Shown: in pieces, positions 1-64,000 of the stretch
Position numbering within the stretch: position 1 is the first letter of the stretch
How the letters are laid out: every line of letters starts with the position of its first letter
Origin: Billgrantia antri
Lineage (GTDB): Bacteria > Pseudomonadota > Gammaproteobacteria > Pseudomonadales > Halomonadaceae
DNA: 64,000 nt
Direction of reading: 5' to 3'
Assembly (NCBI RefSeq): GCF_019430905.1
Contig: NZ_JAHYCA010000008.1
Coordinates: 1-64,000, forward strand
Notes under the pieces: model-generated
Databases searched by the model: none
Seen by the model: only the letters and a program-made list of their open reading frames with translations
What the model was told of the DNA's origin: nothing
Made by a program: the position numbers and the translations under genes

Positions 1-31
1 TCCCCATGCGAGAGTAGGTCATCGTCAGGCA
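1..31 (+). rRNA. rrf: 5S ribosomal RNA, 3' end only
   Basis: The window opens inside a 5S rRNA gene. The first 18 bases match the very conserved 3' region of gammaproteobacterial 5S rRNA (CCCCATGCGAGAGTAGG), and the molecule ends near CAGGC/AT at about base 30-32. It is followed within 10 bases by a terminator, so an rRNA operon presumably lies upstream of the window on the plus strand. The exact mature end is inferred from the E. coli molecule. Confidence 0.9.
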
Positions 32-40
32 TCTCTTCAG

Positions 41-66
41 AAACCCCGGCCAACTGGTCGGGGTTT
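41..66 (+). terminator. rRNA operon terminator 1
   Basis: AAACCCCGGCC pairs with GGTCGGGGTTT (one G-T pair) around the 4-base loop AACT. It lies directly after the 5S tail and ends in a short T-rich stretch (TTTCGTCGTTT). It is a Rho-independent terminator for the rRNA transcript. Confidence 0.85.
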
Positions 67-124
67 CGTCGTTTAGGGCCTGTCCTGGAGAGTAGCGGAG
101 CACCGCCCTCCGGACGGCCCGAAA

Positions 125-155
125 CATCGTCAGGCACCATCTCTTCCAAAACCCC
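125..155 (+). repeat. Decayed copy of the 5S tail and its spacer
   Basis: CATCGTCAGGCA...TCTCTTC...AAACCCC at 125-155 repeats the same series at 20-46, with a few bases inserted. A fragment resembling the 5S motif GAGAGTAG also lies at about 87-95. This looks like the remnant of a second 5S gene or a duplicated rrn end. Confidence 0.6.
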
Positions 156-180
156 GAGTACGCTAGTGCTCGGGGTTTTT
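148..180 (+). terminator. rRNA operon terminator 2
   Basis: AAAACCCCGAG pairs with CTCGGGGTTTT, extended by TAC/GTG around loop GCTA, followed by a run of five T. It is a stronger terminator than the one at 41-66 and sits just before the convergent YaeR-type gene, so it probably works in both directions. Confidence 0.9.
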
Positions 181-189
181 CATTACCTG

Positions 190-594
190 TTAGTTTTGTT
201 CGTACAGCTCAATAGGAGCTCCGTCAGGGTCGCTCAGGAAAGTGAAGCGCGCCCCCGTCGAGGCGTCGGTACGAATGGGCTCGGGCCGTGCACCGCGCGC
301 CTTGAGCATGCTCACGCAGGTATCCAGGTCGCTGGTGGCCAGGGCAAGGTGGCGCCAACCGCAGGCTTCGGGGTAGCTGGGGCGTGCCGGCGGATCGGGA
401 AAGGAGAAGAGCTCCAGTTGGATGCCGCCCGGCAGGCGCAGGTCCAGCTTGTGGCTGTCGCGCTCGGTGCGAAAGGTCTCGCTGACGATCTCTGCACCCA
501 GCACCTCAAGATAGAAGCGCTTGGCACGCGGATAGTCGGCCGTGATCAGGGCGACATGGTGGAACCCCGATAGAGGGAGGGGATTCGTGGTCAT
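190..594 (-). CDS. gloA2: YaeR-type VOC (glyoxalase-fold) protein
   Basis: A 134-residue single-domain vicinal-oxygen-chelate protein. It closely follows E. coli YaeR in order and motifs: FHHVALI at the N-terminus, YPEACGWRHLAL in the middle, FTFLSDPDG and the terminal IELYEQ. The metal ligands expected for the family are visible as a His near residue 12, a Glu in QLELF, the His of GWRHL and the Glu of IELYE. The ATG at 594 gives the usual length; an upstream start would run into hisC. Its true substrate is not established; glyoxalase-like activity is inferred from the fold. It lies 52 bases downstream of hisC on the same strand and may be co-transcribed. Confidence 0.88.
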   Translation of the reverse strand: MTTNPLPLSGFHHVALITADYPRAKRFYLEVLGAEIVSETFRTERDSHKLDLRLPGGIQLELFSFPDPPARPSYPEACGWRHLALATSDLDTCVSMLKARGARPEPIRTDASTGARFTFLSDPDGAPIELYEQN

Positions 595-646
595 CACGGC
601 ACCTCGAAATGGGGCGGACGCCATGCAGACGTCCGTCAGCCATGAT

Positions 647-1702
647 TCAGCGGCAAAGCAGCTCGAAGGCTTCGATGAGGCTATCCATTTCGTCGTCGGT
701 ACCGATCGTGATGCGCAGAAAATCACGCAGCGCCTCGGTATTGAAGTGACGCACCAGGATGCCCCGTTCGCGAAGGCCTACGAAGAGCTGTGCAGCATCG
801 TGCTGCGGGTGGCGAGCGAGAACGAAGTTGGCCTGAGAGGGAAGCACCTCGAAACCGAGCTCCGTGAGGCGACGAGCTGTACGCTCACGGGTGGTAATGA
901 CGCGCTCGCGACATGCGTCGAAGTGTTCGCGGTCTTCCAGTGAAGCGGTCCCGAGTGCACTGGCCAGGCTGTCGATGGGGTAGGAGTTGAAGGAGTCCTT
1001 GACTCGTTCGAGTCCCTCGATCAGCTCGCGCGGACCGATGGCGTAACCCAGCCGCAGGCCGGCCAGGCTACGTGATTTGGAGAAGGTGCCCGTCACCAGC
1101 AGGTTGGGGTAGCGATCAACGAGCGGCACGGTGCTTTCACCACCGAAATCGACATAGGCCTCATCGACCAGCACGACCTGGTTCGTCAGTCGGTCGAGCA
1201 GCGCGGCGATGGCCTCGCGCGGGTGGCCGTGTGCCGTGGGGGCATTGGGATTGGCGAAAATGGCGCCGCCGCTGCCGGGTGTGAAAGCATCGAGATCGAC
1301 CCGCCAGTGCTGGTCCAGCGGCAGAGCGCGACGCTCGACGCCATACAGCTTGCAGTAGACCGGATAGAAGCTATAGGTGATCTCGGGCATCTCGAGTGGG
1401 CGGTCGTGGCAGAAGAAGGCCTGAAAGGCCAAGGCCAGCACCTCGTCGGAGCCGTTGCCAACGAATACCTGCTCCGTTTCCACCCCATGCTCCCGAGCAA
1501 GTGCGTGGCGCAAAGCCAGCGACTGCGGATCGGGATAGAGGCGCAAGTGGTCGACCGGATACTCGCGCAGTACTGCCTCGACGCCGGGGGCCGGCGGGTA
1601 GGGGTTCTCGTTGGTGTTGAGCTTGATCAGCTTTTCGCGTGGCTGCTCGCCTGGGACATAAGGCGTCAACTCGCGCACCGCCGGGCTCCAGAACTGGCTC
1701 AT
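647..1702 (-). CDS. hisC: Histidinol-phosphate aminotransferase
   Basis: A 351-residue fold-type I PLP aminotransferase that converts imidazole-acetol phosphate and glutamate to histidinol phosphate in histidine synthesis. Visible signatures are the N-terminal LNTNENPYPP, GNGSDEVL, the NPNAPT motif, VDEAYVDF and the PLP-binding lysine K209 in TFSKSRSLAGLRLGY. Length is normal for HisC. It is separated from the hisBHAF cluster by about 7.5 kb, which is common in pseudomonad-like genomes. A YaeR-type gene follows on the same strand. Confidence 0.95.
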   Translation of the reverse strand: MSQFWSPAVRELTPYVPGEQPREKLIKLNTNENPYPPAPGVEAVLREYPVDHLRLYPDPQSLALRHALAREHGVETEQVFVGNGSDEVLALAFQAFFCHDRPLEMPEITYSFYPVYCKLYGVERRALPLDQHWRVDLDAFTPGSGGAIFANPNAPTAHGHPREAIAALLDRLTNQVVLVDEAYVDFGGESTVPLVDRYPNLLVTGTFSKSRSLAGLRLGYAIGPRELIEGLERVKDSFNSYPIDSLASALGTASLEDREHFDACRERVITTRERTARRLTELGFEVLPSQANFVLARHPQHDAAQLFVGLRERGILVRHFNTEALRDFLRITIGTDDEMDSLIEAFELLCR

Positions 1703-1818
1703 GGTGTCTCGTTTCTCATTGGACGGAACTTTAGGCCATGTTGACCGCTGCAGCCTGACCGCGCAAGCCGCCAGCGTGCTAGCCTAGGCGCTTTCGCCAG
1801 GAGGCTGGAACCCCATAC

Positions 1819-2712
1819 ATGACTGCCCAGATCATTGCCACGCTGCTGCCGGTATTCCTGATAGCCGGCTGCGGCACTCTCTACGGCCGTTTTCGTACCC
1901 CGGACATACGTAGCCTGAACACTCTCAACATGGAAATCTTCGTTCCCATGCTGGTGTTCGCGGTGCTGGCGGACCAGCAGGCTCCGCTGGCGGAGTATGC
2001 GGGTCTGGCGTTGGGAGCGGCCGTCGTGGTGCTGGGCTCGGGCCTGGTGCTGTTGCCGCTGGTCAGAATCCTCAAGCTCGAGCCCAAGACCTTCCTGCCG
2101 CCGATGATGTTCAACAATTCCGGCAACATGGGCATCCCTCTGCTGGTGCTTGCCTTTGGTGAGGCGGCGCTGCCTGCTGCGGTAGTGGTATTCATTGTCG
2201 AGATGCTGCTGCACTTTTCGGTGGGCCTTTACATGCTCAGCCCGCGCACGCCGCTATGGCGCTTGTTGCGGATGCCGATTGTCCTGGCCAGCCTGGCCGG
2301 GCTGGGCGTCAACCTGGGGGGTGTGCCGCTGCCCGGCTGGCTTCTCGAGGCAATGCACATGCTGGGTGGGGTGTGTATCCCGCTGATGCTGTTCGCGCTT
2401 GGCGTGCGCATGCTCGATATCGACTTCGGCGACTGGAGGACCGGTCTGCTGGGGGCCGTGCTGTGCCCGCTCTCGGGCCTGGTTCTGGCCGTCCCCATGG
2501 TATTGTGGCTGGACCTGACGGGGTTGCAGGCGGCGGCTCTATGGGTATTTGCTGCACTCCCTCCCGCCGTGCTCAACTATCTGGTAGCCGAGCAGTATCG
2601 GCAGGAGCCGCACAAGGTGGCCTCCCTCGTGCTGATCGGTAACCTGGCTAGCCTGGTGGTGATGCCCTTCGTGCTGGCAATGGTATTCATGTACGTTCAC
2701 CCGGGGGTCTAG
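1819..2712 (+). CDS. AEC family permease (auxin efflux carrier type)
   Basis: A 297-residue integral membrane protein with about ten hydrophobic segments in two halves. It carries the family features FNNSGNMGIPL near residue 100 and the C-terminal half with ALPPAVLNYLVAEQY. AEC proteins export or import small organic acids such as malate or malonate; the substrate here cannot be read from sequence. The ATG at 1819 has an AGGAGG about 14 bases upstream, which is a little distant. It is divergent from hisC with about 115 bases between the two starts. Confidence 0.88.
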   Translation: MTAQIIATLLPVFLIAGCGTLYGRFRTPDIRSLNTLNMEIFVPMLVFAVLADQQAPLAEYAGLALGAAVVVLGSGLVLLPLVRILKLEPKTFLPPMMFNNSGNMGIPLLVLAFGEAALPAAVVVFIVEMLLHFSVGLYMLSPRTPLWRLLRMPIVLASLAGLGVNLGGVPLPGWLLEAMHMLGGVCIPLMLFALGVRMLDIDFGDWRTGLLGAVLCPLSGLVLAVPMVLWLDLTGLQAAALWVFAALPPAVLNYLVAEQYRQEPHKVASLVLIGNLASLVVMPFVLAMVFMYVHPGV

Positions 2713-2821
2713 AGGCGATATGCCGGGCAGGAACAGACGAGACTGTCTGCCAGCGCCATGAGGGGTTATGCTGTGACATACGCTGACATAACGGAAACCC
2801 ATCGGTTTTAGGAGTGAGCAA

Positions 2822-3271
2822 ATGCAAGTAAGGACCCTGCTGGCTGGCTCGGCCATGCTGGCCTTCCTGGCCGGCTGTGCGGCCGGCCCGGCTGATGACC
2901 GTGCCGACATGGCAATGGATGATGCCGAAGTCGTTTATCAAGGTACCCTGCCCTGCCGTAACTGCGCGGGCATCGACCTGAACGTGACGCTTCGAGGTGA
3001 CGAGCAGGCAGCACCGGAGGAGCGTACCTTCGACTTGCGCGCCAGTTATCAGGAGCATCCTCAGGAACCGCCCGACGAAGAGTATGCCGGCAACTGGGAA
3101 GTGCTCAGCGGCACGGCGGTCGACCCCGATGCCACCGTATACGAGCTGACGCCGGATGGCGAAGGACAGATCTACTACTTCCTGCGCGTCGACGATCAGA
3201 CCCTGGAGCTGATCGATCCTCAGCGTCGTCGCTTCCAGAACAACGAAGCCCTGCAGCTGCAGCGCCAGTAA
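2822..3271 (+). CDS. NlpE-like copper-resistance/envelope-sensor lipoprotein
   Basis: A 149-residue lipoprotein. The signal peptide ends in the lipobox LAGC at residues 16-19. The mature part has the NlpE N-terminal signature YQGTLPCRNCAGID with its CxxC pair, then a small beta-barrel-like domain. E. coli NlpE has a second C-terminal domain that is missing here, so this is the single-domain form common in pseudomonads. NlpE senses lipoprotein sorting and surface contact through Cpx in E. coli; whether this short form does so is unknown. A good GGAGTGAGCAA ribosome site precedes the ATG. Confidence 0.8.
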   Translation: MQVRTLLAGSAMLAFLAGCAAGPADDRADMAMDDAEVVYQGTLPCRNCAGIDLNVTLRGDEQAAPEERTFDLRASYQEHPQEPPDEEYAGNWEVLSGTAVDPDATVYELTPDGEGQIYYFLRVDDQTLELIDPQRRRFQNNEALQLQRQ

Positions 3272-3289
3272 CGACGGGCTCGAGCTGTA

Positions 3290-3317
3290 GCGAAGGCGGC
3301 CTGCGGGCCGCCTTCGC
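3290..3317 (+). terminator. Strong hairpin after the NlpE-like gene
   Basis: A 12-bp perfect stem (GCGAAGGCGGCC with its complement) around loop TGCG, about 18 bases after the NlpE-like stop codon. There is no clear T-run after it, so it may be a transcript-stabilising hairpin or a weak terminator before radA. Confidence 0.55.
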
Positions 3318-3371
3318 GTATCTGGCCGTCCTGTTAGAATGAGCGCACATAGAAGCCGGAGAGAGGCCAGC

Positions 3372-4748
3372 ATGGCCAAAGCGAAGAGCGCCTTCGTCTG
3401 TACCGAGTGCGGGGCGGAGTATCGCAAGTGGCAGGGGCAGTGCTCGAGCTGCCTGGAGTGGAATACCCTGAGCGAGGTGAGGCTCGCTGCCCCCCGCCCT
3501 GGGGCTGCGGCCTCGAGTGGTGCCGGGCGCGCCGGCTATGCCGGCACGCTGTCGAAGGAGGTCGTCGACCTGGGCAGCGTCGACCTCACCGAGGTGCCAC
3601 GACTCTCTTCGACGTTCGGTGAGTTCGACCGGGTGCTGGGCGGCGGCCTGGTGCCGGGGTCTGCGGTGCTGCTTGGGGGGCATCCCGGGGCCGGCAAGTC
3701 GACGCTGCTGCTGCAGACCGCCTGCAAGCTGGCCCAGGCGCGCAAGGTGCTTTATGTCACTGGCGAGGAGTCACTTTCCCAAGTGGCGATGCGGGCACAT
3801 CGATTGCAGCTGCCTACCCAGGGGTTGAAGATGCTGGCCGAAACCAGCGTCGAGACGGTACTGGCGGTCGCCGAGCGTGAGCGGCCCGAGATACTGATCA
3901 TCGACTCGATCCAGACCATGCACCTCGAGGACATCGCCTCGGCTCCCGGCGGCGTGGCCCAAGTACGTGAGTCCGCTGCGGTGTTGACGCGTTTTGCCAA
4001 GCAGTCCAATACCGTGCTGCTGCTGGTGGGGCACGTGACCAAGGACGGCACCCTGGCCGGGCCCAAGGTATTGGAGCATATGATCGATGCCTCGCTGCTG
4101 CTCGAAGGCGGCGCCGACTCGCGCTTCCGCACCCTACGTGGACAGAAGAACCGCTTCGGTGCGGTCAACGAGCTGGGCGTGTTCGCCATGCTCGAGCATG
4201 GCCTCAAGGAGGTGAAGAATCCCAGTGCCATCTTTCTCTCGCGTAGCGAAGAGCAGGCACCGGGCAGCCTGGTGATGGTGGTGTGGGAGGGCACGCGACC
4301 GCTGCTGGTGGAGGTGCAGGCGTTGCTCGACGAGTCGGCGCTGGGCAATCCGCGACGGGTGGCCGTGGGTCTCGATCAGAATCGCCTGGCCATGCTGCTG
4401 GCGGTGCTGCATCGCCACGGCGGACTGTTCACCGGTGACCAGGACGTCTTCCTCAACGTGGTCGGCGGGGTCAAGGTGCTCGAGACCAGCGCCGACCTGG
4501 CCGTGCTGCTGGCGGTGGTGTCCAGCCTGCAGAATCGTCCCTTGCCCCGCGAGCTGGTGGCCTTCGGTGAGGTGGGGCTGTCCGGCGAGATCCGCCCCGT
4601 GCCCAGCGGCCAGGAGCGCATCGTCGAAGCCGCCAAGCACGGCTTTACCCGTGCCATCGTGCCGCGTGCCAATGCGCCGAAGCGCCCTCCCGAGGGCATG
4701 GAGGTCGTGGCGGTGGACAAGCTGGCCGATGCCCTCGAGGCGCTGTGA
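3372..4748 (+). CDS. radA: DNA repair protein RadA
   Basis: A 458-residue RecA-family branch-migration protein involved in processing recombination intermediates. The N-terminal C4 zinc finger (C10, C13, C24, C27), the Walker A motif GHPGAGKS at 103-110, the RadA-specific KNRFG motif and the C-terminal Lon-protease-like domain (ELVAFGEVGLSGE) are all visible. The start at 3372 is chosen because the reading frame upstream is not conserved and a purine-rich GGAGAGAGG lies just before it. selD follows after about 50 bases on the same strand. Confidence 0.96.
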   Translation: MAKAKSAFVCTECGAEYRKWQGQCSSCLEWNTLSEVRLAAPRPGAAASSGAGRAGYAGTLSKEVVDLGSVDLTEVPRLSSTFGEFDRVLGGGLVPGSAVLLGGHPGAGKSTLLLQTACKLAQARKVLYVTGEESLSQVAMRAHRLQLPTQGLKMLAETSVETVLAVAERERPEILIIDSIQTMHLEDIASAPGGVAQVRESAAVLTRFAKQSNTVLLLVGHVTKDGTLAGPKVLEHMIDASLLLEGGADSRFRTLRGQKNRFGAVNELGVFAMLEHGLKEVKNPSAIFLSRSEEQAPGSLVMVVWEGTRPLLVEVQALLDESALGNPRRVAVGLDQNRLAMLLAVLHRHGGLFTGDQDVFLNVVGGVKVLETSADLAVLLAVVSSLQNRPLPRELVAFGEVGLSGEIRPVPSGQERIVEAAKHGFTRAIVPRANAPKRPPEGMEVVAVDKLADALEAL

Positions 4749-4801
4749 GAAAGGACCTCTCACTGCGATAGAATGACCAAACGATTGCCAAGGAGAACGA
4801 G

Positions 4802-5839
4802 ATGAGCGCGATTCGCCTGACCCAATACAGCCATGGTGCCGGCTGTGGTTGCAAGATTGCACCCGACGTACTCGACGGCATCCTGGCCAAGGCCGGGCCC
4901 GGAGCCACCCACTCGCGACTGATCGTGGGCAACCAGGGCCGTGAAGATGCAGCCGTGTACGACCTGGGAGATGGGCGTGGCATGATCGCCACCACCGATT
5001 TTTTCATGCCCATCGTCGACGATCCCTTCGACTTCGGCCGCATCGCCGCAACCAATGCCATCAGCGACGTCTACGCCATGGGTGGCAGGCCAGTGCTGGC
5101 ACTCGGCATCCTCGGCTGGCCGCTGGACAAGTTGGGGCCGGAAATCGCCGGCGACGTGGTGGCGGGTGCCCAGGGCGTATGCCGCGAGCTGGGCCTGGCG
5201 CTGGCCGGCGGGCACTCCATCGATGCGCCGGAGCCGATCTTCGGCCTGGCGGTCAACGGTCTGGTCGACCTGGAGCACCTGAAGCTCAACAAGGGCGCCC
5301 AGGTAGGTGACCTGTTGTTTTTGACCAAGCCGCTGGGCGTCGGCTTCCTGACTACTGCCGAGAAGCAGGGCCTGCTGGAATCCGGCCATCAGACCCTGGC
5401 CCGCGAGACCATGCTCAAGCCCAATCAGATCGGCATGGCGCTGGCCAAGGTGAAGGGGGTGCACGCCATGACCGACGTGACCGGCTTCGGGTTGGCGGGG
5501 CATCTCACCGAGGTATGCCAGGCCAGCGGTGTGGCGGCGCGCATCGACTTTCGTCGCCTGCCGCGATTGGCCGAGGCCGAGGCCTACCGTCGCCGCGGCG
5601 CAGTGCCCGGCGGCACCCATCGCAACCGCAACGCCCTGGGCGCTGCCCTGAAGGACATGGACGAGCCGCACTGGCAGTGGCTGTGCGATCCACAGACCTC
5701 CGGTGGTCTGCTGCTTTCGGTACACCCCTCGTGGGAGGACGATGTCGAGCGCATCGGCCGCGAGCATGGCATCGAGCTGGTGCCATTCGGCGAGATTGTC
5801 AAGGCCGAGGGCCAGGCGCTGATCGAGGTGCGTGGGTGA
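4802..5839 (+). CDS. selD: Selenide, water dikinase
   Basis: A 345-residue enzyme that makes selenophosphate from selenide and ATP. The active-site loop GAGCGCK contains Cys15, Cys17 and Lys18 as in E. coli SelD; Cys is used, not selenocysteine. The ATP-binding AIR synthase-like fold is supported by DDAxx-type patches (TTDFFMP, NAISDVYAMGG) and the glycine-rich ALAGGHSI. A strong AAGGAGA site precedes the ATG. The stop codon overlaps the GTG start of selU by four bases (GTGA), so the two are translationally coupled and serve tRNA selenation. Confidence 0.96.
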   Translation: MSAIRLTQYSHGAGCGCKIAPDVLDGILAKAGPGATHSRLIVGNQGREDAAVYDLGDGRGMIATTDFFMPIVDDPFDFGRIAATNAISDVYAMGGRPVLALGILGWPLDKLGPEIAGDVVAGAQGVCRELGLALAGGHSIDAPEPIFGLAVNGLVDLEHLKLNKGAQVGDLLFLTKPLGVGFLTTAEKQGLLESGHQTLARETMLKPNQIGMALAKVKGVHAMTDVTGFGLAGHLTEVCQASGVAARIDFRRLPRLAEAEAYRRRGAVPGGTHRNRNALGAALKDMDEPHWQWLCDPQTSGGLLLSVHPSWEDDVERIGREHGIELVPFGEIVKAEGQALIEVRG

Positions 5840-6957
5840 AGCTGCCGCTGATCGAGCCCGATCTTTCCCTGCTTCGCCAGGAGCGGGTACTGGTCGACGT
5901 ACGCGCGCCGGTGGAGTTTGCTCAGGGCAGCCTGCCCGGTGCGGTGAACCTGCCGCTGATGGACGACGAGGAGCGTCGTCTGGTGGGTATCGAGTACAAA
6001 CAGCGCGGTCAGCAGGCGGCAATCGAGCTGGGCCAACGGCTGGTCAGCGGCGGTATTCGAGAGGCACGCATCGCGGCTTGGCAGCGCCTGGTCGAGGCGC
6101 ATCCCAATGCGATCATCTACTGCTATCGTGGTGGGCTGCGCTCGCAGATCGCCCAGCAGTGGCTGGCCGATGCCGGTGTCGAGCGTCCACGCATCCGCGG
6201 CGGCTGGAAGGCGATGCGTCAAGCGCTATGCTGGCGCATCGACGCGGCGGCCGAGCAGCCGCTGCTGGTGGTGGGCGGGCTTACCGGCTGTGCCAAGACG
6301 GCACTGATCCAGGCGCTATCCAATGGGCTCGATCTCGAGGGCTGCGCCCGGCACAAGGGCTCTGCCTTTGGCCGGCATCCTCTTCCGGCGCCGAGCCAGA
6401 TCGACTTCGAGCATGCCATGGGGCTGCGCCTGCTGTCGCTGCCGGGACCGCTGGTGGTGGAGGACGAGTCGCGCCATATCGGTGCCGCCAATGTGCCGCT
6501 CGCGTTCTGGCGAGCCATGGAGCTTGCCCCCAGGGTTCGGGTGGAAATGCCGCTCGATTGGCGTCTGGCGCAGATCCACAAGGACTATATCGACGACCTG
6601 TGGGCGATATATCGCCAGCAGTTCGGCGAATGGCTGGGCTGGACGCTGATGCGCAAGCAGCTCTCGAGTGCGCTGGCGAGGCTGAAGAAGCGCCTGGGTC
6701 ATGCGCGGCTGGCACGCCTGCAGCGGCTGCAGCAGCTTGCCTTCCGTGAACACGAACGCGGCAATCGCCAGGCGCACGAGGCCTGGCTGGCACCGCTGCT
6801 CACCGAATACTATGACCCCATGTACCGCTACCAGTTGGAAAAGCGCGATCCTGGCCGCTTCCTGCACGTGGGCGACTGGGACAGCTGCCTGGAGGCGGCT
6901 CGCTCGTGGGCGCAAGAGGCCGCACGCCAGTCCAGCGGACGGCCTCAGCCAGCCTGA
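5836..6957 (+). CDS. selU: tRNA 2-selenouridine synthase
   Basis: A 373-residue protein (also called MnmH or YbbB) that converts 2-thiouridine at tRNA wobble position 34 to 2-selenouridine by way of a geranylated intermediate. The N-terminal rhodanese domain holds the catalytic Cys96 in YCYRGGLRS. The C-terminal P-loop region reads GLTGCAKT at 148-155, where the usual glycine before the lysine is alanine. The GTG start at 5836 overlaps the selD stop as GTGA and gives the normal length. No selA or selB is in the window. Confidence 0.93.
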   Translation: MKLPLIEPDLSLLRQERVLVDVRAPVEFAQGSLPGAVNLPLMDDEERRLVGIEYKQRGQQAAIELGQRLVSGGIREARIAAWQRLVEAHPNAIIYCYRGGLRSQIAQQWLADAGVERPRIRGGWKAMRQALCWRIDAAAEQPLLVVGGLTGCAKTALIQALSNGLDLEGCARHKGSAFGRHPLPAPSQIDFEHAMGLRLLSLPGPLVVEDESRHIGAANVPLAFWRAMELAPRVRVEMPLDWRLAQIHKDYIDDLWAIYRQQFGEWLGWTLMRKQLSSALARLKKRLGHARLARLQRLQQLAFREHERGNRQAHEAWLAPLLTEYYDPMYRYQLEKRDPGRFLHVGDWDSCLEAARSWAQEAARQSSGRPQPA

Positions 6958-6964
6958 CTTGGAA

Positions 6965-7660
6965 TCAAGCCGCCGCGCTACGCATCCACTGGCTAAGCAG
7001 ACGGTCGAGCAGCGGGGCCAGGCGGTCGAAACGCCGTCCGTCGGCGAGAATGCTTTCGGTGGGTTGCGCGTGGGGGCTGGCCTCGCTGCCTTCCGGCGGC
7101 TCGTCGTGCGCCAGCAGTTCGCTGACGCTGGCTTGGGTCACTTCGAAATGACACAGCAGCCCCAAGGCGCGCCCGGCATCCCAGGCGAAGCCTTGCACCG
7201 GGCTGCCCAGGCTGCCGCCGAGCGGCAAGGCGTCGTCGGGCAGGGCGAAGACATCGCGATGCCACATGAAAGCGGTGAATCGCTCCGGCAGATCGAAAGG
7301 GCTCTCGGGGGCCAGGGTCACCTCGTGCCAGCCGACCTCGGCGAAGGTGCCGCGGCCTACCGTGGCACCGAGCTCGGCGGCAATCATCCTGGCGCCCATG
7401 CCGATGCCGAGCAGCGGCTTGTTGCCGTCCAGCGCCTTGGCGATCAGCTTGCGCTCACGCTTGAGCCAGGGATATCGTGCGTCGTCGAGTATATCCATGG
7501 GGCCGTCGAGCAGGATCAGTGCATCACCATCGGTCAGGCTGGGCGGTGCTTCCCCCGCATGGAGGTGGAAGACGGTATGGCTGTGCCCCATGCTGGTCAG
7601 CCAGTCGGCGATCCGTCCCGGGCCGTGATGCGGGCTGTGTTGAAGCAGATGCAGGTGCAT
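6965..7660 (-). CDS. Class I glutamine amidotransferase-like protein, nucleophile missing
   Basis: A 231-residue protein of the GMP-synthase-type glutamine amidotransferase domain. Recognisable parts are LLDGPMDI, the elbow LGIGMGAR at 84-91, the strand VGWHEVTL and the catalytic-type HFE at 171-173. In active members the elbow reads GxCxG; here residue 87 is Gly, so the cysteine nucleophile is absent while His171 and Glu173 remain. It may be a binding or regulatory pseudo-enzyme. The start at 7660 has a GGCGAGG site upstream and leaves a 51-base divergent gap to the ATL gene. Confidence 0.78.
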   Translation of the reverse strand: MHLHLLQHSPHHGPGRIADWLTSMGHSHTVFHLHAGEAPPSLTDGDALILLDGPMDILDDARYPWLKRERKLIAKALDGNKPLLGIGMGARMIAAELGATVGRGTFAEVGWHEVTLAPESPFDLPERFTAFMWHRDVFALPDDALPLGGSLGSPVQGFAWDAGRALGLLCHFEVTQASVSELLAHDEPPEGSEASPHAQPTESILADGRRFDRLAPLLDRLLSQWMRSAAA

Positions 7661-7711
7661 GGAAACCTCGCCATTCAGGAGTGACACGCAATCAGGGGAG
7701 CGGCAGCGTAC

Positions 7712-8005
7712 ATGAAACCGGTACTGCGCGAACAGATACTGACCATTCTGGCTGCCATTCCGCCCGGGCGGGTGACCACTTACGGACGTATTGCCGCCAT
7801 GACCGAGGGCGGCACGCCACGCCTGGTAGCCCGGGCACTGCGTGAACTCCCCGAGGACCACGATCTGCCCTGGTTTCGGGTGATCACCGCGTCGCGTCGG
7901 CTGGCCGAACATCCCGGAGCCATCGAGCAGCGCCAAAGGCTGGTCGCCGAGGGCGTGCTGTTCGATGCACGGGGGCGAGTGCCTGCCGAAGCGCTGTGGC
8001 CATGA
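7712..8005 (+). CDS. atl: Alkyltransferase-like protein (ATL)
   Basis: A 97-residue member of the MGMT DNA-binding-domain family. It has the family motifs IPPGRVTTYGRIA and LVARAL, but the active-site PCHR of methyltransferases is replaced by PWFRV. ATL proteins bind O6-alkylguanine without removing the alkyl group and hand the lesion to nucleotide excision repair. The length and the tail (QRQRLVAEGVLF) match E. coli YbaZ. It is divergent from the amidotransferase-like gene. Confidence 0.9.
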   Translation: MKPVLREQILTILAAIPPGRVTTYGRIAAMTEGGTPRLVARALRELPEDHDLPWFRVITASRRLAEHPGAIEQRQRLVAEGVLFDARGRVPAEALWP

Positions 8006-8058
8006 CCAGACGAGTGTCGCCACCCTTCATCTGGACCGTCAATTCACGAGGATAAACC

Positions 8059-8649
8059 ATGAGTCAGCCCAAAGGGGGTTTCCATGAGCGGCTCCAGGCT
8101 CTCCCACCACGTCAGCAGCAGGCCTTCATGGCGGCGCTGTGCGAGCGAATGCTGCCCAACTATGCCCTTTATGTGCAGATGACGGGGGATGGCAACCCGG
8201 CCGGCCTGAAAGCGGTGCTCGATCTGGTGTGGGAACAGCTCGCCGTGCGCGAGGCGCGCATCGACTTCGAGCGCCAGGCCGAGAAGCTGGCCGAACTCGA
8301 GCCGCCTTCCGATGATGACAGTTTCGGCGGGAGACGCGCCGTGGAGGTGGTGGTGGCGCTGACCTCGTTGCTCGATACGTTGCGTGGCGAGTCCGCTGAT
8401 GCCGTGCTCGAGGTGAGCCGCATCTCCAAGGCCGGTGTACGCGCTTACATCGAGCTGACCGAGGGCGAGGAGGACGCCAGCAAATTGGCGAAACTCGTCC
8501 GTGAGCACCCCCTCATGGCGGACGAGAACGATTTTCAGGATGCCGTGCTGGAAGCGGTGGAAGGCGATCTCGACCGCGACGCATTGAAGGCGCTGCGCCG
8601 ACTGGGGCGCAACGATGGCGTTAGCAACCTTGGCCTCACCCTGGACTAG
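8059..8649 (+). CDS. yjaG: YjaG family protein (DUF416)
   Basis: A 196-residue soluble protein of the DUF416/YjaG family, the same length as E. coli YjaG. Typical patches are LPPRQQQAFMAALCERMLPNY at the start, the central ISKAGVRAYIEL and EHPLMADENDFQ near the end. The biochemical role of the family is unknown. It stands alone between the ATL gene (53 bases upstream) and a convergent outer-membrane-type gene. Confidence 0.88.
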   Translation: MSQPKGGFHERLQALPPRQQQAFMAALCERMLPNYALYVQMTGDGNPAGLKAVLDLVWEQLAVREARIDFERQAEKLAELEPPSDDDSFGGRRAVEVVVALTSLLDTLRGESADAVLEVSRISKAGVRAYIELTEGEEDASKLAKLVREHPLMADENDFQDAVLEAVEGDLDRDALKALRRLGRNDGVSNLGLTLD

Positions 8650-8682
8650 GGGAGCGAGGCCGACCGGGGGCGGTCTGGTGCG

Positions 8683-9195
8683 CTAAAAGCGAACGCCGCC
8701 GATGACCATGGCGCCGGCAGCGCCGAATACGATCAGATCGGTCTCGAAACGTCCCCAGCGGAGCCCTACGCTGGGCAGCGCTGCCGGGGCCGTGCCATAG
8801 CGATTGAAGGGTATGTTGTCCTGATATTCACCACGGTAGCCATGCAGCAGTCCGGCGCTCAGCTTGGCACGCACAGTGACATTGTCGGTCGGTTCCCAAA
8901 GGGGGAACTCGCGGCCGACATAAAGGTAAAAAGCCTCCTGGTCGAAGGAACTCAGGAATCGCGCACCACCGGCCAGCCAGCGCTGCGAGTTGTGCAGCTC
9001 GATCCCGATCAGCTCCTGCTGGTTGTTATGGTCGGGCTGCGGATCGAAATGACGTGTATAGAGGCTGGTCTGCACCAGCACGTGCTCGAGATCGGGCACC
9101 GGCGGCCAGATGGGCTCCTGCCGTGCCTGCGAGGCGGGAGCAACCAGCAGGGCCAGAGCCAGCCCCAGCAGTCCGACGCGCCGCCTCTCGCTCAT
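8683..9195 (-). CDS. Small outer-membrane beta-barrel-type protein, PagP-like
   Basis: A 170-residue exported protein. The first 25 residues form a signal peptide (basic start, hydrophobic core, A-x-A type cleavage at SQA). The rest alternates polar and hydrophobic residues with many aromatics and ends in IGGVRF, a Phe-terminated strand typical of outer-membrane barrels. The block VQTSLYTRHFDP plus QELIGIELHN belongs to a family often labelled 'sn-glycerol-3-phosphate transporter' in databases; nothing in the sequence supports transport, and size and layout suggest a PagP-like 8-stranded barrel. It lies 37 bases after hisF on the same strand. Confidence 0.65.
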   Translation of the reverse strand: MSERRRVGLLGLALALLVAPASQARQEPIWPPVPDLEHVLVQTSLYTRHFDPQPDHNNQQELIGIELHNSQRWLAGGARFLSSFDQEAFYLYVGREFPLWEPTDNVTVRAKLSAGLLHGYRGEYQDNIPFNRYGTAPAALPSVGLRWGRFETDLIVFGAAGAMVIGGVRF

Positions 9196-9232
9196 CCCTG
9201 AATGCCTCCCTTCCTTGCTCCCGGGCGCCACT

Positions 9233-10006
9233 TCAAAGGCGCATTTCGATACCGCGCTCGGCCATGTAGCGCTTGGCCTCGGGGATGGTGTACTCGCCGA
9301 AATGGAAGATACTGGCGGCGAGTACCGCATCGGCACCGCCTTCCCGCACGCCGTCGACCAGGTGGTCGAGGTTGCCGACGCCGCCGGAGGCGATCACCGG
9401 CACCGTCACCGCGTCGCTGATGGCCCGCGTCACGCCCAGGTCGAAGCCGGCCTTGGTGCCGTCACGGTCCATGCTGGTCAGCAGCAGTTCGCCGGCGCCG
9501 TATTCGACCATTTTCTTCGCCCATTCGACCGCGTCCAGCCCGGTGGGGCGGCGCCCGCCGTGGGTAAATATCTCCCAGCGCGGAGTCTCGCCTTCCGCCG
9601 AGACTCGCTTGGCGTCAATGGCCACGACGATGCACTGGCTGCCGAAGCGTTCGGCGGCCTCGCGCACGAAGTCGGGGTTGGTCACCGCGGCGGTATTGAT
9701 CGAGACCTTGTCGGCACCGGCGTTGAGCATGGTGCGGATATCGTCGCAAGTGCGGATGCCACCGCCCACGGTCAGCGGAATGAATACCTCGCCGGCGATG
9801 CGCTCGACCATTTCCACCGTGGTGTCGCGATCCTCGTGGCTAGCCGTGATGTCGAGGAAGGTGATCTCGTCGGCCCCTTGCAGGTTGTAGCGCTGGGCGA
9901 TTTCCACCGGGTCGCCGGCATCGCGGATGCCGATGAAATTGACGCCCTTGACCACGCGGCCGGCGTCGACGTCGAGACAGGGAATGATGCGTTTGGCCAG
10001 TCCCAT
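9233..10006 (-). CDS. hisF: Imidazole glycerol phosphate synthase, cyclase subunit
   Basis: A 257-residue (beta/alpha)8 barrel. It uses ammonia delivered by HisH to convert PRFAR to imidazole glycerol phosphate and AICAR. The start [18 protein letters not shown] contains the first catalytic Asp (about residue 11), and VVAIDAKR holds the second. Phosphate-binding loops VGGGIR and ASGGVG are present. It begins 3 bases after the hisA stop, as the last gene of hisB-hisH-hisA-hisF. Confidence 0.97.
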
Positions 10007-10009
10007 GAT

Positions 10010-10768
10010 TCAGCTCCCGGCTCGGTCGAGCCCTGCAGTCAGTTCGTCGCACAGCGTCTGGCCTTCGGCCACGTCGAGGCTGCCTTCGTAGATGGCGCGG
10101 CCGGTGATGGCGCCGAGAATGCCCGGCTCTCTCGCCGCCACCAGCGCGCGCAGGTCGTCGAGGTTGGTCACGCCGCCCGAGGCGATGACCGGCAGGCCGC
10201 CCTCGCGGGCCAGCTCGGCGGTGGCCTCGACGTTGACGCCGTTCAACATCCCGTCGCGGGCGATGTCGGTATAGACGATGCTGGAAACGCCATCGTCGGC
10301 GAAGCGTCGGGCCAACTCGGTAGCCTTGACCGTGGAGACCTCGGCCCAGCCGTCGGTGGCGACATAGCCGTCACGGGCATCGAGGCCGACGATCACGTGA
10401 CCGGGAAAAGCGCGACACATCTCGCCGACGAAGGCCGGCTCCTTGACCGCCTTGGTGCCGATGATCACATAGGAGACGCCGGCAGCGAGGTAGTGCTCGA
10501 TGGTTTCCGCGCTGCGAATGCCGCCGCCGATCTGGATCGGGAGTTCGGGCCAGCGGCGGGCAATGGCGGTGACCGCCTCGCCGTTGACGGGCCTGCCCTC
10601 AAAGGCGCCATTGAGATCGACCAGGTGCAGCCGGCGTGCGCCGGCCTCGACCCAGCGGGCCGCCATGGCCACCGGATCGTCGCCGTAGGTGGTGGCATCA
10701 TCCATCCGCCCCTGCTTGAGGCGGACGCACTTGCCGTCCTTGAGATCGATGGCGGGTATTACCAGCAT
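10010..10768 (-). CDS. hisA: ProFAR isomerase
   Basis: A 252-residue barrel enzyme for the fourth step of histidine synthesis (isomerisation of ProFAR to PRFAR). It starts [17 protein letters not shown] with the first catalytic Asp and has the second in [10 protein letters not shown]. Phosphate loops IGGGIR and ASGGV are typical. The ATG at 10768 matches the family start; the open frame upstream is not HisA-like. About 94 bases separate it from hisH. Confidence 0.96.
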
Positions 10769-10862
10769 GTCGTGTCCTCTCGGGCGCACGCGGGGCGCCG
10801 GGTTGTCGGGCGGCCTGACCGCAAGCGTACCGTCGGGTACGCCTGGATGGCCTGGTGAAGCT

Positions 10863-11504
10863 TCAAGGCGCCCAGGTGACGAAGTTTTCCAGCAGCTTGA
10901 GGCCGGCCCGTGAACTCTTCTCGGGGTGGAACTGCACGGCGAAGGTAGCGTCGCGACCCACGGCGACGTGGGCGTCGACATGCCCGTAGCGGGTGGTGCC
11001 GAACACGCAGGCGTCTTCCTCTGCCGCCACATAGTAGCTGTGCACGAAGTAGAAGTGCTCGTCCTGGTCGATGCCTTGCCATAGCGGGTGTTCGTGGTGC
11101 TGGTGCACCAGGTTCCAGCCCATGTGGGGTACCTTGAGGCGCTGCCCGTGGTCATCGGTCATGTTGGTGGGAAAGCGCTTCACCTCGCCGGCCAGAAAGC
11201 CCAGGCAGGGGATCCCGCCGCTCTCCTCGCTGTGGTCGAGCAGCATCTGCTGACCCACGCAGATGCCCAGCAGGGGCTTGCTCTGCCTGGCCAGCAGTTC
11301 CTCGACGAGCCCGCGCAGTTCGGTCTTCTCGAGTTCGCCCATGCAGTCGCGGATTGCCCCCTGGCCGGGCAGCACCAGGCGGGTAGCGCCCTGGATGCGG
11401 CGTGCATCGCGAGTAATGACCACGTGCTCGTGGGTGACGTGTTCCAGCGCCTTGGCAACCGAGTGCAGATTGCCCATTCCGTAGTCGATGACGGCAATGG
11501 TCAT
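10863..11504 (-). CDS. hisH: Imidazole glycerol phosphate synthase, glutaminase subunit
   Basis: A 213-residue class I glutamine amidotransferase that supplies ammonia to HisF. The N-terminus [13 protein letters not shown] is diagnostic. The nucleophile elbow LGICVGQQ has an intact Cys, and the catalytic His/Glu pair is in VQFHPEKSS. This contrasts with the nucleophile-less paralogue at 6965-7660. It lies second in the hisB-H-A-F cluster, 30 bases after hisB. Confidence 0.96.
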
Positions 11505-11534
11505 GGAGGCTCCTTTCTGGTTCGGTCGTCTGCG

Positions 11535-12128
11535 CTACAGGCAGCCCTTGGTGGACGGCATCTGCCCGGCCATGCGCGGGTCGGGCTCCACGGCCATGCG
11601 CAGTGCGCGGCCGAAGGCCTTGAAAATGGTTTCCGCCTGATGGTGGGCGTTGAAGCCCTTCAGGTTGTCGATGTGCAGCGTGACCCTGGCATGATTGACG
11701 AAACCCTGGAAAAACTCCCAGAACAGCTGGGTATCGAGGCGGCCGATCGTGGCGCGGGTGAACTCGACGTCCATGAACAGCCCGGGACGACCCGAGAAGT
11801 CGACCACGACGCGCGACAGTGCCTCGTCCAGCGGCACGTAGGCGTGGCCGTAGCGGCGAATGCCGCGCTTGTCGCCCACCGCCTGGTCAAAGGCCTGGCC
11901 GAGGGTGATGCCGAGGTCCTCGACGGTGTGATGATCGTCGATGTGCAGGTCGCCCACCGCCTTGATGTCCAGGTCGATCAGGCCGTGGCGTGCCACCTGA
12001 TCCAGCATGTGATCGAGGAAGGGCACGCCGGTCTCGCAGTTCAGCCGCCCCTCGCCATCGAGGTTCACGGTGACCGTGATCTGGGTCTCCTTGGTGTCAC
12101 GGGTTACCGTGGCGATTCGCTCGGACAT
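11535..12128 (-). CDS. hisB: Imidazoleglycerol-phosphate dehydratase
   Basis: A 197-residue stand-alone dehydratase, not the bifunctional E. coli form with a histidinol phosphatase domain. The manganese-binding motifs [23 protein letters not shown], and the repeated-half versions FFQGFVNHA and [13 protein letters not shown] are clear. The protein ends PSTKGCL, the normal C-terminus. It is the first gene of the minus-strand his cluster and is divergent from the PanZ-like gene. Confidence 0.97.
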
Positions 12129-12315
12129 GTCGGACTCTCTCTGGCGCAGGTGCGCGTCGCATGGTAAGGGCCCGGCAAGGCCGGAGGCGGCATCCGGGCG
12201 GGCAAGCCACTGCGCTTGCCGTCATGGGGCGTCCATTATAGAGAATCGTCCCCCCCATCCGCTACAATGCGCCCATCACAGCGGCGGCACCTTGCCGCGG
12301 TACAGGGAGACCGCC

Positions 12316-12771
12316 ATGCCAGTAACGCTTCACCTCGTAGATCAGGCCACCTGGACGTCGGATCCACAGGCACAGCTCGATCTGGTGCGGATCTATGCCG
12401 ATGCCCCGAGCGAACCTCTGAAGAAGCCAGTGGACCGCTTTCTCCGTGAGCACCTCGAGGCGGGACACTTCTTTGCCTGTGCGCGCTTCAACGACCGCCT
12501 GCTGGGCGCGCTGGCGGTAAGCGCCGACGACCAGGCTTGGTGGCTGTCGGAGCTGTGTGTGCGCAAGGCCACCCGACGGCGTGGCGTCGGGTCGCGGCTG
12601 CTGGCGCTGGTCAGCGATGCGGCGCGTGCCACGGGTTGTGAATTGCGTACGCACTCCTCTCAGCTGCCTGTCGCCGACCAGGTGCTGCTGACGCGCCTGG
12701 GATATCGCATGGACATCACCGGCGACTACTTCGTATTGGCTCCACCGCTGCAAGGAGGCGGTAACACATGA
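12316..12771 (+). CDS. panM: PanZ/PanM-like GNAT protein
   Basis: A 151-residue GNAT-fold protein. FACARFNDRLLGAL followed by LSELCVRKATRRRGVGSRLL is close to the E. coli PanM/PanZ pattern (AARFNERLLAA...LRVREVTRRRGVG), including the RRRGVG acetyl-CoA loop. PanZ binds acetyl-CoA and PanD to trigger aspartate decarboxylase maturation. The match is by motif only and panD is not in the window, so function is inferred. Its stop overlaps the asmA start by four bases (ATGA), suggesting coupling. Confidence 0.65.
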   Translation: MPVTLHLVDQATWTSDPQAQLDLVRIYADAPSEPLKKPVDRFLREHLEAGHFFACARFNDRLLGALAVSADDQAWWLSELCVRKATRRRGVGSRLLALVSDAARATGCELRTHSSQLPVADQVLLTRLGYRMDITGDYFVLAPPLQGGGNT

Positions 12772-15116
12772 AGCGATTGTTGCAGATGCTGCTGGCGGCC
12801 ATCGGGGTGCTCGGCGTGGTGGTGGCGGCGGCCGTGGTCTACGTCACGACTTTCCTCGACCCGGAGGACTTCAAGCCGCGTCTCATCGAAGTGGTACGCG
12901 AGCAGAGCGGCTTGGAGCTGACCCTGGACGGCCCCCTCTCCTGGTCGTTCTATCCGCGTCTTGGAGTAAGCGTAGAGCAGGCCGAAGGCCGCCTCCCGGA
13001 GCAGAGTGCCGACGATCAGCCCTTTCTCGCCTTCGCGCATGCCGAGGTCAGCCTGGCCTTTGCACCGCTCCTGCGCGGCGAGATCGCCATCGAAGGGCTG
13101 ACGCTCGACGGCATGCAACTGAACCTGTCACGCGACGAGGAGGGGCACGGCAACTGGGAAACCCTGATGCAGCGGCTCGACGAACGCCGCGAGGGGGCCG
13201 AATCGGCGCTGGCGCCGGCTACTGCCGGCCCCAGCCGAGAAGGAGCCAACCTGGCCGTGGCGCTAAACATTGCCAGCGTCCAGGTGCGCAACGGCACGGC
13301 GAGCTATCGCGATTTGACGGAGGGAACCGAATGGCTGGTCGAAGAGATCAACCTGTCGGGCGCCAACGTCAACCCCCGGCGTGCCTTTCCGTTCAAGTCC
13401 TCTTTCAAGTTGAAATCCTACCGTACCCTCGACTGGCGTGAGCTGGAGCGAAGCCCGGCGCTGGCGAGCGACGTTACCCTCGAGGGACGGATGCAGCTCG
13501 TCCTTGCCGAACGCCGTTACCTGCTGGAAGCGCCGCAGCTCAATACCGCCAGCTTGGTGGCGGGTATCGATGGCAGGCAACGGATCGACCTGAGTGGCCA
13601 GCAGCTCGTCCTGGACTTGTCTCAGCAGCGATTGCAGTTGCAGGAAGGTCGGCTGGAGGTCGGACTGCAACATCCCGGGCTGGGCGAGGAGCCGCTGCCC
13701 CTGTCCTTGACCCTGGCGCTGGATGCCGACCTGGCCGAAAAGACGGCGCAACTGCGTGACCTGCAGCTAACCGGGCCCGACTCGCTAAGCGTGAGCGGCC
13801 ACCTCAATCTCGCCGACCTCGATCAAGCCCCGACATATAGTGGCCAGCTCAGCGCGGCCCCCTTCTCGTTGCGCCCTTGGCTCTCGCGTCTGGGCAAGCT
13901 GCCCACGATGGCGGATCCTGAGGCGCTCACCGACGTGGCTCTCACCAGCCCGGTGCGAGGTGATCTGGAGCGTCTCGAGCTGGCGGGCCTGACCATGGTG
14001 CTTGATGGCAGCACCTTCACTGGCCGGTTGACCACCGGTCTCGACGGCCGTCAGCTCGATTTCGAGCTGCAAGGTGACCGTCTCGACCTGGATCGCTACC
14101 TGCCGCCGGCCGAGTCTGGTGATCAGAGTGCTGCCCGACATGGCCTTCTGGGCATTGGCAAGGCCTATGCCCAGGATGCGGACGAGCTGGTGCCCGCCGA
14201 GTGGCTGGCCCAGCTGAGCTTGAACGGAGCGCTCGACCTGGCGCAGCTGCGTCTGTCGGGGCTCGAGTTCACCGAGGTAGGACTGGTCTTGTCGGGTGAT
14301 GACGGCCAGCAGCGACTCGAACGTTTTGACTCGGTTTTCTACGACGGCGAGCTGAGCGCCAGCGGGGCGCTTGACCTCAACCGTGAACCGATTCGTTGGC
14401 AGCTGAGTCCCAGCTTGTCGCGGGTGCGGCTGGAGCCGCTGCTGGAGGCATTGAGTAAAGATGACGGCCCGGCGCCGCTGCGCGGTCGGCTTACCCTCGA
14501 TGGCGAACTCGAAACGCGCGACAACAGCTGGCCGGCGCTCAAGCGTAACCTCAATGGACGTCTGCAGGGACACCTCGACGACGGCGCCGTACTCGACGTC
14601 AATGTGTCTCAGGAGCTGTGCTCGTTGGTGGCAACGCTCGAAGGCCGCGAGACGAGCCGTGAGTGGAGGGCCGATACCCGCTTTGAGCAGGCCGAAGCAA
14701 GCCTGCAAATTACCGACGGCATCGCCCGCAGCGAAGACATCCTGATTGCCATTCCGGGGATCGAGCTCGGCGGCAGCGGCGAGCTCGATCTGGGCAGCGA
14801 ACGCTTCGACCTGCGGGCCGCTGCCCGTTTCGTCGACGGAGCGGATGCGGCCTGCCCCGTCAACCCGCGCCTGGAGCGCGTTCCCTTGCCGGTACGCTGC
14901 AGCGGCGAACTCTCCGGCGAGAGAGAGGAGTGGTGCCGCTTCGACCGTGAGGCGTTTCAGGCGACCCTGGCCGATCTGCTGCGCGATGAAGCCTCCCGCC
15001 GTGCTGGCGAGGAGCTCGAGAAGCGCCTGGAGCGCCCGCTCGAGCAGCTCGAAGAGCGCCTGGGCGAGGGAGCCGGGCGGGAACTTCGCGACACCCTGCG
15101 TGGTCTATTGAACTGA
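12768..15116 (+). CDS. AsmA family protein
   Basis: A 782-residue inner-membrane-anchored periplasmic protein. One N-terminal transmembrane segment (about residues 5-27) is followed by the typical LDPEDFKPRLIEVV and GLELTLDGPLSWSFYPRLGV of the AsmA N-terminal domain. The C-terminal AsmA_2 part runs through the long repeated beta-structure to a charged coiled-coil-like tail (EELEKRLERPLEQLEERLG). AsmA-like proteins are now seen as bridge-type lipid-transfer proteins to the outer membrane. The ATG overlaps the GNAT gene; a terminator follows. Confidence 0.9.
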   Translation: MKRLLQMLLAAIGVLGVVVAAAVVYVTTFLDPEDFKPRLIEVVREQSGLELTLDGPLSWSFYPRLGVSVEQAEGRLPEQSADDQPFLAFAHAEVSLAFAPLLRGEIAIEGLTLDGMQLNLSRDEEGHGNWETLMQRLDERREGAESALAPATAGPSREGANLAVALNIASVQVRNGTASYRDLTEGTEWLVEEINLSGANVNPRRAFPFKSSFKLKSYRTLDWRELERSPALASDVTLEGRMQLVLAERRYLLEAPQLNTASLVAGIDGRQRIDLSGQQLVLDLSQQRLQLQEGRLEVGLQHPGLGEEPLPLSLTLALDADLAEKTAQLRDLQLTGPDSLSVSGHLNLADLDQAPTYSGQLSAAPFSLRPWLSRLGKLPTMADPEALTDVALTSPVRGDLERLELAGLTMVLDGSTFTGRLTTGLDGRQLDFELQGDRLDLDRYLPPAESGDQSAARHGLLGIGKAYAQDADELVPAEWLAQLSLNGALDLAQLRLSGLEFTEVGLVLSGDDGQQRLERFDSVFYDGELSASGALDLNREPIRWQLSPSLSRVRLEPLLEALSKDDGPAPLRGRLTLDGELETRDNSWPALKRNLNGRLQGHLDDGAVLDVNVSQELCSLVATLEGRETSREWRADTRFEQAEASLQITDGIARSEDILIAIPGIELGGSGELDLGSERFDLRAAARFVDGADAACPVNPRLERVPLPVRCSGELSGEREEWCRFDREAFQATLADLLRDEASRRAGEELEKRLERPLEQLEERLGEGAGRELRDTLRGLLN

Positions 15117-15135
15117 TGACCCAAAGCCAGTCTCT

Positions 15136-15164
15136 GCGCCGACCTACGAGTCGGCGCTTTTTTT
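15136..15164 (+). terminator. Terminator after asmA-like gene
   Basis: GCGCCGAC/GTCGGCGC stem with a short loop (CTACGA) followed by seven T. It lies between the AsmA gene and mutY. Confidence 0.92.
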
Positions 15165-15189
15165 CGTCACGCCTGCAGGAAGGTGGTTC

Positions 15190-16281
15190 ATGAGTGAAAT
15201 GCCTGCTTCGGTGCTCGACGCGACCCAGTTCCAGTATCGCCTGCTGGACTGGTTCGACCGCGAAGGTCGTCACGATCTGCCCTGGCAGCGAGAGCGCACG
15301 CCTTATCGGGTCTGGGTTTCCGAGATCATGTTGCAGCAGACCCAGGTGGCGACCGTCATCCCCTATTTCGAGCGCTTCATGGCGCGCTTTCCTTGTCTGG
15401 CCGAGCTGGCCAAGGCCTCCCAGGACGAGGTGCTCCATCTGTGGACCGGGCTTGGCTACTACGCCCGCGGGCGCAACCTGCACAAGGCGGCCCGGCAGGT
15501 CATGGAGGCACATGGCGGCGAGCTGCCGGTGGCGAGCCTGGAAGCCCTGGCTGGGCTGCCCGGTATCGGCCGCTCCACGGCCGGGGCGATCATCGCCCAG
15601 AGCACCGGCCGACGTGCTGTGATTCTCGATGGCAACGTCAAGCGCAGCCTGTCGCGGCTGCACGCCGTGTCAGGCTGGCCGGGGCGGCCGGCGGTGGAGC
15701 GTCGGCTCTGGGCGCTGGCCGAGTACTATACCCCCGAGCGTCGCGTCGCCGACTATACCCAAGCGATGATGGACCTCGGTGCTACCCTGTGCCGCCGTGG
15801 CACGCCCGATTGCCAACGCTGCCCGTTCAGCGATGTCTGCGTGGCCCACGCACGAGGCGAGCAGCGCCGTTTCCCCGAATCCAAGCCCAAGAAGACGCTA
15901 CCGACGCGCGCCACGCTGATGCTGGTGCTGCAGGACGCCGAGGGCCGCGTGCTGCTCGAGCAGCGCCCCGCCAGCGGATTGTGGGGCGGACTGTGGGGCT
16001 TGCCCCAGTTCGACGACCTGGTGGCGCTGCGTGCCTGGCTCGACACCCATGCCCCGGGGGCCGCGCTCTATCCGGCCTGGCCGGCTTTCAGCCATACGTT
16101 CAGCCACTTCCGCCTCGACATCACTCCACAGCCGGCGCGAATCGGCAGGCTGGATTCGGTGGGCGAGGGGCGTTGCTGGTACGATCCCGGCAATCCCGGG
16201 CGCGTCGGCCTGGCAGCGCCGGTGAGGGCGCTGTTGGCCTCGCTCGCGCCGTTCGCCCTGGTGGCACCGGGTGAGCCTTGA
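15190..16281 (+). CDS. mutY: A/G-specific adenine DNA glycosylase
   Basis: A 363-residue base-excision enzyme that removes adenine paired with 8-oxoguanine. It shows the HhH-GPD domain (LPGIGRSTAGAI), the catalytic Glu45 in VSEIMLQQTQV, the conserved Asp region DYTQAMMDLG, and the 4Fe-4S cysteines in a C-x6-C-x2-C-x5-C pattern. The C-terminal NUDIX-like domain that reads 8-oxoG starts around residue 235 (TLMLVLQDAEGR). yggX follows after about 32 bases, a conserved pairing. Confidence 0.96.
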   Translation: MSEMPASVLDATQFQYRLLDWFDREGRHDLPWQRERTPYRVWVSEIMLQQTQVATVIPYFERFMARFPCLAELAKASQDEVLHLWTGLGYYARGRNLHKAARQVMEAHGGELPVASLEALAGLPGIGRSTAGAIIAQSTGRRAVILDGNVKRSLSRLHAVSGWPGRPAVERRLWALAEYYTPERRVADYTQAMMDLGATLCRRGTPDCQRCPFSDVCVAHARGEQRRFPESKPKKTLPTRATLMLVLQDAEGRVLLEQRPASGLWGGLWGLPQFDDLVALRAWLDTHAPGAALYPAWPAFSHTFSHFRLDITPQPARIGRLDSVGEGRCWYDPGNPGRVGLAAPVRALLASLAPFALVAPGEP

Positions 16282-16313
16282 TTGCACACCGTCTACAAAA
16301 CGAGGAGATATTC

Positions 16314-16586
16314 ATGAGCCAGACCGTATTCTGCCGCAAGTACCAGCAGGAGCTCGAGGCATTGCCGTTCCCGCCGTTACCGGGCAAGAAGGGCCAGGAG
16401 ATCCAGGCCAGCGTGTCGAAGCGTGCCTGGGAGGAATGGCAGGCGCTGCAGACCCGGCTGATCAACGAGAAGCACCTCAACATGCTCGATCCCGAGGCGC
16501 GTGCCTACCTCAACGAGCAGATGGAGCGTTTCCTCGATAACCGGGAAACCGACCAGGCGGAGGGCTATGTGCCGCCCGAGCGCTAG
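16314..16586 (+). CDS. yggX: YggX, probable Fe(2+)-trafficking protein
   Basis: A 90-residue protein matching YggX along its whole length: TVFCRKY with the conserved Cys7, LPFPPLPGKKGQEI, AWEEWQALQTRLINE and LNEQMERFL. It protects iron-sulfur clusters from oxidative damage and is commonly next to mutY, whose product has a 4Fe-4S cluster. The ATG at 16314 has AGGAG seven bases upstream. Confidence 0.96.
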   Translation: MSQTVFCRKYQQELEALPFPPLPGKKGQEIQASVSKRAWEEWQALQTRLINEKHLNMLDPEARAYLNEQMERFLDNRETDQAEGYVPPER

Positions 16587-16633
16587 CTCGAGCGACACGG
16601 CCAAGGGGGAGGCATCTGCATGAAACGAAAGGC

Positions 16634-16662
16634 TTGACGCTGCCGGGCTGATCCTGTTTAAT
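16634..16662 (+). promoter_or_regulatory. Sigma-70 promoter of the tRNA cluster
   Basis: -35 TTGACG at 16634-16639 and -10 TTTAAT at 16657-16662 are separated by 17 bases. The predicted start is about 10 bases before tRNA-Phe, as expected for a stable-RNA promoter. Confidence 0.8.
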
Positions 16663-16678
16663 ACGCACCGTTGGCAGC

Positions 16679-16754
16679 GGCCAGATAGCTCAGTCGGTAG
16701 AGCAGGGGATTGAAAATCCCCGTGTCGGCGGTTCGATTCCGTCTCTGGCCACCA
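16679..16754 (+). tRNA. tRNA-Phe (GAA)
   Basis: A 76-nt cloverleaf with acceptor GGCCAGA/TCTGGCC, D-arm TAGCTCAGTCGGTAGAGCA, anticodon stem GGGGA/TCCCC with loop TTGAAAA (anticodon GAA), T-arm with GGTTCGATTCC and encoded ACCA end. Confidence 0.97.
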
Positions 16755-16760
16755 ATCTGC

Positions 16761-16835
16761 TGGGGTATCGCCAAGTGGTAAGGCACCGGTTTTTGGTATC
16801 GGCATTCCCAGGTTCGAATCCTGGTACCCCAGCCA
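16761..16835 (+). tRNA. tRNA-Gln (TTG)
   Basis: A 75-nt cloverleaf with acceptor TGGGGTA/TACCCCA, the anticodon arm with loop TTTTGGT (anticodon TTG), the T-arm AGGTTCGAATCCT and encoded GCCA. The U1-A72 pair and sequence are typical of bacterial tRNA-Gln. Confidence 0.96.
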
Positions 16836-16880
16836 CGCCAACCCTTTTCCGACTCTGCAGTTCGTAAGCGTCGGTCCCGA

Positions 16881-16956
<76 letters not shown>

Positions 16957-16992
16957 TCAAGACCTTCGGGATATCAGCGACTTGCAGCTATT

Positions 16993-17019
16993 AAAAACCG
17001 CCTCAATAGGCGGTTTTTT
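16993..17019 (+). terminator. Terminator of the tRNA cluster
   Basis: AAAAACCGCCT pairs with AGGCGGTTTTT around loop CAAT and ends in six T. It terminates the tRNA transcript and, being symmetrical, probably also the convergent yqhA transcript. Confidence 0.93.
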
Positions 17020-17072
17020 CGTTATTCGAGTAATCGCTACGTCGACTCCTGAAGGTAGCTAAAATCCTCGGC

Positions 17073-17615
17073 TCAATGTGTCTGGGCACGGCTCATCAGA
17101 TAAAGCGCGCCGGCCAACGCCAGTACCGACAAAGCGAGATAGATGGCCTCCAGCGGCGTCTGGAAGCGAATGTCCACCACGGCCCGGAAGAATTCGATGA
17201 TCACCGCGAGAATGACGACTCGAGCGATCTTGTCCTTGAGCTGATCGAAGGACTGCACGTTGAACGGATGACCCGGCGCATGCTCTTCGGCCTGCTCGAT
17301 GGGGGAAACGAACAGCCGATAGACGCCGAGCCCGAAGATCAGCAGCACGATGGCCACCAGATAGATGTCGATGGCCATGACCACGCTGGGTACCACGGTA
17401 TCGTGGATGTCCGGCCCGCCCCCGATGAAATAGTAGACGGCGGTAGCGATGACCAGCTTGGCGATGTCCATGGTGCCGATGATGAACAGCGCCAGGGCCG
17501 CCGCCAGGCTGGGGATGACCGCCAGCAGTACGAGAAAGCGGCTGCTCCACAGCCAGCGCTCGAATCGCCTCTCCCAGCGCCCCTGGGGAGGCAAAGGCGG
17601 TTGTGTCTGTGACAT
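17073..17615 (-). CDS. yqhA: YqhA family membrane protein (UPF0114)
   Basis: A 180-residue inner-membrane protein with four hydrophobic segments (about residues 25-50, 65-85, 90-115 and 145-175). The pattern FERWLWSSRFLVLLAVIPSL, the paired-charge QLKDKIARVVILAVII and the short polar tail match the YqhA/UPF0114 family. Its function is unknown. The ATG at 17615 follows an AGGAGA-type site on the minus strand. It is divergent from ectD with a 243-base gap. Confidence 0.82.
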   Translation of the reverse strand: MSQTQPPLPPQGRWERRFERWLWSSRFLVLLAVIPSLAAALALFIIGTMDIAKLVIATAVYYFIGGGPDIHDTVVPSVVMAIDIYLVAIVLLIFGLGVYRLFVSPIEQAEEHAPGHPFNVQSFDQLKDKIARVVILAVIIEFFRAVVDIRFQTPLEAIYLALSVLALAGALYLMSRAQTH

Positions 17616-17858
17616 GACGGTCTCCTGGCTGAAGGAAATGGCGGCCAGCGGAGCAGGCCGCAGTGCCATGATGGCGCTAATGTAGCAAGACGAGCCAGGC
17701 CCATGCCATGCCGAAAGCCGTATCGGACCGCTCTTGAAAGCGCAGCGCACCGCCACCACATCCACGCTGCATGGTCCCGTCGGGACCTCCCACCGCGGCT
17801 GTACGCCGTTGCACGAGTTGGGACTGAAACTGATCACGGATACACAGGAGGTGATTGG

Positions 17859-18851
17859 ATGGCAGTACAAACTTCGTCCAACCGTAAGCTCAAGCAGGCG
17901 ACTGATTACGCCGGTAGCGACACCCTGACCTCTCAGGTCGGCAGCATGCTCGGCCGTACGCGCGACGCCTACCCCACCCGGCTGGCTGAGCCGCTCGACA
18001 CCCTCTGGCTGGAGCGTCAGGAGGGCGTGGTGCGTGGTAGTGCCAAGGATGGGCCGTTGACGCAGGCGCAGCTCGACGAGTTCGAGCGCAAGGGCTTTCT
18101 GTTCGAGCCCGGGTTCATTTGCGGGGAAGAGCTCGACGGGCTGCGTCGCGAACTGAGCGAGCTACTCAACCACGATGATTTCCGCGGCCGCGATTTCAGC
18201 ATCACCGAGCCCGACAGCCAGGAGATCCGCTCGCTGTTCGCGGTGCACTATCTGTCCGAGCGCTTCGCCGAGCTCGCTCGTGACGAACGACTGGTGGGGC
18301 GCGTACGCCAGCTACTGGGGGGCGATGCCTATGTGCACCAGTCGCGCATCAACTACAAGCCGGGCTTCGAGGGTAAGGGCTTCAGCTGGCACTCCGACTT
18401 CGAGACCTGGCACGCGGAGGACGGCATGCCGGCCATGCACGCCGTCAGCGCCTCGATCGTGCTGACTGACAATCACGAGTTCAATGGCCCGCTAATGCTG
18501 ATTCCCGGCTCGCACCGGGTCTTCGTGCCGTGCCTGGGCGAGACGCCGGACGATCATCATCGCCAGTCGCTCAAGCGCCAGGAGTTCGGCGTACCGGGCC
18601 GCGAGGCGTTGCGTGAGCTGGTCGGTCGCCACGGCATCGAGGCGCCGAAAGGCGCGGCCGGTGGACTGCTGCTGTTCGACTGCAACACGCTGCACGGTTC
18701 CAACGCCAACATGTCGCCGGACCCGCGCAGCAATGTCTTCTTCGTCTACAACCGGCGGGACAACGCCTGCACCGAGCCTTTCGCGGCACGCCGCCGGCGC
18801 CCGCGCTTCCTGGCGCATTCACCGGACGAGCCGTGGACGCCCGAGGGCTGA
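17859..18851 (+). CDS. ectD: Ectoine 5-hydroxylase
   Basis: A 330-residue Fe(II)/2-oxoglutarate dioxygenase of the phytanoyl-CoA hydroxylase superfamily that turns the osmolyte ectoine into 5-hydroxyectoine. The EctD signature is FSWHSDFETWHAEDGMP, giving iron ligands His178 and Asp180; the third, His279, is in NTLHGSN. The 2-oxoglutarate arginine is probably R290. The ATG at 17859 has an ideal ACAGGAGGTG upstream. ectABC are not nearby, so the enzyme is encoded apart from the ectoine synthesis genes. Confidence 0.96.
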   Translation: MAVQTSSNRKLKQATDYAGSDTLTSQVGSMLGRTRDAYPTRLAEPLDTLWLERQEGVVRGSAKDGPLTQAQLDEFERKGFLFEPGFICGEELDGLRRELSELLNHDDFRGRDFSITEPDSQEIRSLFAVHYLSERFAELARDERLVGRVRQLLGGDAYVHQSRINYKPGFEGKGFSWHSDFETWHAEDGMPAMHAVSASIVLTDNHEFNGPLMLIPGSHRVFVPCLGETPDDHHRQSLKRQEFGVPGREALRELVGRHGIEAPKGAAGGLLLFDCNTLHGSNANMSPDPRSNVFFVYNRRDNACTEPFAARRRRPRFLAHSPDEPWTPEG

Positions 18852-18958
18852 CGCCGCGGCAGGGCACGGCGAGTGGATGGAACAGGGCGTGTGGTGAGGT
18901 AGACTGTTAGGCCTGTCGACGACAAGCGGCACGCCAACCCAGAAGGAGAAGACCCGCC

Positions 18959-19624
18959 ATGCGCTTTGTCCCCCGTTTCACCGATGGCCAGGCGTTTTCC
19001 CACCCGCTTGGCAAAATCGTCTGCGTCGGTCGCAACTATGCCGATCATGCCAAGGAACTGAACAACCCGATTCCCAGCGAGCCGTTGCTGTTCATCAAGC
19101 CAGCCACCAGTGCGGCCGGTTTCGATAGGCCCATCGAGGCCCCGTTTGCCCGCGGCGAGGTGCATTTCGAGGCCGAGCTGGCGTTGCTGATCGGTGAGCG
19201 GCTGACCCACGCCACGACCGAAGAGGCCGAGAGGGCCGTCGTCGGTATCGGTCTGGCCCTCGACCTGACCCTGCGCGACGTGCAGGCTCGCCTCAAGGAG
19301 AAGGGGCAGCCTTGGGAGGTGGCCAAGGCGTTCGATGGCGCTTGTCCGCTGAGTGACTTTCTGCCGCTGAGCCGCGTGCCGAACTGGAGTGCTCTGGTCT
19401 TCACGCTCGAGATCGACGCTGAGCTTCGACAGCGCGGCGAAGGTGCCGACATGTTGTTTCCGATTCCTACCCTGGTGGCCGAAATGAGCCGCCATTTCAC
19501 CCTGGAACCTGGCGACGTGGTGCTGACCGGTACGCCGGCGGGAGTGGGTGAATTGCCGCGTGGTGCGAAACTGCGCCTTTCCTTGACCGGTGGGCTCGAG
19601 GTCGAGGGGCAGGTCGCGGAGTAG
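18959..19624 (+). CDS. ycgM: YcgM-type fumarylacetoacetate hydrolase family protein
   Basis: A 221-residue FAH-fold enzyme very similar in layout to E. coli YcgM: KIVCVGRNYADHAKEL, LLFIKPATS, the metal-binding HFEAELALLIG, ALDLTLRDVQ and DVVLTGTPAGVG. Relatives act as acylpyruvate hydrolases or oxaloacetate tautomerases/decarboxylases; the actual substrate here is not known. It starts 107 bases after ectD with an AAGGAGAAG site; a shared hairpin separates it from convergent speA. Confidence 0.87.
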   Translation: MRFVPRFTDGQAFSHPLGKIVCVGRNYADHAKELNNPIPSEPLLFIKPATSAAGFDRPIEAPFARGEVHFEAELALLIGERLTHATTEEAERAVVGIGLALDLTLRDVQARLKEKGQPWEVAKAFDGACPLSDFLPLSRVPNWSALVFTLEIDAELRQRGEGADMLFPIPTLVAEMSRHFTLEPGDVVLTGTPAGVGELPRGAKLRLSLTGGLEVEGQVAE

Positions 19625-19652
19625 TAACCCCGACCGGTGCTCAACCCGGCAT

Positions 19653-19689
19653 GAAGACGCCCCCAAGGGAACCTCCTGGGGGCGTCTTC
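19653..19689 (+). terminator. Bidirectional terminator between ycgM-like gene and speA
   Basis: A 12-bp perfect stem, GAAGACGCCCCC with its complement, lies between two convergent genes. There are only short T-rich ends, but the position suggests termination of both transcripts. Confidence 0.75.
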
Positions 19690-19713
19690 GTGTCTGCATG
19701 ACCGCAGTGGCGA

Positions 19714-21636
19714 TCACTCCAGGTAGGTGTATCCCTGAAGCCCGGCGGAAAGGTCGTCGAGGAAGTGCGCCTGCTCCTCGGCCGTCAGGCCGCTCTCCTG
19801 CAATTGGCCGGCGAGGCGGTCGCGCAGCACCTTGGCGTCGAAATTGACGTAGGCGAGCACGTCGGAGACCCGGTCGCCCTGTTGGGCGTGGCTCAGCACC
19901 CAGTTGCCGTCTTCCATCAGCGCGGCATCGACGGAGTCGGTGTCGCCGAACAGGTTGTGCAGGTCGCCGAGGATCTCCTGGTAGGCACCGACTAGGAAGA
20001 AGCCCAGCAGTCGCTCCTCGTCGTCGCGCCACTCCGGTAGCGGCAGGGTGGTTTCCACGCCCTGTCCGTCGACGTAGCCGTCGATACGGCCATCGCTGTC
20101 GCAGGTAATGTCCTGGATCACGCCGCGCCGGGTGGGTTCGCGGTTCAGTCCGGTTAGCGGCAGCACCGGGAAGATCTGGTCGATGCCCCAGACATCGGGT
20201 ACCGACTGGAACAGCGAGAAGTTGACGAACAGCTTGTCGGCGAGTTTCTCGGCGAGCTCGTCGACGATCTCCCGGTGGGCACGGTTGCGGCTGTCGAGGC
20301 GCTCGCGCAGCCGCGCGCAGGTGGCGAAATAGACGCCTTCCGCTTCGGCGCGCACGGTGATGTCGGCCAGCCCCATGAGAAAGCGGTCGTGCATCTCGCT
20401 CATCGCCTGCAGCAGATCGTGCCAGGCCTCGACCAGCTCGCGCGGCTCCACCGCGTTGCCCAGCAGGTCGTGTACCCGCCACAGCTCGTCCAACTGAGGG
20501 TCGTCCTCGGCCTGACGTTCGGGGGCTCGGTCGTTGACCCGCTCCTCGCCGATCACGTTGGCGATCAGCACGGCGTGGTGCGCGGTCAGTGCCCGGCCCG
20601 ATTCGCTGATCAGGTGGGGATGGGGAATCTCCGCCTCGTTGCAGGCCTGGGCGAAGGCGCTGACCACGTTACGGGCATACTCGCGCATGGAGTAGTTGAT
20701 CGAGCAGAAGCTGCGCGAGCGGGTGCCCTCATAGTCGATACCCAGCCCGCCGCCCACATCGACGGTATCGATCGGTGCGCCCAGTGCCAGCAGGCTCTGG
20801 TAAAAGCGTGCGCACTCGCGCAGGCCGACTTGGATATCGCGGATATTGGCGATCTGCGAGCCCAGGTGGAAGTGCACCAGTTGCAGGCTGGCCAGCGAAT
20901 TCGCCTCGCGCAGGCGCTCCACGACCGCCAGCATCTGACCAGCGGTGAGGCCGAACTTGGACTTCTCGCCACCGGTGTCCTGCCACTTGCCCATGCCCAC
21001 CGACGCCAGGCGCGCACGCAAGCCGATGCGTGGCGTGACACCAAGGTTCTCGGCCTCCTCCAGAATCAGCGGCAGCTCGGAGAACTTCTCCACCACCAGA
21101 TAGACCCGGTGGCCGAGCTTTTCGCCCATCAGCGCCAGGCGAATGTATTCGCGATCCTTGTAGCCGTTGCATACGATCAGCGACGGGCCGTCGGCGGAGA
21201 GGGCCAGCACGGCCAGCAGCTCCGGCTTGCTGCCGGCTTCCAGGCCGACCCGGCCATGGCCGCGCTCGCGGGTGGCGAGGATCTCCTCGACCACGCGACG
21301 CTGCTGGTTGACCTTGATCGGGTAGACGGCGGTATAGCCGCCGGCATACTCCTCCTCGGTCATGGCCAGGTCGAAGGCTTCGCACAGCTGCTCGACGCGG
21401 TCATGCAGGATATCGCTGAAACGTACCAGTACCGGCAGGCGCAGGCCGGCCTCACGCAGCTGGTCCACCAGCGGCGCCAGCGGCAGTGCCGGACCTTCGG
21501 CTTCGCTGCCGTGCGGCCGCACCAGGGCATGGCCGTTGTCATCGACGTCGAAGTAGCCGCTGCCCCACTGGTCGATGTTCCAGGTACGGCGTGCACGCTG
21601 GGCGGGACCGGAGGCAGCTCCCATGGATAGGCTCAT
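19714..21636 (-). CDS. speA: Biosynthetic arginine decarboxylase
   Basis: A 640-residue fold-III PLP decarboxylase that makes agmatine from arginine for polyamine synthesis. The PLP lysine is K108 in AVYPIKVNQQR. Other family blocks are GLEAGSKPEL, VGMGKWQDTGGEKSKFGL, VHFHLGSQI, DVGGGLGIDYEGT and the C-terminal VLPLTGLNREPTRRG. The ATG at 21636 overlaps the stop of thrB by four bases (ATGA). The other genes of the agmatine route are not in the window. Confidence 0.95.
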   Translation of the reverse strand: MSLSMGAASGPAQRARRTWNIDQWGSGYFDVDDNGHALVRPHGSEAEGPALPLAPLVDQLREAGLRLPVLVRFSDILHDRVEQLCEAFDLAMTEEEYAGGYTAVYPIKVNQQRRVVEEILATRERGHGRVGLEAGSKPELLAVLALSADGPSLIVCNGYKDREYIRLALMGEKLGHRVYLVVEKFSELPLILEEAENLGVTPRIGLRARLASVGMGKWQDTGGEKSKFGLTAGQMLAVVERLREANSLASLQLVHFHLGSQIANIRDIQVGLRECARFYQSLLALGAPIDTVDVGGGLGIDYEGTRSRSFCSINYSMREYARNVVSAFAQACNEAEIPHPHLISESGRALTAHHAVLIANVIGEERVNDRAPERQAEDDPQLDELWRVHDLLGNAVEPRELVEAWHDLLQAMSEMHDRFLMGLADITVRAEAEGVYFATCARLRERLDSRNRAHREIVDELAEKLADKLFVNFSLFQSVPDVWGIDQIFPVLPLTGLNREPTRRGVIQDITCDSDGRIDGYVDGQGVETTLPLPEWRDDEERLLGFFLVGAYQEILGDLHNLFGDTDSVDAALMEDGNWVLSHAQQGDRVSDVLAYVNFDAKVLRDRLAGQLQESGLTAEEQAHFLDDLSAGLQGYTYLE

Positions 21637-22595
21637 GTGTTGCTCGCTTCTGGCAGGGGCAGGGCGCCATGTTTCAGGCGTGCCGTGAGAATGGTGTGGA
21701 ATTGCGCCGGATCGTGCGGCGTCAGGTCGTGGGCCGGTGGGTCGACGTAGACCACCAGCAGCCGCGACAGCCAGTAGCGCAGGGCGGTCATGCGCAGCAT
21801 CGTCGGCCATACCTCGCGCTCGGCGGAGGTCAGTGGCCGGCGAGCCTGATAAGCGCTCAGGATGGCATCATGACGCTCGCGGTCCAGGCGCCCCTCCGGG
21901 CCCGAGGCCCAGTCGTTGATCACGATGGCGAGATCGAACAGCAGGTCACCGGTACAGCCGTTGTAGAAGTCGATGATGCCGCCGAGGCGGTCGTCCTCGA
22001 ACAGGGTATTGTCGCGAAACAGGTCGCCGTGCAGCGCGCCACGGGGTAGCTCGGGCGCGGCCCCGAAGACGCCCTGGTAGGTCTCCACTTCGTCTTTCAT
22101 CAACGCCTGATCCTCTGGCGAGAGATAGCCCAGCACCTTGTGATGCATGGCCACGAGCCAGTGGAGGTCGCGCGGATTGGGACGGTGCCCGGGGAAGTGC
22201 TGGGACACCGTGTGCATGCGGCCCAGCGCGTCACCCAGGGCCTGGCATTGAGTCAGGGTGGGCGCCATGGGGTGGCGGCCGGGCAGGCGCGGGAACAGCA
22301 GCGAGGGCTTGCCCGCCAGGCTGTGCAGGGCGATGCCTTCACGGTCATGTATCGGTCCCGGCACCGGCAGGCGATGCTCGTCCAGGTAGTCGAGCAGATC
22401 GACGAAGAACGGCAGCTCGTCGTGCTCGCCCTGTTCGAATAGCGTCAGTACCAGCTCGCGACGGTCGGTAGTGACGAAGAACGTCGTATTCTCGGTGCCG
22501 CCAGCGACCCCCTCCAGGGAGACCAGGCTGCCGACATCGAAACGCCTGAGAAACTCTGCGACCTGTGCGTCGCTCAACGGGGTGAATACGGCCAT
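21633..22595 (-). CDS. thrB: Homoserine kinase (APH-fold type)
   Basis: A 320-residue kinase of the aminoglycoside-phosphotransferase fold used by pseudomonads and rhizobia for homoserine phosphorylation in threonine synthesis (ThrB2 type, unlike the GHMP enzyme of E. coli). The start MAVFTPLSDAQV, GVAGGTENTTFFV, the catalytic loop GALHGDLFRDNTLF and the metal-binding GGIIDFYNGCTGDLLFDLAI are typical. The ATG at 22595 gives the family N-terminus. The stop overlaps the speA start. thrB, a DUF2782 gene and polA are also clustered in Pseudomonas. Confidence 0.94.
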   Translation of the reverse strand: MAVFTPLSDAQVAEFLRRFDVGSLVSLEGVAGGTENTTFFVTTDRRELVLTLFEQGEHDELPFFVDLLDYLDEHRLPVPGPIHDREGIALHSLAGKPSLLFPRLPGRHPMAPTLTQCQALGDALGRMHTVSQHFPGHRPNPRDLHWLVAMHHKVLGYLSPEDQALMKDEVETYQGVFGAAPELPRGALHGDLFRDNTLFEDDRLGGIIDFYNGCTGDLLFDLAIVINDWASGPEGRLDRERHDAILSAYQARRPLTSAEREVWPTMLRMTALRYWLSRLLVVYVDPPAHDLTPHDPAQFHTILTARLKHGALPLPEASNT

Positions 22596-22695
22596 GTGTC
22601 TCTCGCCCAGGTTGCCAAGCCGCCTATTGTAGCGTCTTGGCACCGCGATGCACGACTCGCTCCGGTACTCACCAGCGATGTAGCCAGCGCAACGA

Positions 22696-22989
22696 TTAGA
22701 AGCGAATCAGTACCCACTGGGGCACGGCGACTCTGTCGCCCTCCTCGCGCTCGAAGTTGCCATCTCCGTCGTGGTCGACGAGAAAATAGCTGGGCCCTTG
22801 GCGCGGCTGGATCTCGATGGCATAGAGTTGCCCGTTGATGCGGTACTCGCGAATCGTGCGGTCTTCCTCCTGGCGAATGGTGATATCGGGCTCGACGTTG
22901 GCCGAGGACTGGGCCAGCACGGGGGTGGCCAGGGCCATGAGACCCAAGGCGAGCAGGGTGACGGCGAGGAAACGGCGAGGAACGTTCAT
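22696..22989 (-). CDS. DUF2782 family exported protein
   Basis: A 97-residue protein with an N-terminal signal peptide (about residues 1-26, cleavage after VLA). The mature part PDITIRQEEDRTIREYRINGQLYAIE and the PRQGPSYFLVDHDGDGNF block identify the DUF2782 family. These proteins are small, periplasmic and of unknown role. The family is regularly found between polA and thrB, as here. The ATG at 22989 is the only start that leaves a complete signal peptide. Confidence 0.88.
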   Translation of the reverse strand: MNVPRRFLAVTLLALGLMALATPVLAQSSANVEPDITIRQEEDRTIREYRINGQLYAIEIQPRQGPSYFLVDHDGDGNFEREEGDRVAVPQWVLIRF

Positions 22990-23152
22990 GTTGGCCTCCC
23001 AGGAGCGCGTGCGACAATGGCTGCCACTGCTTGACTCCAGTGTATGACGTTGGACCGCCAGATCCCAACGTTGGCGGCAAAAGCAACGCGCAATGCGTAT
23101 CATGGCGGATCAAGATCCCTTTTTCTTGCACAGACCCAACGGATGCCGATAC

Positions 23153-25936
23153 ATGGCCGACACGCCCATCGTTCTCGTCGACGGTTCGTCCTATCTCTAC
23201 CGCGCCTTTCACGCCCTGCCGCCGCTGACCACTTCTACAGGCCAGCCCACCGGTGCCGTCAAGGGCGTGCTCAACATGCTCAAGCGGCTGATCAAGGACT
23301 ATCCGGACAGCCCCATGGCGGTGGTCTTCGATGCCAAGGGAAAGACCTTCCGCGATGAGTTGTTCGAGCAGTACAAGGCGCAGCGGCCGCCGATGCCCGA
23401 CGACCTGCGCAGCCAGGTGGAGCCGCTCTATGCCTGCGTGCGCGCCCTGGGACTGCCGCTGCTGTGCGTCGAGGGCGTCGAGGCCGACGACGTCATCGGC
23501 ACCCTGGCCCGCCTCGCCACCGAGGCCGGCCGCGATGCGGTGATCTCTACCGGCGACAAGGATATGGCGCAGCTGGTCAACGCGCACATCACCCTGGTCA
23601 ACACCATGAAGGACGAGACCCTCGATGTGGCCGGGGTCGAAGCCAAGTTCGGTCTGCCGCCGGAGCTGATCATCGACTTCCTGGCGCTGATGGGCGACAA
23701 GGTTGATAACATCCCCGGCGTGCCGGGGGTGGGCGAGAAGACCGCGCTGGGTCTGTTGCAGGGCATGGGCGGCGGGCTCGATACCATCTATGCCGACCTC
23801 CAGCGTGTCACCACCCTCGACTTTCGCGGTGCCAAGTCGCTGCCGAAGAAGCTCGAGGAGCATCGCGAGATGGCCTATCTCTCCTACCGACTGGCCACGA
23901 TCAAGACCGACTGCGAGCTTCCTGTAGGGCTCGACGACCTCGATATCGCCCATCCCGACCGCGAGGCGCTCAAGCGCCTGTACACCGAACTTGAGTTCAA
24001 GGCGTGGCTCTCCGAACTGCTCTCCGGTAAGGACGAGGGTGTCGACGACCTCGAGCGCGGTGCCGGAGTGGCCGGCACCGCCGCCGCGGGTAACCTCGAC
24101 CCGGACGCGCCCCCGGCCAGCGCTGCGGCCTGTACCAATCACCTGATCCTGACCCAGGCCGAACTCGACGAGTGGCTGGCGCGGCTGGGTGCCTGCGAGG
24201 CCTTCTGCTTCGACCTCGAGACCAATAGCCTCAACTACATGGACGCCGAGATCGTCGGCGTGGGGCTGGCGCTGGAGCCCGGCGAGGCGGCCTACGTGCC
24301 GCTCGCCCACGATTACCTCGACGTGCCGGAGCAGCTCGACCGGGCCAGCGTGCTGGCCGCGCTCAAGCCGTTGCTGGAGGACCCATGCCGCGGCAAGATC
24401 GGCCAGAACCTCAAGTACGACATCTCGGTACTGGCCAACTACGACATTCACGTTCAAGGACCGCTCACCGACACCATGCTTGAGTCCTACGTGCTCAACT
24501 CTACGGCCACCCGCCACGACATGGATTCGCTGGCGCTGAAGTACCTGGGCCAGAAGACGGTGAGCTTCGAGGAGATCGCCGGCAAAGGCGCCAAGCAGCT
24601 CACCTTCAACCAGATCGACTTCGAGCAGGCCGTGCCCTACGCCTGCGAGGATGTCGACGTGACCCTGCGCCTACACTGTGAGCTGCGGCCGCGCATCGAG
24701 GCGGAGGGGCGCCTGGCCGAGGTGCTCGACAGCATCGAGCGGCCGCTGATCCCTGTGCTGTCGCGCATCGAGCGTACCGGCGTGGCGATCGACGCCGCGC
24801 GGCTGCGTGCCCAGAGCCAGGAGCTCGAAGCGCGTATCGCCGAGCTCGAGACGCGGGCCTTCGAACTGGCCGGGCGCGAGTTCAACCTCGGCTCGCCCAA
24901 GCAGCTCGGTGAGATCCTGTTCGAGGAACAGAAGATCCCGGTGCTAAAGAAGACCCCCAAGGGGGCGCCCTCTACCGCCGAAGCCGTGCTCGAGGAGCTG
25001 GCGCTGGACTATCCGCTGCCCAAGGTGATCATGGAACATCGCGGCTTGGCCAAGCTCAAGTCGACCTATACCGACAAGCTACCGCGGCTGGTCAACAAGC
25101 GCACCGGGCGGCTGCACACCAGCTACCATCAGGCGGTCGCCGCCACCGGCCGACTCTCCTCGTCCGATCCCAACCTGCAGAACATCCCCATCCGCACCGA
25201 GGAGGGGCGCAAGATCCGCCAGGCCTTCATCGCCCGGCCCGGCTATCGCATCGTCGCCGCCGACTACTCGCAGATCGAGCTGCGCATCATGGCGCACCTC
25301 TCCGCGGACCAGGGGCTGCTCAGCGCCTTCGCCGAAGGCCGCGACATCCATGCCGCCACCGCAGCCGAGGTCTTCGGCGTACCGCTGGAGAAGGTCTCGG
25401 GCGAGCAGCGACGCAGCGCCAAGGCGATCAACTTCGGCCTGATCTACGGCATGAGCGCCTGGGGGCTATCCAAGCAGCTGCGCATCGAGCGCGGCCAGGC
25501 GCAGACCTATATCGACCGCTACTTCGACCGCTACCCGGGCGTGGCCCGCTACATGGATCGCATTCGCGCCCAAGCCGCCGAGGATGGCTACGTCGAGACC
25601 GTGTACGGTCGCCGCCTCTACCTGCCCGAGATTCGTGCTCAGAATCACGCCCGGCGCCAGGCCGCCGAGCGTACAGCCATCAACGCGCCGATGCAGGGCA
25701 CCGCGGCGGATATCATCAAGCGCGCCATGATCGCGGTCGACGCCTGGTTGCAGGAGAGCGCCTTCGACGCCTGCATGGTGATGCAGGTCCACGACGAGCT
25801 GGTGTTCGAGGTCGGCGAAGGCCAGGTGGACGGGTTCATCGACGAGGTGAAATCGCGCATGCAGGCCGCCGCCGAGCTCAGCGTACCGCTGATCGTCGAG
25901 GCGGAGAGTGGGGCCAACTGGGACGAGGCACACTGA
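23153..25936 (+). CDS. polA: DNA polymerase I
   Basis: A 927-residue polymerase with all three domains: 5'-3' exonuclease ([40 protein letters not shown]), 3'-5' exonuclease with the DxE pair in CFDLETNSL, and the polymerase motifs A ([10 protein letters not shown]), B ([14 protein letters not shown]) and C (VHDELVFE). The length equals E. coli Pol I. The ATG at 23153 is chosen over an upstream frame extension because the protein starts [14 protein letters not shown], as in relatives. It is divergent from the DUF2782 gene. Confidence 0.97.
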
Positions 25937-25938
25937 AG

Positions 25939-25960
25939 GCCCATGACTCAGGCCATGGGC
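25939..25960 (+). terminator. Hairpin just after polA
   Basis: GCCCATG and CATGGGC form a 7-bp stem three bases past the polA stop. There is no T-run, so this is only a possible terminator. Confidence 0.35.
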
Positions 25961-26007
25961 GGCGATGCTGTCGCGGCGTAAGTGGCCGAGTCTGGATCAG
26001 GCTCGCG

Positions 26008-26721
26008 TTAGTAAGGGAACATCAATATGACGCCCGACACCAGTGCGAACAGCAGCACGCCCTGGCGCAGTCGTCTGGCATCGATACGGTGGTGGGTCAC
26101 GCGGCTGGCAACGCTGCCGATGAACAGCGGCGGCAGCAGGTAGAGGGCCCACAGCAGCTGTTCCAGGTGGAGCTTGCCCGCCACGGCCAGGATGATCAGC
26201 GAAATGATCTCGCCCGCCAGGAAACAGCAGGCAATGGTCGAGCGCAGCTCCGGCCCGGGGCGATGCTGGTAGAGCAGCGCCAGCGGTGGCCCACCCACGC
26301 CGGTAGCGGTCTCGGTGACGCCGGTGATGACGCCGACCGTTGCGCAGGCGCCCGCCTTGGGCTTAAACACCGGCGCGAACAGCGCGGCGAGTACGGCGAT
26401 TCCCGTCGAGGCGCCGACCACCTGGTTGAGGCTGTCGGCGCTCAGCACGACCAGAATCCAAAGGCCGAGGAAGGTGCCCGGCAAGCGACCCAGACTGATC
26501 CAGCCGACACCCTTCCAGTCGATCGCCTCGCGTTCGCGCAGCCCGACGTAGAGATTGAGCGGCAACATCAGGATCAGCAGCGCAATCGGCAGCAGATCGG
26601 GACGCAGGAAGCCCAGCACCGGAGCGACGATCAGCGCGAAGCCGATACCGATCGCGCCCTGTACGAAGGCGGCGATACCGGTGGCGGCGGCAATGATCAC
26701 GAAGACGGCGACTTCGTTCAT
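26008..26721 (-). CDS. TauE/SafE family anion exporter
   Basis: A 237-residue membrane protein with about seven to eight hydrophobic segments. FVQGAIGIGFALIVAPVLGFL and the second-half repeat GVITGVTETATGVGGPPLALL are the duplicated TauE/SafE signature. Relatives export sulfite, sulfoacetate or other organic anions. Its ATG overlaps the stop of the upstream deaminase gene (ATGA), so it belongs to the purine-type operon and may export a product of that pathway; this is inference. Confidence 0.88.
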   Translation of the reverse strand: MNEVAVFVIIAAATGIAAFVQGAIGIGFALIVAPVLGFLRPDLLPIALLILMLPLNLYVGLREREAIDWKGVGWISLGRLPGTFLGLWILVVLSADSLNQVVGASTGIAVLAALFAPVFKPKAGACATVGVITGVTETATGVGGPPLALLYQHRPGPELRSTIACCFLAGEIISLIILAVAGKLHLEQLLWALYLLPPLFIGSVASRVTHHRIDARRLRQGVLLFALVSGVILMFPY

Positions 26722-28199
26722 GATGAGTAAACCGCTCCGGTGGCCAACGCAGTGTCGATCTCCAGACTCCCTTGGGTCATTGCCCGATGTTTCGATGACG
26801 GCGGATGTACCCGGTAGATCGGCGCGCGCTGCACCGCAGCGCCAGCCGCTTCGCGTACTTCGGCAAGCAGCGCGCTGGCATCCCAGTCCACCGGCCAGCC
26901 CTGCCACAGGCGCAGCCGACCGTTGGTGAACACGGCCTCGATCTGATCGCGATTGGCGTAGCGCACCAACTCCCATGGGCGATCCCAGGATGGCGTCATC
27001 TCCGGCACGTCGAGATCGACGAGCAGGAAATCGGCGGCCAGGCCTGGGGCAATCTCTCCGGTCTGTCCCTTGAGTCCCGCTGCATCGGCGCCGGCACGGG
27101 TGGCGTGCTCAAGCCACAGCCAGCCGCCGCCACAGGACGAGTCCCCGGTCGCCAGTCCGACGGTAAGGCGCTGGCTGGTCTCGGCGGCATCCATCAGCCG
27201 AAAGGCGTCGCTACGTGTGCCATCGGTACCCAGGCCGAAGCGGATGCCCAGCGCGGCCATCTGCAGGGCCGGCGCTACGGCGTTGCCCTTCCACGCGCTG
27301 GCGACCGGATTGAAGGCCACCGCGGTACCGGTGTCGCGCAGCAGGTTGAGCTCGGTCGGCGTGACCAGGGTGGCGTGGGCGACCAGCGTCTGCGGCCCCA
27401 ATGCACCCACCGCGTGCAACTGTTCCAAGGGGCGCTGACGGCGCGCGACCAGCGAACGCTCCACCGCCTGGAGGTGCTCGTTGATGTGGGTCTGGAAGAT
27501 GGCGCCACTCTCGGCGCACAGCGCGGCCACATCGTGCAGCATGGCATCGCTGGCCACCTCGGGGATCGACACCGCCAGCGACGGTGCGACCAGCGCATGC
27601 CCTGCCCAGCGGGCCAAGTGCCGTTCGGCCTCACGACGGATCGCAGTGCCGTCCTGGGTTGACTCCTTACCGCCCAGGTCGTTGCAGATGTAACCCAGCA
27701 CGCAGCGCAGGCCGGTCTCCTCGGCGGCTTTGGCGATGCTGCCGATCTCCGCCGAAGCTCGCGTGCCGGCGTCCACCGCGGTGGTAAAGCCGCCGCGCAG
27801 CGCCTCCAGCGCAGCGAGCTTGGCCGAGAGATACAGCGTCTGCTCGTCGAGGCTGGCCTCGAGCGGGACCCAGATGCGCTTGAAAATCTCGGAGGGCTCG
27901 CCGAACACCAGCGACTTGCCCAGCGACTGGGTCAGGTGATGGTGGGTGTCGATGAAGCCGGGCATCAGCAGCTTGCCCGGCAGTTCGATCGGCGTCAGCT
28001 CGGGATGGCGTGCGAGCAGTGCCTCACGCCGGTCGATCTCGGCGAACTTGCCGTCCGCGATCAGGACGGCCTTGTGCTTGGCGCAGCCGCTCTCGAGCAG
28101 TACCTCTTCGGGGAGCAGCAAAAGGGTATCGGCATAGAAGATTTCGGGGGTAAGCGTGCCCTGGCCCACGGTGTCGCGGACCTGTAGTGAAGTATGCAT
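26718..28199 (-). CDS. Amidohydrolase-family deaminase (guanine/8-oxoguanine/pterin-deaminase type)
   Basis: A 493-residue metal-dependent hydrolase of the TRZ/ATZ branch. Metal ligands are visible in GFIDTHHHL (H-x-H type), QTHINEHL, a later His in LVAHATL and the Asp in GLGTDGTRSD. Members deaminate nucleobases, pterins or s-triazines. Position between an NCS2 nucleobase permease and a TauE exporter favours a purine or pterin substrate, but the exact one cannot be read. The frame stays open well upstream of 28199, across the permease gene, but that part is not homologous; the ATG at 28199 gives the family start. A zinc enzyme in the cytosol. Confidence 0.82.
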   Translation of the reverse strand: MHTSLQVRDTVGQGTLTPEIFYADTLLLLPEEVLLESGCAKHKAVLIADGKFAEIDRREALLARHPELTPIELPGKLLMPGFIDTHHHLTQSLGKSLVFGEPSEIFKRIWVPLEASLDEQTLYLSAKLAALEALRGGFTTAVDAGTRASAEIGSIAKAAEETGLRCVLGYICNDLGGKESTQDGTAIRREAERHLARWAGHALVAPSLAVSIPEVASDAMLHDVAALCAESGAIFQTHINEHLQAVERSLVARRQRPLEQLHAVGALGPQTLVAHATLVTPTELNLLRDTGTAVAFNPVASAWKGNAVAPALQMAALGIRFGLGTDGTRSDAFRLMDAAETSQRLTVGLATGDSSCGGGWLWLEHATRAGADAAGLKGQTGEIAPGLAADFLLVDLDVPEMTPSWDRPWELVRYANRDQIEAVFTNGRLRLWQGWPVDWDASALLAEVREAAGAAVQRAPIYRVHPPSSKHRAMTQGSLEIDTALATGAVYSS

Positions 28200-28210
28200 G
28201 AGGTTCTCTC

Positions 28211-29599
28211 TTACTTGCTCTTGACGTGCTCGCTGGCGAGATCGGCTTGCTCGGTTGCCGGCGCCGGGGCGCGGGAGTGTCCCAGATGGTGGAACAGGAT
28301 GTTGACCAGTACCGCCGTCAACGTGCCCATGGCCAGGCCGTTGCCGAGGATGATCTGCAGATGCTGGGGGAAGGCACTGTAGAAGCCGGGCACGACGATG
28401 GGAATCAGGCCCATGGCCAGCGCCGCGGCCAGCGTGAACATGTTGCCATGCTCGTTGAAATCGACCTTGCGCAGGATATTGATGCCCATCACGCCGATGA
28501 TCGCGAACACGATCACTGCGGTACCGGCAACCACCGCGGTGGGCAGGGTGGCGGCCAGTCGGCCGAGTGGGGCGAGCAGTGCCAGCACGACGAGGATGAT
28601 GCCGGCCGCCACGGTGACGTAACGCGAGCGCACGCCGGTGGCGCGGACGATACCGATGTTCTCGCCGCTGGTGATAATCAGTGAAGTGCCGAAGCAGCCA
28701 CCGATCAGCGAACCCAGCGCGTCGGCGCGGATATTGCGCGGTACCAGGGCGCGCGGGTCGCCTTTCTTCTCGACGATTTCGGCGGTGGCCATGGTCTGGC
28801 CGGTGGCCTCGGTCATCGACACCACGCTGAAGATGATCAGCGGCAGCGAGGCGATGATGTCGAACTTGGGCATGCCGAAGGGGAACAGCGACGGGAAGGC
28901 CACCACCGGGCCGGAAAATACGTTGTCGAAGCTCATCACGCCGAGCAGGGTAGCCGCCGCGGCACCGGCGATCAGCCCCAGCATCACGGCAATTCTCTGC
29001 AGCACACCGGTGAACACGCGGGCGAAGACCACGATGCAGCCCATGGTCAGCAGCGCCAGGGCGATGCCGGTCATGTTGGCGAAATCCGGCGAGTCCGGCT
29101 TGCCGGTGATCAGCCCGCCGAAGATTCGAACCAGGTTGACCGCGACCAGCAGCAGCATGGTGCCGATCACGATCGGAGGGAAGAACTTCAGCACCCGGGT
29201 GAAGAACGGCAAGGCCAGAAAGTAGAACAGCCCGGTAAGGATCACCGCGCCGGTCGCGGTCTGGATGTCGGTGGCCTGGGCGATGGCCAGGAAAATCACG
29301 ATCGGTGCACCGCCCGGTACCTGGACGAAGGGAAGTCGAGCGCCGATACCGAAGGGGCCGAAGGATTGCAGCAGCGTGCCCAGGCCGCAGGCCAGGAAGG
29401 TCGCGCTCATCAGTGCCACCGTAATGTCGCTGTCGAAGCCCATCGCCCGGCCGACCAGGAACACGGCGGTGATCGGCGCGGCGGCCATCACCAGCACGTG
29501 CTGGAAGCCGTAGAGCATCATCGAATGCAACGGCAGTTTCTCGTCCACGGGCTCGACCGCTGTCGCGCTTGACTCGGTGGGGTCGTGTGTCGCTTTCAT
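28211..29599 (-). CDS. NCS2 family nucleobase (uracil/xanthine) permease
   Basis: A 462-residue permease with about 14 hydrophobic segments. The early motif MLYGFQHVLVMAAAPI with the conserved His, the SMTEATGQTMAT segment with the substrate-contacting Glu in TM8, and the TSGENIGIVRATGV NCS2 signature are clear. It is a proton- or cation-coupled importer of purines or uracil. It is first in the operon with the deaminase and TauE genes and is divergent from a LysR regulator. Confidence 0.92.
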   Translation of the reverse strand: MKATHDPTESSATAVEPVDEKLPLHSMMLYGFQHVLVMAAAPITAVFLVGRAMGFDSDITVALMSATFLACGLGTLLQSFGPFGIGARLPFVQVPGGAPIVIFLAIAQATDIQTATGAVILTGLFYFLALPFFTRVLKFFPPIVIGTMLLLVAVNLVRIFGGLITGKPDSPDFANMTGIALALLTMGCIVVFARVFTGVLQRIAVMLGLIAGAAAATLLGVMSFDNVFSGPVVAFPSLFPFGMPKFDIIASLPLIIFSVVSMTEATGQTMATAEIVEKKGDPRALVPRNIRADALGSLIGGCFGTSLIITSGENIGIVRATGVRSRYVTVAAGIILVVLALLAPLGRLAATLPTAVVAGTAVIVFAIIGVMGINILRKVDFNEHGNMFTLAAALAMGLIPIVVPGFYSAFPQHLQIILGNGLAMGTLTAVLVNILFHHLGHSRAPAPATEQADLASEHVKSK

Positions 29600-29685
29600 G
29601 GCTAGTGTCCTCTGTCATTGTTATTGCCACATGAGAAAGCTAGCGCCGTCAGACTGTCCCGGTCCATAATAAAGTTTCGCTCATT

Positions 29686-29706
29686 CCGTTGCCGAAATGG
29701 CAACGG
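29686..29706. promoter_or_regulatory. Inverted repeat, likely LysR operator
   Basis: CCGTTGCC and GGCAACGG form an 8-bp perfect inverted repeat with a 5-base spacer. It contains a T-N11-A core (29690 and 29702), the LysR-type box. It lies 20 bases before the lysR ATG and about 87 bases before the divergent permease start, as expected for autoregulation plus control of the operon. Confidence 0.75.
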
Positions 29707-29726
29707 TACGCTCGGGATGATGTGCC

Positions 29727-30671
29727 ATGTCGTTACTGATGACCTCCCTGCGCTATTTCGAGGAAGTCGCTCGCCAGGGGTCGCTGCGAAAAGCGGCGGA
29801 ACGCCTGCATGTTGCCGCCTCGGCGGTCAATCGTCAGATCCTCAAGCTCGAGGATGAGCTCGGCGTACCGCTGTTCGAGCGGTTGCCGCGGGGGCTACGG
29901 GTGTCGCCGGCGGGAGAGCTGATGCTCTACCAGATTCGCCAGTGGCAGCGCGACGAGCGCCAGATGCTGGAAACCCTGGGCGACATCCGCGGCACCGGCT
30001 GCGCCGAGGTCCGCATCGCCACCATCGAGTCGCTGACCGACCAGCTGTTGCCGACGTTGTTGCAAGGCTTTCGAGAGCGCTTCCCCAGGGTGCGATTCGT
30101 GCTGACCACAGGCCTGACCGAGACGATCCTGGAGCAGGTCGCCAGCGGCGAGGCCGATATCGGCATCTGCATGAACCCACCGGTGACGCGGCGGATTCGC
30201 TTCGAGCAGGCGGTAGAGCTGGGGTTCGGCGCGGTGGTGGCTCCCTCGCATCCGCTGGCCGAAAAGGCATCGGTACGTCTGCGTGACTGCCGTCCCTACC
30301 CGGCGATACTGCCTAGCGCCGAGATGTTTCACGGCTCGACTCTGGAGCGGACACTTGCCCATTCGGACATCGATCTCACCCCGCTGGCCGGCTGCAACCG
30401 GATACTGACGATCAAGTCGCTGGCGCGGGCAGGCCTGGGGGTGGCCTTTCTCAACAAGCTCGATATCGCCCGCGAACTGGAGCATGGCGAGCTGGTGTTC
30501 AAGCCGCTGCAGGATCGCAACATCGCCAAGGCTCGGCTGGTGCTGTGCAGTGCTGCCGAGCGCTCGCTGCCGCTGGCAGTGGCGGTGCTGGCGGAGGAGT
30601 TGAGCGAGGCGCTGCTTGGAATCGAGCCCAGGGAGGAGGGCATCGTTCCTGGCAAGATAGGAGAGGCGTAA
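29727..30671 (+). CDS. LysR-type transcriptional regulator of the nucleobase operon
   Basis: A 314-residue LTTR. The N-terminal winged helix is clear (FEEVARQGSLRKAAERLHVAASAVNRQILKLEDELGVPLFERLPRGL in outline: residues 9-58), followed by a substrate-binding domain (ESLTDQLLPTLL, GEADIGICMNP). Its divergent placement with an inverted repeat suggests it controls the NCS2-deaminase-TauE genes; the inducer would be a purine-like compound (inferred). A terminator follows. Confidence 0.93.
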   Translation: MSLLMTSLRYFEEVARQGSLRKAAERLHVAASAVNRQILKLEDELGVPLFERLPRGLRVSPAGELMLYQIRQWQRDERQMLETLGDIRGTGCAEVRIATIESLTDQLLPTLLQGFRERFPRVRFVLTTGLTETILEQVASGEADIGICMNPPVTRRIRFEQAVELGFGAVVAPSHPLAEKASVRLRDCRPYPAILPSAEMFHGSTLERTLAHSDIDLTPLAGCNRILTIKSLARAGLGVAFLNKLDIARELEHGELVFKPLQDRNIAKARLVLCSAAERSLPLAVAVLAEELSEALLGIEPREEGIVPGKIGEA

Positions 30672-30673
30672 AC

Positions 30674-30710
30674 GAAAGACGCCCGCGGCCATGGCCGCGG
30701 GCGTCTTTTC
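30674..30710. terminator. Bidirectional terminator between lysR and fbpA
   Basis: A near-perfect palindrome (AAAGACGCCCGCGGCC and complement) centred at about 30692, ending in TTTT on the plus strand and in a matching run on the minus strand. It stops both the lysR and the convergent fbpA transcript. Confidence 0.88.
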
Positions 30711-30724
30711 GTGCCGAGTAGGGC

Positions 30725-31750
30725 TTAACGCCAGCCGACGCGATCGAAGATGCGTACCGCTTCCGGGTTGTTCTCACCCAGGATACTGACGTTGAGGTCA
30801 TCCTTCTTGATCTCACCCCAGGACTCGAGGGTCTCGCTCATCTTCACGCCTTCAACGACAGGGAACTCGTAGTTGCCGGCGGCGAAGATCTCCTGGGCCT
30901 CGTCTGAAGCCAGGAACTCGAGGAAGCGGATGGCGTTCTCGCGGTTCGGTGCGGTTGCCACGACACCGGCACCACCGACGTTGACGTGGATGCCGCGATC
31001 GTCCTGGTTGGGGAACAGGATACTGACCTTGTCGGCCACTTCACGATCGGCGGCGTCCTCGGACTCGAGCAGGCGCACGTAGTAGTAGTGGTTGCCGACG
31101 GCCAGGTCGCACTCACCGGCAGCCACTGCCTTGATCTGGTCGGTGTCGCCGCCTTCGGGATCGCGCGCCATGTTGTTGACCACGCCCTGGGCCCACTCCT
31201 CGGCGCCTTCCTCGCCGTGGTGCTCGATCAGCGAGGCCAGCAGCGATTGGTTGTAGATGTTGTTCGAGGAGCGAATGCACACCTCGCCTTCCCAACGTGG
31301 GTCCGCCAGGTCCTCGTAGGAGGTGATCTCACTGGGATCGACGTTCTCGGGGTTGTAGTAGATCGCGCGCACGCGCTGGCTGAAGCCGAACCACTTGCCC
31401 TCGGGATGACGCATGGACTCAGGCAGTCGCTCCGCCAGGACGTCGGATTCGACGCTCTGGAAGACGCCGTCCTGCTCGGCGCGCCACAGACGGCCGGCAT
31501 CGACGGTGATCATCACGTCGGCGGGGCTGGCGACGCCTTCGCGCTGGATGCGTTCGATCAACTGATCGGAGTCGCCCTCGAGCAGATTGACCTCGATGCC
31601 GGTCTCCTCGGTGAAAGCTTGGTAAAGCTTCTCGTCGGAATCGTAGTGGCGGGCCGAATAGAGGTTGATCTCCTCGGCGATGGCGGTGGAAGCCAGCGCA
31701 GAGCCCGCCAGCGCGGCGACAAGGGGAGCGACGAGACGACGATGGGTCAT
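30725..31750 (-). CDS. fbpA: Ferric iron ABC transporter, periplasmic binding protein
   Basis: A 341-residue exported binding protein of the FbpA/FutA type. A signal peptide ends near residue 25 (STAIA). LYSARHYDSD starts the mature lobe, and NHYYYVRLL supplies the tyrosine triplet that binds Fe(III) in this class. It feeds iron to the permease (33112-34788) and ATPase (32008-33126). The ATG at 31750 lies below a Fur-like site. The gene is on the opposite strand to the ATPase. Confidence 0.92.
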   Translation of the reverse strand: MTHRRLVAPLVAALAGSALASTAIAEEINLYSARHYDSDEKLYQAFTEETGIEVNLLEGDSDQLIERIQREGVASPADVMITVDAGRLWRAEQDGVFQSVESDVLAERLPESMRHPEGKWFGFSQRVRAIYYNPENVDPSEITSYEDLADPRWEGEVCIRSSNNIYNQSLLASLIEHHGEEGAEEWAQGVVNNMARDPEGGDTDQIKAVAAGECDLAVGNHYYYVRLLESEDAADREVADKVSILFPNQDDRGIHVNVGGAGVVATAPNRENAIRFLEFLASDEAQEIFAAGNYEFPVVEGVKMSETLESWGEIKKDDLNVSILGENNPEAVRIFDRVGWR

Positions 31751-32007
31751 GGTGGAGGCACCTCGAGAGTCTAATGTTATTGAAGTAATGATAATACGTT
31801 GCATTACGTTGCTGGCTATTGAAGCGTTTTGCGAAGAACTCGTCAAGCGTGCCGCTGGCGTCACTGGCACGCATAAGCTCTGGAGACTGACCTGAAGCAA
31901 GGCGAAGCGAAAAAAAGGGCTAAATGCGAGTCGATTCCAAACGTATTTGCTGGACATTTCGGGTAGGATGAGGTTTGTCATTTCCCTTGGATCATGCCGC
32001 TTGTTCT
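31751..32007. promoter_or_regulatory. Divergent fbpA/fbpC promoter region with Fur-like site
   Basis: A 257-base AT-rich gap. TAATG (31786-31790) and CATTA (31802-31806) form an inverted repeat around ATAATACGTTG; the stretch also holds AATGATAAT and AATGTTATT hexamer-like units of the Fur consensus (GATAATGATAATCATTATC). It lies 36-56 bases before the fbpA start. Fur control is inferred from the motif and the neighbouring iron genes. Confidence 0.55.
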
Positions 32008-33126
32008 ATGACTAGCCAATCGAAGCCCATGGACGTCGGACGCGTACCCTACGCTCAGCCTACCGTATTGACCATGGAGGATGTGCATCACACGTTCGGC
32101 AGCCAGGCGGCCGTACGTGGCGTCGACCTGGACGTAGCCCCCGGTGAGGTCGTTTGCCTGCTGGGGCCATCGGGCTGCGGCAAGACCACGCTGCTGCGCA
32201 TCGCGGCGGGGCTCGAAGTGCTGCAGCAGGGGCGCGTAAGCCTCAACGGCGGCGAGATCGCCGTGCCCAAGGGGCGCCACGTGCCGCCGGAGAAGCGCAA
32301 CGTCGGGCTGGCGTTCCAGGACTCGGCGCTGTTTCCCCACCTCACTGTGATCGAGAACGTCACCTTCGGGCTGAAAGGGGAGCCGCCCCGGCAACGCCGC
32401 GAGCGGGCCTTGAGCTTGCTCGAGCAACTGGGCATGGCCAGCTATGCCGACAGCTACCCCCACATGCTCTCCGGCGGACAGCAGCAGCGTGTGGCGCTGG
32501 CTCGCGCCCTGGCGCCTGCGCCTCAACTGATGCTCCTCGACGAGCCCTTCTCCAGTCTCGATGCGCGCCTGCGCGATCGCATCCGCGACGATACCTTGCA
32601 CGTGCTCAAGAAGGTCGGTGCCGCCACCCTGCTGGTGACCCATGATCCCGAAGAGGCCATGTTCATGGCCGATCGCATCGCCCTGATGCGCGACGGGCGT
32701 ATCGTCCAGGTGGGCACGCCACGCGAGCTCTACTGCGTCCCCTGCGATCCCTTCGTCGTCGCCTTCTTCGGTGAGGTCAATGAGCTGCCGGGGGTGGTGC
32801 GGAATGGTCGGGTGCAGACCCCGGTGGGGCCGGTGGAGGCCGGCTGGCTACCCGAGGGAAGTCAGGTATTGGTGATGATCCGGCCCGAGGCGCTGCGGAT
32901 TACTGAGCACTTTGAGCCAGCGCCGGTGCACCGTCACAGCCATGTGGTCATGGCCAAGTTGCTGGGGCGCACCAGCCTGCTGCATATCTGCGCGCATGGC
33001 GAGGATGGCAGCGAAGCCCACCTGCATGCCCGGGTTCCTGGCGTATTCCTGCCGGCCGAGGGGCAGCGGGTCGACATCCACCTCGACCTCTCCCAGGTCT
33101 TCGTCTTTCCTTCAGCGGCTGCCTGA
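32008..33126 (+). CDS. fbpC: Ferric iron ABC transporter, ATP-binding protein
   Basis: A 372-residue ABC ATPase. Walker A GPSGCGKTT, Q-loop, signature LSGGQQQR and Walker B LMLLDEP are intact. The C-terminal part (PGVVRNGRVQTP onward) is a TOBE-like regulatory domain as in FbpC and PotA-type proteins. The start is uncertain: ATG at 32008 is used, with an alternative at 32029. Its 3' end overlaps the convergent permease gene by 15 bases. It is the energiser for the FbpAB importer. Confidence 0.88.
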   Translation: MTSQSKPMDVGRVPYAQPTVLTMEDVHHTFGSQAAVRGVDLDVAPGEVVCLLGPSGCGKTTLLRIAAGLEVLQQGRVSLNGGEIAVPKGRHVPPEKRNVGLAFQDSALFPHLTVIENVTFGLKGEPPRQRRERALSLLEQLGMASYADSYPHMLSGGQQQRVALARALAPAPQLMLLDEPFSSLDARLRDRIRDDTLHVLKKVGAATLLVTHDPEEAMFMADRIALMRDGRIVQVGTPRELYCVPCDPFVVAFFGEVNELPGVVRNGRVQTPVGPVEAGWLPEGSQVLVMIRPEALRITEHFEPAPVHRHSHVVMAKLLGRTSLLHICAHGEDGSEAHLHARVPGVFLPAEGQRVDIHLDLSQVFVFPSAAA

Positions 33127-34788
33127 ACCGGGGCGCGAGCGGCGCATGGCCATGCTCAGCAGGATGACCGGGATGATGCCGACGGCGACGATGGCAAGCG
33201 AGGCCGTCGACGCCTCGGCAAGGCGCTCGTCCGAGGCCAGGCTGTAGGCCCTCACCGCCAAGGTGTCGAAGTTGAACGGGCGCAGGATGATGGTCGCCGG
33301 CAGCTCCTTCATGACATCGACGAACACCAGGATCCCGGCGGCAATCAAGCTGCCGCGCATGATCGGCGTGTGTATCCGCTTGAGGGTGCCGACGGGGGTC
33401 TGGCCCAACGTGCGCGAGGCCGCGTCCATGCTCGGCGTCACTTTGCCCAGGCTCGCTTCCACGGTATTGAATGACACCGCGAGAAATCGCACGACGTAGG
33501 CGTACACCAGGATGAAGGCCGAGCCGCTGAAGATCAGGCCAACGATCTTGCCATAGTGGGCGTGCAGCCAGCTGTTGAGCGCATTATCCAGCCAGGCGAA
33601 GGGGATCAGGATGCCCACCGCGATCACCGACCCCGGTATGGCATAGCCCATCGAGGCGATACGGGTAGCGATGCGCGTCAGCGGGCTGTCGTGGAGGCGT
33701 ACCCCGTAGCTCAGGATCACCGCCAGCCCCACCGCAATGAGCGACGCGGTGATCGCCAGGGTCAGGCTGTTCCAGGCGAAATCGAGAAAACGCGTACCGA
33801 GCAGCGTATCGCCCTTGGCGATCGCCATCTGCAACAGCAGGCCACAGGGTATCAGGAAGCCGACCAATACCGGCAGGGCGCAGGCGGTGAAGGCCGCTAC
33901 CGCTCGCCAGCCGCGCAGCCGGAATTCGGGTAGCTGCTGGTAGCGGTTGGTAGTGTGGAAGTACTTGCGCTTGCCGCGCGACCAGCGCTCGAGCAGCACC
34001 AACGCAATGACGAACAGCAGCAGGCAGGCGGCGAGCTGGGCCGCCGCGACCTGTTCGCCCAGGCCGAACCAGGTGCGGTAGATGCCGGTGGTGAAGGTAT
34101 CGACGCCGAAGAATTGCACGGCACCGAATTCATTGAGGGTTTCCATCAGCACCAGCGAGACGCCGCCGACGATGGCCGGGCGGGCCAGTGGTACGGCCAC
34201 GGTGGCGAACAGGCTCCACGGGCCGCGACCCAGGGTGCGGCCGACGTCGAGCACGCAAACCGACTGTTCCAGGAAGGCGGCGCGTGCCAGCAGGTAGACG
34301 TAGGGGTAGAGCACCAGAGTGATCAGCGTGGCGGCGCCGCCCAGCGAGCGGATGTCGGGAAAGAGGTAATCGCCATGGCCCCAGCCGAAGAGTTCACGCA
34401 GCCAGCTCTGTAGTGGGCCCGCGTACTGCAGGAAGTCGGTGTAGGCGTAGGCGATTACATAGGTAGGCACGGCCAGCGGCAGCAGCAGCGCCCACTCGAA
34501 GAGGCGCCGGCCCGGGAAGCGACACATCACCACCAGCCAGGCGCTGCCGGTGCCGATCACCATGCTGCCGACCCCTACCGCAATGGCGAGATAGAAGGTG
34601 TTGCTCAGGTAGCGGCCCAGTACCGTGCTGGCCAGGTGCTGCCAGACGCCTTGTGTCGGCATCACGATATGGGCCAGCACCGCGATGACCGGAAGAGCGA
34701 CGACGAGCGCCACGGCGAGGATCAGCAGCGTCCAGGGGCTCAGGCGGCGAGACAGGGAAGCCAGGGCCGAATTCGCGGATCGGAACAA
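33112..34788 (-). CDS. fbpB: Ferric iron ABC transporter, permease (fused two-domain)
   Basis: A 558-residue inner-membrane permease with two tandem halves, each having about six hydrophobic segments and an EAA-type loop (DVGRTLGRGPWSLFATVAVPLARP in outline, and DAASRTLGQTPVGTLKRIHTPI near the end). This is the fused-permease form of FbpB/SfuB. Its 3' end overlaps convergent fbpC by 15 bases. The separate strand placement of the three subunits is unusual. Confidence 0.92.
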   Translation of the reverse strand: MFRSANSALASLSRRLSPWTLLILAVALVVALPVIAVLAHIVMPTQGVWQHLASTVLGRYLSNTFYLAIAVGVGSMVIGTGSAWLVVMCRFPGRRLFEWALLLPLAVPTYVIAYAYTDFLQYAGPLQSWLRELFGWGHGDYLFPDIRSLGGAATLITLVLYPYVYLLARAAFLEQSVCVLDVGRTLGRGPWSLFATVAVPLARPAIVGGVSLVLMETLNEFGAVQFFGVDTFTTGIYRTWFGLGEQVAAAQLAACLLLFVIALVLLERWSRGKRKYFHTTNRYQQLPEFRLRGWRAVAAFTACALPVLVGFLIPCGLLLQMAIAKGDTLLGTRFLDFAWNSLTLAITASLIAVGLAVILSYGVRLHDSPLTRIATRIASMGYAIPGSVIAVGILIPFAWLDNALNSWLHAHYGKIVGLIFSGSAFILVYAYVVRFLAVSFNTVEASLGKVTPSMDAASRTLGQTPVGTLKRIHTPIMRGSLIAAGILVFVDVMKELPATIILRPFNFDTLAVRAYSLASDERLAEASTASLAIVAVGIIPVILLSMAMRRSRPGSGSR

Positions 34789-34897
34789 GCAGGGACTCCT
34801 TCACTGGCCGACGCGCAGCCCAGCAATGCGAGATGATGGCGGCTGGAAATGATACCAGTTGCCGCAGCAGGCTGCAGCTGACCGGTGTCAATGAAAG

Positions 34898-34925
34898 AGC
34901 GCCCGCGCCTGACGGCGCGAGCGCT
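34898..34925 (-). terminator. Hairpin after TRAP operon 1
   Basis: AGCGC-CCGCGCC pairs with GGCGCG-AGCGCT around TGAC, downstream of the dctM stop on the minus strand and followed there by CTTTCATT. It is a probable terminator for the first TRAP operon. Confidence 0.65.
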
Positions 34926-34945
34926 TGGCAGCGGGCGCTAGCGGA

Positions 34946-36274
34946 TCAATAATCGAGCAGCATCGATGGCAGTCCCGTCACCAGTGACGGGAAGAAAGCC
35001 ATCAGCACGCAGGCCAGCACGATCAGCGCGCAGAAGGGGATGACGGCGCGGTAGAGGTCCAGCGTCTCGACTCCCGGCGGGGCCACGCCCTTCAGGTAGA
35101 ACAGCGCGTAGCCGAACGGTGGCGTGAGGAAGGAGGTCTGCAGCACCACGGCGACCATCACCACGAACCACAGGATGTCGACGCCCATGCTCTCGACGAT
35201 CGGCAGCATGATCGGGAAGCTGAGCAGCACGATGCCGGTCCAGTCGAGGAACATGCCGAGGATGAAGACCAGGAACAGCATCAGTATCAGGGCTCCGGTG
35301 GTACCGCCGGGCATGGCCATGACCACCTCGTGAATGACCTGCATGCCGCCGCCGCGAGAAAAGACGCCGGTGAAGGCCGTGGCGCCGACCAGCACCAACA
35401 TGACCATGGTGGTGGTCTTGCTGGCCTCGATCAGGGTGCGGTAGCAGGTGGCGGCCTTGCGGTCGCCAAAGATCAGGAACAGCACGAAGGCGATGAAGAC
35501 GCCGATGGCCGAGGCCTCGGTGGCGGTGGCGATACCGGCAAACAGCGATCCCAGCACGCCGAGGATCAGCGACATCGGCGGCAGCACGTACTTCAGCAGC
35601 ATGCCCACCAGCTCACCTGTGGAGACGTCGGCGCGCTCCTCGGCCGGTACCGGCGGTCCGTAGCTGGGCTTGAAGTAGCAGATCACCAGCACGTAGAGCG
35701 CATACATCACCCCGAGCATCACGCCCGGCACCAGGGCGCCGGCGAACAGCGCGCCGACCGAGACTGGCGAATAGCTGGCCATCAGGATCAGCATGATGCT
35801 CGGCGGGATCAGGATGCCCAGGCAGCCGCTGGCCATGATCACGCCGGTACTGAGCTCCTTGTTGTAGGAGTACTTCAGCATCGGCACCAGCGCGATCATG
35901 CCCATCACCGCGATGGAGGCACCGACAATGCCGGTGGTGGCCGCCAGCAGCACCGAGACGATGACCACGGTCAGCGCCAGGCCGCCTCGCAGGTTGGCGA
36001 GCAACAGGCGCATCGACTCGAACATCTTCTCGGTCACGCCGGAGTCGTTGAGGAAGCGCGCCATCAGCACGAACAGCGGGATGGCCACCAGGACGTAATT
36101 GTCCATGGCGTTGCCGTAGATGTTGTTGATCAGCGTACCGGTTACCTTGATGCCGGGGCCGAACAGCGCACCGAGCACCGCCACACCGCCCAGCACGAAG
36201 GCCAGCGGATGGCCCATGAACAGCCCGACGAGCAGACCGCCGAACATGAACAGGGTGAGCATTTCGGGGCTCAT
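34946..36274 (-). CDS. dctM: TRAP transporter large permease subunit (system 1)
   Basis: A 442-residue permease with about 12-13 hydrophobic segments. The DctM features VLVAIPLFVLMARFL, ATTGIVGASIAVMG, CLGILIPPSIMLI and LQTSFLTPPFGYALFYLKGV are present. It drives sodium-coupled uptake of a carboxylate delivered by the DctP at 36868-37974. Its ATG overlaps the dctQ stop by four bases. The substrate is not known; its DctP is of the keto-acid (TakP-like) branch. Confidence 0.93.
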   Translation of the reverse strand: MSPEMLTLFMFGGLLVGLFMGHPLAFVLGGVAVLGALFGPGIKVTGTLINNIYGNAMDNYVLVAIPLFVLMARFLNDSGVTEKMFESMRLLLANLRGGLALTVVIVSVLLAATTGIVGASIAVMGMIALVPMLKYSYNKELSTGVIMASGCLGILIPPSIMLILMASYSPVSVGALFAGALVPGVMLGVMYALYVLVICYFKPSYGPPVPAEERADVSTGELVGMLLKYVLPPMSLILGVLGSLFAGIATATEASAIGVFIAFVLFLIFGDRKAATCYRTLIEASKTTTMVMLVLVGATAFTGVFSRGGGMQVIHEVVMAMPGGTTGALILMLFLVFILGMFLDWTGIVLLSFPIMLPIVESMGVDILWFVVMVAVVLQTSFLTPPFGYALFYLKGVAPPGVETLDLYRAVIPFCALIVLACVLMAFFPSLVTGLPSMLLDY

Positions 36275-36774
36275 GCGGGCTCCTCCTGGTTAAGTTCCCG
36301 AACGGCACGGATGACGATGGCGATGGCCTGCAGCAGGATCAGCACCGCGGCGACCACGATCACGCCCTTCACCGGATAGACCGGGATGGCGATCATGCCG
36401 TAGGTGGTCTCGCTGCGACTGAAGGAGCGCTCGAAGAAGTTCCAGCCGTAGGTGAGCAGCATCCAGATAAATGGAATAAAGAAGATCAGGTAACCGAGGA
36501 TATCGATGAGGGCTCGCTTGCGCCGCGAGAGCAGGCGCTTGATGACGTCCACCTCGACATGCGCATGATGGCGCAGGCCGTAGGCGGCCATCAGCATGAA
36601 ATGAGCGCCGAACAGCATCTTGGTGACATCGAAGGCCCAGTCGCTGGGGCGCCCGATGAAGAAGCGCATGGCGATGTCGTAGATCACGATCAGGGTGATC
36701 ACGGCTAGCAGCGGGGCGATCAAACGTCCGAACCCCTCGTTAAGGGCGTCGATGGCCCTGGCAATGGCATTCAT
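36271..36774 (-). CDS. dctQ: TRAP transporter small permease subunit (system 1)
   Basis: A 167-residue protein with four hydrophobic segments. RPSDWAFDVTKMLFGAHFMLMAAYGLRHHAHVEVDVI is in outline the DctQ family core (around residues 42-78), with the conserved VDVI. It completes the TRAP membrane complex with DctM and is coupled to it by an ATGA overlap. The start at 36774 is preferred to a longer open frame because it removes an unmatched N-terminus. Confidence 0.9.
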   Translation of the reverse strand: MNAIARAIDALNEGFGRLIAPLLAVITLIVIYDIAMRFFIGRPSDWAFDVTKMLFGAHFMLMAAYGLRHHAHVEVDVIKRLLSRRKRALIDILGYLIFFIPFIWMLLTYGWNFFERSFSRSETTYGMIAIPVYPVKGVIVVAAVLILLQAIAIVIRAVRELNQEEPA

Positions 36775-36867
36775 GATGAGGATCTCGGAATCGGTCGGAG
36801 TAGAGGCGGATTGGCGTATGGCTGTGAGACGAGGAGGGTGGGTCGCCATGGGCCCACCCGGATCCGC

Positions 36868-37974
36868 TTACTGGTTCATGCAGGACTCGATCTCCTCCAG
36901 CGGGGGAAGGTCATCGGTAACGCGGCTCATGTTGTAAGGCACCGAAATGTCACGCCAGTTGGCATAGTGCTCCATGTAGCTGATCATGGAGTGGTAGATC
37001 TTGGCGTGCATCGGGTCCTCGCAGGCACCCTGGAGGATCACTTCGTTGGTGATCTCCTGGATACGGGCCAGGTCCTCCTCGGACAGCTGGTTGATCTCGG
37101 TACCGTCCTCGATGAACTTCACCGTGCCCTCGGTGGACTCGCGCTCCGACCAGGCCAGCGACCAGGCCAGGTTGGCTTGGGCGGCGATCTTCAGCTTCTC
37201 CTGGGTCTCCTCGGAGAGCGCATCCCAGGCATCCTTGTTGATCATCACGCCGAACACGCTGGCAGACTGGTGCCAGCCGGGCACGGACCAGTAGTCGGCA
37301 ACCTCGTTGAAGCCGGCCTTGTAATCTACGCCGGGCGTGGAAAACTCGGCGCCGTCGACCACGCCGCGCTCGATGGCCTGATAGATCTCGCCGCCCGCCA
37401 GGGTGACCTGCGAGCCGCCCAACTGCTCGAGCACGCGACCCTGATCGCGACCGGAGAGGCGCAGGCGCTTGCCCTCCAGGTCGGCGATGCTTTCGATCGG
37501 TGTGCCGCCGCGGAAACCGGACTCGTTGTTGGTGATGCCGTAGGGCAGGTAGACCATGTTGTACTGCCCATAGACCTCCTGATAGAGCTCCCAGCCGCCC
37601 CACTGCATGATCCAGTTGAGATAGTCGACGCCATTGAAAAGACTGGTGGTGGTGGCCAGCGGCGAGAAGGCCGGCGAGAGGCCCGCCCAGTAGCCGGGCC
37701 AGTCACCCGCGGCTTCGATGCTGCCGGTCTCGGTGGCGTCGAACACCTCGGTGCCGGGCATCAGCGTGCCGCCGGCGCGAAACTCGATCTGCAGCTCGTC
37801 GCCAGCCAGCTGGTTGACCAGCTCCACCCAGTGGCGGTCTATCTCGATCAAATCCAGGTTATCCGGCCAGGTGGTAGTCATGGTCCACTGCTCCTGCGCC
37901 TGGGCAGTGGTGGACATGGCTGCCAGGGCGATGCCTGCGGCCAGACCGGTCAGCGCGAATCGACTTTTCATCAT
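36868..37974 (-). CDS. dctP: TRAP transporter substrate-binding protein (system 1)
   Basis: A 368-residue periplasmic binding protein with a signal peptide ending at about residue 26 (TAQA). GKRLRLSGRDQGRVLEQLGGS is in outline the family core, followed by LAGGEIYQAIERGVVDGAEFSTPGVDYKAGF, the TakP-type keto-acid pattern. It binds an organic acid for DctQM. It starts MMK at ATGATG with a GGGAGCAC site upstream. About 93 bases separate it from dctQ. Confidence 0.9.
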   Translation of the reverse strand: MMKSRFALTGLAAGIALAAMSTTAQAQEQWTMTTTWPDNLDLIEIDRHWVELVNQLAGDELQIEFRAGGTLMPGTEVFDATETGSIEAAGDWPGYWAGLSPAFSPLATTTSLFNGVDYLNWIMQWGGWELYQEVYGQYNMVYLPYGITNNESGFRGGTPIESIADLEGKRLRLSGRDQGRVLEQLGGSQVTLAGGEIYQAIERGVVDGAEFSTPGVDYKAGFNEVADYWSVPGWHQSASVFGVMINKDAWDALSEETQEKLKIAAQANLAWSLAWSERESTEGTVKFIEDGTEINQLSEEDLARIQEITNEVILQGACEDPMHAKIYHSMISYMEHYANWRDISVPYNMSRVTDDLPPLEEIESCMNQ

Positions 37975-38320
37975 GCTGTCGTGCTCCCTATACGTTGTTT
38001 TAAAGCTGCGATGTGGCGTCACTACCGAGACGAGAACGCGAAGCGTACCCGGGACGCTCATACCCGAGCGCTCGCTCGGGTCTCATCACAAGCTAGCATG
38101 TCGTTGTGACAGGAATCGATAGCCTGCTCGGCAAAGAGTAGCGCACCCCCGGCAAGGGTAAATTAGGACTTGTTTATTGGGATGTGGCTGTATTGAAAGG
38201 CAAAGCAGCGCCGTCTTGGGCAAGGAGAACGGGGGTGGGGTGGGAGGAGTCGATAGACCAAAGTCTGATGGGGCGATGCGAGCCGGAGGGGCTCCGGCTC
38301 GTCGTCTTGATGGCGTGACC
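37975..38320. promoter_or_regulatory. 346-base gap between the two TRAP operons
   Basis: The gap holds the promoter region of dctP system 1 (minus) and the end of system 2. Two structures stand out. One is a palindrome ACCCGAGC/GCTCGGGT with loop GCTC at 38062-38081, about 90 bases before dctP. The other is a hairpin GAGCCGGAG/CTCCGGCTC with loop GGG at 38280-38300, 20 bases past the dctM stop of system 2. I see no convincing gene in the remainder. Confidence 0.6.
38280..38300 (-). terminator. Hairpin after TRAP operon 2
   Basis: A 9-bp perfect stem with a 3-base loop, 20 bases after the dctM stop on the minus strand. It lacks a T-run, so it may be a stabiliser rather than a full terminator. 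Confidence 0.55.
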
Positions 38321-39691
38321 TCAGTTGCCGCTGTAGACGTGCCCCGGCAGCCAGGTGGCCAACGGTTCGTAGAAGAACACCAGGAACAGTCCCAGTAATT
38401 GCAGCGCTACGAAAGGAGCGACGCCCTTGTAGATGTCGAGCGTGCTGATTTCCGGCGGACAGACCCCCTTGATGTAGAACAGTGCGAAACCCACCGGCGG
38501 AGTCAGGAACGAGGTCTGCAGGCAGATGGCGAAGAGGATGGCGAACCATACCGGATCGACGCCCAGGCTGAACACCACCGGGGCGACCAGTGGCAGGATG
38601 ATCAGCGTGATTTCCACCCAGTCGAGGAAGAAGCCGAGCAGGAACACCACCAGCATGACCGTGAGCACTACGCCGGCGGGCCCGAAGGGCAGGCCGGTGA
38701 TCGCGCTGCGGATGACGTCGTCACCACCGAGCCCGCGCAGCACCACTGCGAAGATGGTGGCCCCAACGAAGATGCCGAAGATGAACGCCGTGGTGCGGGT
38801 AGTCTGGAACAGCGCCTTGGTCACGACCTCGAGGCTCAGCCGGCGACTGAGCAGGGCGAGCAGCAGGGCGCCCAGGGCGCCCACCGCCGATGCCTCGGTG
38901 GTAGTGGCGATACCCAGGAAGATGGAGCCGAGCACGGCCACGATCAGCGCCATGGGCGGCAGCACCGCGATCAATACCTCAAGTAGTGCCTTCGGTGTGA
39001 ACGGCTCGCGGTTCTCGGGGGCCGGCGCCAGGTCCTTCTTGAGGTAGGCCGCAATCACGATATAGGCGATGTACATCACTCCCAGCATCACGCCGGGAAT
39101 CAGCGCGCCCATGAACAGCCGGCCGACCGAGGCCTCCGAGGTGCCCAGGCGGTCGGCCATCAGTACCAGCATGATGCTGGGTGGTACCAGGATGCCCAGC
39201 GTACCGACCGAACAGGCCGTGCCCACCGCCAGCGACTTGTCGTACTTGGCCTGTAGCATGGGGCCGATCGACAGCATGCCGAGCAGCACCACCGACGCCC
39301 CGACGATACCGGTCGAAGCTGCCAGCAGTACGCCGACGATGACCACGGTGACGGCATAGCCGCCGCGCAGCCCACCCAGCACTCGCACCAGAGAGTTCAT
39401 CAGCCGCTCGGCGATACCCGAGCGGTCGAGCATGATCCCCATGAAGATGAACAGCGGCAGTGCCACCATCAATTCGTTGGCGACGATGCCGAAAAGACGC
39501 CGGTCGAGCACGCCGATGGTGCCGCCCCACGTGAACCACAGCTCGGCCTCCAGGAATTCCACGAGTACGTGGCCGATGACGGCGAACAGGAAGCCGATGC
39601 CGGCCAGCGCCCAGGCCACCGGGAAGCCCAGCAGCAACAGCCCCATGAAACCGGCGAACATGCCGATGACGAGAATTTCTTCAAGACCCAT
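38321..39691 (-). CDS. dctM: TRAP transporter large permease subunit (system 2)
   Basis: A 456-residue permease of the DctM family with the same signatures as system 1 (ASTGIVGASVVLLG, TLGILVPPSIMLVLMADRLG, LQTSFLTPPVGFALFYIKGV). It is close in overall layout to the first TRAP permease but only moderately similar, so it is a separate system and not a recent duplicate. It follows dctQ by 21 bases. Confidence 0.93.
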   Translation of the reverse strand: MGLEEILVIGMFAGFMGLLLLGFPVAWALAGIGFLFAVIGHVLVEFLEAELWFTWGGTIGVLDRRLFGIVANELMVALPLFIFMGIMLDRSGIAERLMNSLVRVLGGLRGGYAVTVVIVGVLLAASTGIVGASVVLLGMLSIGPMLQAKYDKSLAVGTACSVGTLGILVPPSIMLVLMADRLGTSEASVGRLFMGALIPGVMLGVMYIAYIVIAAYLKKDLAPAPENREPFTPKALLEVLIAVLPPMALIVAVLGSIFLGIATTTEASAVGALGALLLALLSRRLSLEVVTKALFQTTRTTAFIFGIFVGATIFAVVLRGLGGDDVIRSAITGLPFGPAGVVLTVMLVVFLLGFFLDWVEITLIILPLVAPVVFSLGVDPVWFAILFAICLQTSFLTPPVGFALFYIKGVCPPEISTLDIYKGVAPFVALQLLGLFLVFFYEPLATWLPGHVYSGN

Positions 39692-39712
39692 GTCGATCCT
39701 CGCGGAGGCGCG

Positions 39713-40306
39713 TTAGCGATGGTCCACCGGGCGGCGCAGCGGCAGCTTCCGGGGGAAATCGAAGAGGTAGGTGCAGCAGCGCAGCGCTCGTGACGACAGG
39801 GCGAAGGCGATCAGCGCCATGCCGAGGGGCAGCGTGCTCTTGATGATGAAGCGATAGGGCAGCCCGCTCGGCGCCTGCGAGCGCTCGCCTTGCTCGAACG
39901 AACGGTAGGCATAGTCGATCAGGCCATCGACCATGAAATAGAGCACGGGAAGTACCAGCAGGACGATACCCAGCAGCTCGACCCAGGCCTGGAAACGCAG
40001 CGTGAAGCGCTCGCGCAGCACGTCGACGCGAACGTGATCGTCGGTGACCACGGCATAGGCCAGCGTGAGAATCATGGTGGCGCCGAAAAAGTGCCAGGAG
40101 AGCTCCTCCAGGGCGATGGAACCTCGCCCCATAATGAAGCGGCTGAACACGTTGGTCAGTACGACGACGAGCGTGGCCAGCCACAGCCAGGAGAGGCCCT
40201 TGCCGAGTACGGCGATGGCCGAGTCCACGGCGTGGCTGATTCGGTTCGTGGGCAGCTCCGGTGGGAGTGCGTGTGGCGTATCGGGAGATGTATCAGGTGT
40301 AGACAT
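39713..40306 (-). CDS. dctQ: TRAP transporter small permease subunit (system 2)
   Basis: A 197-residue DctQ with four hydrophobic segments. ALEELSWHFFGATMILTLAYAVVTDDHVRVDVLRERF is in outline the family core (about residues 63-100). It has a longer, proline-rich N-terminus than system 1 and a cysteine pair (RCCTY) near the end. It lies between dctP and dctM. Confidence 0.9.
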   Translation of the reverse strand: MSTPDTSPDTPHALPPELPTNRISHAVDSAIAVLGKGLSWLWLATLVVVLTNVFSRFIMGRGSIALEELSWHFFGATMILTLAYAVVTDDHVRVDVLRERFTLRFQAWVELLGIVLLVLPVLYFMVDGLIDYAYRSFEQGERSQAPSGLPYRFIIKSTLPLGMALIAFALSSRALRCCTYLFDFPRKLPLRRPVDHR

Positions 40307-40339
40307 CGAGCAGCCTCTCGTTGCCGCGAGTCGGCGGCG

Positions 40340-40363
40340 CCGCCGGAGGCTTGCCTCCGGCGG
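40340..40363 (-). terminator. Intercistronic hairpin between dctP and dctQ (system 2)
   Basis: CCGCCGGAGG and CCTCCGGCGG form a 10-bp perfect stem around CTTG, in the 69-base gap after dctP. There is no T-run; such hairpins often raise the level of the upstream binding-protein mRNA relative to the permease genes. Confidence 0.6.
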
Positions 40364-40375
40364 TCTTTAGGACGA

Positions 40376-41479
40376 TCAGTTGGATTTCGGTGTGTAGTAG
40401 GTGCGCGGCAGGTAGCCCTTGGCATGCCAGTTGCCGTGGACCTGCATCCACTCGCGCTGGCTTTCCAGCACGCGGGCGAAGAGCTCGTCCTCGCTGGCCA
40501 TCTGGTCCAGCACCCCCATGGTGACCGCTTCCAGCTCGGCGATGATCTCCGGCGACAGAGTCTGGGCATTCACCCCCTCGGCCTCGAAGCCGGCCAGCGC
40601 CTGAGGATTCTCCCACTCGCTCTCGGAGAAGCCGAACAGCGTGGCGGAGCGACAACCGGTTTCGATCTGCGCACGGCTCAAGTCGGAGAGCTCGTTCCAG
40701 GTCTCTTCGTTGACCAGCAGGTGCGAGGTGGTATAGGTCTGGTGCCAGCCCGGCATGACATAGTTCTGCACGATCTCCTGCATGCCCAGGATGCGATCGA
40801 CGGCCGGAGCTGAGAACTCGGTGGCATCGATCGTGCCGCGCTCCATGGCCTGGTAGAGTTCGCCGCCTGGCAGCATGGTGACCGAGGCGCCCAGCTCTTC
40901 CATCACCCGGCCGCCGATGCCGGCGAAGCGGATGCGCAGGCCATCGATCTGCTCGAGGGATTCCAGCGGCTGGGCGAACCAGCCGGCGGCTTCCGGCCCG
41001 ATGACGCCGCACAGCAGTGCCTTCACGCCATACGGCTCGTAGACTTCCTGCAGCAGGGCATCGCCGTCACCGAAGTAGTGCCAGGCCATGAAGGCAGGCG
41101 GCTCCATGCCGAAGGGAGGGCCTGACAGCAGCGGCAGTACCGGGATGCTGCCCTGGTCGTAGCCGATCCAGGTGAAGCCCGCCGGATAGCGCGCCTCCGA
41201 GACGGCATCGAGAATCTCGAACGGCGGAATCAGCTCGCCCGGCTCGTAGTAACGCAACTGAATGTTGCCGCCGGAAATGGCCTCCAGCGTTTCGGAAAGG
41301 TGCACCACCGGGGTACTCAGACCCACCAGATGTGAAGGAAAGGCAATGGGCACCTGCCAGCGCACGCTTTCCTGGGCGTTGGCGTTTGCGGCCAGGGTGG
41401 CACCGGCCAGTATCACGGCGGCGGCCGTGACGGTCAGCTTCAGGCGTGCAGCCCGTTGGGGGCCAGTTGAGGCTTGCAT
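40376..41479 (-). CDS. dctP: TRAP transporter substrate-binding protein (system 2)
   Basis: A 367-residue periplasmic binding protein with a signal peptide ending around residue 35 (NANAQ). LRIRFAGIGGRVMEELGASVTMLPGGELYQAMERGTIDATEFSAPAVD in outline is the TRAP DctP core. It supplies DctQM of system 2. A GntR-type operator lies about 100 bases before its ATG. Confidence 0.9.
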   Translation of the reverse strand: MQASTGPQRAARLKLTVTAAAVILAGATLAANANAQESVRWQVPIAFPSHLVGLSTPVVHLSETLEAISGGNIQLRYYEPGELIPPFEILDAVSEARYPAGFTWIGYDQGSIPVLPLLSGPPFGMEPPAFMAWHYFGDGDALLQEVYEPYGVKALLCGVIGPEAAGWFAQPLESLEQIDGLRIRFAGIGGRVMEELGASVTMLPGGELYQAMERGTIDATEFSAPAVDRILGMQEIVQNYVMPGWHQTYTTSHLLVNEETWNELSDLSRAQIETGCRSATLFGFSESEWENPQALAGFEAEGVNAQTLSPEIIAELEAVTMGVLDQMASEDELFARVLESQREWMQVHGNWHAKGYLPRTYYTPKSN

Positions 41480-41788
41480 AGACGCGACTCCACTTGTTGT
41501 GACGGGTATTGTTCTAGGAAAGGCCTATTCCAGCGACGAAACTCCCATGAGCCTCTAGGAAAGGCAACTATGGAAAATTGGTAAGACCAATAATGGACTT
41601 GGGGGATCTGAACGCCGTGGTGGGGTTGGATGCTTGATCTGCGTCGATTGGCTCTGAAAAGTCAGTATCTTGATGCGAAGATTGCGTTATTGTGCTCTGT
41701 GATTAGCAAGCTCATGAATCGGGGGTGAGATTGGCCTGCGACCAATTGTTAAGGCTGACGGGATCGGATAGGGAAAAAGGAAACGCCT
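41480..41788. promoter_or_regulatory. 309-base divergent gap dctP/tmcA
   Basis: No gene is visible. It holds the inverted repeat ATTGGT-AAG-ACCAAT (41577-41591) and a less regular ATTGG...CCAAT pair with a 7-base gap (41730-41746). The region is AT-richer than its surroundings and must carry the promoters of both divergent genes. Confidence 0.7.
41577..41591. promoter_or_regulatory. GntR-type (FadR/PdhR-like) operator upstream of TRAP system 2
   Basis: ATTGGT and ACCAAT separated by AAG give the TTGGT-N3-ACCAA consensus bound by FadR-subfamily GntR regulators such as PdhR and LldR. The regulator itself is not in the window. Confidence 0.65.
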
Positions 41789-43891
41789 GTGGGCATATCG
41801 GAACACACCGCCATATTAAATTGGTCTGACCAACTGGGCCGGTGCGGTTGGCGCGGCCTGCTGTGGGCCACCGCGTCCGACGAGCCGGCCCGTCACCTGG
41901 CGATTGCCCTGGGGCAGGCGCGCGCCTGGCGTGCTCCCTGCTGGGTGTCGCCAACGCCTCCCGAATTGCCATGGCACGGGGCATGGCTGCCGCCCAACAA
42001 GGCCAGGACCCGATTGGGCCAGGAGCACGACCTGATCATCTTCGATATGCTCTGCTCCGGGGCCGGCTTCGATGCGGATGCCTTCGGTGCCTTGAGCGGA
42101 ACGCTGCAAGCCGGAGGCCTGCTGGTGTTGCTGACATCGCCGCATGATGAGGTCGGCGCCGGTCGCTACCTGATTCGTCTGCGGCAACGGCTGTCGCAGG
42201 CGCCCGGTGTGGCACGATGGATGCCCGGTACCCCTCCGCGGCTACCCGATCTCCCTGCCGCTTCGCCAAAGAGCAAGCAGAAGAGTGGTGATCCCGACTG
42301 TCTGACCGCGGATCAGGCCGAGGCGGTCAAGCGGCTGGTCGGCCTGCGGCGACGCCGACCTCTGGTGCTCACCGCCGACCGCGGTCGCGGCAAGACGGCT
42401 GCGCTCGGCATCGCCTGCGCGCGGCTGTTGCAGGCGGGCCAGCGTCACATTAGCGTGACGGCGCCGCGTCCCGAGGCAGTGACGGCTCTGTTCGCGCGTC
42501 TGGAAGCGCTGCGCCCGGCAGGCCAACGGGACGGCAATCGCTTCGTCGATGCACAGGGCGGGCGAGTAGAGTTCATAGCACCCGATGAGCTGAGCATTCG
42601 AATCGAGCACGGCGAGGCCGGCGGTGCGGGCACCTGGCTGCTGGTGGATGAGGCCGCTGCGCTTCCCGCAGCCCTGCTGGGGCAGTGGCTCAGGGCCTTT
42701 CCTCGCATCGCCTTCGCCACCACCGTGCACGGTTACGAGGGCTCGGGGCGCGGTTTCGCCCTGCGTTTTCGCCAGCGCCTCGAGCAATTGACTCCCGACT
42801 GGCATGAGTGCCACCTCGCCACGCCGGTGCGCTGGACCGAGGGCGACCCCCTTGAGCGATTGGTCAGCGACCTGCTGCTGCTCGATGCCGAACCGCCTCC
42901 ATCCACGGCCCCCGTGGCGCTTGAGACAGTGCGCTGGCAGCGTTCGGCACTTGCCGTCGATGAAGTCTCGCTGCGTGAGGTCTTCGGCCTGTTGGTACAG
43001 GCGCACTACCGCACCACGCCTGCCGACCTGCAGCGCCTGCTTGATGAGCCGGGGCTCGGTATCACTACCTTGACGGCCGGTGGGCATACCCAGGCAGTGA
43101 CTGTGTGCGCCGATGAAGGCGGCTTCGAGCCCGAGCTGGCCGAGCAGGTGGCGCGGGGCGAACGTCGCCTGCCCGGCCATCTGCTGGCCCAGTCGCTAGC
43201 GGCCCATGCCGGTGTTCGCGAGGCACTGACGACACGCCTGCGTCGAGTGCGGCGCATTGCGGTGCATCCACAACGGCGTCGCGAAGGGTTGGGTCGATGC
43301 CTGCTGGAGCATGAACGAGAGGCTGCGCGGCAGGCTGGTATCGACTTGCTGGGCGCCAGCTTTGGCGCCGAGCCAGGTCTGTTGGCCTTCTGGCAGGCGC
43401 AGGGCTTCAAGGCAGTGCGGCTGGGACTGTCACGGGAGACCTCGACGGGCGAGCATGCCGTGATGGTCGTGGTCCCGCTCAGCGCCAGGGGGAGGGCGCT
43501 GAGTGAGGCACTGATGCAGCGTTTCCAGCGGCTGCTGCCCGCCCTGTTGGCCTTCGAGCTGGCCGACCTGGCTCCCGAGGTGGCGCTTGCGCTGCTGGCC
43601 GAAGGGCCACGCCCGGTACTGGATGCGGTCGAATGCCGCGATATCGAAGATGTGGCCCACGGCCGCCGCGAGCCGGCGCTGGCGCGCCCGGCCCTGCAGG
43701 GACTGGTACGCCGTGCGGCAACGGCAGGCAGTCAGGATCCCGAGCTGGCCTGGCTCGCTGCCTGGGCTTTCCAGGGGCGAGGCATTGCCTGGCTGGCGGC
43801 CCAATCCGGTGCCAAGGGGCGACGCCAGGTCATGGAGAGGCTGCGCGGGGTCGTGGCCCGTCTGCAAGACGATGATGCGGACATGCCCTGA
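41789..43891 (+). CDS. tmcA: tRNA(Met) cytidine acetyltransferase
   Basis: A 700-residue enzyme that uses ATP and acetyl-CoA to make N4-acetylcytidine at the wobble base of elongator tRNA-Met. The N-terminal DUF1726 part is followed by an RNA-helicase-like domain with Walker A TADRGRGKTAA (around residue 194-204) and VDEAAALP, then a GNAT domain with RIAVHPQRRREGLGR (around residue 487) and a C-terminal TmcA domain. The start is GTG at 41789 after a purine-rich AAAAAGGAAA. It is divergent from TRAP system 2. Confidence 0.94.
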   Translation: MGISEHTAILNWSDQLGRCGWRGLLWATASDEPARHLAIALGQARAWRAPCWVSPTPPELPWHGAWLPPNKARTRLGQEHDLIIFDMLCSGAGFDADAFGALSGTLQAGGLLVLLTSPHDEVGAGRYLIRLRQRLSQAPGVARWMPGTPPRLPDLPAASPKSKQKSGDPDCLTADQAEAVKRLVGLRRRRPLVLTADRGRGKTAALGIACARLLQAGQRHISVTAPRPEAVTALFARLEALRPAGQRDGNRFVDAQGGRVEFIAPDELSIRIEHGEAGGAGTWLLVDEAAALPAALLGQWLRAFPRIAFATTVHGYEGSGRGFALRFRQRLEQLTPDWHECHLATPVRWTEGDPLERLVSDLLLLDAEPPPSTAPVALETVRWQRSALAVDEVSLREVFGLLVQAHYRTTPADLQRLLDEPGLGITTLTAGGHTQAVTVCADEGGFEPELAEQVARGERRLPGHLLAQSLAAHAGVREALTTRLRRVRRIAVHPQRRREGLGRCLLEHEREAARQAGIDLLGASFGAEPGLLAFWQAQGFKAVRLGLSRETSTGEHAVMVVVPLSARGRALSEALMQRFQRLLPALLAFELADLAPEVALALLAEGPRPVLDAVECRDIEDVAHGRREPALARPALQGLVRRAATAGSQDPELAWLAAWAFQGRGIAWLAAQSGAKGRRQVMERLRGVVARLQDDDADMP
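41821..41833. promoter_or_regulatory. Second TTGGT-N3-ACCAA site, inside tmcA codons 11-15
   Basis: TTGGT-CTG-ACCAA has the same arms and 3-base spacer as the site at 41577-41591. Its centre is 243 bases away, close to 23 helical turns, so the two sites face the same side of the DNA. Confidence 0.55.
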
Positions 43892-43955
43892 GCGGGCTTT
43901 TCCCGGCGCCAGCGGCCCGGTAAGGTAGCTCGGTTATTACCCGAGCAGACGGACC

Positions 43956-45431
43956 ATGAACGAACATCTCGAGCAACTTGCCCCGCAGCCGCTGTGGCGC
44001 CACTTCCGCACCCTTTGCAACACGCCGCGTCCTTCTGGACACGAGGCCGAGCTGGTGTCCATTCTCGAACGCTGGGCCGAGCGGCAGGGGCTCGTCCACG
44101 ATCGCGACGGCTTCGGCAATCTGCGCCTACGCAAGCCGGCCACACCGGGGCATGAAAATGCGCCCGGCATCATTCTTCAGGGGCACCTGGACATGGTGGC
44201 CCAGGCCAACGCTGACCATCCCCATGATTTCACTCGCGATCCGATCGAGACCTATGTCGAGGATGGCTGGCTGCGTGCGCGGCACACCACGCTGGGGGCC
44301 GACAATGGACTCGGTGTAGCGGCGGCGTTGGCGATCCTGGAGGACAGCGAGTTGGTTCACGGCCCGCTCGAGGCACTGTTTACCCTCGAAGAGGAGACCT
44401 CGATGGGCGGCGCATTGCAGCTGGCGGAGAACTGGCTCGACGGGCGCGTGCTGCTCAACCTGGATTCGGAAGACCGCGGCGAAGTGTTCATCGGCTGTGC
44501 CGGCGGTGCCGACGTGGTGGTGGAGGCTCAGCTACCCACGGCCGAGCCGGGGCCTGGTGAAGTCGCCGTGCAACTGGCCTTGACCGGCTTGTCGGGCGGA
44601 CACTCCGGTATCGACATCCACCGTGGTCGCGGCAACGCCAACCGCCTGCTGGTCCGCGTGCTCAGGGCGCTGGAAGCCTACGACATACGCCTGGTCGGCT
44701 ATCGGGGCGGCACCCTGCGCAACGCCATCCCGCGCGAGGCCTTCGCCACCCTGATGCTGTCCGCCGACGAGATCGATGCCGTCGCCAGCCGGGTGGCGAC
44801 GCTGGAGCAGGAGTTGCGTACCGAGCTGGCCGGGGTCGACGATGGCCTGACCCTCGCCATGACGCCGCTCGAGGCCCGCCCCGCCCAGGCGCTCAATGCC
44901 CATGCCAGCCACATGCTGTTGGCGGCGCTCAATGCGGCCCCCTACGGCGTGGAGCGCATGAGTAGTTCGGTACCCGGTGTGGTCGAGACTTCCAACAACC
45001 TGGGCGTGGTGAGCCTCGACGAGGGTCGCTTCCACCTCTGCGCCTTGGTGCGCTCGCTGCGCGACAGCGCGGTGAACGACCTGGCCGACCGCTTCCGCGG
45101 CCTGTTCGACCTCATCGGTGCACGCACGCGTGTCGAGAACGCCTACCCCGGTTGGACGCCGGCGACCGACAGCGCCTTGCTGGCGCGCTTCCGCCGCCTG
45201 CACCGGCAGCACGTCGGCAGCGAGCCGGCGGTCAAGGTGATCCACGCGGGGCTGGAGTGCGGCATCCTTGCCGGCAAGTATCCTGCGCTCGAGATGATCT
45301 CGTTCGGCCCGTCGATCCGCGGTGCCCATTCGCCCGACGAGCGGGTCGAGCTGAGCTCGGTGGAAGAGTTCTGGGGACTGTTGCGGGCGCTGATCGAGGA
45401 CCTGGCCTGCGACACCGCGATGGGTGCCTGA
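43956..45431 (+). CDS. pepD: Aminoacyl-histidine dipeptidase (peptidase D)
   Basis: A 491-residue M20-family dizinc peptidase. Metal and catalytic residues are visible in LQGHLDMVAQ (His and Asp), LGADNGLGV (Asp), LEEETSMGG (catalytic Glu), NLDSED and near the end GLECGILAGKYP. It degrades dipeptides, including Xaa-His types, in the cytosol. It begins 64 bases after tmcA. A hairpin separates it from the convergent DJ-1 gene. Confidence 0.94.
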   Translation: MNEHLEQLAPQPLWRHFRTLCNTPRPSGHEAELVSILERWAERQGLVHDRDGFGNLRLRKPATPGHENAPGIILQGHLDMVAQANADHPHDFTRDPIETYVEDGWLRARHTTLGADNGLGVAAALAILEDSELVHGPLEALFTLEEETSMGGALQLAENWLDGRVLLNLDSEDRGEVFIGCAGGADVVVEAQLPTAEPGPGEVAVQLALTGLSGGHSGIDIHRGRGNANRLLVRVLRALEAYDIRLVGYRGGTLRNAIPREAFATLMLSADEIDAVASRVATLEQELRTELAGVDDGLTLAMTPLEARPAQALNAHASHMLLAALNAAPYGVERMSSSVPGVVETSNNLGVVSLDEGRFHLCALVRSLRDSAVNDLADRFRGLFDLIGARTRVENAYPGWTPATDSALLARFRRLHRQHVGSEPAVKVIHAGLECGILAGKYPALEMISFGPSIRGAHSPDERVELSSVEEFWGLLRALIEDLACDTAMGA

Positions 45432-45463
45432 CCGAGCAGCGGGTGTCTGACTGAGAATAGAGA

Positions 45464-45490
45464 GCGCCGCCCGCCGGGGGCGAGCGGCGC
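45464..45490. terminator. Hairpin between pepD and the DJ-1/PfpI gene
   Basis: GCGCCGC and GCGGCGC form a 7-bp GC-only stem between convergent stop codons. There is no T-run, so its termination strength is uncertain. Confidence 0.5.
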
Positions 45491-45509
45491 AGAGCGAAGG
45501 CTCGTTACC

Positions 45510-46073
45510 TCAGGCGTGCTGGCGGCTGTGCTTGCCCTCGGCGATTTCCTCGACGAGCTTGCTGCAGAACGCTTCGAGGTCGTCGGGCTTGCGGCTGGTG
45601 ACCAGGCCGCTGTCGACCACGACCTGCTGGTCGACCCAATCGGCCCCGGCGTTGCGCAGATCCTGCTCCACCGAGGGGTAGGAGGTCATGCGGCGGCCTT
45701 TGGCGACACCGGCGTTGATCAGCACCCAGGGGCCGTGACAGATCGCCCCTACAGGCTTGTGGGCCTCGAAGAAGCGCCGGGTGAAAGCCAGCGCCTGCTC
45801 GTTCTGGCGCAGGGCGTCGGGATTGAACAGGCCGCCGGGAAGCTCCAGTGCGTCGTAGTCATCGGCGTTGGCCTGTTCCAGGCGGCGGTCGACGTCGTAA
45901 TTGCCGCCCCAGTCGGTCTTCGCCCAGGCGCGGATGCTGTCCTTGTCGGGGGCGACCACGTGTACCGTAGCGCCTTCGCGCTCGAGAGCGGCTTTGGGCT
46001 CGCTGAGCTCCGACTCTTCGAAGCCGTCGGTGGCGAGGATGGCGACGGTCTTGCCTTTCAGCTTCTCGCTCAT
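45510..46073 (-). CDS. DJ-1/PfpI family protein (YhbO type)
   Basis: A 187-residue single-domain protein. The nucleophile elbow GAICHGPW contains Cys112 and His113; the supporting acidic residue is in DGFEESE near residue 19. The end PDDLEAFCSKLVEEI matches YhbO, a stress-protective protein described as a protein/nucleotide deglycase, an activity still debated. The ATG at 46073 has an AGGAGG-type site. It sits beside a Dps gene, so both may be stress-related. Confidence 0.88.
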   Translation of the reverse strand: MSEKLKGKTVAILATDGFEESELSEPKAALEREGATVHVVAPDKDSIRAWAKTDWGGNYDVDRRLEQANADDYDALELPGGLFNPDALRQNEQALAFTRRFFEAHKPVGAICHGPWVLINAGVAKGRRMTSYPSVEQDLRNAGADWVDQQVVVDSGLVTSRKPDDLEAFCSKLVEEIAEGKHSRQHA

Positions 46074-46261
46074 GAGCTACCTCCTTGCAAGCAGTGTGCG
46101 CTGGCTCCGCCAGCGTGCGAGTCGCGGTTGTGTGTGTCCCTAACAGGGTTGTGGCGAATGGCGGCGAGAACAAGTGCGGGAATGTTGCGAAACGTCAATC
46201 GGGTTGTCGGCATGTGGCCGACGCGAGTGGAGCCGGGGTCGTCCCGGCTCCGGCAGGTCGC

Positions 46262-46735
46262 TCAGCCGAGGTAGGCGTTGAGCATCCACACGGTCTTTTC
46301 CTGCTCACGGATGTAGTCGCCGGCCTGGGCGGCGGTGCCCTCGTCGTCGGCGTCCGAGGCCACGGCAAGCAGGTCGCGTTGCAGCTCGATCAGGGTCTGA
46401 TACCCCTTGAGCACGCCGCGCACGCAAGCCTCGCCATCGTGCACGTCCTTATCCTCGCGGATCTGCGCCATCGAGACGTAGTCGCTGTAGGCGTGCACCG
46501 GCTTGTGGCCCAGGGTCAGGATGCGTTCGGCTACCTCGTCGACCTTGGTCAGCAGGTCGGTATAGAACTCTTCGAACTTGGCATGCAGCTCGAAGAATTG
46601 CGGTCCCTTCACGTTCCAGTGATAGCCGCGAACGTTCATGTAGAAGACCTGATAGTTGGCCAGCAGAACGTTGAGTTTCTCGGCCAGCTGATTGGCGCTG
46701 TCCTGATGCAGGCCGATGGCGTTGGTGTCGCTCAT
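46262..46735 (-). CDS. dps: Dps-like DNA-binding ferritin
   Basis: A 157-residue four-helix Dps-type protein. The ferroxidase-site residues lie in GYHWNVKGPQFFELHAKFEEFY (in outline, His39, His51 and Glu55). The N-terminus lacks the long lysine tail of E. coli Dps, so DNA binding may be weak or absent. It forms 12-mers that store iron and remove peroxide. A 259-base divergent gap separates it from the lipoprotein gene at 46995; I see no clear OxyR site in it. Confidence 0.9.
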   Translation of the reverse strand: MSDTNAIGLHQDSANQLAEKLNVLLANYQVFYMNVRGYHWNVKGPQFFELHAKFEEFYTDLLTKVDEVAERILTLGHKPVHAYSDYVSMAQIREDKDVHDGEACVRGVLKGYQTLIELQRDLLAVASDADDEGTAAQAGDYIREQEKTVWMLNAYLG

Positions 46736-46994
46736 GTGCGTACTCCTTTCGCGTGCAATGTGTTGCTGCCTAGTCTAGGGCGCAGGCAGACGATACTTAA
46801 GCAATATCTGTGCATGATTGCGATAGACTGTATGCATGGTTGTCCAGCCGTGCCCGCCGCTGCAACACGCTGCGCGCTCGTGTCGCGCCCCATTCGGGAA
46901 CCCAGGCGCGGTGCGGGACTCATAAGGCATCAGACGGCTTGCACGGTGGGCCGGGCTGCGTAGACTGCGGCCAATGATGAACAGGAGAAGCGCC

Positions 46995-47549
46995 ATGCGC
47001 CTGTGGTGGTGGATGATGCCCGGCTTGGCCTTGCTGGCCGGCTGTGAGACGACGCCCTCGGTGCTGCCTTCCGCGGAGCCGCGGCCCGCTGCCGAGTGCC
47101 GCTGGGAGACCGAGGGCATCGAAGCCCGCGAGTGGGTACGCCGAGCACTCGATGCGCTGGAGGCCCAGGACTTCGTGGTGCGTGACACCGAGCTGGCGCT
47201 GGGTGTGGTCAGCGCCGAGCGCACCAGGACCATTCCCGGTTACGGTGATCGCTATGATGACTGGGAGAGGACTGGCTTCTTCGGCGGCTTCGGCCTGGGC
47301 CGTGGTCGCGGCGTCTCCACCGGCGTGATGATCGGCTTCGGCGGTGCCGGTGGCAGCATCACCCAGGATGCCACACAGCTCGAGCGTGTCTCGGTTGTCG
47401 CCGATGAAGGTTGGGTACGAGTCAGCCGCGACATTCAGGTGATCGATTGGCGGGGTGAGCTGCGCGAAACGCGCAGCGGCAGCGATAGTGCCTTCTGCGG
47501 TACGCTGCGTCAGGCGATGCAGGCTGCTCGTGATAGGGAGGAGCCCTGA
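46995..47549 (+). CDS. Lipoprotein of unknown function (first of a related pair)
   Basis: A 184-residue lipoprotein. The signal peptide is tryptophan-rich (RLWWWMMPG) and ends in lipobox LLAGC near residue 17. The mature part has a helix-strand unit ALEAQDFVVRDTELALGVVSAER, a glycine-rich turn region (FFGGFGLGRGRG) and a paired cysteine near the end (AFCGTL). I do not recognise the family. The start at 46995 has AGGAG eight bases upstream. It overlaps the next gene by one base (TGATG), and the same helix-strand unit recurs there. Confidence 0.75.
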   Translation: MRLWWWMMPGLALLAGCETTPSVLPSAEPRPAAECRWETEGIEAREWVRRALDALEAQDFVVRDTELALGVVSAERTRTIPGYGDRYDDWERTGFFGGFGLGRGRGVSTGVMIGFGGAGGSITQDATQLERVSVVADEGWVRVSRDIQVIDWRGELRETRSGSDSAFCGTLRQAMQAARDREEP

Positions 47550-47908
47550 TGCGCGGAATTGCCATGGCACTGCTGCTCGTCATGCTGTCGGGCTGTGCCG
47601 CCACCATGCAGCCACCGGAGCCTCGCGAACTGTCGCTTGCGGCAGCACCCGAGCCGACCCTGCAGGAAATCGTCGGCCTGTTGATGGAAGAGGGCTACGT
47701 GATCCGACATGCCGATGCCGGGCTGGGGCGCGTCGAAGCGGTGCTCGCCCGCTGGCCTGGCTATCGGGTGAGAGGAGAGGTCACTGCCGAAGGCCAAGGT
47801 AGCCGAGCTTCGCTGACGGCGACCCGAGGCGGTGTGCCGCTGCCACCTCATCTGCTCGACCCGCTGCTGGCCGAGCTTCAGCGTCGGCTGGGACTGGCGC
47901 CCCGATGA
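47549..47908 (+). CDS. Lipoprotein of unknown function (second of a related pair)
   Basis: A 119-residue lipoprotein with signal peptide and lipobox MLSGC at residues 12-16. The mature unit IVGLLMEEGYVIRHADAGLGRVEAVLAR resembles the corresponding unit in the upstream protein, but the glycine-rich part is gone. Function is unknown. It is in an operon-like series that continues with the DUF1007 and RcnA-type genes, so a role in metal export at the envelope is possible but unproven. Confidence 0.7.
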   Translation: MRGIAMALLLVMLSGCAATMQPPEPRELSLAAAPEPTLQEIVGLLMEEGYVIRHADAGLGRVEAVLARWPGYRVRGEVTAEGQGSRASLTATRGGVPLPPHLLDPLLAELQRRLGLAPR

Positions 47909-47939
47909 CTTTCCCCCTTCGAATGAGCGCATTTATTCT

Positions 47940-48611
47940 ATGAGCCTTCTGTTTCGACGCTTCCGTTCGGGGGCGAGACGCACCGCGCTGGCAGGCCTGC
48001 TTGCCTTGTTGCCGGCTCTGGCCCTGGCCCATCCGCATGGCTGGATCGACATTCGAGTCCGTCTGGTGGTCGACGAGGAGGGGCGTCTTGAAGCGCTGCA
48101 CCAAGCCTGGCGCATGGACCCCTTCTACAGCCTGGTCCTGATCGAGGAGCTGAGCCAGACCGAAGGTGGCCTGGAGGCAGGCCTCGATCGGCTGGGCGGC
48201 GAGATTCGCGGCAATCTCAAGCCGTTCGATTACTTCACCGAACTTCGTATGGGCGACGATGCGCTGCGTCTTGGCGACGTGACCGAGTACACCGTGATGG
48301 AGCGTGACGGCAGGGTGGAATTCGTCTTCCTCCTGCCGCTGGCTGAGCCCCGGACATTGAGCGAACAGACGCTGCAGTACCAGGTATTCGACCCGACCTA
48401 CTATCTCGAGGTCGTCCACGCAGCGGAAGGTGACGCCCCCGATGACGACGCCCTGACGGTGGGCGGCGGGCTGAATTGTACCACCCGCGTGCTGCCTGCC
48501 GACCCCGATCCCGAGCGGGTCATGGAGGCCTCCATGCTCGATGTGCAAGATCAGGCCGAGCCCGGCCTGGGACGGCACTTTGCCGAAACCGGAGTAGTGG
48601 AATGCGAATAA
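47940..48611 (+). CDS. DUF1007 family exported protein
   Basis: A 223-residue protein with a signal peptide (cleavage near ALA-HPHG). The mature N-terminus HPHGWIDIRVRLVVDEEG is the DUF1007 hallmark; a His-rich exported start is expected for a metal-handling partner. DUF1007 genes often precede nickel/cobalt exporters of the RcnA/NicO type, as here, and may act as a periplasmic accessory. The ATG is at 47940 near the stop of the second lipoprotein gene; the exporter starts inside its last codons. Confidence 0.85.
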   Translation: MSLLFRRFRSGARRTALAGLLALLPALALAHPHGWIDIRVRLVVDEEGRLEALHQAWRMDPFYSLVLIEELSQTEGGLEAGLDRLGGEIRGNLKPFDYFTELRMGDDALRLGDVTEYTVMERDGRVEFVFLLPLAEPRTLSEQTLQYQVFDPTYYLEVVHAAEGDAPDDDALTVGGGLNCTTRVLPADPDPERVMEASMLDVQDQAEPGLGRHFAETGVVECE

Positions 48612-49672
48612 TGGCCAGGATATTCGCCGGAACTCCCCTCAAGGCATGGCGGGCCGGACTGATATTGTTGGCTCTGCTGGCTCTCGCCGCTCTGGTGCTG
48701 CTACTGCTCGGGCAGGGCGGGCTACAGGCGATGAGCCTGCAACTGCTGGCGTGGCAGCGCGATCTCCACCGTGCCCTCACCCTGGCCATCACCGAGTTTT
48801 CCGGCACGCCTTCGCCGGCGGCCTGGGCCACGCTGCTCGGTATAAGCTTCGGCTACGGTGTGTTTCATGCCGCCGGCCCGGGGCATGGCAAGGCGGTGCT
48901 GACGACCTACCTCCTCTCGCAGGGTGGCGCCACGCGCCGAGCGCTGGCGCTCTCTTTTGCCGCCTCGCTGCTGCAGGGGCTGGTGGCCATCGGCCTGGTA
49001 GTGGTGCTGGTGCATGGCCTGGGCTGGGTGACGCGCCAGGCGATGGGCAGTGTTGCCTGGGTCGAGCAGGCCAGCTTCCTGATGGTGACGTTGCTGGGTG
49101 GCTGGCTGTGCCTGCGAGCGATTCGTCAACTGCGGCGACCGCTCGCTGAGCCGGTGCATGCACACGGTCGACATGGTCATCACCATCACGGCCATGATTC
49201 AGCCTGCTGCGGCGGTCATCATCATGTCGACCCGCAGCAGGCCACCGACTGGCGCACTGCGCTGGCCACGGTGGTTGCCATCGGCATTCGCCCTTGCAGC
49301 GGCGGTGTGCTGCTGCTGGGGGCGGCCACCCTGCTGAATCAGTTCGCCGCCGGTGTCGCGGCGGTCATGGTGATGGCGCTGGGGACGGCGCTGACCGTCT
49401 CAGGTCTGGCCTTGGCCAGCGTCATGGCGCGCGGCTGGGCCGAGCGCCGGTTGGGCAAGCAGAGTGGCCGGTGGCGAATGGGACGCCTGCTGGGCTGGGC
49501 AGCCCTGGGCGGTGGGCTCGCCATCATGGCGCTGGGGATTTCGTTGTCCGTCACCGGGGTGACGAAACCCAGCACGGCACCCCTGCTGGGTGATCCGCCG
49601 ACCCACAGCGGCCCGGCAGAGCGGTCCCCAGCGCCCGGTGGCCATCCCTTTGGAGGGCGATCGAGCTCATAG
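48602..49672 (+). CDS. Nickel/cobalt exporter, RcnA/NicO family
   Basis: A 356-residue membrane protein with about six to seven hydrophobic segments. GYGVFHAAGPGHGKAVLTTYLL in outline is the NicO signature with conserved histidines. A metal-sensing loop rich in His and Cys lies at about 186-209 (HAHGRHGHHHHGHDS, then CCGGHHH). The ATG at 48602 has GGAG seven bases upstream and overlaps the DUF1007 stop. A second in-frame ATG at 48611 also overlaps. Ni(II)/Co(II) specificity is inferred from the family. Confidence 0.88.
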   Translation: MRIMARIFAGTPLKAWRAGLILLALLALAALVLLLLGQGGLQAMSLQLLAWQRDLHRALTLAITEFSGTPSPAAWATLLGISFGYGVFHAAGPGHGKAVLTTYLLSQGGATRRALALSFAASLLQGLVAIGLVVVLVHGLGWVTRQAMGSVAWVEQASFLMVTLLGGWLCLRAIRQLRRPLAEPVHAHGRHGHHHHGHDSACCGGHHHVDPQQATDWRTALATVVAIGIRPCSGGVLLLGAATLLNQFAAGVAAVMVMALGTALTVSGLALASVMARGWAERRLGKQSGRWRMGRLLGWAALGGGLAIMALGISLSVTGVTKPSTAPLLGDPPTHSGPAERSPAPGGHPFGGRSSS

Positions 49673-50092
49673 CTGCAGTTTCATCCCGTCCAGTTGCGCC
49701 AGCAGGTAGTCTCGCCTGCTGGCCAGGTCATTGCGGTCGTAGGGTTGCGGCGCCCCGTGTCCCCAGACGGGGCCTGGCCAGGCGTCGTCGTCGCTTTTGC
49801 GGGCCACGACGTGGACGTGCAACTGAGAGACCACGTTGCCCAGGTTGGCCACGTTGATCTTGTCAGCCTGGGTCAGGGCCTTGAGCATACGCCCCACCTC
49901 GCCAACCTCGTGCCACAGCTGGCGCTGGTCCGCCGCTTCCAGGTCGAACACTTCGCTGACACCGCTACGCCGAGGGATCAGAATCAGCCAGGGAAAGCGA
50001 GTATCGTCCATCAGGCGCAGCTGGCACAGCGGCAGCTCCGCGACTGGGTAGCTATCCCTGACGAGTCGTTCATCCAACGCTACTGACGACAT
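49667..50092 (-). CDS. HIT family protein
   Basis: A 141-residue histidine-triad hydrolase-like protein. The motif is QLHVHVV at 90-96 (Q90, H92, H94); relative to HxHxHxx the first His is Gln, while the nucleophilic second His is kept. Members hydrolyse nucleoside phosphoramidates or dinucleotides. The WPGPVWGHG block is typical of a pseudomonad subgroup. The 3' end overlaps the convergent exporter gene by six bases. Confidence 0.85.
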   Translation of the reverse strand: MSSVALDERLVRDSYPVAELPLCQLRLMDDTRFPWLILIPRRSGVSEVFDLEAADQRQLWHEVGEVGRMLKALTQADKINVANLGNVVSQLHVHVVARKSDDDAWPGPVWGHGAPQPYDRNDLASRRDYLLAQLDGMKLQL

Positions 50093-50228
50093 CCTTCCTC
50101 TCCTTGCGCGACGACGATGGAGACCATCATGACACAGGGGGGCGAGAAGTGCCTGACACGAAATCAAGCGAAGCGGGGCGACAGCGGCTAGAGTGAAGGA
50201 ACCAACCCCGACGAAGGAGGAACGGTGC

Positions 50229-50366
50229 ATGAAACGGACGATGGCGGTACTGCTGGCAACCCTTCTGGGCCTGTCGCTGCTCAGCGGCTGCAATACCATG
50301 CGAGGCATGGGGGAAGACATCGAGGAGGGAGGCGAAGCGATCCAGCGTCAATCGTCGTCATATTAG
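50229..50366 (+). CDS. Entericidin-like micro-lipoprotein 1
   Basis: A 45-residue lipoprotein. The signal peptide MKRTMAVLLATLLGLSLL leads to lipobox SGC at residue 21, followed by NTMRGMGEDIEEGGEAIQ, the entericidin pattern N-T-(x)-G-x-G-x-D-I. A GAAGGAGGAA site precedes the ATG. Entericidins A and B form an antidote-toxin-like lipoprotein pair tied to programmed lysis in E. coli; here two homologues lie in tandem. Confidence 0.85.
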   Translation: MKRTMAVLLATLLGLSLLSGCNTMRGMGEDIEEGGEAIQRQSSSY

Positions 50367-50393
50367 CGGTTATGCAAATCGGTTAAGGGCTGT

Positions 50394-50399
50394 TACGCT
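50394..50399 (+). promoter_or_regulatory. Possible extended -10 for the second entericidin gene
   Basis: TGT-TACGCT at 50391-50399 resembles an extended -10 element about 65 bases before the second entericidin ATG. No good -35 is seen, which would fit stationary-phase sigma factor use, but this is weak. Confidence 0.3.
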
Positions 50400-50462
50400 T
50401 AAGTGGCCATTGCTTCACGGCAAGGAATGGATTTCCCTTCTTCGTTTCAAGGAGATACGACC

Positions 50463-50594
50463 ATGAAGAAAGCAATAGCCCTGAGTTTCGCCCTGCTGAT
50501 GGCCGCTGGTGCACTGGCGGGCTGCAATACCATCGAAGGCGCCGGTGAAGATATCGAGCGTGGTGGTCAGGAAATAGAAGAAGCGGCCGAGTAA
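50463..50594 (+). CDS. Entericidin-like micro-lipoprotein 2
   Basis: A 43-residue lipoprotein: MKKAIALSFALLMAAGALAGC signal peptide in outline (C at about residue 21), then NTIEGAGEDIERGGQEIEE. This is the canonical EcnA/EcnB pattern. The ATG at 50463 has a strong AAGGAGATA site; the reading frame is open further upstream but not homologous. Together with the gene at 50229 it forms a tandem pair. Confidence 0.9.
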   Translation: MKKAIALSFALLMAAGALAGCNTIEGAGEDIERGGQEIEEAAE

Positions 50595-50696
50595 CACGCA
50601 CGGTCCGGCCTGGCAGCGCACGGGTGATCTGGCAGTCTTCCCGTGCGCTGCCTGAAGATTTCTCCCTTGCTCCTCATTCCTTTAGCGAGACCTTAC

Positions 50697-51032
50697 ATGG
50701 TAAGCCCTCTGCGGTTGTGCCTGATGTCTGTCGGCCTGACGCTACTGACAGGTTGTACTCATATGTCGAATGCCAGCAATCCTGCATCCGAACCCGCCCC
50801 CAAACCGCCTCGGGTCAGCGAGTCAGAGGATGCTTGCGGAGCGCAGCGCGTACAGGACCGGGTCGGCCGACGCTACGACGAAGCGCTGGGCGAGTCGATA
50901 CGCCGCGAGAGCGGCGCCGCTACCCTACGGACCATCCGCCCGGGGCATGCCTACACCATGGAGTACCGGGGCGATCGGATCAATGTCCATCTCGACAGTA
51001 GCGATACCATCACCAATATCGGCTGCGGCTGA
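50697..51032 (+). CDS. Peptidase inhibitor I78-family lipoprotein
   Basis: A 111-residue lipoprotein with lipobox LLTGC near residue 20. The mature domain starts with a Cys in EDACGAQRVQDRVGR and has LRTIRPGHAYTMEYRGDRINVHLD followed by a terminal Cys (IGCG), the inhibitor I78 fold with its probable disulfide. Such proteins inhibit serine peptidases. The ATG at 50697 is preferred because it places a normal signal peptide before the lipobox. Confidence 0.85.
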   Translation: MVSPLRLCLMSVGLTLLTGCTHMSNASNPASEPAPKPPRVSESEDACGAQRVQDRVGRRYDEALGESIRRESGAATLRTIRPGHAYTMEYRGDRINVHLDSSDTITNIGCG

Positions 51033-51051
51033 CCGACTCTTGCCATCGACG

Positions 51052-51069
51052 AGCGGCTAATGCGCCGCT
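51052..51069. terminator. Short hairpin between I78 and thioesterase genes
   Basis: AGCGGC and GCCGCT form a 6-bp stem around TAATGC between convergent genes. No T-run; weak terminator at most. Confidence 0.4.
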
Positions 51070-51072
51070 TGC

Positions 51073-51603
51073 CTATTTCTCTTGCTGCTCCCGGCTGTCG
51101 CTGCTCTGCCCATGCTCCACCTGGGTTTGATGCTCGGCCTCCTCGGCCTGCTTGCGCAGCTTCTTGCGCAGGGCCGCCTTCTCGAAGCGCAGCCGCTGTA
51201 GCGGTGTTGTCAGCGCCAGCGGCGGCACGCGAGCCGGATTGCCGTTGGCATCCACCGCCACCATGGTCAGGTAACAGCTATTGGTATGGCGAATCAGCTT
51301 GCGCTGGATATCTTCGGCGACCACCTTGATGCCGATCTCCATCGAGGAGCGGCCGACATGGTTGACGCAAGCCAGAAAGGTGACCAGCTCGCCGACGTGG
51401 ATCGGCTGCTTGAACAAGACCTGATCGACCGACAGCGTGACCACATAGTGGCCGGAGTAGCGGCTGGCGCAGGCATAGGCCACCTCGTCGAGCTTCTTGA
51501 GGATGGCGCCGCCGTGCACCTTGCCGCTGAAGTTGGCCATGTCGGGTGTCATCAGCACGGTCATGGTCAGTTCGTGCTGGCCGGGGAGGGCGTGGTCGTC
51601 CAT
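51073..51603 (-). CDS. Acyl-CoA thioesterase (hotdog fold)
   Basis: A 176-residue hotdog thioesterase of the YciA/acyl-CoA hydrolase type. FSGKVHGGAILKKLDEVAYACASRYSG in outline (residues 25-52) holds the active-site Asp region, and VLFKQPIHVGELV is the second family block. The C-terminal 40 residues are charged and probably helical. It hydrolyses acyl-CoA; chain-length preference cannot be told. The ATG at 51603 gives the usual start. Its neighbour is a short-chain fatty-acid transporter. Confidence 0.88.
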   Translation of the reverse strand: MDDHALPGQHELTMTVLMTPDMANFSGKVHGGAILKKLDEVAYACASRYSGHYVVTLSVDQVLFKQPIHVGELVTFLACVNHVGRSSMEIGIKVVAEDIQRKLIRHTNSCYLTMVAVDANGNPARVPPLALTTPLQRLRFEKAALRKKLRKQAEEAEHQTQVEHGQSSDSREQQEK

Positions 51604-51786
51604 CGGGGCGTTCTCATTGTCGAATTTCCCACAGCATAACGCCTTCGCCCTGGGCAACCCACAGGCATTACCGCCGCGACTTCGCGCCGCGGCTCGATGG
51701 CCGAGCGCGACGAGCGACGGTCAAACTCGATGCAAGTGCCGAGGCGCCCCGACATTGCCGGGGCCGTACAACGCCACGGCGGGGAG

Positions 51787-53097
51787 TCAGAACCAGGTCA
51801 GGCCGACCGAGATGATCACTCCGGTGATGATCAACTGGATCAGGCAATAGCCCATGATGTCCTTGGCCTTGAGCCCGGCGATGGCAAGCACCGGCAGGGC
51901 CCAGAACGGTTGCAGCAGGTTGGTCCAGGCGTCGCCCCAAGCCACGGCCATGGCCACGCGCGGTATGTCCACGCCGAGCGCCTCGGCGGCCGGCAGCATG
52001 ACCGGGGCCTGCACCGCCCACTGGCCGCCGCCGGAGGGCACGAACAGATTGACGATGCCGGCACTGATGAAGGACCAGAATGGCAGCGAGGTCTCGGTGG
52101 CAAACGAGATCAGGCCCTCGGACATCGTTTCCGCAAGCCCCGACTGCACCATGATGGCCATGATCCCGGCATAGAAGGGAAACTGGATGACGATGCCGGC
52201 ACCGCCCTTGATCGCCTCGTTGAGGCTTTCCAGCAGGCTGCGTGGGGTGCGATGCAGCACGATGGCCAGGAACAGAAACATGAAGTTGACGATGTTGAGG
52301 TTCAGTCCGCCGTTGCGCAGCACGAAGTGATCGAGCAGGAAGATCACCCCGGGGATGCCGACCAGCCAGGCCAGGGTTACGCTGTTCTCCAGCCGCTCGG
52401 CGGGGCGCGTAAGGCGTACCCGTGTGGCGGGGGCATCGTCGAGCAGCTTGGGGTCGACGTAGACGCTCTCGCTGTCGTCGGGGAGCATGGCGCGGTTGAC
52501 CAGCGGAATGACGATGAACAGACACACGACCAACGCCAGGTTGAAGAAGGCGAAGATGGTCGAGCCGGTGCCGATGACACCGATCTGCTCGGCGGTGAAG
52601 TGCCCTTCGGTGGCGATGGTCAGCGGAATGGATCCGGCCAGGCCGCCATGCCAGACCACGAAGCCGGAATAGGCGCTGGCCACCAGCAGGCGATAGTCGA
52701 CGCGTACCACACGCGCCAGCTCCTTGGCGAACAGGGCGCCCACCACCAGCCCGAAGCCCCAGTTGATCCAGCTGGCCGCCAACGACACGAACGTGACCAG
52801 CAGGATGGCATGCCCGGCGTTTCTGGCCAGGCCGGCGAGCCGCTGCAGCAAGCGCTTGACCGGTGGTGAACTGGCCAGCATGAACCCGGTCACCAGGATC
52901 AACAGCATCTGCATGGAAAAGGTCAGCAGATTCCAGAAACCGTCGCCCCAGTAGCGCATCACCGCCAGCGGCGTCTGGCGCTCCACGCCGATGGCGGCGG
53001 CTGCGGCGATGACGGTCAACAGCAACACGAAGATGAAGGGATCCGGCAGATAGCGTTCGACCAGCCTGACGGCGGGTCTGGACAGCGTTTTTAGCAT
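51787..53097 (-). CDS. atoE: Short-chain fatty acid transporter (AtoE family)
   Basis: A 436-residue membrane protein with about 10-12 hydrophobic segments. ERYLPDPFIFVLLLTVIA, FVPSGGGQWAVQAPVMLPAAEALG and WGDAWTNLLQPFWALP are AtoE-family blocks. It is expected to take up acetoacetate or short fatty acids such as butyrate. An acyl-CoA thioesterase gene follows 183 bases downstream on the same strand. The atoDAB CoA-transferase and thiolase genes are not in the window. Confidence 0.9.
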   Translation of the reverse strand: MLKTLSRPAVRLVERYLPDPFIFVLLLTVIAAAAAIGVERQTPLAVMRYWGDGFWNLLTFSMQMLLILVTGFMLASSPPVKRLLQRLAGLARNAGHAILLVTFVSLAASWINWGFGLVVGALFAKELARVVRVDYRLLVASAYSGFVVWHGGLAGSIPLTIATEGHFTAEQIGVIGTGSTIFAFFNLALVVCLFIVIPLVNRAMLPDDSESVYVDPKLLDDAPATRVRLTRPAERLENSVTLAWLVGIPGVIFLLDHFVLRNGGLNLNIVNFMFLFLAIVLHRTPRSLLESLNEAIKGGAGIVIQFPFYAGIMAIMVQSGLAETMSEGLISFATETSLPFWSFISAGIVNLFVPSGGGQWAVQAPVMLPAAEALGVDIPRVAMAVAWGDAWTNLLQPFWALPVLAIAGLKAKDIMGYCLIQLIITGVIISVGLTWF

Positions 53098-53187
53098 GGC
53101 GGCGTCGCTTCTTCTGGTTGTCTTGGATGCGTCTGAGAAAAATAGCGCAATGTCATCGACTTGCCCTAATGAAAAGGACTCTGCGGC

Positions 53188-54579
53188 TCAGACGGGACGG
53201 TTGGGGGTTCGCTGTGCCTTGCCATCGAGTGGTCGTTGGCACCAGCGGTTGCGTCGATGATGCCAATAGTAGCCGACCAGTACCAGCGACCGCATCACGG
53301 TAAAGATGAGAAACGCCAGCCACAGGGCATGGTTTTCATAATCCGGTGGGGCGATCGCCCGGGCTAGCCACCAGACGGGAAGATAAACCGCCAACGCGAT
53401 GAAAATGCTGTTGCGCATCTCGCGAATCGCCGTGGCGCCGATGAAAACGCCGTCGAGCAGATAGCTCCATACCGCGATCAGCGGCATCACGATCATCCAC
53501 GGCAAGTACTCGCCGGCGGTTTGCCGCACTTCGGGCAGGCCGGTCAGCAGCGCAATGAGATGGCCGCCGCCCAGGGCAAAGGCGAGCGCCGCGGCAGTGG
53601 CCGTCATCAGCGAGAACCTGGCGGCAGCGCGCACGGCCGTGCCGAACTCGTCCCAGCGTCGCCGGCCCACGGCGCGTCCGGTGGTGGCTTCGGCTGCATG
53701 GGCGAAGCCGTCCAGGGCGTAGCTGGTGAGCATGATGAACTGCATCAGCACGGCATTGGCAGCCAACACGGTGTCGCCCTGCGCCGCGCCGCGCGAGGTG
53801 AAGAAGGCCATGGCGAACAGCAGCCCCAAGGTGCGCAGGAAAAGGTTGGCGTTGACCTGAAAGAGCTCGCCGTAGGCTGCGAGCCGGAACAGCCGCTCGC
53901 GCAGGAATCGTCCTTGCAGCAGCTTCAGTTGCCGTAGCACCAACCAGCCGCCGAAGGCCAGTGCCGTGTAATCAGCAATCACCGTGGCCCAGGCCACGCC
54001 GTCGCTGGTCATGCCGAGCCCGACCACGAACAGCAGGTCCAGCGCGATGTTGACGCTATTGGTCAGTATCAGGATGGCCAGCGTCACCCGCGAATTCTGC
54101 TGGCCCAGGAACCAGCCGAGGATGGCGTAGTTGGCCAGCACCGCTGGGGCGGAAAGAATGCGGATCTGGGCATACTCGGCGGCCAGGGCAGTAGCGCCCT
54201 CGCTGCCGTCGAGCAGCCACAGCCCGAGGGCGATCAGCGGCTGGGAGAACAGGATCAGCAGCGCACCGATACCCATGGCCAGCAGCAGCGACTGACCCAG
54301 CAGATTGCGTACCTCGCTGTCGCTCTCGCGCCCCACCGCCTGGGAAGTGAGCCCGGTGGTGCCCATGCGCAGGAAGCCGAAACCCCAGTAAAGAAAGCTG
54401 AACAGGGTAGCGCCCAGCGTCACCCCGGCGAGGTAGCGCGAATCCGGCAGGTGCCCGACCACCGCCGTGTCCACCAGCCCCAAGAGCGGCACGGTGATGT
54501 TGGAGAGAATGATCGGCCAGGCCAGCGTCCAGATGCGCCGCCGGGCGGCGGCAGGTGTCTCGGCTTGCAGGGTCGCCAC
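53188..54579 (-). CDS. dinF: DinF-type MATE efflux protein
   Basis: A 463-residue MATE transporter with 12 hydrophobic segments. The start RIWTLAWPIILSNITVPLLGLVDTAVVGHL in outline and FLRMGTTGLTSQAVG match E. coli DinF closely, as does YLLDGVFIGATAIREMRNS. DinF homologues protect against oxidative agents and antibiotics by drug/cation antiport. There is no lexA or recA beside it, so SOS control is not evident. It lies downstream of the ferredoxin gene. Confidence 0.92.
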   Translation of the reverse strand: MATLQAETPAAARRRIWTLAWPIILSNITVPLLGLVDTAVVGHLPDSRYLAGVTLGATLFSFLYWGFGFLRMGTTGLTSQAVGRESDSEVRNLLGQSLLLAMGIGALLILFSQPLIALGLWLLDGSEGATALAAEYAQIRILSAPAVLANYAILGWFLGQQNSRVTLAILILTNSVNIALDLLFVVGLGMTSDGVAWATVIADYTALAFGGWLVLRQLKLLQGRFLRERLFRLAAYGELFQVNANLFLRTLGLLFAMAFFTSRGAAQGDTVLAANAVLMQFIMLTSYALDGFAHAAEATTGRAVGRRRWDEFGTAVRAAARFSLMTATAAALAFALGGGHLIALLTGLPEVRQTAGEYLPWMIVMPLIAVWSYLLDGVFIGATAIREMRNSIFIALAVYLPVWWLARAIAPPDYENHALWLAFLIFTVMRSLVLVGYYWHHRRNRWCQRPLDGKAQRTPNRPV

Positions 54580-54741
54580 GTCTTGCCCCAGTTAATGACG
54601 AATCGAGCAGCATGGTGGCAGTGGTGGGATAACGCAACCGTCCTCATCGTGACCGGATCTCGGGTCTGGACCTCGGGATGTCCAGTCAGACAGGGCGGTA
54701 TCTATTCGCTGTCGCTAAGCCAGATCCGGCTGCCGACCGAT

Positions 54742-55623
<882 letters not shown>

Positions 55624-57528
55624 TCAGTCTTCCAGCTTGCCGAAGGGGTTGTCCACCGCCAGCGATACCGGGCGCGTGTAGCCGGGGATGGTGATGTCGG
55701 TGGCACTGACTTCGAGCTCCGGCCCTTCCAGCACGCCCTCGCCGAAGCGGTAGCGCGCCTGGTAGTGGCCGCCGTCGGCCTGGGCCAGATAGGCCTGGCT
55801 GGCCTGGCGGGTGGCGTCGCGTCGTTCGCGCCAGGCCGCAACGGCGGCTTCGCCATGGCGTTTCAGCAGCAGACGCTCGGTCACGGCGGGCGACAACACC
55901 ACCCCGGTAGCGTTGTTGCCGCCGAAGCCCTTGGCGTTGATAAAGGCGGCATCGGCCGCAAACGGCTGCGGCTCGCGGGAGAACTTGAGCCGCTCGGCAT
56001 GGACGTCGTCAGCCACCGCATCGAGGGTCGGAATGCCCGGCAGCAGGCCGTGGGCGAAGCTGCCCAGGGCACTGGTCAACTGGTCGCCGGCGGCGCTGCC
56101 CTGGGAGTGGCCGACGAAGGCCTTCACCGCCACCACGGGCCAGTGCTCGATGCCGTTGGCGCGGGCGACCAGGTCGAAGACGTGGGACTCCGTCACCCGG
56201 TTCTTCGGTGTGCTGGTGCCGTGGGCATGCAGGAAACTGCGCTCGCGCAGCGCCTCTTCGCCCAGCATGTCGCGTACCAGCGCAGCCGCCTTGCCCAAGG
56301 TGATGTAGTTGCCGATACCTGGGGCGGAGATGGAACGCTTCCAGCCGTCGGCGTTGACGAACACTCCCGGCACGCTGCCGAGGATCTCGGCGCCGAGTTC
56401 CAGCGCCAGGGTGTCGTCGAGCAGCAGCACGAACTGGCTGGCTTCGGCGATGGTGAAGCCGCAGTTGCGTGCGAAGGGGCGACAGGCGCGCTGGTAATCG
56501 GCATCGGTAAGCAGTTCCAGCGCATCCAGCGCCTTGAGGCTGTCGTCGTCGGCCAGCGCGCCCATGGCGCGGAAGCCTTCGATGATTTCGGGGGTCACCG
56601 GGGCGTCGGAAGTGCCCACCATCACGGCACGGCGCTGGCCGCTGCGGATATCCTCCACCCCCAGGCGCAGGTTGTAGAGAAAGCTGGCGCAGGCACCGAG
56701 CACCGCACCGGTTCCGCCGACGCTGCCCAGCACGTAGGCGTTGAGGAAGTCGGCGGGCATCTGGCCGTAGCCCAGCGGCATCTGCTTGGAGGTGGCGCGA
56801 TTGCCCGAGACGAAGCTCTTGAGCAGCCCGCCCCAGCCCTCGTCGTCGAGCTGGCCGATGGAGTTGCCGGCATAGACGGCGATCTCGTCGGGATCGAGGC
56901 GGTTGCGCAGGGTTTCCCACTCCAGGCCGCTGCTGGCCAGGCAGTCGCTGGCGGCGAAGATCGACATCGACAGGCCGCGGGGATGGTGCACGCTACGGTA
57001 GTAGCGGCTGGGGTCGAAGCCGCTGGGTAGCTGTCCGGCGGCCCGTACCTGCGCCGGCCGGGTCTCCGGCAGCAGCACGTCGAGTTCGCCGGGGGGGACC
57101 GTGACCTCAAGGGTATGGCGGTCCAGTTCGCGCACCTGCCAGGTGGGCGGCAGGCGCTCCGGCAGCTGGCGGCGGCGAATGCTGAAGGTCAGCTCGGTGC
57201 CCAGGCCCAGGCCGGCGCGGCGATTGGCCGGCAGCCCCTCGTCGTTGAAGCGGGGATCTTCGATGCGCCGTATCAGGGTGTGGTCGAGCACCTGCTCGCG
57301 GCAATTCTCGGCCAGCTTGCTGGCGTCGATGGGATTTCCGGCGGCATCGTACCAGGCCCCTTCCCGACAGCTGCCCAGGCCCATCAGAGCGGCCAGGCCG
57401 AGCAGCAGCGCCTGCTGCTCGGCTTCAGGAAGGGCGTCGATCACGGTGCGACGAAATGCTTGATGGCCTGAGGTACGACCGGCGGCGTTGACGCCGCCCA
57501 TGCCGACGATCACCGGTAAGTGTGACAA
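55624..57528 (-). CDS. fabY: Beta-ketoacyl-ACP synthase FabY
   Basis: A 634-residue ketosynthase of the FabY class, which starts fatty-acid synthesis by condensing acetyl-CoA with malonyl-ACP in pseudomonads. The Cys nucleophile is in LGACASFLYN, and the catalytic histidines are in HAHGTSTPKNRVTE and FVGHSQGSAAGDQL. I place the start at TTG 57528: this gives MSHLPVIVGMGG, matching the N-terminus of the P. aeruginosa protein, and a GAGG lies eight bases before it. The longer ATG at 57591 would add 21 unmatched residues. It precedes coaD on the same strand. Confidence 0.88.
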   Translation of the reverse strand: MSHLPVIVGMGGVNAAGRTSGHQAFRRTVIDALPEAEQQALLLGLAALMGLGSCREGAWYDAAGNPIDASKLAENCREQVLDHTLIRRIEDPRFNDEGLPANRRAGLGLGTELTFSIRRRQLPERLPPTWQVRELDRHTLEVTVPPGELDVLLPETRPAQVRAAGQLPSGFDPSRYYRSVHHPRGLSMSIFAASDCLASSGLEWETLRNRLDPDEIAVYAGNSIGQLDDEGWGGLLKSFVSGNRATSKQMPLGYGQMPADFLNAYVLGSVGGTGAVLGACASFLYNLRLGVEDIRSGQRRAVMVGTSDAPVTPEIIEGFRAMGALADDDSLKALDALELLTDADYQRACRPFARNCGFTIAEASQFVLLLDDTLALELGAEILGSVPGVFVNADGWKRSISAPGIGNYITLGKAAALVRDMLGEEALRERSFLHAHGTSTPKNRVTESHVFDLVARANGIEHWPVVAVKAFVGHSQGSAAGDQLTSALGSFAHGLLPGIPTLDAVADDVHAERLKFSREPQPFAADAAFINAKGFGGNNATGVVLSPAVTERLLLKRHGEAAVAAWRERRDATRQASQAYLAQADGGHYQARYRFGEGVLEGPELEVSATDITIPGYTRPVSLAVDNPFGKLED

Positions 57529-57653
57529 GCCGCTTTCCTCGTTGTGCTGTTCGTGCGAGTCGGTAATGTAGACATTAAGAGAGGCGATCATAGCACCCGG
57601 TCCGGGATGCCGTCATGGGCGTGCAGCCCCTGTTCCGGCCATCAGCTATGGAA

Positions 57654-57663
57654 CAAACGTTTG
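57654..57663. promoter_or_regulatory. Palindrome CAAACGTTTG over a promoter -35
   Basis: A 10-bp perfect palindrome that overlaps the -35 hexamer at 57661. It lies 126 bases before the divergent fabY start. GAAAC/GTTTG-type half-sites are used by TetR regulators of fatty-acid genes such as PsrA, but those have 2-4 bases between halves; here there are none. Confidence 0.4.
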
Positions 57664-57689
57664 AAATAAGATGCCGAAGACGTTATGCT
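57661..57689 (+). promoter_or_regulatory. Strong sigma-70-like promoter upstream of the TrmB-like gene
   Basis: -35 TTGAAA at 57661-57666 and -10 TATGCT at 57684-57689 are separated by exactly 17 bases. The predicted start is about 57696. Confidence 0.7.
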
Positions 57690-57695
57690 GAGATC

Positions 57696-57757
57696 GCTGT
57701 TTGAGTCATACGAGTGGGTATGTGGGCGCTTCCTGTCTTTGGAGGCGCCTTTTTTTT
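57696..57757 (+). ncRNA. Candidate small RNA or attenuated leader
   Basis: Between the promoter above and a terminator at 57724-57757 there is room for a transcript of about 60 nt with no convincing open reading frame. It could be a stand-alone small RNA or a leader that controls read-through into the TrmB-like gene starting at 57824. No known RNA family is recognised. Confidence 0.4.
57724..57757 (+). terminator. Rho-independent terminator before the TrmB-like gene
   Basis: GGCGC-TTCC pairs with GGAG-GCGCC around a loop of about seven bases, followed by eight T. No protein gene ends on this strand upstream of it, so it must stop a short RNA or act as an attenuator. Confidence 0.85.
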
Positions 57758-57823
57758 GCCCCTCGCCTGCCACGCCATGGCTGCTAGAATGGCCAGTTCG
57801 TCAGCCACCGAATCGCTCTCGCC

Positions 57824-58537
57824 ATGCATGTCACTTCCCGCGCCATCGCCACCAATCAGCTGGGTCCGCACAAGGACGTCGCAAGGCGCGTCACGCGTGC
57901 CTTGGGCCACCCCCTGCGCAAGCCGGTGGCCGACCACACGCGCGAGGCGTTCGAGCGGGCCCAGGCCTGGTACACACAGCATGGCGGTGCAGGCCGGCCG
58001 CTGATCCTCGATGCAGGCTGCGGCGTGGGGCTCTCGACGCGCCAGCTGGCCGCCGGCTTCGCCGATCATCTGGTCATCGGTGTGGATCGCAGCGCCGAGC
58101 GGCTCTCGCGAGAACATGGCGAGGTGGGGGACAACGCTTTGCTGGTGCGCGCCGACCTGGTGGACTTCTGGCGCCTGGCGCTGGCCGCCGGCTGGCAGCC
58201 GGTGCGGCACTACCTGCTCTATCCCAACCCCTACCCCAAGTCGGCGCACCTCAAGCAGCGCTGGCATGGCCATCCGGTGCTGCCGGTGATCCTGGCACTC
58301 GGCGGCCGCCTGGAGCTTCGCTCCAACTGGCGGCTCTACGTGGAGGAGTTCGCCCTGGCCCTGAACCAGGTCACCGGCGAGACCGCAGAGGTGGATGTCT
58401 TCGTCCCCGACGAGCCATACCTGACCCCGTTTGAACGCAAGTATCACCTCAGCGGTCAGTCTCTCTGGCGCCTGGTAGTGGACCTGCCCCACGCGCCGCA
58501 GCTCGTTCCCGGCGGTACAGCAGAGGAGGTTGGCTGA
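57824..58537 (+). CDS. TrmB-like SAM-dependent methyltransferase
   Basis: A 237-residue class I methyltransferase. ILDAGCGVGLSTRQLA is the SAM-binding motif I, VIGVDRSAERL motif II. The TrmB region reads YLLYPNPYPKSAHLKQRWHGHP where true TrmB has a D-P-W-x-K-x-R-H pattern, so it belongs to a divergent branch. tRNA m7G46 methylation is possible but uncertain. Its stop overlaps the start of the EmrE-type gene (TGATG). A terminator sits 66 bases before the start. Confidence 0.72.
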   Translation: MHVTSRAIATNQLGPHKDVARRVTRALGHPLRKPVADHTREAFERAQAWYTQHGGAGRPLILDAGCGVGLSTRQLAAGFADHLVIGVDRSAERLSREHGEVGDNALLVRADLVDFWRLALAAGWQPVRHYLLYPNPYPKSAHLKQRWHGHPVLPVILALGGRLELRSNWRLYVEEFALALNQVTGETAEVDVFVPDEPYLTPFERKYHLSGQSLWRLVVDLPHAPQLVPGGTAEEVG

Positions 58538-58866
58538 TGGCGTTCGTCTACCTGGCGCTGGCCATCGTGGCGGAAGTCGTGGCGACCAGTGCGCTCAAGG
58601 CCACCGACGGCTTCACCCGGCCTGGTCCCAGCCTGCTGGTGGTGGTCGGCTATGCCCTCGCGTTTTTCATGCTGTCGCTGGTGCTGCGCACCATCCCGGT
58701 CGGTATCGCCTATGCCATCTGGGCCGGTCTGGGAATCGTGCTGGTGGCCCTGGTCGGGGTGCTGGTGTATGGCCAGCGACCCGATACGCCGGCCGTGGTG
58801 GGGATCGGTCTGATCATCACCGGGGTGGTTGTGATCCAGCTCTTTTCACGCCTTTCCACCCACTGA
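58537..58866 (+). CDS. emrE: EmrE-type small multidrug resistance protein
   Basis: A 109-residue four-helix SMR transporter. The essential Glu is in AIVAEVVATSALK near residue 13, and IPVGIAYAIWAGLGIV includes the Trp-containing SMR signature. DGFTRPGPS and GYALAFFMLS are close to EmrE. It exports cationic drugs or quaternary amines against protons, working as a dimer. It overlaps the TrmB-like gene by one base. Confidence 0.92.
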   Translation: MAFVYLALAIVAEVVATSALKATDGFTRPGPSLLVVVGYALAFFMLSLVLRTIPVGIAYAIWAGLGIVLVALVGVLVYGQRPDTPAVVGIGLIITGVVVIQLFSRLSTH

Positions 58867-58900
58867 TTCGCTACATGAGTTCTGGATGGATCCTGTTGCA

Positions 58901-60364
58901 ATGATGACTCGTACTGCTGCCCGGTTTCGCTGCCTGCTCCTCGTCGGCGCTTCGCTGATGCCCTTGCTCGTATCGGCAGCGGGCTTCACGGAGCTGGAAA
59001 AAATGACCGAGCGAGGCTTTCAGGTCAGCGCCGAGGCCCGGCTGCTGGGGGATGGTGATCGTCCCGGGGAAGTGGTCGGCGCCATCGAGCCGCAGCGTCA
59101 GCTGTCGCCGGCTTCGGTCTCCAAGGCTTACCTGGCGGCGGCGGCGCTCGACCGCTGGGGACCCCAGCATCGCTTCACCACGCGCCTGGTCAGCAGCGGT
59201 GAACTCGACGCCGACGGCGTGCTGCGCGGCGATCTGATTTTCGAGGGTGGCGGGGACCCGGCGCTGGTCACCGAAGACTTGTGGCGACTGGCACAGCGGC
59301 TGTATCAGGCCGGGGTGCGTGAAATCGAAGGAGGGCTGGTAGTCAGCCAGTGGCGCTTCGGCCCGGTGGAGTGCATCACCACCGATCGCTGCGATGCCCG
59401 TTCGCGGGCTGCCAACAGCTACAGCGCGCTGCTCTCCTCGGCGGGTGTCAATTACGGCAACTGGTGTGTCAATGTCGCTCCTGGGGCGGCAGTGGGCGAG
59501 CCGGCTCGGGTGACCAGCTGTGACAGCCAGGCCCTGATCCTGGGCATCGACAATCAGGTCGAAACGCGAGCGACCGGCACTGCCACCGAATTCAGCGCCG
59601 AGCGCGTCACCCGTGAAGAGGGTGACGTGATGCTGTTGCGCGGCCATATCGCGCTCAACGCGGCATCGCGTGACGTCTACCGAGCCAGTGGCGACCCCGC
59701 TCGCCAGACGGCGCGTACCCTGGCGGCCGTGCTCGACCAGGCCGGCATCGGTATCGGCGACGGTTACGCCACCAGCGTCGAGCCGCCGCCCGCCTCGGCT
59801 CGCACCCTGGCAGAAGTGGAGGGCGAGTCGCTGCAGGAGCTGCTGCTTCACGTGATGAACTATTCCAACAATTTCATGGCCGACGTGCTGGCGCTCAATC
59901 TGGTCGATGCCCCAAGGGCGACCCTGCTCCAGGCGGGTGAGGCGATCCAGGATTACGTGGCCGGCTTGCCCGATCACGGACCGGTGATCATGCTCAGCGG
60001 CAGCGGCCTGACCACCGAGAACCGCACTTCGGCCAGCGGTGCCAATGCGCTGCTGGAGAGCATGTTCCACCGTGCGTCGCTGTTCCCCGGCTTCGTCGCC
60101 AGCTTCCAGTCGCCGTCCAACGGTGTTTCGCGCTTCATTCGCCGCGGTTCGCCGCTGGTTCAGGAGCGCATCATGCTCAAGACCGGTACGCTCAACCAGC
60201 CCTATGCGGTACGCGCCGCCAGCGGCTATTTCCGCGCCCGCTCGGGACGCTGGGGCGTGTTCACGGCATTGGTCAACGGTACCGCCTCCACGCCATGGCT
60301 CAACTGGGCCCAGGTGCTGGACCCCCTGACCCAGGACCTGGAGCGCATGATCGAGGCGCATTGA
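58901..60364 (+). CDS. dacB: D-alanyl-D-alanine carboxypeptidase/endopeptidase (PBP4)
   Basis: A 487-residue periplasmic penicillin-binding protein of class C. The signal peptide ends around residue 26 (SA-AG). The SxxK motif is S72-V-S-K75, the SxN motif is in NYSNNFM, and KTG is in MLKTGTLN. Length and order match PBP4, which trims or cleaves peptidoglycan crosslinks. Starts at 58886, 58901 and 58904 are possible; 58901 gives a standard signal peptide. Confidence 0.92.
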   Translation: MMTRTAARFRCLLLVGASLMPLLVSAAGFTELEKMTERGFQVSAEARLLGDGDRPGEVVGAIEPQRQLSPASVSKAYLAAAALDRWGPQHRFTTRLVSSGELDADGVLRGDLIFEGGGDPALVTEDLWRLAQRLYQAGVREIEGGLVVSQWRFGPVECITTDRCDARSRAANSYSALLSSAGVNYGNWCVNVAPGAAVGEPARVTSCDSQALILGIDNQVETRATGTATEFSAERVTREEGDVMLLRGHIALNAASRDVYRASGDPARQTARTLAAVLDQAGIGIGDGYATSVEPPPASARTLAEVEGESLQELLLHVMNYSNNFMADVLALNLVDAPRATLLQAGEAIQDYVAGLPDHGPVIMLSGSGLTTENRTSASGANALLESMFHRASLFPGFVASFQSPSNGVSRFIRRGSPLVQERIMLKTGTLNQPYAVRAASGYFRARSGRWGVFTALVNGTASTPWLNWAQVLDPLTQDLERMIEAH

Positions 60365-60394
60365 GGTCTACCTGCACGTAAGGACAGCGAGACG

Positions 60395-60766
60395 ATGAAA
60401 CCAGCGCGAACCGGATGGCGACACCTCATCGATGCCACGGGATACTCGTTCAAGGGGCTGAAATTCGCCTTTCGTCACGAGACGGCGTTTCGCCAGGAAC
60501 TGGCCTTGTGCGTGGTGATGTTGCCATTGGCCTGGTGGATCGGCTCCGGGCCGGTTGAGTGGATCCTACTGGTGGGCAGCTGCCTGCTGGTGCTCACCGT
60601 GGAGCTGATCAACAGCGCCATCGAGAGCGTGGTGGACCGCATCGGCACCGAGCACCACGAGCTGTCGGGTCGCGCCAAGGATATCGGCTCGGCGGCAGTG
60701 ATGCTGGCCCTGCTGGCCGCCGGCCTGACCTGGGGGCTGCTGATCTGGCAGAAATTCCTGGGCTGA
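60395..60766 (+). CDS. dgkA: Diacylglycerol kinase
   Basis: A 123-residue three-helix membrane kinase that recycles diacylglycerol to phosphatidic acid. Family blocks are FKGLKFAFRHETAFRQEL, LTVELINSAIESVVDR with the catalytic Glu and ELSGRAKDIGSAAVM. The length is the same as E. coli DgkA within a residue or two. It lies 30 bases after dacB on the same strand. Confidence 0.96.
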   Translation: MKPARTGWRHLIDATGYSFKGLKFAFRHETAFRQELALCVVMLPLAWWIGSGPVEWILLVGSCLLVLTVELINSAIESVVDRIGTEHHELSGRAKDIGSAAVMLALLAAGLTWGLLIWQKFLG

Positions 60767-60852
60767 ATGCCGCTGCGTGCTCCTCCAGGGGTGCCCCAGC
60801 GCCAGCGCCTTCGATATGCTGAGGGAACCCCAGCTGAGACAAGGCGCGTGCC

Positions 60853-63834
60853 ATGCCCCTAACCAACGACTTCCTGCCCGCCGACGATCTCCCTCCTACG
60901 CTCCTGCCTGCCTTGGAGAAAGCGTGGCAGCGTCTGGCTGACAGCTTGGCGCAGGGCGACAGCGTTGCCGAGATGACCGGACAGGAGCCGCCCTCGGAGA
61001 ACTGGCTGGGCCTCGATCCCGCGCGCCGCCGTCAACTGGCGCGCGTCATCGCCATATCCGACTTCGCGGTCGACACGCTGGTGCGTTATCCCGACTGGCT
61101 TCAGCACCTCGATGCCAGCAGCGAACTGGATGAGGCGCCCGGCGCCGATACGCTCGGCGCCTGGCTGGCCGAGCGGCTCGAGAACGCCGATGACGAGGCA
61201 GCCCTGCACGCGGCGCTACGGCGCTTCCGCCGGGCGCGCATGCTGGGCATCGTGTGGCGTGACCTGACCCGGCCGTCGGGCATCGACATGTGGTCCACGG
61301 CGGCCTCGGTGTCGCGGCTGGCCGAGGTGTGTCTCGAGGGGGCGCTGAGCTGGCTCGAGCAGCACTTCGAGCCGCGCTGGGGACGCCCGGCGCTGCGCGC
61401 CGATGGCAGTGAGCAGCGGCTGGTGGTGCTGGGCATGGGCAAGCTGGGTGCCGGTGAGCTCAACCTCTCCTCGGACATTGACCTGATCTTCGCCTATCCC
61501 GAGAAGGGTGAGACCGAAGGTGGGCGCAAGTCGCTCGAGCACCAGGAATACTTCACCAAGCTGGGGCAGAAGCTGATCGCCGCGCTGGATGCGGTGACAG
61601 CCGATGGTTTCGTCTTCCGCGTCGACATGCGCCTGCGCCCGCTGGGCGACGGTGGCCCGCTGGTCGGCAACTTCTCGTCGCTGGCCGCCTATTACCAGGA
61701 CCAGGGCCGCGAGTGGGAGCGCTACGCCATGCTCAAGGCGCGGCCGGTGGCCGGCGACCTGGGGGCCGGGGGCGAACTGCTCGGCAACCTGCGGCCCTTC
61801 GTCTACCGCAAGTACCTCGACTTCGGCGCCATCGAGTCGTTGCGCGAGATGAAGGCGCTGATCAACCGCGAGGTGAAGCGCCGAGGCATGCAGGCCAACA
61901 TCAAGCTCGGTCCTGGCGGCATCCGCGAAGTGGAGTTCGTGGTGCAGGCCTTCCAGCTGATCCGCGGCGGCCGCGATACCGAACTGCAGGTCACCTCGCT
62001 GCGCACCGCGCTGACTCGCCTGCCAGCGCTCGGCCTGCTGCCGCAGGACGTCGTCGATGAACTCGAGCCCGATTACGTCTTCCTGCGTGATCTCGAGCAT
62101 GCGCTGCAGGCGCTGGAGGATCGCCAGACCCAGAGCCTGCCCGACGACGAGCTGGATCGCGAACGAATTTCCCTGGCTCTGGAGTTGGAGGACTGGCCGG
62201 CCGTCGTGGCACGGCTCGATGAAGTGCGCGGCCGAGTGCGCCAGCACTTCGATGCAGTGATCGCCGACCCCGAGGAGGAGCTCGACGAAACGAGCGAGGC
62301 GCCAGGCGAGGGCATCCTGTCGCTCGACGACTGGCGCTCACTATGGTGCGGCGAACTGGAAGCTCAGGAGGGACAGGAGTGGCTGGCCGAGGCGGGCTTC
62401 GCCGAGCCCGAGGCGGCTCAGCGACGCCTTTCGACCCTGCGCCAGTCGCGCCAGGTGCAGTCCATGCAGCGCATCGGCTACGACCGTCTCGAAGCCCTGA
62501 TGCCGCTGCTGCTGGATGCCGTGGCCGCCAGCGACGCCCCCGATACCGCACTCGAACGGGTACTGCCGCTGATCGAGTCGGTGCTGCGGCGCACCGCCTA
62601 CCTGGCGCTTCTGCGCGAAAACCCCGAGGCGCTGAGCCACCTCATGGGACTGTGCGGCGCCAGCCCATGGATCGCCGAGCAGTTGGCTCGCTATCCGATC
62701 CTGCTCGATGAGCTGCTGACCCCGGATACGCTCTATACCCCTGCCGACAAGGCGCGCCTGGCCGACGAGCTGCGCCAGGCCCTGGGACGCATTCCCGAGG
62801 ACGACGAGGAGGCTCAACTCGAGGCGCTGAGGGTGTTCAAGCACGCCCACGTGCTGCGCGTCGCCGCCTCCGACATCGCCGGCACCCGCCACCTGATGAA
62901 GGTGAGCGACTATCTCACCTACATCGCCGAGGTGCTGCTGGAAACGGTGGTGGGCATGGCCTGGCGCCACCTGACGCGCAAGCACGGCTATCCGTTGCGC
63001 CGCGACGGCTCGCGTGCCGGAGCCGACCCCGAGTTTCTCATCGTCGGCTACGGCAAGCTGGGCGGCATCGAGCTGGGCTACGGCTCCGACCTCGATCTGG
63101 TGTTCATCCACGATGCCGACTCCCAGGGCGAAACCGACGGCGCGCGCCCCATCGACACGCCGGTCTTCTTCACCCGCCTGGGCCAGCGCATCATCCACTT
63201 GCTCACCGCAGTGACCCCGGCTGGCACGCTCTACGAGGTGGACATGCGCCTGCGTCCCTCGGGCAACGCCGGGCTGCTGGCCACCACCCTCGAGGCCTTC
63301 GGCGAATACCAGCGCCGCGAGGCCTGGACCTGGGAGCACCAGGCGCTGGTGCGTGCGCGCGTGGTGGCCGGCCATCCGCGCCTGGCCGAAGGCTTCGATG
63401 CGGTGCGCCGCGAAATTCTCGGGCGCCAGCGCGACTGCCAGGCGCTGCGCGAGGAAGTGGTGAAGATGCGCCGGAAGATGCGCGACCACCTGGGTGGCAA
63501 GAGCGGAGAGGGAGAGTTCGACCTCAAGCATGACCCCGGCGGCATGATCGACATCGAGTTCCTGTGCCAGTTCGCGGTGCTCTCCATGGGCCACGACACG
63601 CCCGAGTTGCTGCAGTGGAGCGACAACATGCGCATCCTCGAGACACTGGAGAGCAGCGCTCGGCTGCCTGCCGAGGAGTGCCAACGCCTGCGCGAGGCCT
63701 ACCTGGCCCTGCGCAGCGCCGCTCACCGCGCCTCGCTGACCCGCCAGCCCGCCCGTGGACGCGAGGCTGAGTTTCACCAGCATCGCCAGGCGGTGATCGA
63801 TGCCTGGCAGCGGCTGCTGGAGCCTGCGGCATGA
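60853..63834 (+). CDS. glnE: Glutamine synthetase adenylyltransferase/adenylyl-removing enzyme
   Basis: A 993-residue bifunctional enzyme that adenylylates and de-adenylylates glutamine synthetase under control of PII. Two nucleotidyltransferase domains are visible: the first with [25 protein letters not shown] in outline (around residues 193-217), the second with [24 protein letters not shown] (around 732-755). Both keep the G-S-D-x-D type metal ligands and RPSG/RPLG follow-up motifs. The length is slightly above E. coli GlnE. Confidence 0.96.
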
Positions 63835-63874
63835 CGTTCACCCATGCGATTCCTTTGCCACGAGAGAGATAACG

Positions 63875-64000
63875 ATGAACAAGGTGCTGATCCTGCACGG
63901 CCCCAACCTCAACCTGTTGGGCACCCGACAGCCGGAGATCTACGGTCGCGAGACGCTGGACGACATCAACAATGCGCTATACGAGAAGGCCGCCATCAAC
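63875..64000 (+). CDS. aroQ: Type II 3-dehydroquinate dehydratase, 5' part
   Basis: The first 42 codons of a gene cut by the window end. The start [23 protein letters not shown] is diagnostic for AroQ, with the catalytic tyrosine in EIYGRETL. It dehydrates 3-dehydroquinate in the shikimate pathway. The ATG at 63875 has a GAGAGATAAC site upstream. Confidence 0.95.

Follow-up and report, generated by a model that had tools for sequence, protein, structure and literature searches.

Among the described proteins, the top structural matches of the two lipoproteins treated here were BamC and Flpp3 of Francisella. In BamC, two helix-grip domains follow a long disordered linker, which is described as the part that binds BamD (PMC3359395); an abstract calls Flpp3 unique to Francisella (PMC12723454). 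For the two genes located downstream of the lipoproteins, a described parallel is the Bordetella pertussis operon BP3077–BP3082, in which a NicO-type gene and DUF1007 are accompanied by a TonB receptor and a manganese-type ABC transporter (PMC9858536). The literature searched, with subscription journals mostly outside it, yielded no description of the lipoprotein pair, and DUF1007, which four papers mention, was found in no title or abstract. Also a search combining Halomonas, lipoprotein and BamC returned three papers, none apparently about the two proteins.

The window (the whole 64-kb stretch of DNA analysed) belongs to a genome of 4.39 Mb and includes four consecutive genes on the forward strand. 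Based on the open reading frames and reading of the DNA, the first lipoprotein gene, LP1, covers positions 46995–47549 and the gene of its relative, LP2, positions 47549–47908, the stop of the former and the start of the latter having one base in common in the junction TGATG at 47549. A gap of 31 bases (47909–47939) separates LP2 from the gene of a DUF1007 protein (PF06226; 47940–48611), which was identified by a profile match and has a signal-peptide-like start. The last gene, also identified by a profile match, encodes a NicO family transporter (PF03824) with a His-rich loop and extends to 49672. Its start is either 48602, producing an overlap of ten bases with DUF1007, or the next ATG at 48611, producing an overlap of one base. 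The reading frames and coordinates were all as the initial annotation had placed them, including the one-base overlap of the lipoprotein genes, the 31 bases between 47908 and 47940 and the overlap at the end of DUF1007 (48602–48611). The flanking genes are on the opposite strand, a Dps-type ferritin and a DJ-1/PfpI protein 5' of LP1 and a HIT protein 3' of NicO.

The two lipoproteins had been described as sharing a unit, and the similarity was indeed found to exceed chance. Profiles were constructed of 31 LP1 sequences (the window and 30 of the 33 relatives extracted, L033, L066 and L069 being excluded as badly cut, split or partial) and 33 LP2 sequences (the window and all 32 relatives), and the signal peptides were removed because they would bias the comparison. 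The mature profiles aligned over 42 columns with a score of 46.3 and a probability of 93.7, compared with scores of at most 16.1 in 100 column shuffles and 14.2 with a reversed profile. The aligned columns consisted of a helix, F/Y-V-V/I-R and LG-x-V-x-A. BLASTP between the LP1 and LP2 of the window alone was not significant (E 6.4); the LP1 profile, with the signal peptide included, also found LP2 when searched against the window's genome (6.4e-4).

No Pfam or NCBIfam model matched LP1, and none matched LP2 above the cut-off. When the 31 LP1 and 33 LP2 sequences were searched against Pfam, no family was common to many members except the lipid-attachment motifs and weak scattered matches, for LP2 among others DUF6639 (8/33, best E 0.005) and DUF6491 (7/33, best E 0.034). 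A match of LP2 to TraN (0.0024) was rejected, being under the cut-off and spanning residues 5–43, which cover the signal peptide and neck. PHROGs gave nothing useful, and the plasmid search found one Halomonas record. Also PA0061/PA0062 (NF052250), a tandem lipoprotein pair considered as a parallel, was rejected: NF052250 had no match in the window's genome, LP2 reached 11.4 bits against a cut-off of 55 and then in the signal peptide region only, and the proteins of this type looked unrelated to LP1 and LP2 when compared by eye.

LP1 was found in 100 of the 121 Halomonadaceae genomes and full-length LP2 in 99, a hundredth LP2 match (G356; partial and weak, 1.4e-5) being excluded from the count. 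The two adjoined on one strand in all 99 family genomes with both (97 determined by script, and G018 and G332 by eye), and their genes overlapped in each of the 32 loci measured, by one base in eight and by four bases in 24. A set of 58 genomes, which has genomes in common with the set of 121, included LP1 in 35 and LP2 in 34, all within the window's own genus-level group, and the window LP1 was 88–89% identical to the copies of Billgrantia genomes, which makes a Billgrantia-like member of Halomonadaceae the most likely source. In an order-wide sample of 293 genomes, 13 matched; 12 of these belonged to Halomonadaceae, and the remaining match was weak (9.3e-4). Genome contigs were also scanned, with patterns built from near relatives and biased to them, and the 70 loci obtained were all from Halomonas, Billgrantia or Franzmannia. 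Among the genomes searched, clear copies of LP1 and LP2 are thus nearly restricted to Halomonadaceae, in which they form an old, fixed and translationally coupled pair. LP1 can dispense with LP2 at least in two genomes, since it persists in G001, where no LP2 frame was seen, and in G399, where a decayed remnant of LP2 is present. The pair is a genuine, uncharacterised feature at the level of the family.

Numbered from the longer open reading frame (start 46974), LP1 has its lipobox cysteine at position 24 and two invariant cysteines, Cys42 and Cys175, which perhaps form a disulfide. According to the +2 rule, Asp after the lipid-bearing cysteine retains a lipoprotein at the inner membrane. The corresponding residue was Q/E in all 31 LP1 sequences and A/V in all 33 LP2 sequences and not Asp, so that sorting to the outer membrane is predicted for both. 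Judged from this signal, the outer membrane is the probable anchoring site of LP1 and LP2, which would then face the periplasm. Possible metal ligands conserved at ≥80% were Cys42, Cys175 and scattered Asp/Glu in LP1, and His54, Met46, Asp56 and Glu63 in LP2; at this level of conservation, the mature sequences included no conserved His/Cys/Met cluster with the look of a metal site.

The remote homology and structure searches that the initial annotation had proposed produced a predicted fold and structural matches, and no profile family above the cut-off. The AlphaFold2 model of LP2 had a pLDDT of 88.7 and that of LP1 a middling 75.0, residues 97–127 of the latter being a Gly-rich loop with pLDDT <50. 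In both models the elements follow each other in the order strand-helix-strands-helix and form a single helix-grip domain. Foldseek ranked BamC first for both proteins (LP2: 2.5e-5 with 6lys and 5.1e-5 with 2yh6; LP1: 7.6e-4 with 2laf), and VIA ranked Flpp3 first for both (LP2 with 9nlt_B: Z 12.7, rmsd 2.0, 92 aligned; LP1 with 6pny: Z 10.1, rmsd 2.0, 89 aligned). In VIA, BamC 2laf matched LP2 with Z 9.7 (rmsd 3.0, 93 aligned) and LP1 with Z 8.1 (rmsd 4.6, 103 aligned), and PR-10/START-like and KA1 domains matched LP2 with Z 8.6–10.8. It is therefore safe to state that both proteins are predicted to have the helix-grip fold; because this fold is common, as also the last-mentioned matches indicate, it leaves the function unfixed. 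The LP2 profile gave a faint sequence signal to the BamC profile of Halomonadaceae, with a score of 28.7 that was reached by none of 200 shuffles and a hhalign probability of only 23. For LP1 this comparison gave no sequence signal (13.8, with 107 of 200 shuffles as high). Searches of PDB sequences with the LP1 and LP2 profiles included neither BamC nor Flpp3 among the matches listed at E up to 10.

The matches of the two downstream proteins to their families had an E-value of 1.3e-47 for DUF1007 with PF06226 (163 bits, cut-off 27) and 6.5e-32 for NicO with PF03824 (111.4 bits, cut-off 27.7). By coordinates, NicO lay beside DUF1007 in all 28 genomes of the 58-genome set having DUF1007, and the two look like a second stable pair and a unit separate from the lipoproteins. 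The relocated DUF1007–NicO copies that were read had among their neighbours TonB receptors, permeases of the FecCD type together with a periplasmic binding protein, and ABC-3 permeases, which we take to be of the Zn/Mn class; ZnuA was present beside the relocated genes in one genome lacking the lipoproteins, and at one relocated locus (L096) the genes listed included no such metal-uptake genes. Because relocated copies adjoin iron, zinc or manganese uptake genes, Ni/Co efflux is a family label only, and the neighbours seem to point as much to Zn, Mn or Fe as to Ni/Co. A role of DUF1007–NicO in the transport of some transition metal is likely on these grounds.

Upstream of LP1, a candidate sigma-70-type promoter was read from the sequence at 46939–46966 of the forward strand (TTGCAC, 16 bases, TAGACT); it was absent from the list of the simple promoter scan. 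The promoter region includes GCGTAGACTGCG, which showed almost no variation among seven close relatives. Since the -10-like element TAGACT (46961–46966) would place the transcript start near 46973, position 46995 is a better choice for the start of LP1 than that of the longer frame at 46974. Of 31 genomes, 29 had the motif TA[ACG]ACT within the 75 bases preceding LP1, alike in those with DUF1007–NicO linked to the lipoproteins and in those without the linkage, whereas shuffled upstream regions had it in 0.6 on average and in four at most. As judged from this candidate element, the lipoprotein pair shows a conserved transcription start of its own. Metal-regulator boxes were also searched for and rejected: Zur- and Fur-like consensus sequences occurred at about the chance level both in 19 regions preceding LP1 and in 11 preceding relocated DUF1007 (the start positions of some of the latter being approximate), the Zur consensus with at most three mismatches being found in 2 of the 19 LP1 upstream regions compared with 8.6% per shuffled one. 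Seven of 31 LP1 upstream regions, all of them at linked loci, had the envelope-stress promoter pattern GGAAC-N(15-20)-TC..A (chance 0.95% per upstream region). The window's own site does not fit the pattern, and a stricter form had no match in the window's genome; the pattern is kept as a lead.

The initial annotation had suggested that the four genes might form one four-part envelope system, in which the lipoproteins would assist the handling of metal in the periplasm or at the outer membrane. In such a system LP1 and LP2 would help DUF1007–NicO by holding metal at the outer membrane or passing it on there. The order LP1–LP2–DUF1007–NicO recurs in the family: of the 120 genomes tabulated, the lipoproteins and DUF1007–NicO were adjacent in 47, with the same strand and order and in nine genus groups, within 8 kb in eight, and apart in 22 (G035 was scored as linked from coordinates only). 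The lipoproteins were present without DUF1007 in 23, DUF1007 without the lipoproteins in 14, and neither in six; the remaining genome of the 121, G421, was absent from the matches and was counted as having neither in the association test only. That test, a rough one with 121 non-independent genomes, indicated no association between the presence of the lipoproteins and that of DUF1007 (Fisher p = 0.40, odds ratio 1.67). In the 58-genome set, DUF1007–NicO adjoined the lipoprotein pair in 21 of the 34 genomes with the pair and was elsewhere in seven, six having no DUF1007 (one of these, G002, is only 79% complete). In 19 linked relatives the distance between LP2 and DUF1007 was between -4 and 134 bases; in G029 the two genes overlap by four bases. 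A promoter or terminator between 47908 and 47940, named in advance as a point against the suggestion, was not called in the simple scan of the window, and the best sites in the LP2–DUF1007 gaps were weak (4 to 7 of 12) by a simple score. In this lineage all four genes plausibly share a single transcript. The case for a tie is strongest in the DUF1007–NicO tree (41 rows, quick method), in which the label 'linked' needed only three changes compared with a mean of 12.5 when shuffled, so that the linkage is old or was gained few times; this result suits an ancient linkage and leaves room for a functional link. However, 32 of the 33 LP1 loci read had also kept HIT, 30 pepD, 29 dps and 19 DUF1007, and because the whole neighbourhood is frozen, including the unrelated HIT, gene order is a weak guide to function here. 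Together with the genomes in which only one of the units is present or the two lie apart, and with mature lipoproteins lacking a conserved cluster of metal ligands, this leaves an obligate four-part metal system not supported, and we regard such a system as quite unlikely.

Other readings turn on the fold and on what else the lipoproteins adjoin. LP1 and LP2 might use the cavity of the helix-grip fold for a lipid or a lipid-like hydrophobic ligand instead of binding a protein, in agreement with their top VIA match Flpp3, for which an internal hydrophobic cavity is reported (PMC4688374), and with the many PR-10/START-like ligand binders that match LP2; but the fold does not imply ligand binding, and the BamC domains of the same fold serve a protein complex (PMC3359395). 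Such ligand binding appears doubtful, if worth keeping in mind. In two genus groups (g121 and g123; eight genomes) LP2 and DUF1007 are 3.2–4.1 kb apart, and in the two of these genomes that were read (G351 and G353) a dCache sensor kinase and a sigma-54-type response regulator are located between them, which shows that the lipoprotein pair can head different downstream genes. At one locus (L090) the last four bases of LP2 are also the first four of the kinase gene, and the kinase includes dCache_1, HisKA and HATPase_c and the regulator Response_reg and Sigma54_activat, the same architecture being matched in L088. That LP1 and LP2 would be envelope sensors or signal inputs for this kinase and regulator is nevertheless highly improbable, as the arrangement concerns two genera only, is suggested by spacing alone in the other six genomes, and has no counterpart between LP2 and DUF1007 in the window. 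A split counterpart of BamC, with its two helix-grip domains as separately lipidated, co-translated proteins serving as a second, Halomonadaceae-specific outer-membrane assembly accessory besides the normal BamC, has in our opinion a small chance of being correct.

The explanation we tentatively favour, at somewhat less than even chances, is that LP1 and LP2 are an outer-membrane adaptor pair of BamC-type fold located beside an independent DUF1007–NicO metal module. Its computed basis consists of the relatedness and coupling of the lipoproteins, their predicted fold, the +2 sorting signal and the near-restriction to Halomonadaceae; from the fold, the location signal and the pairing of the genes we infer the function, including the membrane, the pairing of the proteins, the adaptor role and the partner. 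The products of the coupled genes, related lipoproteins with one predicted helix-grip domain each, would act jointly, probably paired with each other and probably on the periplasmic face of the outer membrane. Their role as adaptors would be to attach to a protein or an assembly complex of the outer membrane and stabilise it, in the way that BamC does on BAM. DUF1007–NicO, downstream and in the same direction, would be a self-contained module for transition-metal transport that may share the LP1 transcript, neither needed by the lipoproteins nor reliant on them.

For a gene pair that is conserved in a salt-loving family and has no match to a profile family, the fold prediction provides the first testable idea of a role. 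The locus also advises caution in inferring function from operon order, as many genomes with the lipoproteins lack DUF1007–NicO, only 31 bases away here, or have it at another place. If the split form of BamC were true, it would represent a new kind of outer-membrane assembly accessory.

In comparison with known systems, the window NicO resembles the Ni/Co exporter RcnA in belonging to the NicO family PF03824 and in having a His-rich loop, but it reached only 32.6 bits with the RcnA-type model NF007454, for which the NCBIfam cut-off is 195. The Bordetella operon BP3077–BP3082 likewise has DUF1007 beside a NicO-type gene, and the relocated Halomonadaceae copies read have similar neighbours; in contrast, the accessible part of its description names no lipoprotein pair, and the module of the window has no adjoining TonB receptor or ABC gene. 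Flpp3 is, like LP1 and LP2, a lipoprotein with a single helix-grip domain, although its identity to them in the fold alignment is 6–8%, and we know of no tandem relative of Flpp3. BamC (NlpB, PF06804) has in common with LP1 and LP2 the lipid anchor, the helix-grip domain and the outer-membrane sorting that is predicted also for them. It differs in having two domains instead of one in each protein, and a long linker where only 9 (LP2) and 18 (LP1) residues separate the lipid-bearing cysteine from the first strand. PF06804 matched neither LP1 nor LP2 at E up to 10 in HMMER, the filters of which drop weak matches. The window's genome has a BamC of its own at G000:C5:469518-470498, 52% identical to the BamC that a relative has beside a dapA-like gene, and the pair therefore does not replace BamC. 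LP1 and LP2 are not BamC, but they may work like it.

At loci L044 and L103, which belong to the genomes G001 and G399, LP1 was present in both cases; in G001 no LP2 frame was seen beside it and its C-terminus was longer, while in G399 LP2 was reduced to a remnant. The LP1 of G032 (L066) was split into two overlapping frames, probably because of a frameshift or a sequencing error.

At two other loci, L088 and L090, the interval between LP2 and DUF1007 inside the cluster held genes for a sensor kinase with a dCache domain and for a response regulator of the sigma-54 type, and at L090 the kinase overlapped LP2 by four bases. In the window, two further small envelope genes lie downstream of the cluster on the + strand. 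The first, at 50403-50594, encodes an entericidin-type lipoprotein (PF08085), and the second, at 50643-51032, a protein of the peptidase inhibitor I78 family (PF11720).

The DUF1007-NicO copies lying apart from LP1-LP2 (L051, L053, L055-L057 and L099) adjoined TonB receptor, FecCD/periplasmic-binding, ABC-3 or ZnuA genes, and these neighbours suggest Zn, Mn or Fe contexts for the relocated pair.

Upstream of LP1, GGGAACCC followed ca. 18 bases further by TC..A was found in the 46883-46920 region of the window and in the upstream regions of L058-L063 and L070, ca. 100-120 bases 5' of LP1, its conservation being restricted to the Billgrantia-like clade. The site resembles that of an extracytoplasmic sigma factor, but a stricter form of the pattern had no matches in the window's genome.
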